Assembly: GCA_018052945.1 (NCBI GenBank)
Contig: JAGPMH010000012.1
Location: forward strand, 1 to 43,393
Length of the DNA stretch: 43,393 nt
Reading direction: 5' to 3'
From: Negativicutes bacterium
GTDB taxonomy: Bacteria; Bacillota; Negativicutes; JAGPMH01
The position numbers and the translations under genes were made by a program. Position 1 is the stretch's first letter. Every line of letters starts with the position of its first letter. Under the pieces are notes generated by a model. It was not told the DNA's origin. It saw nothing but the letters and a program-made list of their open reading frames with translations, and did no database searches. Of the stretch, positions 1 through 43,393 are shown one piece after another.

Positions 1-1
1 C

Positions 2-421
2 GCTTTAGCAGCGTTACTCCATGATATTGGAATGGTCTTATTACCACAAGATATTTTGCAAAGTAAAGAAAAACTTAGTATGGTAGATCGAAAATTGGTT
101 AATCAGCATCCAGCCTTAGCGGTAAGAATTTTAAAAAATGCCGGGTTGCCGGAAATAATTAGTGAGTCAATTTTACAACATCATGAAAAAATTGATGGAA
201 CAGGCTATCCATTAGGCTTAACTGGTGATAAAATACTTATTGAGGCAAAAATAATAAAAATAGCATCGAGTTTTGATAGCCATACTTCGGAAAAGCCTTA
301 TCGTAAGGCTCAATCAGTGTATGAAGTCATTCAAATGATGTGGGATAAAGCAGGCAAAGAATTTGACAAAGAGACTTTGGCGGCTTTTATGACGTTAATT
401 AGTAAAGATATTTTTGATTAA
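2..421 (+). CDS. HD-GYP domain protein, C-terminal part (start outside window)
   Basis: This is the C-terminal 139 residues of an HD-GYP protein; the reading frame is open from base 2 and the start lies upstream. The HD pair sits in an LHDIG motif at the very edge of the window, followed by the HHEKIDGTGYP signature about 50 residues later, which holds the metal-ligand histidines and the GYP loop. HD-GYP domains are known as cyclic-di-GMP phosphodiesterases, usually joined to sensory or receiver domains. Those N-terminal domains cannot be seen here, so the input signal is unknown. The tail after GYP is of normal length and ends cleanly. It lies 23 bp ahead of dapA, but I see no functional link. 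Confidence 0.88.
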   Translation, partial: ALAALLHDIGMVLLPQDILQSKEKLSMVDRKLVNQHPALAVRILKNAGLPEIISESILQHHEKIDGTGYPLGLTGDKILIEAKIIKIASSFDSHTSEKPYRKAQSVYEVIQMMWDKAGKEFDKETLAAFMTLISKDIFD

Positions 422-444
422 AATAATGTAAAAGGTGTGAATTT

Positions 445-1323
445 ATGAAAAGTCCATTATTTATTGGTTCAGCAGTAGCCATTATTACTCCGTTTAACGA
501 CAATGGAGTTGACTATGACACATTAGGAGATTTGATTGAATTTCAAATTAAAAATTCAACCGATGCCATTGTTATTTGTGGTACAACCGGTGAAGCTTCG
601 ACGATGCCGGATGAAGAACATATTGCGGTGGTTAAGTTTACTGTTGATAAGGTAAATAAAAGAGTGCCAGTTATTGCCGGTTCGGGGAGCAATGATACCA
701 GACATGCCATTAAATTAGCACAAGAACTGGAAAAAGCAGGCGCAGATGCGTTGTTAGCAGTAACACCATATTATAATAAAGCAACGCAAAAAGGCTTGTA
801 TCAGCATTTTGTAATGACGGCAGAAAGTGTAAAGATCCCGATTATTTTGTATAATGTTCCGGGACGAACTAATTTAAACATTAATCCTGAAACAATGCAG
901 GAACTGGCAAAAATTAATAATATTATCGGTGTTAAAGAGTGTAATTTTGAGCAAATCGGTGAAATTATTAATCTTTGCGGTCCAGATTTTGCTATTTATT
1001 CAGGTGAGGATAGTATGGTGTTACCATATCTTTCGATGGGAGCAAAAGGCGTGATTTCCGTTATGGCCAATGTAATTCCTCAAGATACGCATGATATGGT
1101 TATGAAGTTTTTAGCCGGTGATGTTAATATCGCGATGGCGACACAATTAAAAGTGTTAAATTTGGTTAAAATGTTATTTTGTGAAGTTAACCCAATTCCT
1201 GTTAAAGCGGCAGTGGGGTTAATGGGCTATAAGGTGGGCGATTGCCGAATGCCATTAACAAATTTAGAAGGTGAAAAACTGACTAAACTTGAGGCAGAAA
1301 TGAAAAATTACGGCATTATTTAA
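445..1323 (+). CDS. dapA: 4-hydroxy-tetrahydrodipicolinate synthase
   Basis: This enzyme condenses pyruvate with aspartate semialdehyde, the first committed step to lysine and diaminopimelate for the cell wall. The 292-residue length is normal for a DapA TIM barrel. Visible motifs are GTTGEAS (Thr47-Thr48 of the active-site triad region), LYNVPGRT with Tyr136, and GVKE with Lys164, the expected Schiff-base lysine. An AAAGGTG ribosome-binding site precedes the ATG. It is the only lysine-pathway gene in the window, so it is not in a dap operon. Members of the NAL/DHDPS superfamily can use other aldehydes, but the complete catalytic set and close match favour DapA. I see no lysine riboswitch or T-box in the 23 bp before it. 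Confidence 0.93.
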   Translation: MKSPLFIGSAVAIITPFNDNGVDYDTLGDLIEFQIKNSTDAIVICGTTGEASTMPDEEHIAVVKFTVDKVNKRVPVIAGSGSNDTRHAIKLAQELEKAGADALLAVTPYYNKATQKGLYQHFVMTAESVKIPIILYNVPGRTNLNINPETMQELAKINNIIGVKECNFEQIGEIINLCGPDFAIYSGEDSMVLPYLSMGAKGVISVMANVIPQDTHDMVMKFLAGDVNIAMATQLKVLNLVKMLFCEVNPIPVKAAVGLMGYKVGDCRMPLTNLEGEKLTKLEAEMKNYGII

Positions 1324-1358
1324 TAATAGATAAATCTAAGCAGAGAGTGGGTAGCAAG

Positions 1359-2312
1359 ATGGTATTATCATTTAAAAAGCTATCTTTGTTAATATTAGTA
1401 TTGTTATTGGCTGTAGGTGTAGTTGGTTGTGGCAAAAGTGAAGATAAACGAAACTTTAGTATTGCGACTGGTGGGACAGCGGGGACTTATTATCCGCTGG
1501 GGGTGGCAATTGCAGAGATTTTAAATAAGGCTATGCCTAATGTCCAAGCTACGGCGCAAAGCACTGGTGCGACTATTGCTAATATTAATATGCTTAAAGA
1601 AGGTAGCGTTGATATTGCTTTTGTGCAGAATGATATTGTTTATTATGCTGCTAACGGCTTAGAGATGTTTGAAGGTAAAAAAGTAAATAATTTAAGAGGT
1701 TTAATGACTTTATATCCGGAAGCTATTCAGATAATTACATTGCAAAATAAGGATATAACGAAAATTGAAGACTTTAAAGGTAAAAGAATTGCAGTTGGGC
1801 CTGATGGTAGTGGTACGGAAGCTAATACCAGACAGATTTTACAAGAATATGGTTTGACTTATCAGGATATTTCACCACTTTATTTACCGTTTGCACAAGC
1901 TGTTAGTGCATTGTTAGAGGATAAAGTGGATGTTATTTTTGTGACGGCTGGAGTACCGACGGTTGCGATAGAAACGTTGGCACAAAAAAATAAACTTAGA
2001 ATGATTGGAATTTCTGAAGATAAGATTCAATCGTTAATGTTTAAATACCCTTTTTACAGTAAGATTAGTATTAATCAAGCTACTTATGATGGGGTAACGC
2101 AGAATATCAATAGTATCGCTGTTAGAGCGATGCTGGTGGCTAATAATAAAATTAATGCTCAAGATGGTTATGACATCACTAAAGCTATTTTAAATAATGC
2201 TAAAAAAATATCAGAAGCGCATATGGTCGGCAAACTTATTGTGAAAGAAACAGCGACAGAAGGTATGCCAATTGAAATGAACGAAGGGGCAATTAAATTT
2301 TTGAAAGAATAA
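1359..2312 (+). CDS. TAXI-family TRAP transporter solute-binding lipoprotein
   Basis: This is an extracytoplasmic substrate-binding protein of the TAXI family (TRAP-associated extracytoplasmic immunogenic), which feeds a solute, often glutamate or another carboxylate, to a TRAP permease. Residues 1-24 form a lipoprotein signal with two lysines, a leucine/valine-rich core and a VVGC lipobox. The mature start ATGGTAGTYYPLG and the later GSVDIAFVQND and GPDGSGTEANTRQIL segments are family hallmarks. I chose ATG 1359; a GTG at 1347 would add four residues before the same signal. A DUF1850 gene follows 31 bp downstream, a normal TAXI partner. The TRAP membrane subunit that should complete the transporter is absent from this neighbourhood. 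Confidence 0.88.
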   Translation: MVLSFKKLSLLILVLLLAVGVVGCGKSEDKRNFSIATGGTAGTYYPLGVAIAEILNKAMPNVQATAQSTGATIANINMLKEGSVDIAFVQNDIVYYAANGLEMFEGKKVNNLRGLMTLYPEAIQIITLQNKDITKIEDFKGKRIAVGPDGSGTEANTRQILQEYGLTYQDISPLYLPFAQAVSALLEDKVDVIFVTAGVPTVAIETLAQKNKLRMIGISEDKIQSLMFKYPFYSKISINQATYDGVTQNINSIAVRAMLVANNKINAQDGYDITKAILNNAKKISEAHMVGKLIVKETATEGMPIEMNEGAIKFLKE

Positions 2313-2343
2313 TTTCTGATAAGGAGGGGTCGGGTATCAAGTT

Positions 2344-2868
2344 TTGATATCTGACTTTTTGTATATGGCCGAAAAATTTAAAATGGTAGGTATGATTGTG
2401 GTAATGGTAACGCTGTATTATGTCGTTACCTTGGCACTAAGACCTTGTATTGTTGTAGAAAATGATGCTAATATTTTATACTGTTTTAAACTTAACGCCG
2501 ATGAAGAAATTGCCCTACAATATGTGCACTCAGTTGAAAAAACAGTTGTGATTGAAAAGATAGGGCTAGTTAATAATGAGTTATGCATTAAAGAAATGCT
2601 GTATCAATCTTTTGGAGCGGGGTTGCCGTTTTTAGTGCAACAAGGACAGTTTAGAATTGAAAATGATTGGTTTATTATTAATGATATTAATGAAAAAATT
2701 ACTGCTATAAGCTTAAGGGTTAGCAAAAATTCCAAATTAACAATCAATTATCAAGGGCAAGCTTATAATTTATATGAACTGATTCCTGATAATAGTGTTG
2801 TTAATATTAAGAGTGCAAGATACTATGATATTTTCATAGCTGATAAAATTTATAGAGGTATAAGATGA
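2344..2868 (+). CDS. DUF1850 domain protein, TAXI-TRAP accessory
   Basis: This is a 174-residue protein with one N-terminal membrane segment (about residues 14-32) and an outward domain. The YVHSVEKT and SFGAGLPF motifs match DUF1850, a family usually encoded between a TAXI binding protein and a TRAP 4TM/12TM fused permease. Its molecular role is not known. The start is uncertain: TTG 2344 lies 16 nt after an AAGGAGGG site, and ATG 2365 is an in-frame alternative that would shorten the leader. The stop overlaps the ATG of the tRNA nucleotidyltransferase by 4 nt (ATGA), so the two are translationally coupled, in the place where the permease gene would be expected. Confidence 0.75.
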   Translation: MISDFLYMAEKFKMVGMIVVMVTLYYVVTLALRPCIVVENDANILYCFKLNADEEIALQYVHSVEKTVVIEKIGLVNNELCIKEMLYQSFGAGLPFLVQQGQFRIENDWFIINDINEKITAISLRVSKNSKLTINYQGQAYNLYELIPDNSVVNIKSARYYDIFIADKIYRGIR

Positions 2869-4094
2869 CTGAGTTTGATTTTTGGAAAAAAATTAGCTTG
2901 TTAGGTGGCGAATTATATATTGTTGGTGGTTGGGTTCGGGATTTTGTCAGAAAAGTTAAGCCTAAAGACAAAGATTATGTTGTTGTTGGTTTAACGGAAG
3001 CTGAGTTTACAGAAAGTTTTCCGGAAGTACTAAAAGTTGGCAAGAAATTTCCTGTTTTTTTATTGTATGTCGATAATAAACAATGTGAAGTAGCCTTTGC
3101 TAGAACGGAAAAGAAAAATGGGCAAGGGTATCGGGGCTTTGTTGCTGAAGTCAATAATGTCAGTTTACTGCAAGATTTAGCGCGACGCGATACAACGATG
3201 AATAGTATTGCCTATGATCTTAAAACAAAGGCGTTGATCGATCCGTATAATGGGCAAGCTGATATTAAGGCTAAGGTAATTAGGGCGGTTTCAGTTAGAT
3301 TTTGTGAAGATCCGATTAGGGCGTTACGAGCAGCACGGCAAGCGGCAGAATTTGACTTTACAATAACAGATGATACTTTGGAATTAATGAAACAATGTAA
3401 GCAGGAATTGTTATTGGAGCCTGGTGAACGTTTTGTAGCAGAATTAAATAAGGCATTAAAGGCTCAAAGACCGTCAAAGTTTTTTTATGCATTAGAGCAA
3501 GCAGAATTGCTAGATGTTTGTTTTAGTGAAATTGCCAACCTGACTAATATAAAGCACTTTAAGGGCAATTCCTTTACAATTTTATTAGAAAAATTAGATG
3601 AGATTGCGAAGCTTAATAATAATATTGAGATTAGATTTGCAGTGATTATTAATGAATTAGCACAAACAGAGGGGAGTTTTGATTGTGCTAAAGGGTTGTT
3701 AGTTTTAAAAAGATTTAATCAACAATTGCGATTACCTAAACGATGGTTGGACATCGTTGAATTTTTGTTACTTACTAAAGAAAAGATAAAAATGCTAAAC
3801 TCGATAACTGATAGTGACGAGATTGTTGATATTTTGTTAAGTCTAGAAAAAAGCTTTGTCTCAGTCCAAGACCTATCTGATTTTTTAGTAGTTAATAATG
3901 TTACTGTGCCTAATTTCATTGAAAATTATAAGTTTATTATTGAAAAATTATTGGATGTTAAAGGGAGTATGGCTCCGGTGGATTTACCTAAACCGGAAAT
4001 AGCAAAGTGGTTAAGAAAAGAACAAATTGGTAAATATGAAGAGATTGTCCTCAAAGAGAATACAAAAGTTCAACTTAGAGAAACAGAAAAATAA
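2865..4094 (+). CDS. CCA-type tRNA nucleotidyltransferase / poly(A) polymerase family protein
   Basis: This is a 409-residue class II nucleotidyltransferase that probably adds or repairs the 3' CCA end of tRNA. The head domain shows GGWVRD near residue 22, then KDKDYVVVG with the metal-binding Asp pair, a FARTEKK strand, and RRDTTMNSIAYD near residue 109, which is motif B. The FCEDPIRALRAARQAAEF segment is the conserved neck helix region. The C-terminal half is poorly conserved and lacks an obvious HD domain. The gene overlaps the DUF1850 gene by 4 nt. CCA-adding, A-adding and CC-adding enzymes cannot be told apart by eye, so I give no gene symbol. The transcript ends near the T-box leader, without a clear terminator. 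Confidence 0.85.
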   Translation: MTEFDFWKKISLLGGELYIVGGWVRDFVRKVKPKDKDYVVVGLTEAEFTESFPEVLKVGKKFPVFLLYVDNKQCEVAFARTEKKNGQGYRGFVAEVNNVSLLQDLARRDTTMNSIAYDLKTKALIDPYNGQADIKAKVIRAVSVRFCEDPIRALRAARQAAEFDFTITDDTLELMKQCKQELLLEPGERFVAELNKALKAQRPSKFFYALEQAELLDVCFSEIANLTNIKHFKGNSFTILLEKLDEIAKLNNNIEIRFAVIINELAQTEGSFDCAKGLLVLKRFNQQLRLPKRWLDIVEFLLLTKEKIKMLNSITDSDEIVDILLSLEKSFVSVQDLSDFLVVNNVTVPNFIENYKFIIEKLLDVKGSMAPVDLPKPEIAKWLRKEQIGKYEEIVLKENTKVQLRETEK

Positions 4095-4098
4095 ATAC

Positions 4099-4127
4099 TT
4101 GACACTTTAAACTAAATCCTTTAGAAT
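4099..4127 (+). promoter_or_regulatory. Sigma-A promoter for the leuA T-box transcript
   Basis: TTGACA at 4099-4104 and TAGAAT at 4122-4127 are separated by 17 bp. The site begins 5 bp after the stop of the nucleotidyltransferase gene and about 40 bp before the recognisable T-box leader, so transcription would start near 4134. Confidence 0.75.
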
Positions 4128-4133
4128 AACGTT

Positions 4134-4390
4134 AAATATAAAAAAAGCAATGAATAGGAATAGTAGAAGTTTTATAAATTTTCAGAGAGCCGAAGGTTGG
4201 TGCGATTCGGTAATTGTGGACTTTGAACTCACCTAAGAGCTGTAGCCTGATATGTAGGGTGTGCCGGACTTCCACCGTTAACGGGATAGATGATGTTAGT
4301 CATCGAAAAAGTGGACTTATTTGATAAGTCAATTAGAGTGGTACCACGAGTTTACCCCGTCTCTATTATTAGAGGCGGGTTTTTGTTTTT
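4134..4390 (+). promoter_or_regulatory. T-box leader, leucine specifier
   Basis: This is a tRNA-sensing leader that controls leuA by transcription antitermination. Stem I starts with the AGAGAGCC...GGTTGGTGCGA pattern at about 4184-4205 that is typical of T-boxes. The specifier loop reads GAA-CTC-A at 4225-4231, giving the leucine codon CTC at 4228-4230. The conserved T-box sequence AGAGTGGTACCACGAG lies at 4335-4350 and is followed by the terminator hairpin. Uncharged tRNA-Leu would pair with the specifier and with the TGG bulge, favour the antiterminator and turn leuA on. The codon matches the biosynthetic role of the downstream gene. Confidence 0.93.
4356..4390 (+). terminator. T-box intrinsic terminator
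   Basis: CCCGTCTCT (4356-4364) pairs with AGAGGCGGG (4371-4379) with one G-T wobble, followed by a T-rich run to 4390. It is mutually exclusive with the antiterminator formed by the T-box sequence. Confidence 0.9.
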
Positions 4391-4417
4391 TACAGGAGTT
4401 AATAGGGAAAAAGATGG

Positions 4418-4468
4418 GGTTGAGCGATGGTTAAACAATAGTTAAACAATAGTTCGACTATCGTTCCC
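4418..4468 (+). repeat. 11-bp tandem repeat array upstream of leuA
   Basis: Four contiguous 11-bp units follow one another: GGTTGAGCGAT (4418-4428), GGTTAAACAAT (4429-4439), AGTTAAACAAT (4440-4450) and AGTTCGACTAT (4451-4461), then a partial CGTTCCC (4462-4468). The consensus is RGTTNARCRAT. The array sits between the T-box terminator and the leuA ribosome-binding site, inside the leuA 5' UTR. The same unit recurs downstream of leuA in both orientations. Function unknown. Confidence 0.8.
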
Positions 4469-4503
4469 AAAAGTATAGTTATAAAAAAATAGGAGTGATA
4501 ATA

Positions 4504-6048
4504 ATGGATAGAAAAATTTTGATTTTTGATACAACCTTGAGAGATGGTGAGCAAGTACCTGGTGCGAAGCTTAATCTTGATGAGAAAATTAGAATAGCAC
4601 ACCAACTAAAAAAACTTAATGTTGATATTATTGAAGCTGGGTTCCCGATTTCATCACAAGGTGATTTTGAATCAGTAAAACGAATTGCTCAAGAAATAAA
4701 AGATGGTCCAATGATTACCGCGTTGGCTCGCGCTGTTAAAAAAGATATTGATGCAGTATATGAAAGTGTAAAATATGCGGATAGACCACTTATTCACATG
4801 GTTCTTGGCGTATCGGATTCTCATGTTAATCAAAAAATGAGAAAGTCCAAAGATGAAATTTTGCAAATTGGTGTTGATGCTGTTAAATATGCTAAAACTT
4901 TATTACCGGAAGTTCAATATTCTACGGAAGATGCCTCCAGAGCTGATTTTGAATACCTATGGAAAACTATTGAGGCTGTGGTAAAAGCAGGAGCGACAAT
5001 GATTAATGTTCCTGATACAGTGGGTTATGCAGTACCGGAGTTATTTGGTGAATTGATTGCCAAATTAAATTATCGTTTGAAAAACTTGAATGACAAAGTA
5101 ATACTAAGTGTACATTGTCATAATGATACTGGTTTAGCAACTGCCAATAGTTTAGCTGCTGTTAGAAATGGTGCGGACAAGGTGGAGTGTACTATTAACG
5201 GTATTGGTGAACGAGCTGGTAATGCCGCGATGGAAGAAATAGTTATGGGGATTAAACTTCATCCGGAGTACTATAAAGCAAGTACCAATATTGTGACAAC
5301 AGAAATAAAAGCAACTTCGAAGATGGTTAGTGATTTGATGGGCTTGGATATTCAGGTTAATAAAGCTATTACTGGAGGCAATGCCTTTGCACATTCTTCC
5401 GGTATTCATCAAGACGGTTTGTTAAAGGATCGCAACACTTATGAAATTATCAGACCGGAAGATGTTGGGGTAGAGGATATGGAATTAGTATTAACGGCTC
5501 GTTCTGGTCGCCATGCCTTTAAAAGTTCTATTACCAAATTCTTAAAAGCAGAATTAAATGAAGCTGATTTCGAAAAGATTTTTGAAAAATTCTTGGAGCT
5601 TGCGGACCGTAAAAAAGAAATTTATAATTATGACTTGTATCATCTTGCCGAAGCTTTTTATATGGAACAAGGCAAACAAGCTGGTCCGATGCAAGGAAAA
5701 CTTTATGAATTGGTTAATTCTCAAGTTGTCAGCAATGATATTTTCCCTTCGGCCAGTGTGAAAATTAAACAAGGGGAAAAAGTATTTAGTGATAGTGCGG
5801 TTGGTGATGGCCCGATTGATGCGTTGTATACTGCTATTAAAAATATTGTTAATGTTGATATTGAATTGCTAGAATATCGTATTACCAGTACTTCCAAAGG
5901 CAAAGAAGCGTTGGGGCGCGTTAATCTACAGCTTAAACACAATGGTAAGATTTATCCGGCCAAAGCTGTTGACACGGATATTATCAGAGCAAGTGCGATG
6001 GCCTTTTTAAATGGTGTAAATGATATTATTATTGAAAAATTCATATAA
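4504..6048 (+). CDS. leuA: 2-isopropylmalate synthase
   Basis: The enzyme joins acetyl-CoA and 2-oxoisovalerate, the first committed step of leucine synthesis. The catalytic TIM barrel begins with [12 protein letters not shown], and HCHNDTG provides the metal-binding histidines; [10 protein letters not shown] is also conserved. The C-terminal 120 residues form the LeuA regulatory domain that normally binds leucine. At 514 residues the protein has the usual full length. I chose ATG 4504 because AGGAG at 4491-4495 is a well-placed ribosome-binding site and overlaps the alternative GTG at 4495. The leucine T-box upstream argues against citramalate synthase. It stands alone: no other leu or ilv gene is adjacent, which is unusual for a T-box leuA. 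Confidence 0.94.
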
Positions 6049-6099
6049 TATAAACGTAAAGAAACTAAGCTCAGGCTTAGTTTCTTTACGTTTATATTA
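6046..6099 (+). terminator. leuA terminator, perfect 25-bp inverted repeat
   Basis: The arms 6046-6070 and 6075-6099 are perfectly complementary over 25 bp around a TCAG loop, and the left arm starts at the leuA stop codon. The right arm is T-rich but has no clean terminal T run, so it may act in both directions or also protect the mRNA 3' end. Confidence 0.75.
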
Positions 6100-6104
6100 A
6101 CGAT

Positions 6105-6260
6105 AGTGAAACAATGGTAGAATGGTTGGGGAAAAATAGTGGAAATATTGTTTAACGGTGGATGATATCATATTGTTATTTACAATATTCCCCCACCGTT
6201 TAACTATTGTTTAACCATTGTTCCACAACTGTTCTCCAACTGTTCTCCAACCGTTCACCG
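6105..6260. repeat. 11-bp repeat arrays in inverted arrangement
   Basis: Five plus-oriented 11-bp units run from 6105 to 6159 (AGTGAAACAAT, GGTAGAATGGT, TGGGGAAAAAT, AGTGGAAATAT, TGTTTAACGGT). Six minus-oriented units run from 6195 to 6260; on the minus strand they read CGGTGAACGGT, TGGAGAACAGT twice, TGTGGAACAAT, GGTTAAACAAT and AGTTAAACGGT. The two sets face each other across a spacer holding ATATTGT/ACAATAT. Segments 6130-6161 and 6193-6224 are complementary at 24 of 32 positions in repeat register, so a large hairpin or cruciform is possible. No gene is seen between leuA and 6355. Confidence 0.8.
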
Positions 6261-6265
6261 GATGC

Positions 6266-6294
6266 TTGTTTAGCATTGCTAACAGTGTTACAAT
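6266..6294 (+). promoter_or_regulatory. Candidate promoter upstream of the sigma-54 activator remnant
   Basis: TTGTTT (6266-6271) and TACAAT (6289-6294) are spaced by 17 bp. The -10 element overlaps a further 11-mer-like sequence AGTGTTACAAT (6284-6294). Start of the downstream gene is at 6355. Confidence 0.45.
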
Positions 6295-6354
6295 AAAAGA
6301 CAGCAAAAGATAATGGTAGGACAGGGAAGTTTTAGGGTATTGGAGGGTAGAGAT

Positions 6355-7104
6355 TTGTATGAGAAATATATAGTTGTAAAGCAATATAAATTTGATCCGT
6401 TTATGGCGATTGATATTGCTGAGCAGGCTGTCAAACTCCAAGAAAAGTATAATGTGAAGCTTAATTTTCATAATGATAAAGCCGGGATAATTCCGGCTAC
6501 TGATTTTCTATTATTAATGGATCTTCCGGTAGATAGTTCCAACAAAATTACTGTGAACGGCAATTCAATACAGGGTAAAAATGCGTTGTTGGAATTTGAA
6601 GATTACTTAAATAACTATCAAAAAGAAGAAAAAAATATTTGCTCCGCCGAAAACATTGTCGATTTATTGCATAGTGCGAAAAATATCATCGAAAAAGATG
6701 TTTTAGCCAATCAAAATAGAGTTAATCATATGAATGGTTGGAGTTCGATTCGCTTTAAAAGTGAAACCTCAAAAAGCAAGCAACTACGTGAATTAGGTAG
6801 TAATGCTAATTTTGCTGATTTTATTGGCTGTAGTCCGGTTATCAATGAAATTTTGACGCTAGCAGGCAAGGCGGCGAAGGTTCATTCCACGGTATTATTG
6901 ATTGGGGCCAGCGGAACCGGAAAAGAAGTTATTGCAGAGGGCATTCATAAAGCCAGCTTGCGTAATAACGCTCCGCTAATCAAAATAAATTGTTCGGCAA
7001 TTCCTGAAAATTTATTAGAAAGCGAACTGTTTGGGCATGAAAAAGGTGCGTTTACCGGTGCTATTAAGCGTAAACTTGGTAAAACCGGTTTATATTATGG
7101 TTAA
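6355..7104 (+). pseudogene. Truncated HPr-like / sigma-54-dependent activator
   Basis: This is the front half of a sigma-54 enhancer-binding regulator. Residues about 1-85 resemble an HPr fold (DPFMAIDIAEQAVKLQ and KITVNGNSIQGKNALLEF), but the position of the phosphorylatable His is an Asp or Phe. After a linker the AAA+ domain starts with FIGCSPVINEIL, Walker A GASGTGKE and the sigma-54-contact loop GAFTGA. The protein then stops within about 20 residues, so Walker B, sensor motifs, arginine fingers and the DNA-binding HTH are all missing. I place the start at TTG 6355, seven bases after GGAGGG; an ATG at 6313 lacks such a site. Sequence beyond about 7095 belongs to a glycerol facilitator, so this is a deletion remnant and is probably inactive. 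Confidence 0.85.
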
Positions 7105-7357
7105 AGCTAATATTCCCATGAGTATTTTTCCATGTGTAGTCGGTATTTTGATTTGGACAATTGGTCTTAGTCTAGGTGGAACTACCGGTTATGCCTTAAA
7201 TCCGGCACGTGATCTAGGTCCAAGGATTGCTCATGCAGTACTACCGATTAAATGGAAGGGTGAGTCTGACTGGTCTTATGCGTGGGTGCCGATTGTTGGA
7301 CCATTAATTGGGGGCGGGCTGTCATTTTTAATTGCTAAACTTATTGGAATATTATAA
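7098..7357 (+). pseudogene. C-terminal fragment of a glycerol facilitator (MIP/aquaporin family)
   Basis: About 85 residues match the last third of GlpF-type channels: transmembrane segment 5 ([18 protein letters not shown]), the second NPA box in the form [13 protein letters not shown], and the final segment ([20 protein letters not shown]). The first NPA box and four transmembrane segments are absent, so no channel can form. The frame can be opened from ATG 7098, which overlaps the stop of the regulator remnant, but no ribosome-binding site precedes it. The junction with the regulator lies between about 7075 and 7105. Both pieces plausibly came from one glycerol-uptake locus that lost its middle. 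Confidence 0.85.
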
Positions 7358-7375
7358 ATGTGAGGTGGATATATT

Positions 7376-8290
7376 TTGCAAAGAATCACTAAAATATTAA
7401 CAGTAGTCGGTATTTTCATAATGGTTATGGTTACAAATTATCATGATGTCAGCGCTAATTATAAAGCTGATTATTACTTAAGAACCGGTAGTCGTAACTT
7501 GCTATTAGCAAAAAGTTTTCATGTTGATTTTAATGTTGATATTACCGGCAAGGATTATAACTTTAGCACTGTTATCAATTCTGATGTGGAAAATGTAAAG
7601 CAAATGGTAAAAACGGACTTTTTTATTAATGGATATTTTAAAGAAAAAAATTTTAGTGAACAGTTTCAACAATATGCAGATTTGTCAGGCAGTAAAGATA
7701 ATCTTTATACTTATGATGGTAAACAATGGACCAGAATGAGTAGTCCTAAGCAAACGCCTGCTAAACTAACAGTTGAGCAAATTAATTATATTGATTATAA
7801 GGTTAATACAGTTTTTGCTGGTGTAATTACGAATGAAATTATAACAGAAAATAGTGAATATGCGTTGATTGATATTAAAGTTAATATTGAAAAAGCGAAG
7901 CAAGCTTTTATTAAAGAATTTTATCCTAAAATTACAGCAACAGAATTACAAGAAATTAATACTGTTTTGCGTAATGTCGGTGATCTTGATATTATCGTAA
8001 AATATAATAAACGTAATATGATGTTGGAAGAACATAAACTCGATTTAAGTAGACCGGTAGCTACCGTTGCTATTAATATGTTGGATTTATGGGGTGGTAA
8101 TAATAAAAATAAAGATTTGTATAAAGGGTTTTTCCAAAATTTTAATTTTGTAATTGGAGCAAGTTATAATAGATTTAATCAAATTGATGATATTGTTGTT
8201 CCGCTAGAGGCAAAGGTTGGAAAGTTGATTAAGGCAGATGATGTTTTAAAAGCTGGTGAAGAGCTTAGTAAAGTTGCGAAGATAAATTAA
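7376..8290 (+). CDS. Exported protein of unknown function
   Basis: I do not recognise this 304-residue protein. It starts with TTG 7376 behind GAGGTGG (7362-7367). Residues 1-28 form a signal peptide (basic start, hydrophobic VVGIFIMVMV core, likely cleavage after VSA). The mature part is rich in short beta-prone stretches and alternates charged and aromatic residues, with a repeated ANYKADYYLRTGS/AKSFHVDFNVDI pattern near the start. Its overall look recalls LolA/LppX-like or DUF6612-like periplasmic lipid-binding folds, but that is only an impression. There is no lipobox cysteine. It is 18 bp downstream of the glpF remnant and is followed by a terminator, so it is probably the last gene of that transcript. 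Confidence 0.7.
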   Translation: MQRITKILTVVGIFIMVMVTNYHDVSANYKADYYLRTGSRNLLLAKSFHVDFNVDITGKDYNFSTVINSDVENVKQMVKTDFFINGYFKEKNFSEQFQQYADLSGSKDNLYTYDGKQWTRMSSPKQTPAKLTVEQINYIDYKVNTVFAGVITNEIITENSEYALIDIKVNIEKAKQAFIKEFYPKITATELQEINTVLRNVGDLDIIVKYNKRNMMLEEHKLDLSRPVATVAINMLDLWGGNNKNKDLYKGFFQNFNFVIGASYNRFNQIDDIVVPLEAKVGKLIKADDVLKAGEELSKVAKIN

Positions 8291-8298
8291 AAATAAAA

Positions 8299-8338
8299 AT
8301 TTTAGGCATTACTGTTTATAACGGTGATGCCTAAATTT
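8299..8338 (+). terminator. Intrinsic terminator
   Basis: TTTAGGCAT (8301-8309) pairs with ATGCCTAAA (8327-8335); pairing continues inward (TACTGT with ACGGTG, with wobbles) to a short loop, and T-rich sequence follows. Confidence 0.75.
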
Positions 8339-8449
8339 ATCATAAATTTAACAATAAAATAATAAAAAGCTAACTTTTAAAGGATTTTGGGGGCTTTTGG
8401 CGAAGTTATAAACAAGCAAGAAGCGTTCTTTTAAAAGAGGTGATGGCTC

Positions 8450-9088
8450 TTGGTTATTAAAGCTGAAATGGCAATAGCTCTTTATTGTCAGCAATGTGGA
8501 AAACTTCATATTAATAAAATTTCTTATTTCTCATTGCGTAGTGAATTGAAACTTTTAAAATGCAGTTGTGGCAATAATTTAGCAACCTTAACACAAAATG
8601 ATAATAAAAGATTAAAACTTAGAATATGGTGCAATCTTTGTCAAATGTTCCAAGAAAAAATCTATCTCATAAAAGATTTTTATAATATTAGTGTCGAAAA
8701 AATCTATTGTGAAAAGGAAAATTTTGAATTGGGATATTTAGGATCAGAACAAGAAATAAAAAACATTGTTGATTTTAATAAAAGTCAGTTTATTAAAAGT
8801 GATTGTCTAGAGAATGAATGTGATTTGGCCCAGGTAGAAAAACAACATATTTTATTGGAAGCACTTAATAAAGTTCATGATATTGCCGAAGAGGGCTTGT
8901 TATCATGTTGTTGTGGGAGTATGAATATTACTGCCGATATCACTGATGATAATCTTATTTTAGAGTGTAAAGATTGTGGTGGCTTTTATATTTTGACAGC
9001 ACAAACTGAAGAAGATTTGGAAAAATTAAGTGAGTTGGAAACAATAGAGTTAAAACATGGCAATATTTTAGTCGAAAATATCGACTAA
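8450..9088 (+). CDS. Cysteine-rich protein of unknown function, possible zinc ribbons
   Basis: I do not recognise this 212-residue protein. It has paired cysteines at CQQC and CSC near residues 14-40, CNLC near 63, CCC near 150 and CKDC near 175, in contexts like LYCQQCGKLH and LECKDCGGFY that look like two zinc-ribbon modules separated by a helical, charged middle (about residues 90-140). No signal peptide or membrane segment is present, so it is likely cytoplasmic. The start TTG 8450 follows AAAGAGG; ATG 8468 is an in-frame alternative. It lies 33 bp before glpX and may share its transcript. Zinc ribbons could bind nucleic acid or protein, but the sequence does not decide this. Confidence 0.7.
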   Translation: MVIKAEMAIALYCQQCGKLHINKISYFSLRSELKLLKCSCGNNLATLTQNDNKRLKLRIWCNLCQMFQEKIYLIKDFYNISVEKIYCEKENFELGYLGSEQEIKNIVDFNKSQFIKSDCLENECDLAQVEKQHILLEALNKVHDIAEEGLLSCCCGSMNITADITDDNLILECKDCGGFYILTAQTEEDLEKLSELETIELKHGNILVENID

Positions 9089-9121
9089 TAGTTGTTGTTT
9101 ATATATGATGGAGGTTGAAAT

Positions 9122-10084
9122 ATGGATCGTAGTTTAGCATTAGAATTTGTGAGGGTTACAGAAGCGGCAGCAATTGCTTCTGGGCGATGGATGGGTCGTG
9201 GTGAAAAAAATATTGCCGATGGTGCGGCTGTTGATGCCATGCGAGTAGCTTTTGATAATGTGCCGATAAATGGCAGAGTTGTTATTGGTGAAGGGGAGAT
9301 GGACGAAGCGCCAATGTTATACATTGGTGAAGAGGTTGGTTCCGGCGGTTTGGAAGTTGATATTGCGGTTGATCCGATTGAAGGGACAAATTTAATTGCT
9401 AAAGGTGTTCCAGGTTCAATTGCCGTGTTAGCGGTAGCTAAACGTGGCTGCTTATTGCATGCTCCTGATATGTATATGGACAAAATTTGTGTTGGACCAC
9501 GTGCGGCGGGCAAAATTGATATTAATGCACCGATTCAGGAAAACTTAAAAGCTGTTGCCAGTGCTTTGGATCGAAAAATTGAAGATATGACAGTGGTAAT
9601 TTTAGATCGTGAACGTCATAGTAAATTAATTAAAGATGTGCGTGATGCTGGTGCCAGAATTAAATTAATCAGTGACGGTGATGTTTCACCGGCGATTGAT
9701 GTTGGAATTGAAGGAACGGGCGTTCATATGTTAGTGGGGATTGGTGGTGCCCCGGAGGGTGTTATTGCTGCCACTGCCTTAAAATGTCTAGGTGGAGATA
9801 TGCAGGCAAGATTATATCCGGAAAATGACGAAGAAGTTGCCAGAGCAATAAAGATGGGCATTACTGATGTAAATAAAGTCTTAACTATTGATGATTTAGT
9901 GACGGGTGATGATGCCTTTTTTGTGGCAACGGCGATTACTAATAGTGATTTATTAGAAGGAATTCGTTATTTTGGTGGTGGTGCCAGGACGCATAGTATT
10001 GTAATGCGTTATAAAACGGGGACTGTCCGCTTTGTTGATACTATTCATCGGATTGATCGTAAAAACTTTTCAGTTAAACGTTAA
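9122..10084 (+). CDS. glpX: Fructose-1,6-bisphosphatase class II
   Basis: This enzyme hydrolyses fructose-1,6-bisphosphate in gluconeogenesis and needs Mn2+ or Mg2+. The start MDRSLALEFVRVTEAAAIASGRWMGRG is cut short here but is typical of GlpX; metal-binding motifs are GEGEMDEAPMLYIGE and DPIEGTN. ISDGDVSPAI and GGAPEGVIAA are further family signatures. At 320 residues it is full length. A GGAGG site lies just before ATG 9122. The cell is otherwise equipped for growth on non-sugar substrates, and the nearby broken glycerol genes fit that theme, although glpX here is not in a glp operon. A strong terminator follows. Confidence 0.95.
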   Translation: MDRSLALEFVRVTEAAAIASGRWMGRGEKNIADGAAVDAMRVAFDNVPINGRVVIGEGEMDEAPMLYIGEEVGSGGLEVDIAVDPIEGTNLIAKGVPGSIAVLAVAKRGCLLHAPDMYMDKICVGPRAAGKIDINAPIQENLKAVASALDRKIEDMTVVILDRERHSKLIKDVRDAGARIKLISDGDVSPAIDVGIEGTGVHMLVGIGGAPEGVIAATALKCLGGDMQARLYPENDEEVARAIKMGITDVNKVLTIDDLVTGDDAFFVATAITNSDLLEGIRYFGGGARTHSIVMRYKTGTVRFVDTIHRIDRKNFSVKR

Positions 10085-10122
10085 AAAATACCGCTTCACT
10101 TTAATCGTGAAGCGGTATTTTT
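10085..10122 (+). terminator. glpX terminator
   Basis: AAAATACCGCTTCAC (10085-10099) pairs perfectly with GTGAAGCGGTATTTT (10107-10121), followed by T residues. The A tract on the other side allows it to work in both directions. Confidence 0.9.
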
Positions 10123-10205
10123 AATTAGTCTTTGCATTATGGGTTCTTAATGATACAATAGTAAGTGAATAAAAAGTTGTTATATGTAGATTTAAAGCAA
10201 AAATA

Positions 10206-10240
10206 TAGTCATTTTGTAGCTTTTTAGAAAAAAATGACTA
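10206..10240. repeat. Palindrome upstream of the AraC-type regulator
   Basis: TAGTCATTTT (10206-10215) and AAAATGACTA (10231-10240) are perfect 10-bp inverted arms with a 15-nt spacer, about 50-80 bp before the regulator start. It could be an operator or an RNA hairpin in the leader. Confidence 0.55.
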
Positions 10241-10286
10241 CACATTCCAAAAAAGAATATTGTAACCTAGAAATGAGAGATGTTAG

Positions 10287-11387
10287 GTGTGTAATAAGAT
10301 GTTTAAGGCGTTAATTTTTGATAGTAACAAAATTGAATTATTTATGCTCAGACAATTTGTCAATTGGCAAGCCTATGGCTTTGAAGTTGTGGAGGTTGCC
10401 ACTTCTTATAAAGAGCTCATGGCGCAAATATCAAAAACTAATTTTGATTTAATTGTCATTGATATTTTAAATCTGGAAGGATTACGCAGTGAGTTTTTAG
10501 AATTTATAAGATTAAATAAAGATGAGAAATGCTTTGTAGTGATGAGTAGTCAAAGTGATTTCTCTAATGTGCATCGCAGTTTTTGTTTAGGAATTTTCGA
10601 CTATATCGTCAAACCGGTTAAAATAGATAATTTAGTAGAAGTTTTAACGAGGGTGAAAAATAACTTAGTAGAGATTAATTTTCAGAAAAAAGTTCAAAAT
10701 ATTTCGAAGGTTAATTTATTACAAAAAAGAATTTTGACGATGGAGATAAATTTTTTAGAGTTATTATTTTCTTGTGATTTTTATATATTTGAATATGTTG
10801 AAAAAATATCAACGGAAATATTTAATTTAAATGATGAAGATTGTGACAAGAGCGTAGAGTTAATTAACGTTTTAGTGATGAATGTTATTACGAGACTTAA
10901 TATTGAATTTATGTGGCTAAAATATCTAAATAATATTAATTACAAAATAATTGCTACTGATATTCAGGACTTAAATGATATAAAGATGGAGTTTAATGCA
11001 ATCGCCAAAAAACTGATTGCCTTAATTAATCGGTATGAATTACATAATAAAAATAGTATTATTGTGCAGACTTGTGAATATGTTAATCAAAATGTTGAGA
11101 ATAATATCAGGCTTGAAAATATTGCGAGTAATGTTTTTATTAGTAAAGATTATATTGGTAAGCTTTTTAAGCAAAAAACAGGAATTAAGTTTAGTGACTA
11201 TGTTACAAAAGTAAAAATGGAGCATGCGAAAAAATTGTTAAATGCAGGCTGCTATAAAAACTATGAAATAAGCGAGAAATTATGTTATAGTAATCCCGAC
11301 TATTTTTGTCGAGTGTTTAAAGATTATACTGGTAAGACACCGCTTGATTATCGCCGGGAAATCAGAAATAATAATGCTAGGTATTAA
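10287..11387 (+). CDS. Orphan response regulator with AraC-type HTH domain
   Basis: This 366-residue protein has a YesN-like layout. Residues 5-125 form a CheY-like receiver with the phosphoacceptor Asp59 in LIVIDIL and the Lys of YIVKPV. Residues about 130-260 are a variable linker, and residues 265-362 form an AraC HTH pair (LENIASNVFISKDYIGKLFK and ISEKLCYSNPDYFCRVFK, ending GKTPLDYR). The receiver is unusual: the normal acidic pair near the N-terminus is a single Asp12 (FDSN), and the Thr position is Ser, so phosphorylation may be weak or absent. No histidine kinase is adjacent. GTG 10287 and ATG 10299 are alternative starts. The only nearby candidate target is the RTX lipase-like gene downstream. 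Confidence 0.85.
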   Translation: MCNKMFKALIFDSNKIELFMLRQFVNWQAYGFEVVEVATSYKELMAQISKTNFDLIVIDILNLEGLRSEFLEFIRLNKDEKCFVVMSSQSDFSNVHRSFCLGIFDYIVKPVKIDNLVEVLTRVKNNLVEINFQKKVQNISKVNLLQKRILTMEINFLELLFSCDFYIFEYVEKISTEIFNLNDEDCDKSVELINVLVMNVITRLNIEFMWLKYLNNINYKIIATDIQDLNDIKMEFNAIAKKLIALINRYELHNKNSIIVQTCEYVNQNVENNIRLENIASNVFISKDYIGKLFKQKTGIKFSDYVTKVKMEHAKKLLNAGCYKNYEISEKLCYSNPDYFCRVFKDYTGKTPLDYRREIRNNNARY

Positions 11388-11391
11388 AATG

Positions 11392-11423
11392 CAGCAAGAG
11401 TATAAAAACTCTTGCTGTTTTTT
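11392..11423 (+). terminator. Intrinsic terminator
   Basis: CAGCAAGAGT (11392-11401) pairs perfectly with ACTCTTGCTG (11408-11417), followed by six T. Confidence 0.9.
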
Positions 11424-11489
11424 ATGGGCAAAATTGCGTAATAATGTATTTATTTTAGGGGTAAATGATTATATTATTTTAATAAGTAT

Positions 11490-11516
11490 ATTACTTGTCT
11501 TTTATTGACAGGTAAT
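11490..11516. promoter_or_regulatory. Inverted repeat upstream of the RTX gene, candidate operator
   Basis: ATTACTTGTC (11490-11499) and GACAGGTAAT (11507-11516) are inverted arms with one mismatch and a 7-nt spacer. They lie 74-100 bp before the RTX gene, where a regulator could bind. Confidence 0.45.
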
Positions 11517-11589
11517 GTCAAAAATAGAACAAAGGATATTGTGAAGAGTTAGAAAATCACAATGTCAAGAAGGGACGGATTTTAAATTT

Positions 11590-13491
11590 ATGGGCATTTT
11601 AACTAACTTTGTAAGTAATGTGATTACGGATGTAAAAGGTATTGTTAAAGAAACTGGTAGTGCAATTGTTGAAGTTGGAGCTGGGGTTATTGATGAAACG
11701 AAAAGAGTTAATGCAGTAATCGGCTTAGATACTTTTAAGCCACTAACTTCAATTATTGATTTTAATGAAAGAATTATCGACAGTTTGGGAACAAGATTGG
11801 ATTTATCAGATTTAGCGGCGTTAGAGAAACAAAGATTGCAACCAATCTCCAGTGAATTTGGTGGACAAGAAAGACCGATTGACTACAGTCATGATGTGGT
11901 GCAAAAGACGTCTAATGTTGGTAGTTCCTCTACTCTAGCGGATATTACGAAAATTTATTACAAAGAGTTATATGAAATTTATAATGTTACTGATTCTAAT
12001 ATTAGAAACAACTGGAAAGAAATTCAATTTGTTGATGAATTAAAAACAGGTTTAGATGCAAGAGTATTTGTGAATACGCAAACTCATGAAATTAACTTTG
12101 CTTTTGAAGGTTCACATGGTTTTACAAAATTATTGGCAGAAAATGTTGTAATGGGAGAACTTTTAAAAGATTTAAGTGCGCTTAGTGATAATTTTACCAG
12201 ACATGCCACTGATGAAGAATTTCAAACTATCTATAAAAAATGGGGCGCAGTATTAGGACAAGATGGTTATGCTGATTTGCAGATTTTTGCCAATAAAATT
12301 CCAGATCAATTTTATACTGCTTATGCTTGGTTTAAATCCATGCAAAGCCAATTAAGTGTGGGTGCATATGCTGATTATAAACAAGTAATTACCGGACATT
12401 CTTTAGCCGGAGCGATGGCTCAAATGGTTTCAGCACAATATACTCTTGATACCGGCAATAAAATTCCAACATTAGCGTTTGAAGGTCCGGGAATGTTGTC
12501 ACAAATGCAACAATTAGCAGGGAAAGAGTTAAAGCCAAGTGATTTTTCCCATATTGTTAATTTTGTAACTGAAGATGATTTAGTTGGTGAATTTTTCATG
12601 GGCAATCAGGTGGGCTTAACAGTTGCGATGCCTTATACGATGTCGCGTAATGATGAATTTTGGGCATTGAAATATCGTTGGGCGCTTAATGCGTTCCAAG
12701 AAGTTGCTCAATTTACTGATATCAGAATTGATAGACATGAAATGGGTCAACAAATTGATGTGTTTAATGGCACAGATTTTACTTATCCGGAAAATCAAGT
12801 TGTGTTAACTGATAGTGCTGATTTTTATCAAGGTACTTCAGGTAAAGAAGAGCTTATAATGGGCTTTGATGGTAATGATATTTTATTTGGTGGCACTGCT
12901 AATGATTATATCTGTGGCGGTGAAGGTGAAGACTATATTTCCGGTGGCTTTGGTAACGACTTTTTAGTGGGCGATCAAGGTAATGATAGAATTTTTGGTG
13001 ATGCTGGAAATGATTTATTATATGGTGGTTTAGGTGATGACTATTTAGATGGCGGTTTAGGTGATGATCGCTTATATGGTGGTAAAGGTAATGATACGTT
13101 AGTTTGGTCAGCTGGTAATGATTTGCTGTATGGACAAACTGGTGATGATAAGTTTATTTTAGGTAAAGTTAACAATAGCGAAAAAACAAGTGGTAATGTA
13201 ACTGTGAAATTTGATAGAGAAGCATCTGGTAATGATAGAGTTTCCTTTGATTTAACAGCACTTGATACTAAAAATTCCTACATTACTTTCTTAATGTCAG
13301 ATCATATTATCCCATCTGATGTGACAATGGTTCAAGATGGTAAAAATTTAGTGATTAGTTATGATACCAATTCTTCAATTACGGTTGAAAATTGGTCGGA
13401 GGTTAATAAAGTTATGGGTAGTCATGTTACAGTGAGCTTTGGTTCAGAAATTAATTGTGCTATCAGTGGAACCGGATTAGTTAAAAAATAA
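11590..13491 (+). CDS. RTX protein with lipase class 3-like domain
   Basis: This 633-residue protein is probably a secreted lipase or esterase. There is no N-terminal signal peptide. Residues about 110-390 carry an alpha/beta-hydrolase core with GHSLAG (nucleophile Ser271), a candidate Asp at 329-330 (FVTEDDLVG) and His383 (DRHEM), a possible catalytic triad. Residues 425-521 hold about ten Ca2+-binding RTX nonapeptides of GGxGxDxUx type. The last 110 residues are the usual uncleaved C-terminal secretion region. RTX proteins leave the cell through a TolC-dependent type I system, which needs an outer membrane; no such exporter genes are in the window. The ribosome-binding site GAAGGGA lies 14 nt before ATG 11590, rather far. 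Confidence 0.85.
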   Translation: MGILTNFVSNVITDVKGIVKETGSAIVEVGAGVIDETKRVNAVIGLDTFKPLTSIIDFNERIIDSLGTRLDLSDLAALEKQRLQPISSEFGGQERPIDYSHDVVQKTSNVGSSSTLADITKIYYKELYEIYNVTDSNIRNNWKEIQFVDELKTGLDARVFVNTQTHEINFAFEGSHGFTKLLAENVVMGELLKDLSALSDNFTRHATDEEFQTIYKKWGAVLGQDGYADLQIFANKIPDQFYTAYAWFKSMQSQLSVGAYADYKQVITGHSLAGAMAQMVSAQYTLDTGNKIPTLAFEGPGMLSQMQQLAGKELKPSDFSHIVNFVTEDDLVGEFFMGNQVGLTVAMPYTMSRNDEFWALKYRWALNAFQEVAQFTDIRIDRHEMGQQIDVFNGTDFTYPENQVVLTDSADFYQGTSGKEELIMGFDGNDILFGGTANDYICGGEGEDYISGGFGNDFLVGDQGNDRIFGDAGNDLLYGGLGDDYLDGGLGDDRLYGGKGNDTLVWSAGNDLLYGQTGDDKFILGKVNNSEKTSGNVTVKFDREASGNDRVSFDLTALDTKNSYITFLMSDHIIPSDVTMVQDGKNLVISYDTNSSITVENWSEVNKVMGSHVTVSFGSEINCAISGTGLVKK

Positions 13492-13500
13492 GATATAAGT

Positions 13501-13541
13501 AAAAGAAGTTCAGAGTTACATACTTTGGACTTCTTTTATTT
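13501..13541 (+). terminator. RTX gene terminator
   Basis: AAAAGAAGTTCA (13501-13512) pairs with TGGACTTCTTTT (13526-13537) with one wobble, then T-rich sequence. Confidence 0.85.
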
Positions 13542-13546
13542 ATACG

Positions 13547-13575
13547 TGACTTTATCACAGAATTTTTGGTATAAT
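13547..13575 (+). promoter_or_regulatory. Promoter of trxA
   Basis: A perfect TATAAT at 13570-13575 is preceded at 17 bp by the weak -35 element TGACTT (13547-13552). It lies 35 bp before the trxA start. Confidence 0.6.
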
Positions 13576-13610
13576 TAGGCTATAGTGTTAATAGAAAGCG
13601 AGGTTTTATT

Positions 13611-13922
13611 ATGACTATGAAAATTACTAAGGATAATTTTAAAGCTGAAGTGCTTGATAGTGAGGTTCCTGTTTTAGTTGATTTTTGGGCTACTTGGTGT
13701 GGTCCTTGTCAAATGTTAACGCCGGTTTTGGAAGAGTTATCAGCCGAAGTTGCTGGCAGTGCTAAAGTTGGTAAAATTAATATTGATGAGGAGCCGGAGT
13801 TGGCGAACCAATTTGAAATTATGAGTGTGCCGACAATCTTATTATTTAAGGGCGGGAAACTTGTTGATAAAACAGTAGGATTTAAGCCGAAAGGTGCGTT
13901 ATTACAATTTCTAAACAAATAA
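13611..13922 (+). CDS. trxA: Thioredoxin
   Basis: This 103-residue cytoplasmic disulfide reductase supplies electrons to ribonucleotide reductase, peroxiredoxins and other targets. The active site WATWCGPCQM and the cis-Pro loop MSVPTILLFKGG are intact, and the length is normal. ATG 13611 follows a GCGAGG site; a second ATG two codons in is possible. It is a single-gene transcript between its own promoter and a double hairpin terminator. No thioredoxin reductase is next to it. Confidence 0.95.
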   Translation: MTMKITKDNFKAEVLDSEVPVLVDFWATWCGPCQMLTPVLEELSAEVAGSAKVGKINIDEEPELANQFEIMSVPTILLFKGGKLVDKTVGFKPKGALLQFLNK

Positions 13923-13925
13923 AAT

Positions 13926-13988
13926 AGGTCTAATCCTTTGATTAGACCTGCTAAAAGGAAACAGGGCTAACTAATGTTAGCCCTGTTT
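13926..13988. terminator. Two hairpins between convergent trxA and biotin carboxylase genes
   Basis: AGGTCTAATC (13926-13935) pairs with GATTAGACCT (13940-13949), and AAACAGGGCTAAC (13959-13971) pairs with GTTAGCCCTGTTT (13976-13988). Both stems are perfect. They separate two convergent genes and probably stop transcription from both sides. Confidence 0.85.
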
Positions 13989-13991
13989 ATA

Positions 13992-15410
13992 TTAATATCC
14001 TAAATTACGAGTCAATAAGGACTTATCAAGATTTTTCTTGGCAGTCGCAATATCTTTAAGATTCATTTTTGGTGGTGTTTGTTCATAAGCCGGTAATCTC
14101 TTAGCGATAAACTGAGTATCGATATTACCGGTACGGAAGAAGGAATCTTCTAAAATTCTCTTATGCAGAGGAATTGTGGTTTTTACCCCTTCAACGCGGA
14201 ATTCGTTCAATGCGCGTTGCATGATTTTAATAGCATCGCCTCTAGTGCGACCATGAGCAACGACTTTGGCAATCATCGAATCGTAGTAAGGTTCTACCGA
14301 TAAACCGGCGCAGATGCCACTGTCAACACGAATTCTTGGACCGCCCGGTTCATGATAAAAATGAATTTCGCCCGGTGAAGGCAAGAAGTTGTTTTCAGGA
14401 TCTTCCGCATTGATGCGACATTCGATGGCATGACCAACAAAGACAACATCAGCTTGTTTTTTATTAAGCGGTTCACCAGCGGCAATGCGAATTTGGCGAC
14501 GAACCAAGTCAATACCGGTAATTGCTTCTGTAATCGCATGCTCAACCTGAACTCTTGGATTTATTTCCATAAAGTAAAACTTACTGGCTTGAACATCCAT
14601 TAAAAATTCAACAGTACCGATATTAGTGTAATGAATACTTTTAGCAGCTCTAATAGCTAATGCTCCAACCTCTTGGCGCATTTCGCAAGTTAAAGCACTG
14701 GAAGGAGCTTCTTCCAGAATTTTTTGATTACGGCGTTGCAATGAACATTCTCTTTCACCAAGATGAATAACATTACCGTAATTATCAGCCATAATTTGTA
14801 CTTCAATATGCCTAGCTTGTTCTATATATGTTTCAAAGTAAAATCTTTGAGCAGAAAAATCAACTAATACTAATGCACTGTCTAAATCTTGTTTATTTTT
14901 AATAACAAACATTGATTTACCGCCACCACCGGCAATTGGTTTTAAAATAACCGGATAGCCAAGCTCTTCCACTAACTCAATAGCATGGTCAGCATCGGTG
15001 ATGCATTTTGTTCCTCTGGTCATTGGTAGACCAGCAATTTCCATAGCTTCACGGGCTGCATCTTTGTCTCCAACTTTACGGATAACAGCCGGTTCCGGCC
15101 CTACCCAAATAAAACCTGCTTGTGTAACTTTTTCAGCAAAGTCCGCATTTTCAGAAAGAAAGCCATAGCCAGGATGAATTGCCTCAGCTTTAGTAGCTTT
15201 AGCGGCTGCAAGGATTGAATCCATATTCAGATAACTTTGGCTGGCATCAGCCGGTCCAATTTTTACAGATATATCTGCTAATTGAACATGAATAGCATGT
15301 TCGTCAACTTCTGAATAAACGGCAACTGTTTCAATCCCCAGCTCCTGGCAGGCCCGGATAATTCGGACTGCTATTTCGCCCCTATTAGCGATAAGGAGTC
15401 GTTTGAACAT
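13992..15410 (-). CDS. Biotin carboxylase subunit (AccC/PycA family)
   Basis: This ATP-grasp enzyme carboxylates the biotin of a carrier protein. The 472 residues comprise the N-terminal Rossmann-like domain (LLIANRGEIAVRIIRA), the ATP-grasp domain (IAGGGGKSM) and the C-terminal domain. The active-site stretch reads FMEINPRVQVEHAITE. The INPR form is closer to pyruvate carboxylase, whereas classical AccC usually has MNTR; the protein is also some 25 residues longer than typical AccC. It could therefore serve pyruvate carboxylase (PycA) or acetyl-CoA carboxylase. No biotin carrier or carboxyltransferase gene is adjacent, which does not settle it. GGGAGG lies upstream of the ATG. It is divergent from uvrC. 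Confidence 0.88.
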   Translation of the reverse strand: MFKRLLIANRGEIAVRIIRACQELGIETVAVYSEVDEHAIHVQLADISVKIGPADASQSYLNMDSILAAAKATKAEAIHPGYGFLSENADFAEKVTQAGFIWVGPEPAVIRKVGDKDAAREAMEIAGLPMTRGTKCITDADHAIELVEELGYPVILKPIAGGGGKSMFVIKNKQDLDSALVLVDFSAQRFYFETYIEQARHIEVQIMADNYGNVIHLGERECSLQRRNQKILEEAPSSALTCEMRQEVGALAIRAAKSIHYTNIGTVEFLMDVQASKFYFMEINPRVQVEHAITEAITGIDLVRRQIRIAAGEPLNKKQADVVFVGHAIECRINAEDPENNFLPSPGEIHFYHEPGGPRIRVDSGICAGLSVEPYYDSMIAKVVAHGRTRGDAIKIMQRALNEFRVEGVKTTIPLHKRILEDSFFRTGNIDTQFIAKRLPAYEQTPPKMNLKDIATAKKNLDKSLLTRNLGY

Positions 15411-15579
15411 CGTAATAGACCTCCCATTTGCACTATTTTCTAAATTTATTTCTTATATATTATAATATATAATATTACATTAAACAATATTTTGAATGTC
15501 AATGATAATGTATACATAAGATTTATAATGTAATATGTGTTCTTTATTGATAAAATATTTGTATATAGGGGGAGATTTT

Positions 15580-17379
15580 ATGCAAAGCAAGATTCAAGAA
15601 CAATTAAAATTACTGCCAACTAATCCAGGCGTTTATTTAATGAAAAATGAACAAGCTAAAATAATTTATGTGGGTAAAGCCATTAATTTAAAAAATAGAG
15701 TTAAATCATATTTTCAAAGTAGCAAAAATCATTCGCCCAAAGTAAAATCAATGGTAGAGAAAATTAGTGATTTTGAATATATTATTACGGCCAATGAGAT
15801 TGAAGCACTAATTTTAGAATGCAACTTAATCAAAAAATATAGACCTAAATATAATATTAGTTTACGCGATGATAAAACTTATCCTTATATTAAAGTTACC
15901 TTAAATGAAGATTATCCGACAGTAAGCATTACTCGAAAAATTTTAAAAGATGGTGCTAAATATTTTGGGCCATATACCAGTGCCGGGGCGGTGCATGAAG
16001 TGTTAAACTTATTAAAGAAGCTCTTTCAAATTAGGAGTTGCCGTCAAATGAATACTAAGCGTCCTTGCTTGGAGTTTCATATTAAGCGTTGTTTAGCACC
16101 TTGTACCGGCAGAGTAGCGAAAAGTGAGTATCGTGAAATGATTAAAAGCTTATGTTTATTTTTGGAAGGCCGTAATGAGGTTGTTTTAAAAGAGCTGACT
16201 AGTAGGATGCAAATAGCTGCGGAAAATTTTCAATTCGAGTTGGCAGCAAAATTGCGCGATCAAGTTTTGGCTATTGAAAAAATAAGTGCTAAGCAAAACA
16301 TTATTATTGGCAGTAGTGACCAAGATATTATCGGGCTAGCACGCAAAGCTGACGAAGCTTGTATTCAAATTTTCTTTATTCGTAGTGGTAAGATGATTGG
16401 TCGCGATCATTTTTTGTTAAATGGTACAGAAGATGAAACTGACAGTGCGTTATTAAATGCTTTTCTTGAACAATATTATAATAAGGCTACTTTTATTCCT
16501 AAGGAAATATTATTACCGGCAGAAATTGAAAATGAAGAAATTTTAAGTGCTTGGCTGTCTCAAAAGAAAAATGCCAAAGTAAGTTTTGGACTGCCACAGC
16601 GTGGTGTAAAAAAAGAAATGGTGCTGATGGCTAATGATAATGCCGTGGTGGTATTAGAAGAACAAATGATAAAAAATAGTGCTGGCTTAGAACAGACGGT
16701 GGGAGCAATGAAGGATTTAGGGCGTTATTTAAGAATGGAGAAAGAATTAAAGCGGATAGAATGTTTTGATATTTCACATATTCAAGGTTCGGAAACTGTG
16801 GCGTCAATGGTTGTTTTTAGCAATGGAGCTCCTGATAAACAAGAATATCGTCGCTATAAATTAAAATCGGTAGAAGGAAAGCCTGATGATTTTAAATCAA
16901 TGCAGGAAGTTGTGGGGCGACGTTATCGACAAAGTGATGGTATTATGCCGGATTTAATCATTATTGATGGCGGTAAAGGTCAATTAAATTCAGCATTAGA
17001 AATTATTAGAGCCTTAGGACATTACCAAATTCCGGTGGTAGGACTGGCTAAGCAATTTGAATATGTTTTTTTAGAAGGGCAGAGTGAACCGGTGATATTG
17101 CCTCCTAATTCCAAAGCGTTATATTTGATTCAGCGAATTAGAGATGAAGCACATCGCTTTGCGATTACATATCATCGAAAATTACGTCATAAACGAAATT
17201 TGGTTTCAGTATTAGATCATATCGAGGGAATTGGTCCGACAAGACGCAAGGCGTTATGGGATGCTTTTGGGAGTATTGCGGAGATTAAAAAAGCGAAGAT
17301 AACTGATTTGACAGCAGTACCGGGCATTAGTGAAAATATTGCGAATAATATTGTGAAGTATTTTAAAAATTCAATATGA
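15580..17379 (+). CDS. uvrC: Excinuclease ABC subunit C
   Basis: UvrC makes both incisions around a bulky DNA lesion in nucleotide excision repair, working with UvrA and UvrB. The 599-residue protein starts with the GIY-YIG nuclease (GVYLMKNEQAKIIYVGKA), has a central UVR motif near residue 210 that contacts UvrB, an RNase H-like nuclease (ECFDISHIQGSETVASMVVF) and C-terminal helix-hairpin-helix motifs (IEGIGPTRRKALW, VPGISENIANNI). I chose ATG 15580 because GGGGGAG sits 7-8 bp upstream; an upstream in-frame GTG at 15535 lacks a site. It is a stand-alone gene here, divergent from the biotin carboxylase. Confidence 0.96.
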   Translation: MQSKIQEQLKLLPTNPGVYLMKNEQAKIIYVGKAINLKNRVKSYFQSSKNHSPKVKSMVEKISDFEYIITANEIEALILECNLIKKYRPKYNISLRDDKTYPYIKVTLNEDYPTVSITRKILKDGAKYFGPYTSAGAVHEVLNLLKKLFQIRSCRQMNTKRPCLEFHIKRCLAPCTGRVAKSEYREMIKSLCLFLEGRNEVVLKELTSRMQIAAENFQFELAAKLRDQVLAIEKISAKQNIIIGSSDQDIIGLARKADEACIQIFFIRSGKMIGRDHFLLNGTEDETDSALLNAFLEQYYNKATFIPKEILLPAEIENEEILSAWLSQKKNAKVSFGLPQRGVKKEMVLMANDNAVVVLEEQMIKNSAGLEQTVGAMKDLGRYLRMEKELKRIECFDISHIQGSETVASMVVFSNGAPDKQEYRRYKLKSVEGKPDDFKSMQEVVGRRYRQSDGIMPDLIIIDGGKGQLNSALEIIRALGHYQIPVVGLAKQFEYVFLEGQSEPVILPPNSKALYLIQRIRDEAHRFAITYHRKLRHKRNLVSVLDHIEGIGPTRRKALWDAFGSIAEIKKAKITDLTAVPGISENIANNIVKYFKNSI

Positions 17380-17472
17380 ATACAAGGTATTTTGAAAATA
17401 TTTCTTGCTATGAGATAAATACGAGTGTTACAATTAAACAGTAATTATTATTAATAAAGGCGGGGATATAAC

Positions 17473-17631
17473 ATGGAAAAATGGATTTGTGAACTTTGTG
17501 GCTATGAGTATGATGAAGCAACTGGTGATAGCGATAACGGTATTGCTGCAGGTACTAAATTTGAAGATATTCCGGAAGACTGGGTTTGTCCATTATGTGG
17601 TGCCGGTAAAAGCGAATTTAAAAAATCTTAA
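17473..17631 (+). CDS. Rubredoxin
   Basis: This 52-residue protein binds one iron through four cysteines: CELCGY near residues 6-9 and CPLCGAGK at residues 39-42. The central [14 protein letters not shown] segment is classical rubredoxin. Rubredoxins pass single electrons, commonly to rubrerythrin, desulfoferrodoxin or oxygen-reducing flavoproteins in anaerobes. An AAAGGCGGGG site lies before ATG 17473. It forms its own short unit, 93 bp after uvrC and ended by a strong bidirectional terminator. No reductase or oxidoreductase partner is adjacent. Confidence 0.95.
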
Positions 17632-17636
17632 TAAAT

Positions 17637-17683
17637 AAAAAAATGCCGAAACATCAGAGCAAAAGATGTTTCGGCATTTTTTT
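17637..17683. terminator. Bidirectional terminator, rubredoxin / histidine kinase
   Basis: The arms 17637-17655 and 17665-17683 are perfectly complementary over 19 bp (core ATGCCGAAACATC), with A and T tracts on either side. It serves the convergent rubredoxin and kinase genes; the right arm reaches the kinase stop codon. Confidence 0.92.
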
Positions 17684-19460
17684 ATTGTGCTAACGGAATG
17701 GAAAAAGTGATGGTTGTTCCTTGGTTGACTTTGCTTTGAACTGTTATTTGTCCACCAAGTAGTTCAACGATGAATTTTACTAAAGATAATCCTAGTCCTG
17801 AACCGCCAGCAATTCTGGTTCTGGCTTTGTCCACGCGATAAAAACGATCGAAAATATGTGGTAAATCTTCAGGACTAATACCGATGCCATTGTCGCTGAC
17901 AGTAATAAAAGCAAAATCTTCAGTACATTCATATTGTAACGTTATTAACCCGTTTTCCGGAGTATATTTAATACTATTTTCTACTAAGTTGATGATTATT
18001 TGCATAACCCAGTCGTGATTTGCCATGATTACAGAGTTTTGGCAACAGGTATTAATAATAAGTTGTTGTTTTTTTTCAGCAATTTGTTGGTGCAGTCTTT
18101 TTTTGATTTCAGTAAAGATTTCTAACAAATTAATTGGTTGTAAATTTATTTGTTCTCGATATTCAGCAGAATCAAGTTTTGCCAATTGTAATAAATCTTT
18201 GAGTAACCGACTCATTCTTTCAGCTTCAGTATAGATGATCTTTAAAAATTTTTCGCACAGCGCTTCATCTTTATAAGCGCCATCTAGTAGGGTTTCGCTA
18301 AAACCTTTAATAGCGGTGAGTGGAGTCGCTAATTCATGGGAAGCATTAGCGACAAAGTCTACTTGGCGTTCATAAATTTCTTGAATAACAGTAATATCAT
18401 GAAAAACAGTGAGAATTTTATCGGGGGAAACAGTATGTTGTGAAAGTGGAGCGAAAAAAACCTGGAAAGTTTTTTTGGTGTTATTAATGCTAATGGTAGT
18501 GGTTATTAATTTGTTTTGTCCGGAAGCAAAGACTTCATGGGCAGTTTGACCAAGGAGTGTATTGCCTAAAACACTAATACTATGTTTACCGAGCATTTCT
18601 GCAGTGATATTAAAGATTTCCCGAGCTTTTTTATTGATCGAGGTTACGTTGCCGTATTGATCCAGTAAAATAATGGCATTATCCATTTGCTCTAAAATCA
18701 AAGCTAGTTTTTGTGCTTCGGCATTAGTTTCATTGATTTTTTCTTGTAATCCGGAGGTTAATTTATTAAGGGTTAGAGCTAGGATTTCTAGTTCATCACC
18801 GGTATTTAAATGAATTTTTTGCTGAAGATTGCCATTAATGATATTTTTGGCTGCTAACGTTATCTCTTCAATTGGGGTAGTATATTTTTTCCCTAGCCAG
18901 AAACTTAAGATAAAGCTACACAGGATTGTAAAAAACATTGCACCGATAATATTACTGCGAATATTGTCAAAGGCAGTTTCAATGGGGCGTAATGTTTCGG
19001 CAATTCGTACTATGGCAATTATTTGGTTATTATTATATACTGGTAAAGCTACATAGAGCATGTTTTTTTCAATAGTGTTACTATACCGTAGAGCCGTAGC
19101 ATATGAAGCTGTCAAAGCGTCTTGAAATTCAACCCGATTGGCGTGATTGTCCATATTAGTTGGAGTTTCCCAAGAATCGGCCATAACATTACCATTGGGG
19201 TTGATAATAGTAATTCTTAAATTATTCATTGGGTTAAATTTTTTGAGCTCGGTATCAAGTTGTTGTTGATTTCCCGAGATTAAATATGATTCCATAAAGC
19301 CTTCAATGATTTTTCCGTTAGTTACCAGATGCTCAGTTTGTAATTTGAGATTTTGTTGAGAGAAAAAATATAATAAATAAGAAATTAAACCAATTAAAGC
19401 TAATGTTATTAAGGTTATAAAAGAAAAAATGACTCTATTTTTAATGCCGAATTTAAACAT
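17682..19460 (-). CDS. PhoR-like sensor histidine kinase
   Basis: This membrane kinase has 592 residues. TM1 is near residues 10-33, an extracytoplasmic sensor of about 140 residues follows, then TM2 near 170-190 and HAMP. A PAS domain (about 245-355) precedes the HisKA box FVANASHELATPL with the phosphorylated His375, and the ATPase domain has N-box NLVENSIKYTPENG and DNGIGI. PAS plus HAMP plus this kinase type matches PhoR/WalK. I chose ATG 19460, preceded by GGGAGG; a longer upstream reading is unlikely. No response regulator is adjacent, so its partner lies elsewhere. Its closeness to pst genes with a Pho box suggests phosphate sensing, but this is inference. The usual Arg or Lys after HEL is Ala. 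Confidence 0.87.
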   Translation of the reverse strand: MFKFGIKNRVIFSFITLITLALIGLISYLLYFFSQQNLKLQTEHLVTNGKIIEGFMESYLISGNQQQLDTELKKFNPMNNLRITIINPNGNVMADSWETPTNMDNHANRVEFQDALTASYATALRYSNTIEKNMLYVALPVYNNNQIIAIVRIAETLRPIETAFDNIRSNIIGAMFFTILCSFILSFWLGKKYTTPIEEITLAAKNIINGNLQQKIHLNTGDELEILALTLNKLTSGLQEKINETNAEAQKLALILEQMDNAIILLDQYGNVTSINKKAREIFNITAEMLGKHSISVLGNTLLGQTAHEVFASGQNKLITTTISINNTKKTFQVFFAPLSQHTVSPDKILTVFHDITVIQEIYERQVDFVANASHELATPLTAIKGFSETLLDGAYKDEALCEKFLKIIYTEAERMSRLLKDLLQLAKLDSAEYREQINLQPINLLEIFTEIKKRLHQQIAEKKQQLIINTCCQNSVIMANHDWVMQIIINLVENSIKYTPENGLITLQYECTEDFAFITVSDNGIGISPEDLPHIFDRFYRVDKARTRIAGGSGLGLSLVKFIVELLGGQITVQSKVNQGTTITFSIPLAQ

Positions 19461-19587
19461 AACATCCCTCCTGATAAAATAATTATCGGTGCTATTACAA
19501 AAATAGTCTAGATTTATTTTTGGCATTGCTTAACAAAATGACAAGTTTATATTATAGTATAAGATGAGTTAGTAGGAGGAGCGGTAT

Positions 19588-20742
19588 ATGCAAAATGAAC
19601 ACAATAATTTTTTAATTGTTACAGCATCCATTGGGGCAGGCCATAATAGAGCGGCTCAAGCAATTGCCGCTGAAATAAAAGCTGAAAATCCGACAGCAAA
19701 GATTCATATTGTTGATTTTATGTCTACTAAGACAGCTTATCTTAATAATATGTTGAAATTGATATATCTAAAAATGCTAATGCTGTTACCGACGATGTAT
19801 GAGCTGTTATATAATTGGAGTGGCGGTAATATCAAAGGAGCCTCTATTAAAAGATTATTAGCGGTTGCCATGAGAAAAGATATGGAAGGCTTGATAAAGC
19901 GTTATCAGGCTAAAACTGTTATTTGTACTCATCCTTTTCCTTGTGCGGCAGCGTCATACTTAAAAAGAAAGAAAACCTGCGATTTTTTATTAGCCGGAGT
20001 GATAACTGATTTTGCGATTCATCAGCTGTGGATATATAAACAAGTTGATTTGTACTTTGTGGCAAATGCTGAGTTAAAACAAAAATTAGTAGAAAAAGGC
20101 ATTGAGGTTGGTGCTATTAATGTTACCGGTATTCCGATTGCCCTTTCTTTTAACGTAGTGCAAGATAAGGAGAAAATTGCCCTGAAACTAGGCCTTGATT
20201 TGAATAAACATATTATTTTAATTATGGGTGGCGGCTTAGGGATGGGTGGGGTCAAGGATACCTTGCAGAGTTTAGAACAGCTGGCTGAAGAAATTCAAAT
20301 TCTCGTTGTGGCGGGTGAAAATGACTGTCTACAAGACAGTTTGCAAAAATTTGCGTTAAAGTCACGGCATCATATTAAAATATGGGGTTACTCTGATAAT
20401 ATTCAAGAATTAATGGCAGTAGCACAGCTGTTAATCAGTAAACCCGGTGCACTAACGATTAGCGAAGCTTTAGCGATGGAATTGCCCATGATCTTATGTG
20501 AACCGATTCCGGGACAAGAAAAAGAAAATGCACAGTTTGTTGAAACTAAAGGTGCGGCGGTTTGGGTTAAAAATAAAAAAGATATTCCGGAAGTTGTAGC
20601 GGAATATTTAAAAAATAAGCAAACTCTGTTAAAGATGAGAAGTAGAGCCAAGGAATATAAAAAACCATTGGCGGCCAAGGAAATTATCAATATTATTTTT
20701 AAAAAGATTAACAGTAAAATAAATAATGTAGTAGAGTTATAA
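19588..20742 (+). CDS. MGDG-synthase-type glycosyltransferase (UgtP-like)
   Basis: This 384-residue GT-B enzyme starts with the MGDG synthase N-terminal domain (FLIVTASIGAGHNRAAQAI) and carries a C-terminal nucleotide-sugar domain (LIMGGGLGMGGV, then SKPGALTISEALAMELPMI with the donor-binding Glu). The family includes diacylglycerol glucosyltransferases making glycolipids, and the MurG fold. A membrane-associated role in glycolipid synthesis is likely; the exact acceptor cannot be read. An AGGAGG site precedes ATG 19588. It is divergent from the PhoR-like kinase and upstream of pstS. In several bacteria glycolipids replace phospholipids under phosphate limitation, which would fit this neighbourhood, but its own promoter shows no clear Pho box. 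Confidence 0.85.
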   Translation: MQNEHNNFLIVTASIGAGHNRAAQAIAAEIKAENPTAKIHIVDFMSTKTAYLNNMLKLIYLKMLMLLPTMYELLYNWSGGNIKGASIKRLLAVAMRKDMEGLIKRYQAKTVICTHPFPCAAASYLKRKKTCDFLLAGVITDFAIHQLWIYKQVDLYFVANAELKQKLVEKGIEVGAINVTGIPIALSFNVVQDKEKIALKLGLDLNKHIILIMGGGLGMGGVKDTLQSLEQLAEEIQILVVAGENDCLQDSLQKFALKSRHHIKIWGYSDNIQELMAVAQLLISKPGALTISEALAMELPMILCEPIPGQEKENAQFVETKGAAVWVKNKKDIPEVVAEYLKNKQTLLKMRSRAKEYKKPLAAKEIINIIFKKINSKINNVVEL

Positions 20743-20780
20743 AAATAGATTGTTGCAAAATTTTGCGGCAATCTATTTTT
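20741..20780 (+). terminator. Glycosyltransferase gene terminator
   Basis: AAAAATAGATTG and CAATCTATTTTT are perfect outer arms and TTGCAAAA/TTTTGCGG continue the stem with two wobbles, giving a near-20-bp hairpin directly at the stop codon, followed by a T run. Confidence 0.9.
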
Positions 20781-20796
20781 GTTTTTAATGCAGAAG

Positions 20797-20850
20797 TTAA
20801 CAATTTCTTAACAAAGTCTTAACACTTAAAACTAAAACTTATCTTACAAT
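20797..20850 (+). promoter_or_regulatory. Pho box and promoter of pstS
   Basis: Three perfect TTAACA boxes occur at 20797-20802, 20808-20813 and 20819-20824, each 11 bp apart (6 bp plus 5-bp spacers). This is the Gram-positive PhoP box pattern. A -10 element TACAAT follows at 20845-20850, and the pstS start is 36 bp further on. No good -35 is present, as expected for an activator-dependent promoter. Confidence 0.82.
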
Positions 20851-20886
20851 TTAATTAAGTTAATTAAAAAAATTGGAGGAAATAAA

Positions 20887-21735
20887 ATGAACTTTTTACA
20901 AAAATCAAAAAAGATTATTGCAGTAGCAACCTTGTTGTCAGGTTTGGCGTTATTTGCCGGTTGTGGCGGACAAAAAGCAGAAGAGGCTATTAGTGGAACA
21001 GTAAGTGCTTCCGGTTCAACCGCATTATTACCATTGCTGAAACCGGCGCAAGAAGAATTTCATAAAAAACATGAAAAAGTAACTGTCAACATAGCGGGGG
21101 GCGGTTCTTTTACAGGGATGAATCAAGTAGCCGCGGGAGCGGTACAAATTGGTAACTCTGATGTTAATTTACCGGCTGACTTTAAAGATAAAGGTTTAGT
21201 TGACCATAAAGTTGTTGTGTTGCCGTTCGTCTTTATTGCCAATAAAGATGTTAATGTTAATAACTTAAGTGCTGAGCAATATGTAAATATCTTAACCGGT
21301 AAGATTACGAACTGGAAGGAAGTTGGTGGGAAAGATCAAAAAATCACTATAATCCACCGGGCGAAATCATCAGGGTCAAGAGCGACAATTTCAGAGACAG
21401 TATTAAAAGGTGCTAACTTTACTGATAATGCGATTATCCAAGACTCTAATGGGGCTGTGAAAACAGCGATTGCCAGCACACCGGGAGCGATTGGTTATGT
21501 TGATGCTCCGTATGCTGACGATACGATAAAAATTCTTGACTTTAATGGTGTAAAATATTCTGCTGATGCAGTAATAAATGGAACATATCCGGTGTACTCC
21601 TACGGGCATATGTATACTAAAGGAGCTCCTACCGGTGCAGTAAAAAGCTTTATTGACTATGTTATGAGCCCTGAGTTCCAAGATGTATATGTGGAAAAAG
21701 CAGGCTTCATTCCGGTTACAAAAATGAAAAAATAA
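20887..21735 (+). CDS. pstS: Phosphate ABC transporter substrate-binding lipoprotein
   Basis: PstS captures phosphate outside the cytoplasmic membrane and delivers it to PstCA. The signal peptide ends in lipobox LFAGC with Cys26 as the lipidation site. Phosphate-binding motifs are SASGSTALLPLL and the loop GGGSFTGMNQV, then RAKSSGSRATISE. At 282 residues the protein is a normal length for the short PstS type. A GGAGG site precedes the ATG. A hairpin follows the gene and probably lowers expression of pstCA relative to pstS, as is usual in binding-protein operons. The Pho box upstream indicates induction under phosphate limitation. Confidence 0.94.
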   Translation: MNFLQKSKKIIAVATLLSGLALFAGCGGQKAEEAISGTVSASGSTALLPLLKPAQEEFHKKHEKVTVNIAGGGSFTGMNQVAAGAVQIGNSDVNLPADFKDKGLVDHKVVVLPFVFIANKDVNVNNLSAEQYVNILTGKITNWKEVGGKDQKITIIHRAKSSGSRATISETVLKGANFTDNAIIQDSNGAVKTAIASTPGAIGYVDAPYADDTIKILDFNGVKYSADAVINGTYPVYSYGHMYTKGAPTGAVKSFIDYVMSPEFQDVYVEKAGFIPVTKMKK

Positions 21736-21755
21736 TCCGGTTTGTAATAGATGAT

Positions 21756-21784
21756 AAAAGCCCGCTGAATGCGGGCTTTTATTG
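21756..21784 (+). terminator. Hairpin after pstS, partial terminator
   Basis: AAAAGCCCGC (21756-21765) pairs perfectly with GCGGGCTTTT (21771-21780), followed by TATT. It sits between pstS and pstC and probably lets only part of the transcription through. Confidence 0.85.
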
Positions 21785-21822
21785 CCTTAAAGAATAGTAG
21801 TTAAAGAAAGAGGTAAGTAATT

Positions 21823-22710
21823 ATGATGGCGATTGATAACGATCATAAAATAAAACTGCTGTGTGATAAATACATAAAATACTTATTTATAGCTTGTGCC
21901 TTTTTTATGACAGTCATTATTTTCTCGATAATTTTATTTATCGGTAATCAAGGCTTAATGACGTTTAAAGATGTTGGTGTTATTGAATTTTTCTTCTCTA
22001 GTAAATGGGATCCTTGGGCCGGAGAATATGGAGCGGCTAGTTTTATTGTTGGCTCTATCACGGTAACGCTATTGGCAATTATTATTGGTGGGCCATTGGG
22101 CTTAGCCGGTGCCGTTTTTATGGCGAAAATTGCACCGAAATGGGTTAGAGAACTAATGAGACCAGCGACTGATTTATATGTTGCGATTCCTTCGGTAGTT
22201 TATGGATATATTGGGTTAACTTTATTTATTCCGTTTTTTCGAGATGTCTTTGGCGTTACTACCGGGTTTGGGGTATTTGTAGCCGGAGTGATTTTAGCAA
22301 TTATGATTTTGCCAACTGTTATCAGCATTTCCGAAGATGCGATTAGAGCAGTGCCAAAACCGTTGGAAGAAGCGTCTTTAGCGCTGGGGGCAACAAGATG
22401 GCAAACTATCTGGAAGGTTTTATTGCCAGCGGCATTACCTGGAGTTTTAACTTCAATCATTTTAGCAATGGCGCGAGCGATTGGGGAAACAATGGCAGTG
22501 CAAATGGTTATTGGTAATACTCCGTTGTTATTAAAAGGATTATTTACGCCAACCTCGGCCTTGACTAGCAATATTGTTGTAGAAATGGGTAATACCCCGT
22601 TTGGTTCAACTTGGGGCAACTCTTTATTTTTGATGGCGCTAGTTTTATTGATAATATCCTTAGGGATGATTTTAGGAATTAAAAAAATTGGGGCAAGGAG
22701 GGGCTTTTAA
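21823..22710 (+). CDS. pstC: Phosphate ABC transporter permease PstC
   Basis: This is one of the two membrane subunits of the high-affinity phosphate importer. It has 295 residues and six predicted transmembrane segments; the first spans about residues 20-45. The cytoplasmic coupling loop reads PLEEASLALGATRWQTIWKV, the EAA motif that contacts the PstB ATPase. ATG 21823 follows AAAGAGG; the second codon is also ATG. The stop overlaps the pstA start by one base (TAATG), so the two subunits are coupled. The MALVLLIISLGMILGI segment near the C-terminus is the last membrane span. Confidence 0.94.
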   Translation: MMAIDNDHKIKLLCDKYIKYLFIACAFFMTVIIFSIILFIGNQGLMTFKDVGVIEFFFSSKWDPWAGEYGAASFIVGSITVTLLAIIIGGPLGLAGAVFMAKIAPKWVRELMRPATDLYVAIPSVVYGYIGLTLFIPFFRDVFGVTTGFGVFVAGVILAIMILPTVISISEDAIRAVPKPLEEASLALGATRWQTIWKVLLPAALPGVLTSIILAMARAIGETMAVQMVIGNTPLLLKGLFTPTSALTSNIVVEMGNTPFGSTWGNSLFLMALVLLIISLGMILGIKKIGARRGF

Positions 22711-23567
22711 TGTCAGCAAAATTTAAAAATAGTCTTGCGACGTTTTGCTTATATCTGGCCGGTGGTTTAATTTTTGCAATCTTGCTATCTTTTTTAGGCT
22801 ATATCTTATATAAAGGGTTGCCGGTGTTATCGTTTGATTTTATTTTAGGGAAACCTAGTGATATTGAAGCGGGGGGCGGAGTTGGTCCGCAATTATTTAA
22901 TTCTTTTTATATTTTATTATTGTCAATGTTAGTTTCAATACCCCTAGCGATTGGTGCTGGAGTTTATTTAGCGGAATATGCTAAAGAAACCAGATTGACA
23001 AAAATTATCAGATTAAGTACGGAAAGTTTAGCAACAGTTCCTTCAATTGTATTAGGGTTGTTTGGAATGATTATTTTTGTTAATTTTTTAGGCTTTGGCT
23101 TTAGTATTATTGGTGGTGCGTTAACGTTATTACTGTTAAATTTACCGATTTTGGTCAGAGTAACTGAAGAAACGATTAAAACTATTCCGCCTAGTTATCG
23201 AGAAGCATCGTTGGCACTAGGGGCGACTAAGTGGCAAACTATTTGGAAGGTGGTACTGCCAAATGCTTTGCCGGGGATTATTACGGGGATTACGTTAACG
23301 GCTGGTCGAGCTTTGGGCGAAACGGCAATTTTGATTTTTACAGCTGGTACAACGGTTTCAAGACATCTGTTTGATACTGACTTATTTGCCGGTGGTGAGA
23401 CTTTAGCAGTGCATATGTGGTATTTGATGTCAACTGGCTTAGTACCGGATCGGGATCTGATTGCAAATGGTATTGGGGCCTTGCTGGTGATAATGATTTT
23501 AGTATTTAATTTTTTATTTGCGATTCCGGCAAGAATATTACAAAAGAGAATGGGGACAATGAAGTAA
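22710..23567 (+). CDS. pstA: Phosphate ABC transporter permease PstA
   Basis: This is the second membrane subunit of the phosphate importer, 285 residues with six predicted transmembrane segments. The EAA coupling motif is SYREASLALGATKWQTIWKV. Conserved features include LAEYAKETRLTKIIRLS and GRALGETAILIFTAG. It begins at the last base of pstC, preceded by AGGAGG in the pstC coding end. In most genomes pstB and phoU follow directly; here a chemoreceptor gene follows after 29 bp, so the ATPase must be supplied from elsewhere. Confidence 0.94.
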   Translation: MSAKFKNSLATFCLYLAGGLIFAILLSFLGYILYKGLPVLSFDFILGKPSDIEAGGGVGPQLFNSFYILLLSMLVSIPLAIGAGVYLAEYAKETRLTKIIRLSTESLATVPSIVLGLFGMIIFVNFLGFGFSIIGGALTLLLLNLPILVRVTEETIKTIPPSYREASLALGATKWQTIWKVVLPNALPGIITGITLTAGRALGETAILIFTAGTTVSRHLFDTDLFAGGETLAVHMWYLMSTGLVPDRDLIANGIGALLVIMILVFNFLFAIPARILQKRMGTMK

Positions 23568-23596
23568 ATAATACTAATACATAGGAGCTGAATGCG

Positions 23597-25642
23597 TTGA
23601 TACTTCAAAAAAAGATATTGTCAATATTAGAAAAAGTCACGAAGTTGAAAAAAATTAAAGCTGAAGATATCAAAGATTTTTTTAATTTAATCAGTACTAA
23701 AGCGGCATTATTTACTTTACTTGTATGTTTCATTCCGAGTTTTATTATTGGCAGTTACTTTATTAATCAAAGTATGGAGTTTTTAATGGAGGCGGCCGGT
23801 AATAATAATAAAAAAGTTGCGGAGCTAGTGGCAAATGATATCGGCAGTTATATTATCAATAAGAAAAATTTTATGATGGTATCGGTCGGTAATCAGGCAA
23901 TAAAAAGTATGACATTGCAGACTGCAAAGCCTTATTTGGAAGAACTTAAAACTTATTATGGAAATGATAATGCTTTAAGTATTTCAGATAAACAGGGGCA
24001 GAAAATTTATTCAACACACTCTCAACTAGGTAATAAGCTTAATCTGCAAAAATTAGAAAAACTCTGGCAGTATAATATGATTTTTGATACTGATTTACAC
24101 AAGGATAATATTGGTAACTTCAGTATCAATGGCAGTATTCCAATTTATCGTGATAATAATGAGATGGCCGGTATTTTATCTTTGGATATTCCGTTGCAAA
24201 ATATCAATGTCTTAATAGAACAAGTACTAGCGCAAAATCCTAGTTATGGCATTATGCTTATTAATGGTAACGGTGTTCCTTTGTTCAGCCAGAATAATAC
24301 TGAGGCCGTAAAAAATAAACAAGTTTTAGAATTTGACTTTGTAGCTAAAGCGGTCAAAGAAAAGAATGGTACAATGCAAAGCTTGATAAGAGGAGAAGAA
24401 TATCTTGTTGCTTTTCGGCAAATTGAAAATACTGATTTTATCGTTGTTACAACATATCCTAAGGCGTATGTAACAGCGGTAGCTAATAATATGGCACAGC
24501 AAGGGTTGCTATTTTTGTTAGGGATTATTACTATTACAATGGTGCTGGGAATGATTTTATCAAAAAAAACCTTAGCGCCGTTTGGTTATATGGTAAAAGG
24601 GGTTAAGGCGGTAGCAAACGGTGATTTGGCTTATCGCTTAAAAATTAATAGTAAAGATGAGTTTGGTTTATTAGCGCAAGGTTTTAATAAAATGAATGAA
24701 AATTTACAAGAACTAGTAAGCTCCGTACAGACCTCATCGGTTTTTATTAATAAAACTACGAATATGGCTTTAACTGAAAGCATAACTGCCAGAAATAATA
24801 GTAATAAAGTGGTTGATTTTGCTAAGGTAATGCTTAATAAAATTGAAAATCAAAGTGAAAAAACTTTGATTGCCAAGCATTCTTTAGATGAGCTTAATGA
24901 TATTACGAAAAAAGTAGTAGCAGGGATGGCGACAACATTAACTACAACTAAGCAATGTGTAAATATTTCTAATGAGGGTAAAAACTCTATTAACAATACG
25001 ATTGTGGCAATGAATAATATTAAAGAGCAAGTTTCGCAGACTGTTAGTACGGTTGAAAATTTAGATAACAGTGTTAAGGAAATTAATAAAATCTCAGACA
25101 CTATCAGTATGTTTGCTAATCAGACTAATTTATTGGCGTTAAATGCCAGTATCGAGGCTGTTCGTGCCGGTGAATATGGTCGTGGTTTTGCAGTAGTGGC
25201 GGAAGAAATCCGAACTTTAGCCGAACAGTCAAAAACTGCAACAGCACAAATTGCGAAAATAAGTACTAATGTTATGGTAGCGACGCAACAAGTCATTGTT
25301 CAAATGCAAAGTAGTGGGTTAAAGGTTGCGCAGGGGGCGGAAATTGTAAAAACCACCGATATTGCATTTAATGAAATTAATGCGGCAGTGCTGACAGCGC
25401 AACAACAATCTGACATAATTTTCAATCAAGCGGAAGAACAAATTCAATTATTTGATACAGTGCGTAAGCAAGTTGAATTTATCAATGAACTTGGTTATGA
25501 TAATAGGGAAAGTGCTAATGAAATTGTCCAAATTATTAATAAGCAGAAGAATAATATTGCTGAAATTAACACAGCTAACGAACATTTATTAAATTTAGTT
25601 AAAGAATTTGAGGTATTACTTAATAATTTCAAATTAAATTAA
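23597..25642 (+). CDS. Methyl-accepting chemotaxis protein
   Basis: This 681-residue transmembrane chemoreceptor has TM1 near residues 34-56, an extracytoplasmic sensor of roughly 240 residues that looks like a double Cache domain ([29 protein letters not shown]), TM2 near 300-322, a HAMP domain and the long coiled-coil signalling domain. The hairpin tip reads [35 protein letters not shown], the CheA/CheW contact region. No C-terminal methylation-enzyme pentapeptide is seen. TTG 23597 is the start, after GGAGCTG. Its place right behind pstA suggests co-expression with phosphate uptake and perhaps phosphate-related taxis, but Cache ligands cannot be predicted. Confidence 0.9.
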
Positions 25643-25665
25643 AAGAATAATTGCCATCTGAAGAT

Positions 25666-25717
25666 AAACCCAATATAATGTAGTCGTGGAGTTATGACTA
25701 TTTTATATTGGGTTTTT
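25666..25717 (+). terminator. Chemoreceptor gene terminator
   Basis: AAACCCAATATAA (25666-25678) pairs with TTATATTGGGTTT (25703-25715), with a nested TAGTC/GACTA stem, followed by T residues. Confidence 0.88.
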
Positions 25718-25748
25718 GCAAGGTATTTTATCAAGGATGGTGAGTGTA

Positions 25749-26033
25749 ATGGCGAAAGGTAAATTAATAAATATAATATTTTACAGTTTTATCTTTGCGG
25801 CACTGGTTTATTTCGGTTGCATTACTTATCAACATCAAGTTAAATTAAATGATATTGCCACAGAAAAAGAAAAAGTCGGTAAAACCTATTTGCAATTGGA
25901 AGAAGAAAATAAATTATTAGCACAAGAAAAAATAAAACTTGCTGATAATCAATATATTGAAAAAATTGCCAGAGAAGATTTAGGTTTGGTGAAAAAAGGC
26001 GAAACACCAATAATTAAGTCGAGTAATAATTAG
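25749..26033 (+). CDS. FtsB/DivIC-family septum protein
   Basis: This small bitopic protein (94 residues) probably joins the FtsL/DivIB-FtsQ complex at the division septum. It has a short cytoplasmic start, a single membrane segment at about residues 8-25 (IIFYSFIFAALVYFG), then a coiled coil (VGKTYLQLEEENKLLAQEKIKL, cut here) and the conserved YIEKIAREDLGLVKKGE ending typical of the family. I chose ATG 25749 behind AAGGATGGTGAG; a TTG at 25716 inside the preceding terminator is unlikely. The order with S1 protein, tilS, hpt and ftsH is common in Firmicutes. Confidence 0.88.
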   Translation: MAKGKLINIIFYSFIFAALVYFGCITYQHQVKLNDIATEKEKVGKTYLQLEEENKLLAQEKIKLADNQYIEKIAREDLGLVKKGETPIIKSSNN

Positions 26034-26053
26034 GTTGTCAGTGATGGTATTTC

Positions 26054-26083
26054 TTGACACCTTTTATTCTCAAAGGGTATAAT
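26054..26083 (+). promoter_or_regulatory. Consensus sigma-A promoter upstream of the S1 gene
   Basis: TTGACA (26054-26059) and TATAAT (26078-26083) are both perfect, with an 18-bp spacer. It serves the S1-domain gene 44 bp downstream. Confidence 0.85.
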
Positions 26084-26126
26084 TTAGAAGTGTAATGTGA
26101 ACAAATAAGGAGGAAGTTTGATTAGT

Positions 26127-26600
26127 ATGTCCATCGAAGTTGGCAGTGTGGTTGAAGGCGTTGTTACCGGAATTACTAATTTTGGTGCATTTGTCGAGTT
26201 ACCAGAAGGAAAAGTTGGTTTAATTCATATTTCAGAGGTTGCGGATGTTTATGTTCGTGACGTAAAAGATTTCCTAAAAGAACAAGATTCAGTAAAGGTA
26301 AAAGTACTATCTGTTGATGATCGAGGGAAAATTGGCTTGTCGATCAAACAAGCAATGCCGAAAAGCGCACCAACAGTACCGAAACTCGATAATAGACCGG
26401 CAGTCGGAGAAGGAAGCTATCAACAGGCACCAAGAAGAACTGCAGCCAACGATTTTAAGAAACCAAATCGTTTTAATACTCCTTCTTTTGAAGATAAGTT
26501 AAGCAGGTTTTTAAAAGATAGTGATGAAAGATTATCTGACTTGAAGAAAAATACAGATTCAAAACGTGGTGGCCGTGGTGGCGCCCGCTATGCAGATTAA
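26127..26600 (+). CDS. S1 RNA-binding domain protein (YabR-like)
   Basis: This 157-residue protein has one N-terminal S1 OB-fold (about residues 4-72): VGSVVEGVVTGITNFGAFVE, GLIHISEV and VLSVDDRGKIGLSIKQ. The remaining half is low-complexity and basic, rich in Pro, Arg, Lys and Gly (SKRGGRGGARYAD end), typical for RNA-contact tails. The family, called YabR in Bacillus, is thought to act on RNA or ribosomes, but its exact role is not settled. ATG 26127 fits homologous starts; TTG 26118 is closer to the AAGGAGG site (4 nt, too close) and would add three residues. It has its own strong promoter and terminator. Confidence 0.88.
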   Translation: MSIEVGSVVEGVVTGITNFGAFVELPEGKVGLIHISEVADVYVRDVKDFLKEQDSVKVKVLSVDDRGKIGLSIKQAMPKSAPTVPKLDNRPAVGEGSYQQAPRRTAANDFKKPNRFNTPSFEDKLSRFLKDSDERLSDLKKNTDSKRGGRGGARYAD

Positions 26601-26602
26601 TT

Positions 26603-26629
26603 AAAACAGGGTGATACCCTGTTTTTCTT
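26603..26629 (+). terminator. S1 gene terminator
   Basis: AAAACAGGGT (26603-26612) pairs perfectly with ACCCTGTTTT (26616-26625), followed by T and C residues. Confidence 0.88.
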
Positions 26630-26662
26630 TTTAAATTTTTATTTATTTGAAGAGGTGAGGTA

Positions 26663-27421
26663 ATGCAACAAAAACTGACGGAAATTGTTAGAATTGCTAC
26701 CTTGGCTGGAGAAATATTACTAAAAAATGGAGCAGAAACGTTTAGGGTAGAAGATACTATGGAACGAGTAGCAAAAGCTTGTGGTGCTTATCGTGTCGAT
26801 ACTTTTGTAACACCAACGGGGGTGTTTATTTCTATTCGTCAAGAAAATGGTAAAACTCTAACGGGACTGAAAAGAATAAAGAAGCGACGGATTAGTTTAG
26901 ATCGTATAGCCAAAGTTAATGAGGTTTCAAGAGCTTTAGTGGAAGGTCGAGTTGATTATCAAACTGCCTTGGAACAATTACGACAAATCGCCAAAGCAAA
27001 GAATACTTTTTCTTGGCTCACGGCAATTCTTGCTTCGGGAGTGGTTGGCTCTGGTACGGCAGTAATTCAAAACGGCGGAATTGGGGAAGTGCTGGTGGCT
27101 TTTTTGGCGGCAGCGTTAGTTCGTTCAATTGCTCATTTAATTGTCAGATTAAATGGAGTGCCATTTGTCTTTGAATTCTTAGGCGGGGCAACTACTGCTT
27201 TATTAGGAGTTTGGGCGTGTAAATTTTATCCTCAGCTATATTTAGATGCGATTATTGTTGGTGGAATTATGCCGATGGTTCCAGGGGTAGCAATTACTAA
27301 TTCTTTGCGAGATTTGATGGCGGGATTTTTATTGACCGGTGTTGCACGAGGGATGGAAGCGATGGTAACAACAGCAGCGGTAGCGATGGGCGTAATGATT
27401 GTCTTGGCCGGTTTAGGGTGA
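26663..27421 (+). CDS. Threonine/serine exporter, ThrE N-terminal family (DUF1212)
   Basis: This is one half of a split ThrE-type exporter of 252 residues. A cytoplasmic front part (about residues 1-115) contains GEILLKNGAETFRVEDTM and FVTPTGVFISI, the DUF1212 signature. Four to five membrane segments follow, with FEFLGGATTALLG and IIVGGIMPMVPGVAITNSLRDLMAG conserved. The partner half, a DUF3815 protein, begins a few bases downstream, so the two are made together. Fused versions export threonine and serine in Corynebacterium. The substrate of split versions is inferred. A GAGGTGAGG site precedes ATG 26663. Confidence 0.88.
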   Translation: MQQKLTEIVRIATLAGEILLKNGAETFRVEDTMERVAKACGAYRVDTFVTPTGVFISIRQENGKTLTGLKRIKKRRISLDRIAKVNEVSRALVEGRVDYQTALEQLRQIAKAKNTFSWLTAILASGVVGSGTAVIQNGGIGEVLVAFLAAALVRSIAHLIVRLNGVPFVFEFLGGATTALLGVWACKFYPQLYLDAIIVGGIMPMVPGVAITNSLRDLMAGFLLTGVARGMEAMVTTAAVAMGVMIVLAGLG

Positions 27422-27427
27422 GGTGTG

Positions 27428-27892
27428 ATGATGATAGTAAAAATAATAGCTGTATTCTTCCTCTCTACTGCTATTGGAATTATGTATCGTATTCCGCGTA
27501 AATTAGTAGCTTATGCCGGATTAGTTGGAGTAGTAGCTTGGATTGTTAAGGTTATGGTTGAAAGTGGCTTGCATAGTCCAATTTTAGCAACTTTCATTGG
27601 CAGTGTTGCAATTGGTCTTTCAGCAGAAATTTTGGCACGAATATTGAAAAAGCCAGCTTCTATTTTTATTATTCCCGGTTTTATTCCGTTAGTTCCCGGT
27701 GGCAGTGCTTATAATACTATTGTCAAAATGGTGCAAGGTGATTATATTAGCGGTGTTACGATGGGGATGAAAACTATTTTAACTGGAGCTTCGATGGCTT
27801 TTGGAATTTTTATCAGTGCGACGATAGTACGCTTGATTTTAGATTATAAAAATAATAAATATGAAGAAATAAATGCTAATGATGATCATTAA
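27428..27892 (+). CDS. Threonine/serine exporter, ThrE_2 family (DUF3815)
   Basis: This 154-residue membrane protein is the second half of the split ThrE exporter, with four predicted membrane segments and the IFIIPGFIPLVPGGSAYNT motif that mirrors the PMVPG motif of the first half. The start is one of several adjacent codons: GTG 27425, ATG 27428 or ATG 27431; spacing to GGTGAGG favours one of the ATGs. It starts within 10 bp of the first-half stop, which indicates coupling. tilS follows closely. Confidence 0.86.
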   Translation: MMIVKIIAVFFLSTAIGIMYRIPRKLVAYAGLVGVVAWIVKVMVESGLHSPILATFIGSVAIGLSAEILARILKKPASIFIIPGFIPLVPGGSAYNTIVKMVQGDYISGVTMGMKTILTGASMAFGIFISATIVRLILDYKNNKYEEINANDDH

Positions 27893-27906
27893 AGACGGTG
27901 AAAAAG

Positions 27907-29286
27907 ATGTTAGATAAGGTTAAAACTTGGTGTTTAAAACACCACTTAATAGATAATAACGATAAGCTGATTGTAGCCTGCTCCGGAGGGCCGGACTCAT
28001 TGGCAATGTTAAATATATTACAGCAACTGAGCCAAGAATTTAATTTAACCTTGATTGTTGCTCATTTTAATCATAAGCTCAGAGGGCAAGAGTCTGATGA
28101 GGATGAGGCTTTTGTCAAAGCCTTTGCGCAAGCTAATAACCTGACCTTTGCTAGTACTGGCGTTGATGTTAATCAATATTGTCAAAACAATAAACTTTCG
28201 CTAGAAGAAGGCGCTAGAATATTACGTTATCAATATCTTAGAACCTTAGCGCAGCAACATCAGGCTGATAAAATTGCTGTGGGGCATAATAAAGATGATC
28301 AAGCTGAAACGGTTTTACTTAATTTATTAAGGGGGGCCGGAAGTTGTGGAATAGCTGGAATTAGTGCTAAAAGTTGTGATATAATAAGACCGTTATTGTC
28401 TACAACCAGAACTGAAATTGAAAGTTATTGTCAGCAGGAAAAGTTAGTACCGAGAATTGATAAATCTAATTTGGAACCTTGTTATTTGAGAAATAAAATT
28501 CGACTAAAGTTATTACCACAATTATTGCAATATAATAATTCAATCGTTGAGACTTTATGGAAGACGGCTGAAATTATTGGAACGGAAAATGACTATCTTG
28601 CAACAGAAGCGCAAAAAGTTTGGACTGAGGTAATCAGTATAACTGATGAGATTATAGTGGTGAAAAAAGGCTTGTTTAATAATCTGCATAAAGCGCTACA
28701 ACGAGTAATAATTCGCCAAATTATTGAACAAAAACAAGGGCATACTAAGGGTATCAGCTTTGAGCATATTGAAAAAGTAATAAATTATGTTGCTACCACT
28801 AAAAGCGGTGGAATCATAGAATTACCGCAACAGCTCTTAGTGGAAAATAAATACCAAGAGTTTCAATTTTATTTTGCCACTGAAAAACATAAATTACCGC
28901 AAATTATGGCGCAAGAACTGCCAGTTTCGGCAACTACGATCTTACAAGGCTTTTCAGGGATGATAAAAGTAGAAGTGCTTGATAATTATGTAAAGCCTTA
29001 TGATAATCAAGCTATCTTCGATTATGATAAAATAGTATTGCCACTGTATGTCAGAAGTCGTAAGGATGGCGATGTTTTTAAGCCACAAGGGTTTAACGGT
29101 AGAAAGAAATTGAAAAAGTTTTTTATTGATCAGAAAATAGACCAAGACCAAAGAGTTATGATACCATTACTATGTGACAGTACTAATCAAATTTTATGGG
29201 TACTGGGTTATCGACAAAGTTCAATAGCGTCTATTGATGAAACAACCACAAAATATTTATTGTTAACAAAGATTCAGGGAGTGTAA
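27907..29286 (+). CDS. tilS: tRNA(Ile)-lysidine synthase
   Basis: TilS converts the wobble C34 of tRNA-Ile(CAU) to lysidine using ATP and lysine, so that it reads AUA. The N-terminal PP-loop ATPase shows VACSGGPDSLAML, AHFNHKLRG and GHNKDDQAETVLLNLLRGAG. The C-terminal TilS domain has RSRKDGDVFKPQGFNGRKKLKKFFIDQKI, cut here. The protein has 459 residues, a normal length. ATG 27907 matches usual starts (MLDKVKTW); GTG 27898 is an in-frame alternative. The neighbours hpt and ftsH form the classic Firmicute tilS-hpt-ftsH order. Confidence 0.94.
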   Translation: MLDKVKTWCLKHHLIDNNDKLIVACSGGPDSLAMLNILQQLSQEFNLTLIVAHFNHKLRGQESDEDEAFVKAFAQANNLTFASTGVDVNQYCQNNKLSLEEGARILRYQYLRTLAQQHQADKIAVGHNKDDQAETVLLNLLRGAGSCGIAGISAKSCDIIRPLLSTTRTEIESYCQQEKLVPRIDKSNLEPCYLRNKIRLKLLPQLLQYNNSIVETLWKTAEIIGTENDYLATEAQKVWTEVISITDEIIVVKKGLFNNLHKALQRVIIRQIIEQKQGHTKGISFEHIEKVINYVATTKSGGIIELPQQLLVENKYQEFQFYFATEKHKLPQIMAQELPVSATTILQGFSGMIKVEVLDNYVKPYDNQAIFDYDKIVLPLYVRSRKDGDVFKPQGFNGRKKLKKFFIDQKIDQDQRVMIPLLCDSTNQILWVLGYRQSSIASIDETTTKYLLLTKIQGV

Positions 29287-29290
29287 AAAA

Positions 29291-29827
29291 ATGATTAACG
29301 ATGTAGAAAAAGTATTATTAAGTGAAGAGCAATTATCACAAAAAATTGCCGAGTTGGGAGAAGAAATCAGCAAGGATTATCAGGGGAAAGAGATTGTTGC
29401 GATCTGTGTGTTAAAGGGCGCAATTTTATTTATGGCTGATTTGGCTAGGGCTGTGAAAGTTCCAATGGCACTTGATTTTATGGCAGTATCAAGCTATGGC
29501 AATGGTACTAGCACTAGTGGCACCGTGAGAATTTTAAAAGATTTAGATAATAGTATTGAAGGAAAACATGTCTTAGTAGTAGAAGATATTATTGATTCCG
29601 GAGTAACTTTAAAGTATTTATTGAAAAATTTAAAATCACGCAAACCGGCAAGTATTAAGCTTTGTACACTACTAAATAAGCCGGAACGTCGTCGCGTGGA
29701 AGTTGATATTGATTATTGTGGTTTTACGGTACCGGATTATTTCTTGGTGGGTTATGGACTTGATTACGCTGAAAAATATCGTAATTTACCGTTTATCGGT
29801 ATTTTAAAACCTGCGATATATGAATAA
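29291..29827 (+). CDS. hpt: Hypoxanthine phosphoribosyltransferase
   Basis: This purine-salvage enzyme transfers phosphoribose from PRPP to hypoxanthine (and often guanine). The PRPP-binding loop is VLVVEDIIDSGVTL, and AVSSYGNGTSTSG forms the flexible loop near residues 65-80. At 178 residues it is full length. It begins 4 bp after the tilS stop, so it is translationally linked to tilS. In some Firmicutes Hpt and TilS bind each other and act on ftsH expression; whether that happens here is unknown. Confidence 0.95.
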   Translation: MINDVEKVLLSEEQLSQKIAELGEEISKDYQGKEIVAICVLKGAILFMADLARAVKVPMALDFMAVSSYGNGTSTSGTVRILKDLDNSIEGKHVLVVEDIIDSGVTLKYLLKNLKSRKPASIKLCTLLNKPERRRVEVDIDYCGFTVPDYFLVGYGLDYAEKYRNLPFIGILKPAIYE

Positions 29828-29837
29828 TAGTTATTAA

Positions 29838-29866
29838 TTGTTTTAAAAAGACTTTAATGATATAAT
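29838..29866 (+). promoter_or_regulatory. Promoter of ftsH
   Basis: TTGTTT (29838-29843) and TATAAT (29861-29866) are 17 bp apart, with TGA just before the -10 giving an extended -10. The ftsH start lies 36 bp downstream. Confidence 0.75.
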
Positions 29867-29902
29867 ATAAGAGGTTTATTTTAAACAGAAGGAGGTAATT
29901 AA

Positions 29903-31780
29903 TTGAATAAATTTGTCAAAAATATAGGCTTTTATTTACTGATAATATTAATTGCTATTTCAGCAATTGATTATTTTTCAAGCCGTGTTGCTGTGAAACC
30001 TGAAATAAATTATAGTGAACTTTTAAGACAAGTTCAGGAGCAAAATGTTAAAGGTGTAACCATTGTGGAAAACAGTATCAAAGGTCAATTGGCTGATGGT
30101 ACGGAGTTTACAACCGTAGCACCAAATGATCCTAACTTAATTAATACTCTTCGTGATAAGGGTGTAGAAATTAAAGCGGAATTACCACCGCAACCACCAT
30201 GGTGGACAGGAATTTTTTCCTCGTTATTACCGATGTTATTGTTAATTGGGGTATGGTTTTTTATCATGCAACAAACCCAAGGTGGCGGTAACAAAGTGAT
30301 GTCCTTTGGTAAAAGTCGGGCGAAGCTTAATAGCGAAGAAAATTTAAAAGTAACTTTTAAAGATGTTGCTGGTGCTGATGAAGCGAAGCAAGAGTTAGAA
30401 GAAGTTGTAGAATTTTTAAAATATCCGAAGAAGTTTAACGATTTAGGTGCTAGAATTCCCAAAGGGGTATTACTGGTTGGCCCGCCGGGAACAGGAAAGA
30501 CGTTACTGGCTAAAGCTGTTGCCGGTGAATCTGGGGTACCATTTTTCAGTATCAGCGGTTCAGACTTTGTAGAGATGTTTGTCGGCGTTGGTGCTTCTAG
30601 GGTTAGAGATTTGTTTGAGCAAGCGAAAAAAAGTGCGCCGTGTATTGTTTTTATTGATGAGATTGATGCGGTTGGACGTCAACGTGGTGCCGGCTTAGGC
30701 GGGGGACATGATGAGCGTGAACAAACTTTAAATCAATTATTAGTCGAAATGGATGGGTTTGCGGCTAATGAAGGCATCATTATTATTGCAGCAACTAATC
30801 GACCGGACATTTTGGATCCGGCATTATTAAGACCGGGTCGTTTTGATCGACAAATTGTGGTGGATCGTCCTGATGTAAAAGGGCGCGAAGAAATTTTAAA
30901 AGTCCATACTAAAGGAAAACCGATTGGCGATACTGTTAATTTAGCTGTTTTAGCGAGAAGAACACCGGGCTTTACCGGCGCTGATTTGAGTAATTTAGTA
31001 AATGAAGCGGCGTTGTTAACAGCACGACGTGATAAGAAAAAAATTGAAATGACCGAGATGGAAGAATCCATTGAACGAGTTGTGGCTGGACCGGAGCGTA
31101 AGAGTAAAGTTATCAGTGATAAAGAAAAACGCCTGACTGCTTATCATGAGGCTGGTCATACTTTAATCGGCATGATGTTAAAGCATACTGATCCGGTACA
31201 CAAAGTTTCCATTATACCGCGTGGACGTGCCGGTGGTTATACCTTGATGTTGCCGAAAGAAGATCGCTACTATGCAACGCGAAGCGAGCTTTTAGATCAA
31301 TTAAAGACATTTTTAGGCGGCCGAGTGGCGGAAGAAGTTGTTTTAAATGAAATCAGCACCGGTGCGCAAAATGATTTGGAGCGAGCTAGTAGCTTGATTC
31401 GTAAAATGATTACAGAATATGGGATGAGTGATGTGTTAGGGCCGATTACTTTTGGACGCAAGCAAGATCATCAAGTGTTCTTGGGACGTGATATTTCAAG
31501 AGATCGAAACTACAGTGAAGAAGTTGCTCATGCTATTGATAAAGAAGTTAAAAAGTATATGGAAGAAGCTTATGTGGAGTGTCGTAAAATGTTAAATGAA
31601 AACATTGATAAGTTACACTTGATTGCTAATGCGTTGATTGAGCGCGAAACTTTAGAAGCTTCGGAATTAGAACAATTAATGAAAACAGGCTCTTTAGATG
31701 ATAATGCTAAGGGTGCTAGTGAAAATGGTGAAAATTTGGTACTAAATATTACTAGCAATATTGGTTCAGACAATAATTAA
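29903..31780 (+). CDS. ftsH: ATP-dependent zinc metalloprotease FtsH
   Basis: FtsH is a membrane-anchored AAA+ protease that removes damaged membrane proteins and short-lived regulators. The 625 residues show TM1 at about 5-24, an outward domain, TM2 at about 103-122, Walker A GPPGTGKT near 193, Walker [14 protein letters not shown], the second region of homology with arginine fingers (RPGRFDRQI), and the zinc site HEAGH at 415-419. TTG 29903 is the start, seven bases after GGAGG; the context [13 protein letters not shown] is typical. It follows tilS-hpt and has its own promoter. A polar, disordered C-terminal tail of about 20 residues is normal. Confidence 0.97.
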
Positions 31781-31802
31781 ATAATATTAATTAGTAAAAC
31801 TT

Positions 31803-31866
31803 AACAGCAGATGATGTCTAAGGTGAATAATATGAAAATATTTTCACCAAGATATTATCTGCTGTT
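31803..31866. repeat. Long imperfect hairpin between ftsH and the asparaginase gene
   Basis: The left arm from 31803 (AACAGCAGAT...) and the right arm ending at 31866 (...ATCTGCTGTT) pair over about 24 bp with two G-U pairs and one small bulge, and the pairing continues inward through GGTGAA/TTCACC. No T run follows, so it is not a classic terminator. It ends 26 bp before the asparaginase start. Confidence 0.7.
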
Positions 31867-31891
31867 CATTAATGTAGTAAGGGTGGTTTAT

Positions 31892-32887
31892 ATGGCGGAA
31901 ATTTTATTAAATTATACGAGAGCAGGCAAGGTGGAGAGTGTTCACTATGGAGATTTTGTAGTAGTTGATGTTAATGGTAAAATTATTGATTCAGTAGGAG
32001 AACCACACAAAAAAATGTTTTGGCGTTCAGCGGCGAAACCATTTCAAGCCTTACCGTTTGTGAAAGAAGGCGGGGTAGAACGTTTTAATATTACGCAAGA
32101 AGAATTGGCGTTGATGACTTCTTCACACAGTGGGGAGGAGTTTCATGTTAAATTGGTTAATGAGTTATTAGAGAAGGTTGATCTTGATGTTAGTGCCCTT
32201 GATTGTGGTCCGGCGACCCCAATGAGTAGTAAAGCAGCAAAAGCATTGACAGCTCAAGGCTTAAGACCAGAAGCGGTTCATAATGCTTGCTCCGGTAAAC
32301 ATTCTGGAATGCTAGCATTAGCTCAAGCGATGATGGTTGAGGTTGAAGGTTATACCAAGCCTGATCATAAAGTTCAGCAAAAGATGATTGAAGCGGTAGC
32401 AAAAAGTACTAACCTAGCGGTAAATGAAGTTGAAATCGGCATTGATGGTTGTGGGGTTCCGGTTTTTTATTTGCCGTTATATAATATGTCATTAGCTTAT
32501 GCCAGACTGGCTCAGCCAGAAGCAGGTCAGTGGGGTGAAGATGAACAGGATATTAAAACTATTCGTGATGCGATGATTGCACATCCGTTAATTGTTTCTG
32601 GAACCGGTAGAATTGATTCCTTGGTAACGCAAATTACTAAGGGGCGTATTATTGCCAAAATTGGTGCGGAAGCGGTATATTGCTTAGCTGCGGTAGACAA
32701 AGGCTGGGGAATAACTTTTAAAATTCAAGACGGCTCTTTTAGAGCAATTAATCAAGTTGTTATCGGAATTTTAAAACGGTTGAATTTGTTAACGGCTGAA
32801 GAATATGCACAGTTAGTAGAAAAGTTTCCACCGATTTTAAAAAATCATCGTGGAGATGTTATCGGCACAATTGAAGTAGGTTTCTAA
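31892..32887 (+). CDS. Asparaginase, type II family (PF06089-like)
   Basis: This 331-residue protein belongs to the asparaginase family seen in Rhizobium AnsA-like enzymes, unrelated to the E. coli type. Conserved segments are FWRSAAKPFQALPFV, MTSSHSGEEFHV, CSGKHSGMLALAQ and IDGCGVPVFYLPLYN. It would release ammonia from asparagine; activity of this family is only partly studied. I chose ATG 31892 because AAGGGTGG is at the right distance and the MAEILLNYTRAGKVES start matches the family. Upstream extension would run through the long hairpin. It may be read from the ftsH transcript. A strong terminator follows. Confidence 0.85.
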   Translation: MAEILLNYTRAGKVESVHYGDFVVVDVNGKIIDSVGEPHKKMFWRSAAKPFQALPFVKEGGVERFNITQEELALMTSSHSGEEFHVKLVNELLEKVDLDVSALDCGPATPMSSKAAKALTAQGLRPEAVHNACSGKHSGMLALAQAMMVEVEGYTKPDHKVQQKMIEAVAKSTNLAVNEVEIGIDGCGVPVFYLPLYNMSLAYARLAQPEAGQWGEDEQDIKTIRDAMIAHPLIVSGTGRIDSLVTQITKGRIIAKIGAEAVYCLAAVDKGWGITFKIQDGSFRAINQVVIGILKRLNLLTAEEYAQLVEKFPPILKNHRGDVIGTIEVGF

Positions 32888-32889
32888 AT

Positions 32890-32929
32890 AAAATGACCAA
32901 CCGGCGCTTATGCCGGTTGGTCATTTTTA
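32890..32929. terminator. Bidirectional terminator
   Basis: AAAATGACCAACCGGC (32890-32905) pairs perfectly with GCCGGTTGGTCATTTT (32912-32927), with A and T tracts. It separates the convergent asparaginase and repeat-protein genes. Confidence 0.93.
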
Positions 32930-32937
32930 TCATATTA

Positions 32938-33693
32938 TTAGTTATTCATCGGGCAGTTTGCAGGATCTCTTGGAGGGTTATTATTACCTTTGCCCATATG
33001 ATGTGGAGTGTTTTTCATCATACCATGGTCGCTAAGCATTCCTCTACCGTCCATAGGGGGAAGTTTATCGGCATTTTCTGCTAGAATATTTTCAAAAGCT
33101 GTTTTGTCGATGCCTAATTGTAAAGCAATATCGAACCAAGTATTATTAATAGCTTTCAGATTGAGCACTTCATTAATATTTTTATTGGTCTTTGTTGCTA
33201 AAATTCCAGCGACAGAAATATCTTTTGGTAGATAGCCATTAGCTAATAAATTATCGACCGTAGTTTTATCCAAATTAAAAGCTGTGGTTAATCTGGTACT
33301 GGAAAGCTCATTAGCGGTAGTTTTCAGTTGTTCCGGTGTTATATTAAGATTTTTTTCGATTTCTGGCCAAGTAGTTGCTGCTGTTTTTAAAGTTATAACT
33401 TCGTCCAATGTTTTGCCACTAGCCTTTGCTAAAAAAGCGGCATGATGAATATCTCTGAGGTTATAACCTTTATTAAGATAACTGTCAACTGTTGCTTGAT
33501 TTAGATTTAAACATTCTGCAAAATTACCCCAAGTGCTCATATTGTTAGGCATTTTGTTATGTATTTTTTGTCTCGGACTGTTAGAGTCATAACCATAAGG
33601 CATCATTCTATTAGGGGTGGTAAGGGCAACGGCACTGATTAAAATAGCACTGCCGGCTAAACCTAATAATATATTTCTAGTAGTTGTGTTCAT
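32938..33693 (-). CDS. Exported two-repeat protein with His/Met-rich tail, unknown function
   Basis: I do not recognise this 251-residue protein. Residues 1-25 are a signal or anchor segment (GLAGSAILISAVALTT). Two homologous modules follow, offset by exactly 77 residues. In each, TVDxxLxxGYxxxDIxxAxxLA leads to xEVxxLKxxxxTWxxI: GY at 76-77 and 153-154, W109 and W186. A partial third copy starts at W55. The pattern suggests helical, HTH-like bundles repeated in tandem. The last 35 residues are rich in Gly, Met, His and Pro (GMLSDHGMMKNTPHHMGKG), which might bind metal. It lies downstream of a two-component system and has its own promoter with a direct-repeat operator. GGAGG precedes the ATG. 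Confidence 0.78.
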   Translation of the reverse strand: MNTTTRNILLGLAGSAILISAVALTTPNRMMPYGYDSNSPRQKIHNKMPNNMSTWGNFAECLNLNQATVDSYLNKGYNLRDIHHAAFLAKASGKTLDEVITLKTAATTWPEIEKNLNITPEQLKTTANELSSTRLTTAFNLDKTTVDNLLANGYLPKDISVAGILATKTNKNINEVLNLKAINNTWFDIALQLGIDKTAFENILAENADKLPPMDGRGMLSDHGMMKNTPHHMGKGNNNPPRDPANCPMNN

Positions 33694-33750
33694 AATATAT
33701 TCCTCCTTGGTGGATATTTATAATTTGTTATATATCCTTTTCTCACTTTT

Positions 33751-33784
33751 ATTATATGAATATATTGTGACAAGATTATGACAA
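33751..33784 (-). promoter_or_regulatory. Promoter with two TTGTCA boxes 11 bp apart
   Basis: On the minus strand two TTGTCA boxes lie at 33784-33779 and 33773-33768, exactly 11 bp apart, and a perfect TATAAT follows at 33756-33751. Direct repeats at one helical turn are how OmpR/PhoP-type regulators bind. The site is upstream of the exported repeat protein and downstream of the adjacent regulator operon. Confidence 0.6.
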
Positions 33785-33793
33785 AAATAATAA

Positions 33794-33836
33794 AAAAGCA
33801 AGGTTGCAAAAATTTATATTTTACAACCTTGCTTTT
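33794..33836 (-). terminator. Terminator of the two-component operon
   Basis: AAAAGCAAGGTTG (33794-33806) pairs with CAACCTTGCTTTT (33824-33836), with an A/T-rich loop. On the minus strand it follows the kinase stop and is followed by a T run. Confidence 0.85.
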
Positions 33837-35230
33837 CAGCTTTTAAAGGGCAAATTGATGGTGAAACAAGTTTCCACATTAGGGGTGCTCTTTACGGTAA
33901 CGGTACCCTTCATAGCTAGTACCAACATTTTCGTAATGGCCAGACCTAAGCCGGTTCCGCCTTCTTTACGATTGCGAGATTTATCGGCTTTATAAAATCG
34001 ATCCCAAATAAACGGTAAATCGTTAGCGGTAATGCCAATACCATTATCAGTAATAGTTATCTCTAAAAAATCTTTATTTTTACTAATGTTAACAGCAATT
34101 GTTCCGCTGATAGGAGAATACTTGATTGCATTACTCATAATATTGTTTAAAACTTGCTGTAAGCGTTGTTGGTCAATGAAAAATTCGTTGAGATTATCAT
34201 GGATGGTTAACTGTAATTGTAAATTTTTCTCTTTCATTAAAGATTGGTAGCTTTCGAAATGCTGGCGTAGATACTTCGTAGCATTTATTTTTTCATAGTG
34301 AAAAGACAACTGTCCTGATTCTAACTGAGCTAAGTTTAGTAAATCAGAAATAAGTAAATTCATGTTTTTATTTTCGAGAAGAATTTTTTGGAGGTATTCT
34401 TGCTTTTTCTCCGGAGCTTTGACTAGGTCATCTAACAGTGTTTCTGTTAAAGCTTGGATAACTGCAAGTGGTGTTTTTAAATCATGGGTGACATTGGCTA
34501 AAAACTCACGCCGATTGCTGTCTATTTTCTCTAATTTAATTGCCATCTCGTTAAAGGCTGAGCCTAGTTGACCGACCTCATCATCACTTAGTACAGTAGC
34601 ACGTGCTTGATAATTACCGCTGGCAAAATTTGCTGCTGCTTGTGAAATATTACTGAGGGGCTTGGTAATATTGCGTGAAATAATAAATGATAATAATGCT
34701 GTTAAGATAATACTGATGATAATAACATATGATAACAAAGTGGTTAATTCATTGGCATTTTTGTTGATGCCCATAATTGGGGTATAGAGAAATAAGGCTT
34801 TATCAGGTGTTTCTGGTAAAGGGATGGCGATAATGATAGAAGGATCCATGTGATGGCGACCATTATGGAGCCAAGATTGGGGAGTGCCATTAAACAGAGC
34901 TGTTATTTCAGTAGCCTCCTCCGGAAAAACGTTTTCCCAGCGACGCGGAGCTCTGCCATAAAGTGTTTGTCCGCTTTTATCAGCAATCCATAAATTAGAG
35001 CCACTTAAATCTCCAAGATTATCTAACAACGGTTGAGTGATGATGTTTTGTTGTAGTGCCGGTTGAATTATTTTAGTCAGTGCAATACCGGTATTAAAAA
35101 GTTCATGACGTTTGGTATCGATAAGATGATTTAATGTCAAATGATACATTGATAGACCTAAGGCAAAGGCTAGGACGAAAATAATTAAAATATTTGAAGC
35201 TAATATTTTCCCGAAAATAGATTTAATCAT
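33836..35230 (-). CDS. Sensor histidine kinase (BaeS/CpxA type)
   Basis: This 464-residue membrane kinase has TM1 at about residues 10-30, an extracytoplasmic sensor of about 130 residues, TM2 at about 165-187, HAMP, the HisKA box FLANVTHDLKTPLAVIQ with His249, and an ATPase domain with NIMSNAIKYSP and DNGIGI motifs. The sensor is not a known named domain; it contains a His-rich patch (HNGRHHMDPS). It overlaps the regulator gene by 8 nt, so the pair is translationally coupled. The signal is unknown. The His patch in the sensor and the His/Met-rich tail of the exported neighbour could both point to a metal, but this is only a hint. Confidence 0.9.
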   Translation of the reverse strand: MIKSIFGKILASNILIIFVLAFALGLSMYHLTLNHLIDTKRHELFNTGIALTKIIQPALQQNIITQPLLDNLGDLSGSNLWIADKSGQTLYGRAPRRWENVFPEEATEITALFNGTPQSWLHNGRHHMDPSIIIAIPLPETPDKALFLYTPIMGINKNANELTTLLSYVIIISIILTALLSFIISRNITKPLSNISQAAANFASGNYQARATVLSDDEVGQLGSAFNEMAIKLEKIDSNRREFLANVTHDLKTPLAVIQALTETLLDDLVKAPEKKQEYLQKILLENKNMNLLISDLLNLAQLESGQLSFHYEKINATKYLRQHFESYQSLMKEKNLQLQLTIHDNLNEFFIDQQRLQQVLNNIMSNAIKYSPISGTIAVNISKNKDFLEITITDNGIGITANDLPFIWDRFYKADKSRNRKEGGTGLGLAITKMLVLAMKGTVTVKSTPNVETCFTINLPFKS

Positions 35231-35894
35231 GTTTTAATACCTCAAATTTATAGCCAAATCCTCGGCTTGTTTGAATGTAGTGGTAGTGAGGATGTAGTAA
35301 TTTTTGTCGCAAACGTTTAATCGTAGCATCGACCGTTCGTTCATCTCCTTCGAAATCATAGCCCCAAATATTAGTTAATAATTTTTCGCGTGAAAATGTT
35401 TGTTTAGGGTGCTTTAAGAGGAAATATAATAACTCAAACTCTTTTGGAGTTAAGGTAACTAAAGCATCAGCAATTTTAACATTTTTATTGTTTAAATCAA
35501 TGCTCATACCGTCAACACTAATGATGCCATCGGTACCGGCTAAATTGCTCCGACGCATAACGGCCTTTACTCTGGCGATTAATTCTCGGGGGCTAAAGGG
35601 TTTGGTAATATAGTCATCGGCCCCTAAAGCAAAGCCGGCTATCTTATCTTCTTCACTTGTTTTGGCAGTAAGAAAAATTACCGGCACCTCTCGCTCAATG
35701 GCGCGACATAGTTCTAAGCCACTCATTTTCGGTAACATAATATCTAAGATTAATAAATCAGGCTTTTCTGCAATTTCAAGCTCTAGCGCAGTATCGCCAT
35801 CTAAAGCCGTTAAAACGCTATAACCTTCTTTTTCTAAATATATTTTTACAACTTCGATAATGCTTTCTTCATCATCAGCAATTAATATTTTCAT
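35223..35894 (-). CDS. OmpR/PhoB-family response regulator
   Basis: This 223-residue regulator has an N-terminal receiver with acidic residues Asp7-Asp8, phosphoacceptor Asp51 (LLILDIMLP), Thr of FLTAK and Lys of YITKPF, then a winged-helix DNA-binding domain (LTPKEFELLYFLLKHPKQTFSRE, cut here, ending RGFGYKFE). I chose ATG 35894, which GAGGGTGG precedes; GTG 35906 is less likely. It is the first gene of the operon with the downstream kinase. Regulators of this family bind direct repeats spaced by about one helical turn, which fits the TTGTCA boxes in front of the exported repeat protein. Confidence 0.94.
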   Translation of the reverse strand: MKILIADDEESIIEVVKIYLEKEGYSVLTALDGDTALELEIAEKPDLLILDIMLPKMSGLELCRAIEREVPVIFLTAKTSEEDKIAGFALGADDYITKPFSPRELIARVKAVMRRSNLAGTDGIISVDGMSIDLNNKNVKIADALVTLTPKEFELLYFLLKHPKQTFSREKLLTNIWGYDFEGDERTVDATIKRLRQKLLHPHYHYIQTSRGFGYKFEVLKHD

Positions 35895-35987
35895 AATAAT
35901 CACCACCCTCTATATTATTGCCTAAATGCTAACATATTTTATAATAATATGCTAGAAAATTAGTATCGTGAAATAATGTTTTATTTG

Positions 35988-35996
35988 TGATATACT
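35988..35996 (+). promoter_or_regulatory. Extended -10 upstream of birA
   Basis: TGATATACT at 35988-35996 is an extended -10 type element without a clear -35. The birA start is 35 bp downstream. Confidence 0.4.
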
Positions 35997-36030
35997 ATCT
36001 TAAGCTTGTAAGGGTATGGGGGTGTAGATT

Positions 36031-36996
36031 TTGCGTAGTAAGGTCTTAACTTTATTAAAAAATAGTCAAGGTGAGTATATTTCCGGTGAAGAAATCGCCA
36101 GAAAACTCCAAGTATCGCGGACGGCGATTTGGAAACATATTCGAGACTTGAAAGAAGCCGGCTATCTGATACAGTCGCATTATCGTAAAGGGTATAGTTT
36201 GCAGAGCGCACCGGATTTATTGTTGCCGGAAGAACTTAAAGCTAATTTAAAAACCAAACTTCTTGGAAGTGAGATACATTATTTTGATGATGTTGATTCA
36301 ACTAATAATATTGGTAAGTTAATTGCTGCTAAAGGGTGTTTAAATGGCAGTGTTATTGTTAGTGAATCTCAAAATAAAGGACGTGGGCGCTTAGAACGTG
36401 GTTGGTATTCGCCGAAAAGTGCAGGGATTTGGTTTTCGGTAATTTTAAAACCGAAAATGAGCCCGCAAAATGCTCCTAAATTTACATTGTTAGCAGCGGT
36501 AGCAGTGGCAAGGGCAATAGAAAATATTACCGGAATAAAGTGTGGAATTAAATGGCCAAATGATATATTATATGATGGTAAGAAATTAGTCGGTATTTTA
36601 ACGGAGATGAATGCAGAAATAGATTGTATTAATTACATTGTTATTGGCATTGGGTTAAATGTTAATAATGAAGAGTTTCCCGAAGAATTAACATCTATTG
36701 CGACATCTTTAAAAATGATTAAAACTAAAACTTTTTCGCGTCTGGCATTATTAAGTGAGATTTTAGAACAATTAGAGCAAGAATATCAGAAAGTATTGCT
36801 AGATGGTTTTGCTGATACCTTCAATGCTTGGCGAGAGTATTCGGCCACGCTAGGTAATGAAATTAAAGTATTGGGGATTGAAGAACAATTTAGCGGAAAA
36901 GCCCTTGATATTGATGAAGATGGAGCGTTATTAGTAGAAACAGAGGCTGGCATTAAAAAAGTTTTAGCTGGCGATGTTTCCATTAGACCAAAGTAA
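36031..36996 (+). CDS. birA: Bifunctional biotin ligase / biotin operon repressor
   Basis: BirA attaches biotin to carboxylase carrier proteins and, with biotinyl-AMP bound, represses biotin genes. The 321-residue protein has an N-terminal winged helix ([20 protein letters not shown]), the catalytic core with the biotinyl-AMP loop GRGRLERGW and KWPNDIL, and a C-terminal SH3-like domain. TTG 36031 is preceded by GGGGGTG. It fits the presence of a biotin carboxylase in this genome. It is the first gene of birA-coaX-dus, an order found in many Firmicutes. No bio genes are seen here. Confidence 0.95.
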
Positions 36997-37016
36997 AAAA
37001 TAGTGAGGTATCTTTA

Positions 37017-37799
37017 ATGTTATTAGTATTTGATATTGGTAATAGTAATATTGTACTGGGTGTATATAAAGATGACATTTTATTAAAGCATTGGCGTATT
37101 TCAACTGATCGTCAGAAAACCGGTGATGAATATGGAATGCTACTTAATAATTTGTTTAATTTTAATGGTTTGAAAATTAGTGATATTGAAGCAATTATTA
37201 TTTCCTCGGTTGTTCCGCCACTAGTTGTACCACTTTCTAAAATGTGTCAGCGTTATTTTAACATTGATCCGTTGGTAGTAGGGCCTGGCATAAAAACTGG
37301 GATAAAAATTAAATATGAAAATCCTCGTGAAGTTGGTGCGGACAGAATTGTTAATGCAGTGGCCGCTCGCGAAAAGTTTCCGGGTAGCTTAATTATTGTT
37401 GATTTTGGCACAGCTACGACTTTTTGTGCGATTAATAATGAAGGTGATTATTTGGGGGGAGCAATTGCTCCGGGAATTGGAATTTCTAGTGAAGCCTTGT
37501 TCCAAAGAGCGGCAAAATTGCCGAGAATTGAACTTGTTACCCCTAAATCGGTGATTTGTCGTAATACTATTACCAGTATGCAATCAGGAATAATTTTTGG
37601 CTTTACCGGTCAAGTTGATGAGATTGTCAGACGAATGAAAACCGAAATGAATGAAGAAGCGACAGTTATTGCTACCGGTGGTTTAGCTAATTTAATTGCT
37701 AAACAATCTACGACCATTGATAAAGTCGAACACTTTTTAACATTAGATGGTTTGTGCATTTTATATAAACGCAATGCCAGTAATATGCGTGATTTTTAA
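37017..37799 (+). CDS. coaX: Type III pantothenate kinase
   Basis: CoaX phosphorylates pantothenate, the first step to coenzyme A; the type III enzyme is an ASKHA-fold kinase not inhibited by CoA. The phosphate-1 motif [12 protein letters not shown], the pantothenate-site motif [11 protein letters not shown] and the DFGTATTF motif are present. At 260 residues the length is standard. It is 20 bp after birA and is followed at 13 bp by dus, so all three are likely one transcript. Confidence 0.96.
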
Positions 37800-37812
37800 A
37801 TAGGAGAATTAG

Positions 37813-38787
37813 ATGAGGATTGGGAATATTGAAATAGCTAATCCTGTTATTTTAGCACCGATGGCTGGTGTTACGGACTTACCTTTTCGTATTTTAGCAA
37901 AAGAATTGGGTTGTGGCTTGGTCTATACTGAGATGGTTAGTGATAAAGGGATTAATTATCGTAACTGTCACACTCTAGAGATGTTAAAGACTGATTGCCG
38001 AGAACGTCCGGTGGCACTACAATTATTTGGGGCGGAGCCTCAAAGTATTGCGAAAGCTGCTAAGTATGTTGAAAGCTTAGGGGTTGCAGATATTATTGAT
38101 CTTAATATGGGTTGTCCGGCGCCCAAGGTTGTTAAAAATAATGAGGGTTCAGCATTGATGAAGGAACCGTTGTTAGCCTTTGAAATCATGAAAGCGGTGG
38201 TCGAGGCGGTAGATTTACCGGTCACGGTGAAGTTTCGTAAGGGTTGGGACAATAATAATGAAAATGCGGTAGAAATGGCTCAATTAGCTGAAAAAGCCGG
38301 GGTTTGTGCTGTTGCGGTGCATGGCCGAACTAGAGAACAATATTACTCTGGTCAAGCTGATTGGGATATTATCAAAGAAGTTAAAGCGGCAGTTAGTATT
38401 CCGGTGATTGGTAATGGTGATATCAGAACTTGCCAAGATGCCAAGAAAATGCTTGAAAAAACAGGCTGTGATGCGATTATGATTGGTCGTGGCTGTCAAG
38501 GTAATCCTTGGATATTTCAACAAGTTAGTACTTTTTTAAATACCGGTCAGATAATAAATCAACCTAGTATTGAAGAACGAGTTGACTTGATAAAAAGACA
38601 CTTAGCCATGTTGATTGAATTAAAGGGCGAGTATATCGGTGCACGAGAGATGCGCAAGCATGCAACTTGGTATACTAAGGGTTTACCGTTCTCGGCTGAT
38701 TATCGGTTACGCTTTAATCAAGCAGAAAGTGAAACTGATTTTCATAAAGTATTTGCTGATTTATTAAAAAATTATCATAAGGATTGA
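37813..38787 (+). CDS. tRNA-dihydrouridine synthase
   Basis: This FMN enzyme reduces specific uridines in the D-loop of tRNA to dihydrouridine. The 324 residues show APMAGVTDLPFR at the start, DLNMGCPAPKVVKNNEGSAL with the conserved Cys, the VTVKFRKGW strand, HGRTREQYYSG, and the GNGDI / IGRGCQGNPW FMN-phosphate site. It belongs to the DusB-like group common beside birA/coaX in Firmicutes; paralogue identity (which uridine) cannot be fixed, so no symbol. It follows coaX by 13 bp and precedes the amidotransferase by 4 bp. Confidence 0.94.
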   Translation: MRIGNIEIANPVILAPMAGVTDLPFRILAKELGCGLVYTEMVSDKGINYRNCHTLEMLKTDCRERPVALQLFGAEPQSIAKAAKYVESLGVADIIDLNMGCPAPKVVKNNEGSALMKEPLLAFEIMKAVVEAVDLPVTVKFRKGWDNNNENAVEMAQLAEKAGVCAVAVHGRTREQYYSGQADWDIIKEVKAAVSIPVIGNGDIRTCQDAKKMLEKTGCDAIMIGRGCQGNPWIFQQVSTFLNTGQIINQPSIEERVDLIKRHLAMLIELKGEYIGAREMRKHATWYTKGLPFSADYRLRFNQAESETDFHKVFADLLKNYHKD

Positions 38788-38791
38788 TAAG

Positions 38792-39484
38792 ATGAGAATT
38801 CACTACTTACAACATGTTCAATTTGAAGGATTGGCTAATATACAACAGTGGGCGAACCTTAAAAATCATAGTATCACTGCTACAAAAATGTATGCAGGTG
38901 AAGCTTTACCGGCTGTTGACGATTTTGATTTTTTGATTGTATTGGGCGGTCCGATGAATATTTATGATGAACAAGAGTTCCCGTGGTTGATTAAGGAAAA
39001 AGAATTTTTGCGGGAAGTTATTGCTCAGGAGAAAACAGTGCTGGGGATTTGTTTAGGCGCTCAATTATTAGCGGCAGTATTAGGTGCGGAGGTTATCAGC
39101 AATCCTGCAAAGGAGATTGGTTGGCTGAAAGTAAAAACTTCAACTGAAAGTATGCTTAAGAATATTTTGCCGGCTGAGTTTATGGCTTTTCATTGGCACG
39201 GTGATACCTTTTTATTGCCTAAAGAAGCAACGTTGTTAGGGAGTAGTGAGGGTTGTAATAATCAAGGGTTTGAAATGTTTAAAGGAAAAGTAGTTGGTGT
39301 GCAATTTCATTTAGAGTCTAATGTAGATAGTATTGAAGCCCTACTAACTAATTGTGAATCTGAACTTGTAGCAGGACCACATATTCAAAGTAGTGCTGAA
39401 ATAATTCAAGGTTATCGGCATTGTGCAAATCTTTATGATAATATGGTAAAACTATTGGATTACATGGAAAATGCTACAATATAA
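38792..39484 (+). CDS. Class I glutamine amidotransferase, GMP synthase-like
   Basis: This stand-alone 230-residue amidotransferase domain resembles the GuaA N-terminal domain. It has the oxyanion segment LIVLGGPMNIYDEQEFPWL, the nucleophile in GICLGAQLLA, and the His-Glu pair in GVQFHLES. There is no synthetase domain, so it is not a GMP synthase by itself. Similar proteins act on gamma-glutamyl bonds or other amides; the substrate is unknown. It is the last gene behind dus, with only 4 bp between, and has no terminator of its own before the greA region. Confidence 0.86.
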   Translation: MRIHYLQHVQFEGLANIQQWANLKNHSITATKMYAGEALPAVDDFDFLIVLGGPMNIYDEQEFPWLIKEKEFLREVIAQEKTVLGICLGAQLLAAVLGAEVISNPAKEIGWLKVKTSTESMLKNILPAEFMAFHWHGDTFLLPKEATLLGSSEGCNNQGFEMFKGKVVGVQFHLESNVDSIEALLTNCESELVAGPHIQSSAEIIQGYRHCANLYDNMVKLLDYMENATI

Positions 39485-39504
39485 AGAGATATTTTGTAAA
39501 AATA

Positions 39505-39533
39505 TTGACAAAAGTACTAAAAAAACTTATAAT
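39505..39533 (+). promoter_or_regulatory. Perfect consensus sigma-A promoter
   Basis: TTGACA (39505-39510) and TATAAT (39528-39533) are both perfect with a 17-bp spacer. The start point near 39540 is about 240 bp before greA, leaving a long leader that contains a strong hairpin. Confidence 0.9.
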
Positions 39534-39645
39534 ATATGACAATAAACTGGTAGCTGAAAAAGGTAATTTTGATAATGCTTATTGAAGATTATTCTTACCA
39601 AAAATAAGTCAAGTTTATAGAAAAAGGTTGAGTTTTATAACGATA

Positions 39646-39675
39646 AAATAGTGTCAAGTTTACTTGACACTATTT
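39646..39675 (+). terminator. Hairpin in the greA leader
   Basis: AAATAGTGTCAAGT (39646-39659) pairs perfectly with ACTTGACACTATTT (39662-39675) around a TT loop. It is AT-rich with a weak T run, so it may attenuate greA, end a short RNA from the promoter at 39505, or serve both. Confidence 0.75.
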
Positions 39676-39782
39676 ATATTATGTTAATTTATGTTGAAAA
39701 ATTCACTGCTTTTTAAAGATAATACTGTGACGATAAATAATAGTTACTAGAGAAAAAATGTATTTAAAAGGGGCGCAATTTA

Positions 39783-40259
39783 ATGGCTGAAAAGCAAATA
39801 ATGCTTACTGAAGAAGGCTTAAAGAAGCTGGAAGTAAAACTAGAACATTTAAAAACAGTTCGTAGAACACAAGTAGCTGAAAGAATTAAACAAGCTATTG
39901 AGTTTGGTGATATCAGTGAGAACTCAGAGTATGAGGATGCTAAAAATGAACAGGCATTTATTGAAGGAGAAATCATGACTCTGGAAAAAATGCTGAGAAA
40001 TAGTCAAATTATTTCTGATGCCGATAAGAATAAAGATGAAGTAAGATTAGGTTGCACAGTTAAAATAAAAGATATAGAATTTGATGAAATATTAGAATAT
40101 AGCATAGTTGGTTCGGCGGAAGCAGATCCGACAGAATTCAAAATTTCAAATGAATCTCCGGTTGGTCAAGCAATTATTGGTCAAAAAGTTGGAAAAGTTG
40201 TTGAAGTACAAGTTCCGGCAGGAGTTTTAAAATATGAAATTCTTGAAATTATAAGATAG
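39783..40259 (+). CDS. greA: Transcription elongation factor GreA
   Basis: GreA rescues backtracked RNA polymerase by stimulating RNA cleavage. The N-terminal antiparallel coiled coil ([21 protein letters not shown], cut here) carries [15 protein letters not shown] with the acidic tip residues, and the C-terminal FKBP-like domain ends with [17 protein letters not shown]. The length of 158 residues is exact for the family. ATG 39783 follows AAAAGGGG. It precedes lysS by 31 bp, the usual Firmicute pairing. Confidence 0.97.
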
Positions 40260-40290
40260 TTAGAAGGTTTGACCTGAAGGAGAGTTTTAA

Positions 40291-41778
<1,488 letters not shown>

Positions 41779-41823
41779 ACTGCTAGAGCAGGTTGTATTT
41801 TAAAATTAAAATAACTGTAATTG

Positions 41824-41868
41824 ATACTATTCAGTAGTGTTTAAACTATTGAATAGTATTTTTTTTGT
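41824..41868 (+). terminator. lysS terminator
   Basis: ATACTATTCA (41824-41833) pairs perfectly with TGAATAGTAT (41850-41859), with inner TAGT/ACTA pairing, followed by a run of eight T. Confidence 0.9.
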
Positions 41869-41886
41869 TCAATGTGACTAAAGTCT

Positions 41887-41915
41887 TTGACAGAAATATT
41901 GTAATGCTTTAAGAT
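41887..41915 (+). promoter_or_regulatory. Promoter of the C_GCAxxG_C_C gene
   Basis: TTGACA (41887-41892) and TAAGAT (41910-41915) have a 17-bp spacer and lie 48 bp before ATG 41963. Confidence 0.7.
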
Positions 41916-41962
41916 GATTTAAGACATATGTCGAAAACTATTTTTAATATTGAGGAGAATTT

Positions 41963-42478
41963 ATGAGTACAGATACTAATTTATTAAGTGGAAATCAATT
42001 TAATGAGCAGGCTGAAACTTATTTAAAATCAGAGTACGGTATAAAGGCGATGGGATTATTTAAGAATGGCTATAATTGTTCACAGGCAGTGTTTTTGGCA
42101 TTTGCTGACAAATATGAGTTATCAGAGGAAGTAGCTTTGAAAATTAGTTCATCTTTTGGTGGTGGAATGGGGCGATTGCGCGAGGTTTGTGGTGCCGTAA
42201 CAGGGATGTTTATGACTACTGGTTTAGTATATGGCTATACTGATCCGACCGATCATGGTGCAAAAACTGAACATTATAAAAAAATTCAAGCTTTAGCAAC
42301 TAAGTTTGAGGAAATTAACAAATCAATTATTTGTAGAGTTTTATTGGGGCTGGATGTGAAGAAAGACCAACATATTCCTGAAATCAGAACGGCAGAGTAT
42401 TATAAAAAAAGACCTTGTGCAGAATTGGTAGGTATTGCTGCCGGTATTATGGCTGAATATCTTGAAACTAAAAAATGA
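41963..42478 (+). CDS. C_GCAxxG_C_C family protein (redox/cysteine-rich)
   Basis: This 171-residue protein belongs to the small C_GCAxxG_C_C family, named for its cysteine pattern. It has GYNCSQAVFLAF near residue 30, FGGGMGRLREVCGAVTG near 70-85, then SIICRVLLG and RPCAELVG. The family is common in anaerobes and is often thought to have a redox role, sometimes beside NifU/NifS-like or selenium proteins, but no activity is established. An NifU-like scaffold gene follows 21 bp downstream and may act with it. GAGGAGAA precedes ATG 41963. Confidence 0.82.
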   Translation: MSTDTNLLSGNQFNEQAETYLKSEYGIKAMGLFKNGYNCSQAVFLAFADKYELSEEVALKISSSFGGGMGRLREVCGAVTGMFMTTGLVYGYTDPTDHGAKTEHYKKIQALATKFEEINKSIICRVLLGLDVKKDQHIPEIRTAEYYKKRPCAELVGIAAGIMAEYLETKK

Positions 42479-42499
42479 TTATCAGAAAAGAGGGATAGG

Positions 42500-42874
42500 A
42501 TGTTTGCCGAATATAATAATATTGTCATTGATCATTTTATGACACCACGAAACTCCGGCATTATTGAAAATTATAATGCTGAGGGTAGTTATGGTGACCC
42601 TGAATGTGGAGATTCTTTAAATGTTTACCTGAAGGTAGAAAATGATATTATTATCGATATCAGTTTTTTGGTGTTTGGTTGCGTAGCGGCTATTGCGACT
42701 AGTAGTATGATTACTGAATTAGCAAAAGGATTAACGCTAAAAGAAGCCTTGCTGTTACAGAAAGATGATGTTACAACTGCCTTAGGTGGGTTGCCTGAAA
42801 ATAAAGTTCATTGTTCGTTGATTGGTATTACTGCTCTACAAAATGCTATTGAAAATTATTATTCCAAAAAATAA
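42500..42874 (+). CDS. Iron-sulfur cluster scaffold, NifU/IscU N-terminal type
   Basis: This 124-residue protein is a U-type scaffold on which Fe-S clusters are built. Conserved ligands are Cys36 and Asp38 (GDPECGDSL), Cys61 (FGCVAAIATSS) and His104-Cys105 (VHCSLIG). The usual LPPVK site for the HscA chaperone is LPENK here, so HscA is probably not used. No cysteine desulfurase (IscS/NifS) is adjacent, unlike typical nif/isc operons; partner genes must be elsewhere. The GAAAAGAGGG site precedes ATG 42500. It probably shares a transcript with the upstream cysteine-rich gene. Confidence 0.9.
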   Translation: MFAEYNNIVIDHFMTPRNSGIIENYNAEGSYGDPECGDSLNVYLKVENDIIIDISFLVFGCVAAIATSSMITELAKGLTLKEALLLQKDDVTTALGGLPENKVHCSLIGITALQNAIENYYSKK

Positions 42875-42942
42875 TTTTGATAAGGCTAAATTATGTTTTT
42901 ACATTAAAAAATAGTAAAAATATACCTTTTCCTATAAAAATC

Positions 42943-42951
42943 TGTTATAAT
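42943..42951 (+). promoter_or_regulatory. Extended -10 promoter before the last gene
   Basis: TGTTATAAT at 42943-42951 is an extended -10 with a perfect TATAAT; no good -35 is seen. The next gene starts 74 bp downstream. Confidence 0.6.
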
Positions 42952-43024
42952 ACATTATAAATAACGGATTTTGGTGCTTGTTATAATAGTTAAGAGTTAA
43001 TCTACTTTATAGCTGGAGGATGAA

Positions 43025-43393
43025 ATGAGGTATTTTTTAAGTAAGATCGGCTTTGGTAAAAAAATTGAAGATGAAGAGCTAGAAGAAGTTAGTATCGATA
43101 CCTTTATTAATACTTATTACCCTGAAATAAACTATGAGTTGGAAGAATTGAGTATTCAGTTAGTGAAAAATGATGTTAAAGACTTTTTTTTAAAACTTAA
43201 TAAGTTTTTTGATAACGAAATACTGCTTAATTTAGGTGGAGATTATGGTGAAATTAAGAAAAAGTTGAAAAATTTGCAGTCGCCGGCTGATAGTGAAAAA
43301 ATGATGTTTTTTGTGCCGGTTGATGAAGTTAAAGAACCGTTGGTGTTGGAGTTTTCGCTTAATGAAACATATACTTTAAGTGAAGCTGAGTAC
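43025..43393 (+). CDS. Protein of unknown function, N-terminal 123 residues (runs off window)
   Basis: The reading frame opens at ATG 43025, preceded by GGAGG (43016-43020), and stays open to the window edge. The visible part is acidic and lysine-rich with no signal peptide or transmembrane segment (MRYFLSKIGFGKKIEDEELE at the start). It contains a hydrophobic stretch with short helices (VKDFFLKLNKFFDNEILL) and later VPVDEVKEPLVLEFSLNE. I recognise no domain. It looks cytoplasmic. It follows an extended -10 promoter and does not seem part of the Fe-S scaffold operon. Confidence 0.7.
   Translation, partial: MRYFLSKIGFGKKIEDEELEEVSIDTFINTYYPEINYELEELSIQLVKNDVKDFFLKLNKFFDNEILLNLGGDYGEIKKKLKNLQSPADSEKMMFFVPVDEVKEPLVLEFSLNETYTLSEAEY

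Follow-up and report, generated by a model that had tools for sequence, protein, structure and literature searches.

The arrays that flank and follow leuA in the window (the whole stretch of 43,393 nucleotides analysed here) are built of an oriented 11-mer, AAC-RATR-GTT-N, which is AAC-YATY-GTT-N in reverse and has eight fixed and three free positions. On balance, and with moderate confidence, we favour the view that they are a single instance of an oriented tandem repeat that is dispersed between genes and turns over by whole units, and whose word is constrained by a factor reading the core. Turnover by whole units, together with a constrained and oriented core, is the demonstrated part of this explanation. 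The repeat fits best among the scattered short intergenic tandem repeats (TAACTGA, STRR and long simple sequence repeats, LSSR), as a new variant with a constrained sequence and with a function that we infer.

At the leuA locus (Table 1), two period-11 arrays face each other after the gene, as the first-pass annotation had claimed, and both score above every shuffle. The left array has unit starts at 6106, 6117, 6128, 6139 and 6150, and the units of the right array run in register from 6187 (6198, 6209, 6220, 6231, 6242 and 6253). The best five-unit scores (maximum 40) were 30 for the left array, 32 for the right array and 34 for array 1 (at 4419), and the top five-unit score in 200 shuffles of the whole window was 28. 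When lags from 5 to 21 were tried at the loci examined, lag 11 alone yielded strong arrays. Of the 32 positions in each arm (6130-6161 and 6193-6224), 24 are complementary, ATATTGT (6170-6176) pairs with ACAATAT (6182-6188) in the fold of the spacer, and the two identical minus-strand units GGAGAACAGTT are present in the right array. The two arms had also been described as sharing one register, which is correct inside the hairpin but not on the linear sequence, where the unit starts are offset (1 versus 5 modulo 11).

Table 1. Features at the leuA locus, in positions of the window
Feature	Position	Strand	Basis or remark
T-box leader of leuA	4141..4367	+	Rfam RF00230, 144.7 bits
T-box terminator stem	4356-4379		Terminator scan
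Array 1, about five 11-bp units	4408..4473		Sequence, array scans, TRF
leuA, 2-isopropylmalate synthase	4504..6048	+	TIGR00973, 633.8 bits; NF002086
Terminator-like perfect 25-bp stem with 4-nt loop, leuA 3' end	6046..6099		Fold and terminator scan
Left array of five degenerate units, most in plus (purine-linker) orientation	6099..6163	+	
Spacer separating the facing arrays	6164..6186		ATATTGT/ACAATAT inner hairpin, 6170-6188
Right array, six to seven units facing the other way (plus-strand linkers YATY)	6187..6263	-	

Array 1 lies between the T-box terminator upstream and the leuA ribosome-binding site downstream, with RATR linkers leading and one YATY linker last. The stem at the 3' end of leuA (fold -33.6 kcal/mol, z -9.8) is distinct from the left array but abuts it, the array starting where the stem ends. 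The proposal that the arrays bracket leuA did not hold: many other intergenic sites across the genome carry arrays beside unrelated genes, leuA has its own terminator-like stem upstream of the paired arrays, and the first array sits downstream of the T-box terminator. A scan for intrinsic terminators (a G+C-rich stem followed directly by a T-run) gave no call inside 6100-6263, and the first 25 kb of the window had no plasmid matches. The gene after the arrays (6313-7357) encodes a sigma-54 activator whose 168-position domain breaks off near position 88, where the sequence passes directly, in a different frame, into a C-terminal aquaporin (MIP) segment; this junction is either a deletion scar or an assembly chimera.

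The word does not depend on the consensus used to search for it. Period-11 stretches were also located by self-similarity alone, and nearly all the clusters so found outside the Bacteroidetes, and 13 of 23 within them, were AAC-RATR-GTT-N. Between neighbouring units, written as GTTNAACNATN, the free positions 4, 8 and 11 differed at frequencies of 0.47-0.56 and the core positions at 0.25-0.32; in the consensus-free search, the three most variable positions were identical in nearly every lineage. Positions 8 and 11 belonged to the same purine or pyrimidine class in 83% of units, compared with 50% expected. Exact AAC.AT.GTT links within arrays were RATR or YATY, with some RATY and scarcely any YATR, a rule seen in almost every lineage, including Clostridia, Bacteroidetes and this genome. 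The rule was not imposed by the search, since the scan of the genome collection fixed position 4 as A or T and left positions 8 and 11 open.

Within this genome, the pattern GTTNAACNATNGTTNAACNATNGTT with up to three mismatches occurred at 106 places, versus 4 for the reversed control, and about 20 arrays were found among the sampled loci, intergenic and between unrelated long open frames; these counts are based on pattern searches and on a sampling of stretches, and the neighbouring frames are known as ORFs. Several arrays are located at contig ends; thus, the draft assembly probably breaks there, and the array count is a lower bound. Over the sampled loci of this and the other array-bearing genomes, 115 of 116 arrays lay outside open frames. 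All six frames were stopped in 65% of the arrays with at least four units, versus 29% after shuffling, so the intergenic confinement is due at least partly to the stop codons that the unit brings into most frames of both strands. Of 62 co-directional cases, 45 had their purine linkers on the coding strand, a weak metric that general strand composition could explain as well.

The orientation of units within arrays follows a rule of its own. On either strand, arrays tend to open with purine-linker units and to close with pyrimidine-linker units (80 versus 21 arrays, p = 3e-9). Permutation of unit order within arrays gave p = 0.0005 each for this genome, STCSWMC_22, AS21/AS22 and G179/G141, and no polarity in CSMAG, the Bacteroidetes and Syntrophomonas wolfei, which have few arrays; inward polarity was thus strong in four of seven lineages. 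The inverted, inward-facing arrangement noticed after leuA is real and is found again in further arrays, also of other genomes; the mirror-image arrays of leuA are thus one instance of a wider inward-orientation rule.

This polarity lets arrays fold back, and it is possible, though unlikely, that the facing arrays act as a transcribed element, in which a long RNA stem, working in both directions, terminates transcription or protects the ends of mRNAs. The RNA fold of 6100-6262 reaches -55 kcal/mol, compared with -34 for shuffles (z -5.6), and unit order favours folding slightly (mean z -0.38 +/- 0.14). However, the unit is nearly self-complementary, which accounts for the long stem of 6099-6263; any two opposite runs of AAC-RATR-GTT-N pair, and thus pairing alone is no evidence for a selected hairpin. 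When the partners of six facing array pairs from this genome were exchanged, the mean local-alignment score was 37.3 in cis and 42.4 in trans, with MFEs behaving likewise. An arm-specific hairpin was therefore rejected, and the specific hairpin first suggested for leuA is not supported, as its own arms pair no better than foreign ones and the order of its units adds little stability. In addition, arrays of a single orientation exist (for example, 14 units in S. wolfei), array 1 would place such a structure within the leuA 5' leader, a strong stem is already present at leuA, and pairing of the arms leaves the avoidance of YATR linkers unexplained. On the other side, two rumen Bacteroidetes keep an inverted array after a gene perfectly conserved across both arms, with diverged surroundings, which suits a selected hairpin there.

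Comparison of related genomes bears on how the arrays change. Two Syntrophomonas genomes of 94% identity, S. wolfei subsp. methylbutyratica (G218) and G101, differ by a one-unit, 11-bp indel at one array, which backs the earlier suggestion that copy number changes by whole units. In AS21 and AS22 (about 80% identity), arrays begin at the same place, next to the same ribosome-binding site or stop codon, and consist of different units. Whole-unit change, the six-frame stops and large differences within a genus (125 matches in G179, 4 in its sister G141) would all be expected of a plain neutral satellite, that is, a slippage-prone short repeat with no binding partner, excluded from genes by its stop codons. 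This explanation seems rather unlikely, however, as the contrast between core and free positions is alike in unrelated lineages, several phyla have the identical word, and the linkers are oriented with inward polarity.

Other repeats are found in the same gaps. Octamers of the CCAACTGA kind and other short repeats adjoin arrays in STCSWMC_22 and G179, and the word thus belongs to a broader class. An intergenic mosaic of G179 (L181:15950-17700) combines 11-mer arrays, CCAACTAA/CCAACTGA octamers, AGCAGTTAGCAG-type repeats and direct repeats of 100-160 bp. In G141 (L201, L203), a tandem repeat of about 200 bp, GCAATGAATTACCTGCTACGG..., occupies the gap where G179 has an 11-mer array; the same gap may sometimes be filled by a quite different repeat in sister species. 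In S. wolfei subsp. methylbutyratica, a MITE-like element of about 420 bp with many copies (L187:8496-8927; ends GATTCTACTGCAAAAA / TTTTTGCAGTGGAGTC) is inserted in one of the 11-bp arrays, where ATAGTT appears to be a target duplication. Fragments of the ACCACAAAGAGCAC type, which resemble another short repeat of environmental genomes, adjoin arrays at L031:800-850 and L037:1-40.

The scan of the collection found at least 118 stretches, and among the matches listed a few genomes hold most. In whole-genome counts, which allowed up to two mismatches and had controls near zero, STCSWMC_22 had 625 matches (G239 is probably an assembly of the same genome, so that their two counts are not independent), AS21ysBPME_83 had 243, a Bacteroides-labelled MAG 209, an Alkalibaculum MAG 208 and a Lentisphaeria MAG 100. 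The many-copy hosts are thus a few Clostridia, Bacteroidetes and one Lentisphaeria genome. In a phylum sample, 12 of 398 genomes had a match, and the word was absent from all 379 other species in the class of the present genome. Archaeal membership was rejected, Methanofastidiosum genomes yielding one or two matches each, which were not counted, as was viral carriage, the sole IMG/VR match having TATA linkers of the YATR type that is avoided in arrays. A search of open-licence papers for the sequence of the word found no paper.

It is very improbable that the arrays are remnants or sites of a mobile system whose transferable enzyme would recognise AAC-RATR-GTT and either seed or copy them: the scattered distribution, the explosive copy numbers in single species and the inward-pointing ends, like paired enzyme sites, agree with it, but neither target duplications nor shared cargo were seen, no recurrent neighbour gene was identified, the Y1 transposase is absent from this genome, and no integron integrase rose above the cut-off in 18 genomes.

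In the explanation that we favour, a dispersed repeat whose core is read by a factor, arrays would grow and shrink through slippage or unequal exchange of whole units, which we think the likeliest route. A putative factor would read the near-palindromic word once per helical turn and purge changes in the core. Such a reader would most likely be a DNA-binding dimer or filament, which would suit a near-palindrome with a pitch of 11 bp that avoids YATR and its two flexible pyrimidine-purine steps. The hairpin of 6099-6263 may then be a by-product of joining two opposite runs and need not be a selected feature. A repeat can be constrained in other ways than by a bound protein, and gene conversion between arrays or copying directed by a template could have the same effect.

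Among known repeats, TAACTGA heptamers occur in Beggiatoaceae, Cyanobacteria and Bacteroidetes, scattered and with no evident mechanism (MacGregor 2015, PMC4679880). They resemble the present arrays as short, intergenic, stop-rich direct tandem repeats that are scattered over unrelated groups with no evident mechanism of transfer, and their copy number changes between strains by whole units (PMC4679880). However, the TAACTGA unit is an exact 7-bp sequence, mostly in one orientation and just upstream of start codons (PMC4679880), whereas the present word has 11 bp with three free positions, is near-palindromic and often inward-facing, and is not tied to start codons. Long simple sequence repeats (Mrazek 2007, as described in PMC4679880) and the cyanobacterial STRR heptamers likewise occur in scattered genomes, with units of 5-11 nt, and slippage has been proposed for them; the unit described here differs in being degenerate, with a fixed core common to several phyla. 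The present arrays share with the LSSR, STRR and TAACTGA repeats a head-to-tail series, in excess of chance, of units no longer than 11 nt, an intergenic position, dispersal within the genome and sporadic occurrence among species. Those repeats have near-identical units, whereas three free positions and a degenerate core are found here; we therefore file the word as a variant rather than a plain member of this kind. The parC site of plasmid R1 also has 11-bp repeats, iterons bound by ParR (PMC9426499), and a title cited there gives ten direct repeats flanking a promoter; parC is a single plasmid centromere site with direct repeats, unlike the many chromosomal sites found here.

REP/RAYT elements and integron attC sites are similar in being inverted short motifs between genes. 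The core of attC is GTTRRRY, which resembles GTTRAAC. The enzymes of both systems were not found in this genome, however, and no cassettes surround the arrays. For REP/RAYT, the Y1 transposase (PF01797) had no match in this genome (G000) or in G074. For attC, the integron integrase (TIGR02249) was below the cut-off in all 18 genomes and had no match at 1e-10 in the present one. With the integron integrase model, no tyrosine recombinase at all was found at 1e-10 in this genome, although it is rated 99.8% complete, and 13 of 14 control genomes had matches. A LexA box was also considered, AAC-N4-GTT resembling GAAC-N4-GTTC, and was rejected, the DNA-binding domain of LexA (PF01726) having no match in G000 or in six further genomes with arrays (G064, G067, G069, G070, G074 and G075).

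The arrays pose the same question as TAACTGA (PMC4679880), namely, why one short repeat litters single species in unrelated phyla and spares their relatives. One quite improbable answer is that the word is the recognition site of an undescribed system that has moved between phyla and whose transferable protein both binds and propagates inward-facing intergenic arrays; if this is true, such a system would give single species hundreds of copies and their sisters few or none. With its defined core, free positions and orientation rule, the word makes the question testable, and some hosts are in culture, Syntrophomonas wolfei among them, and have sister species whose copy numbers are very different.
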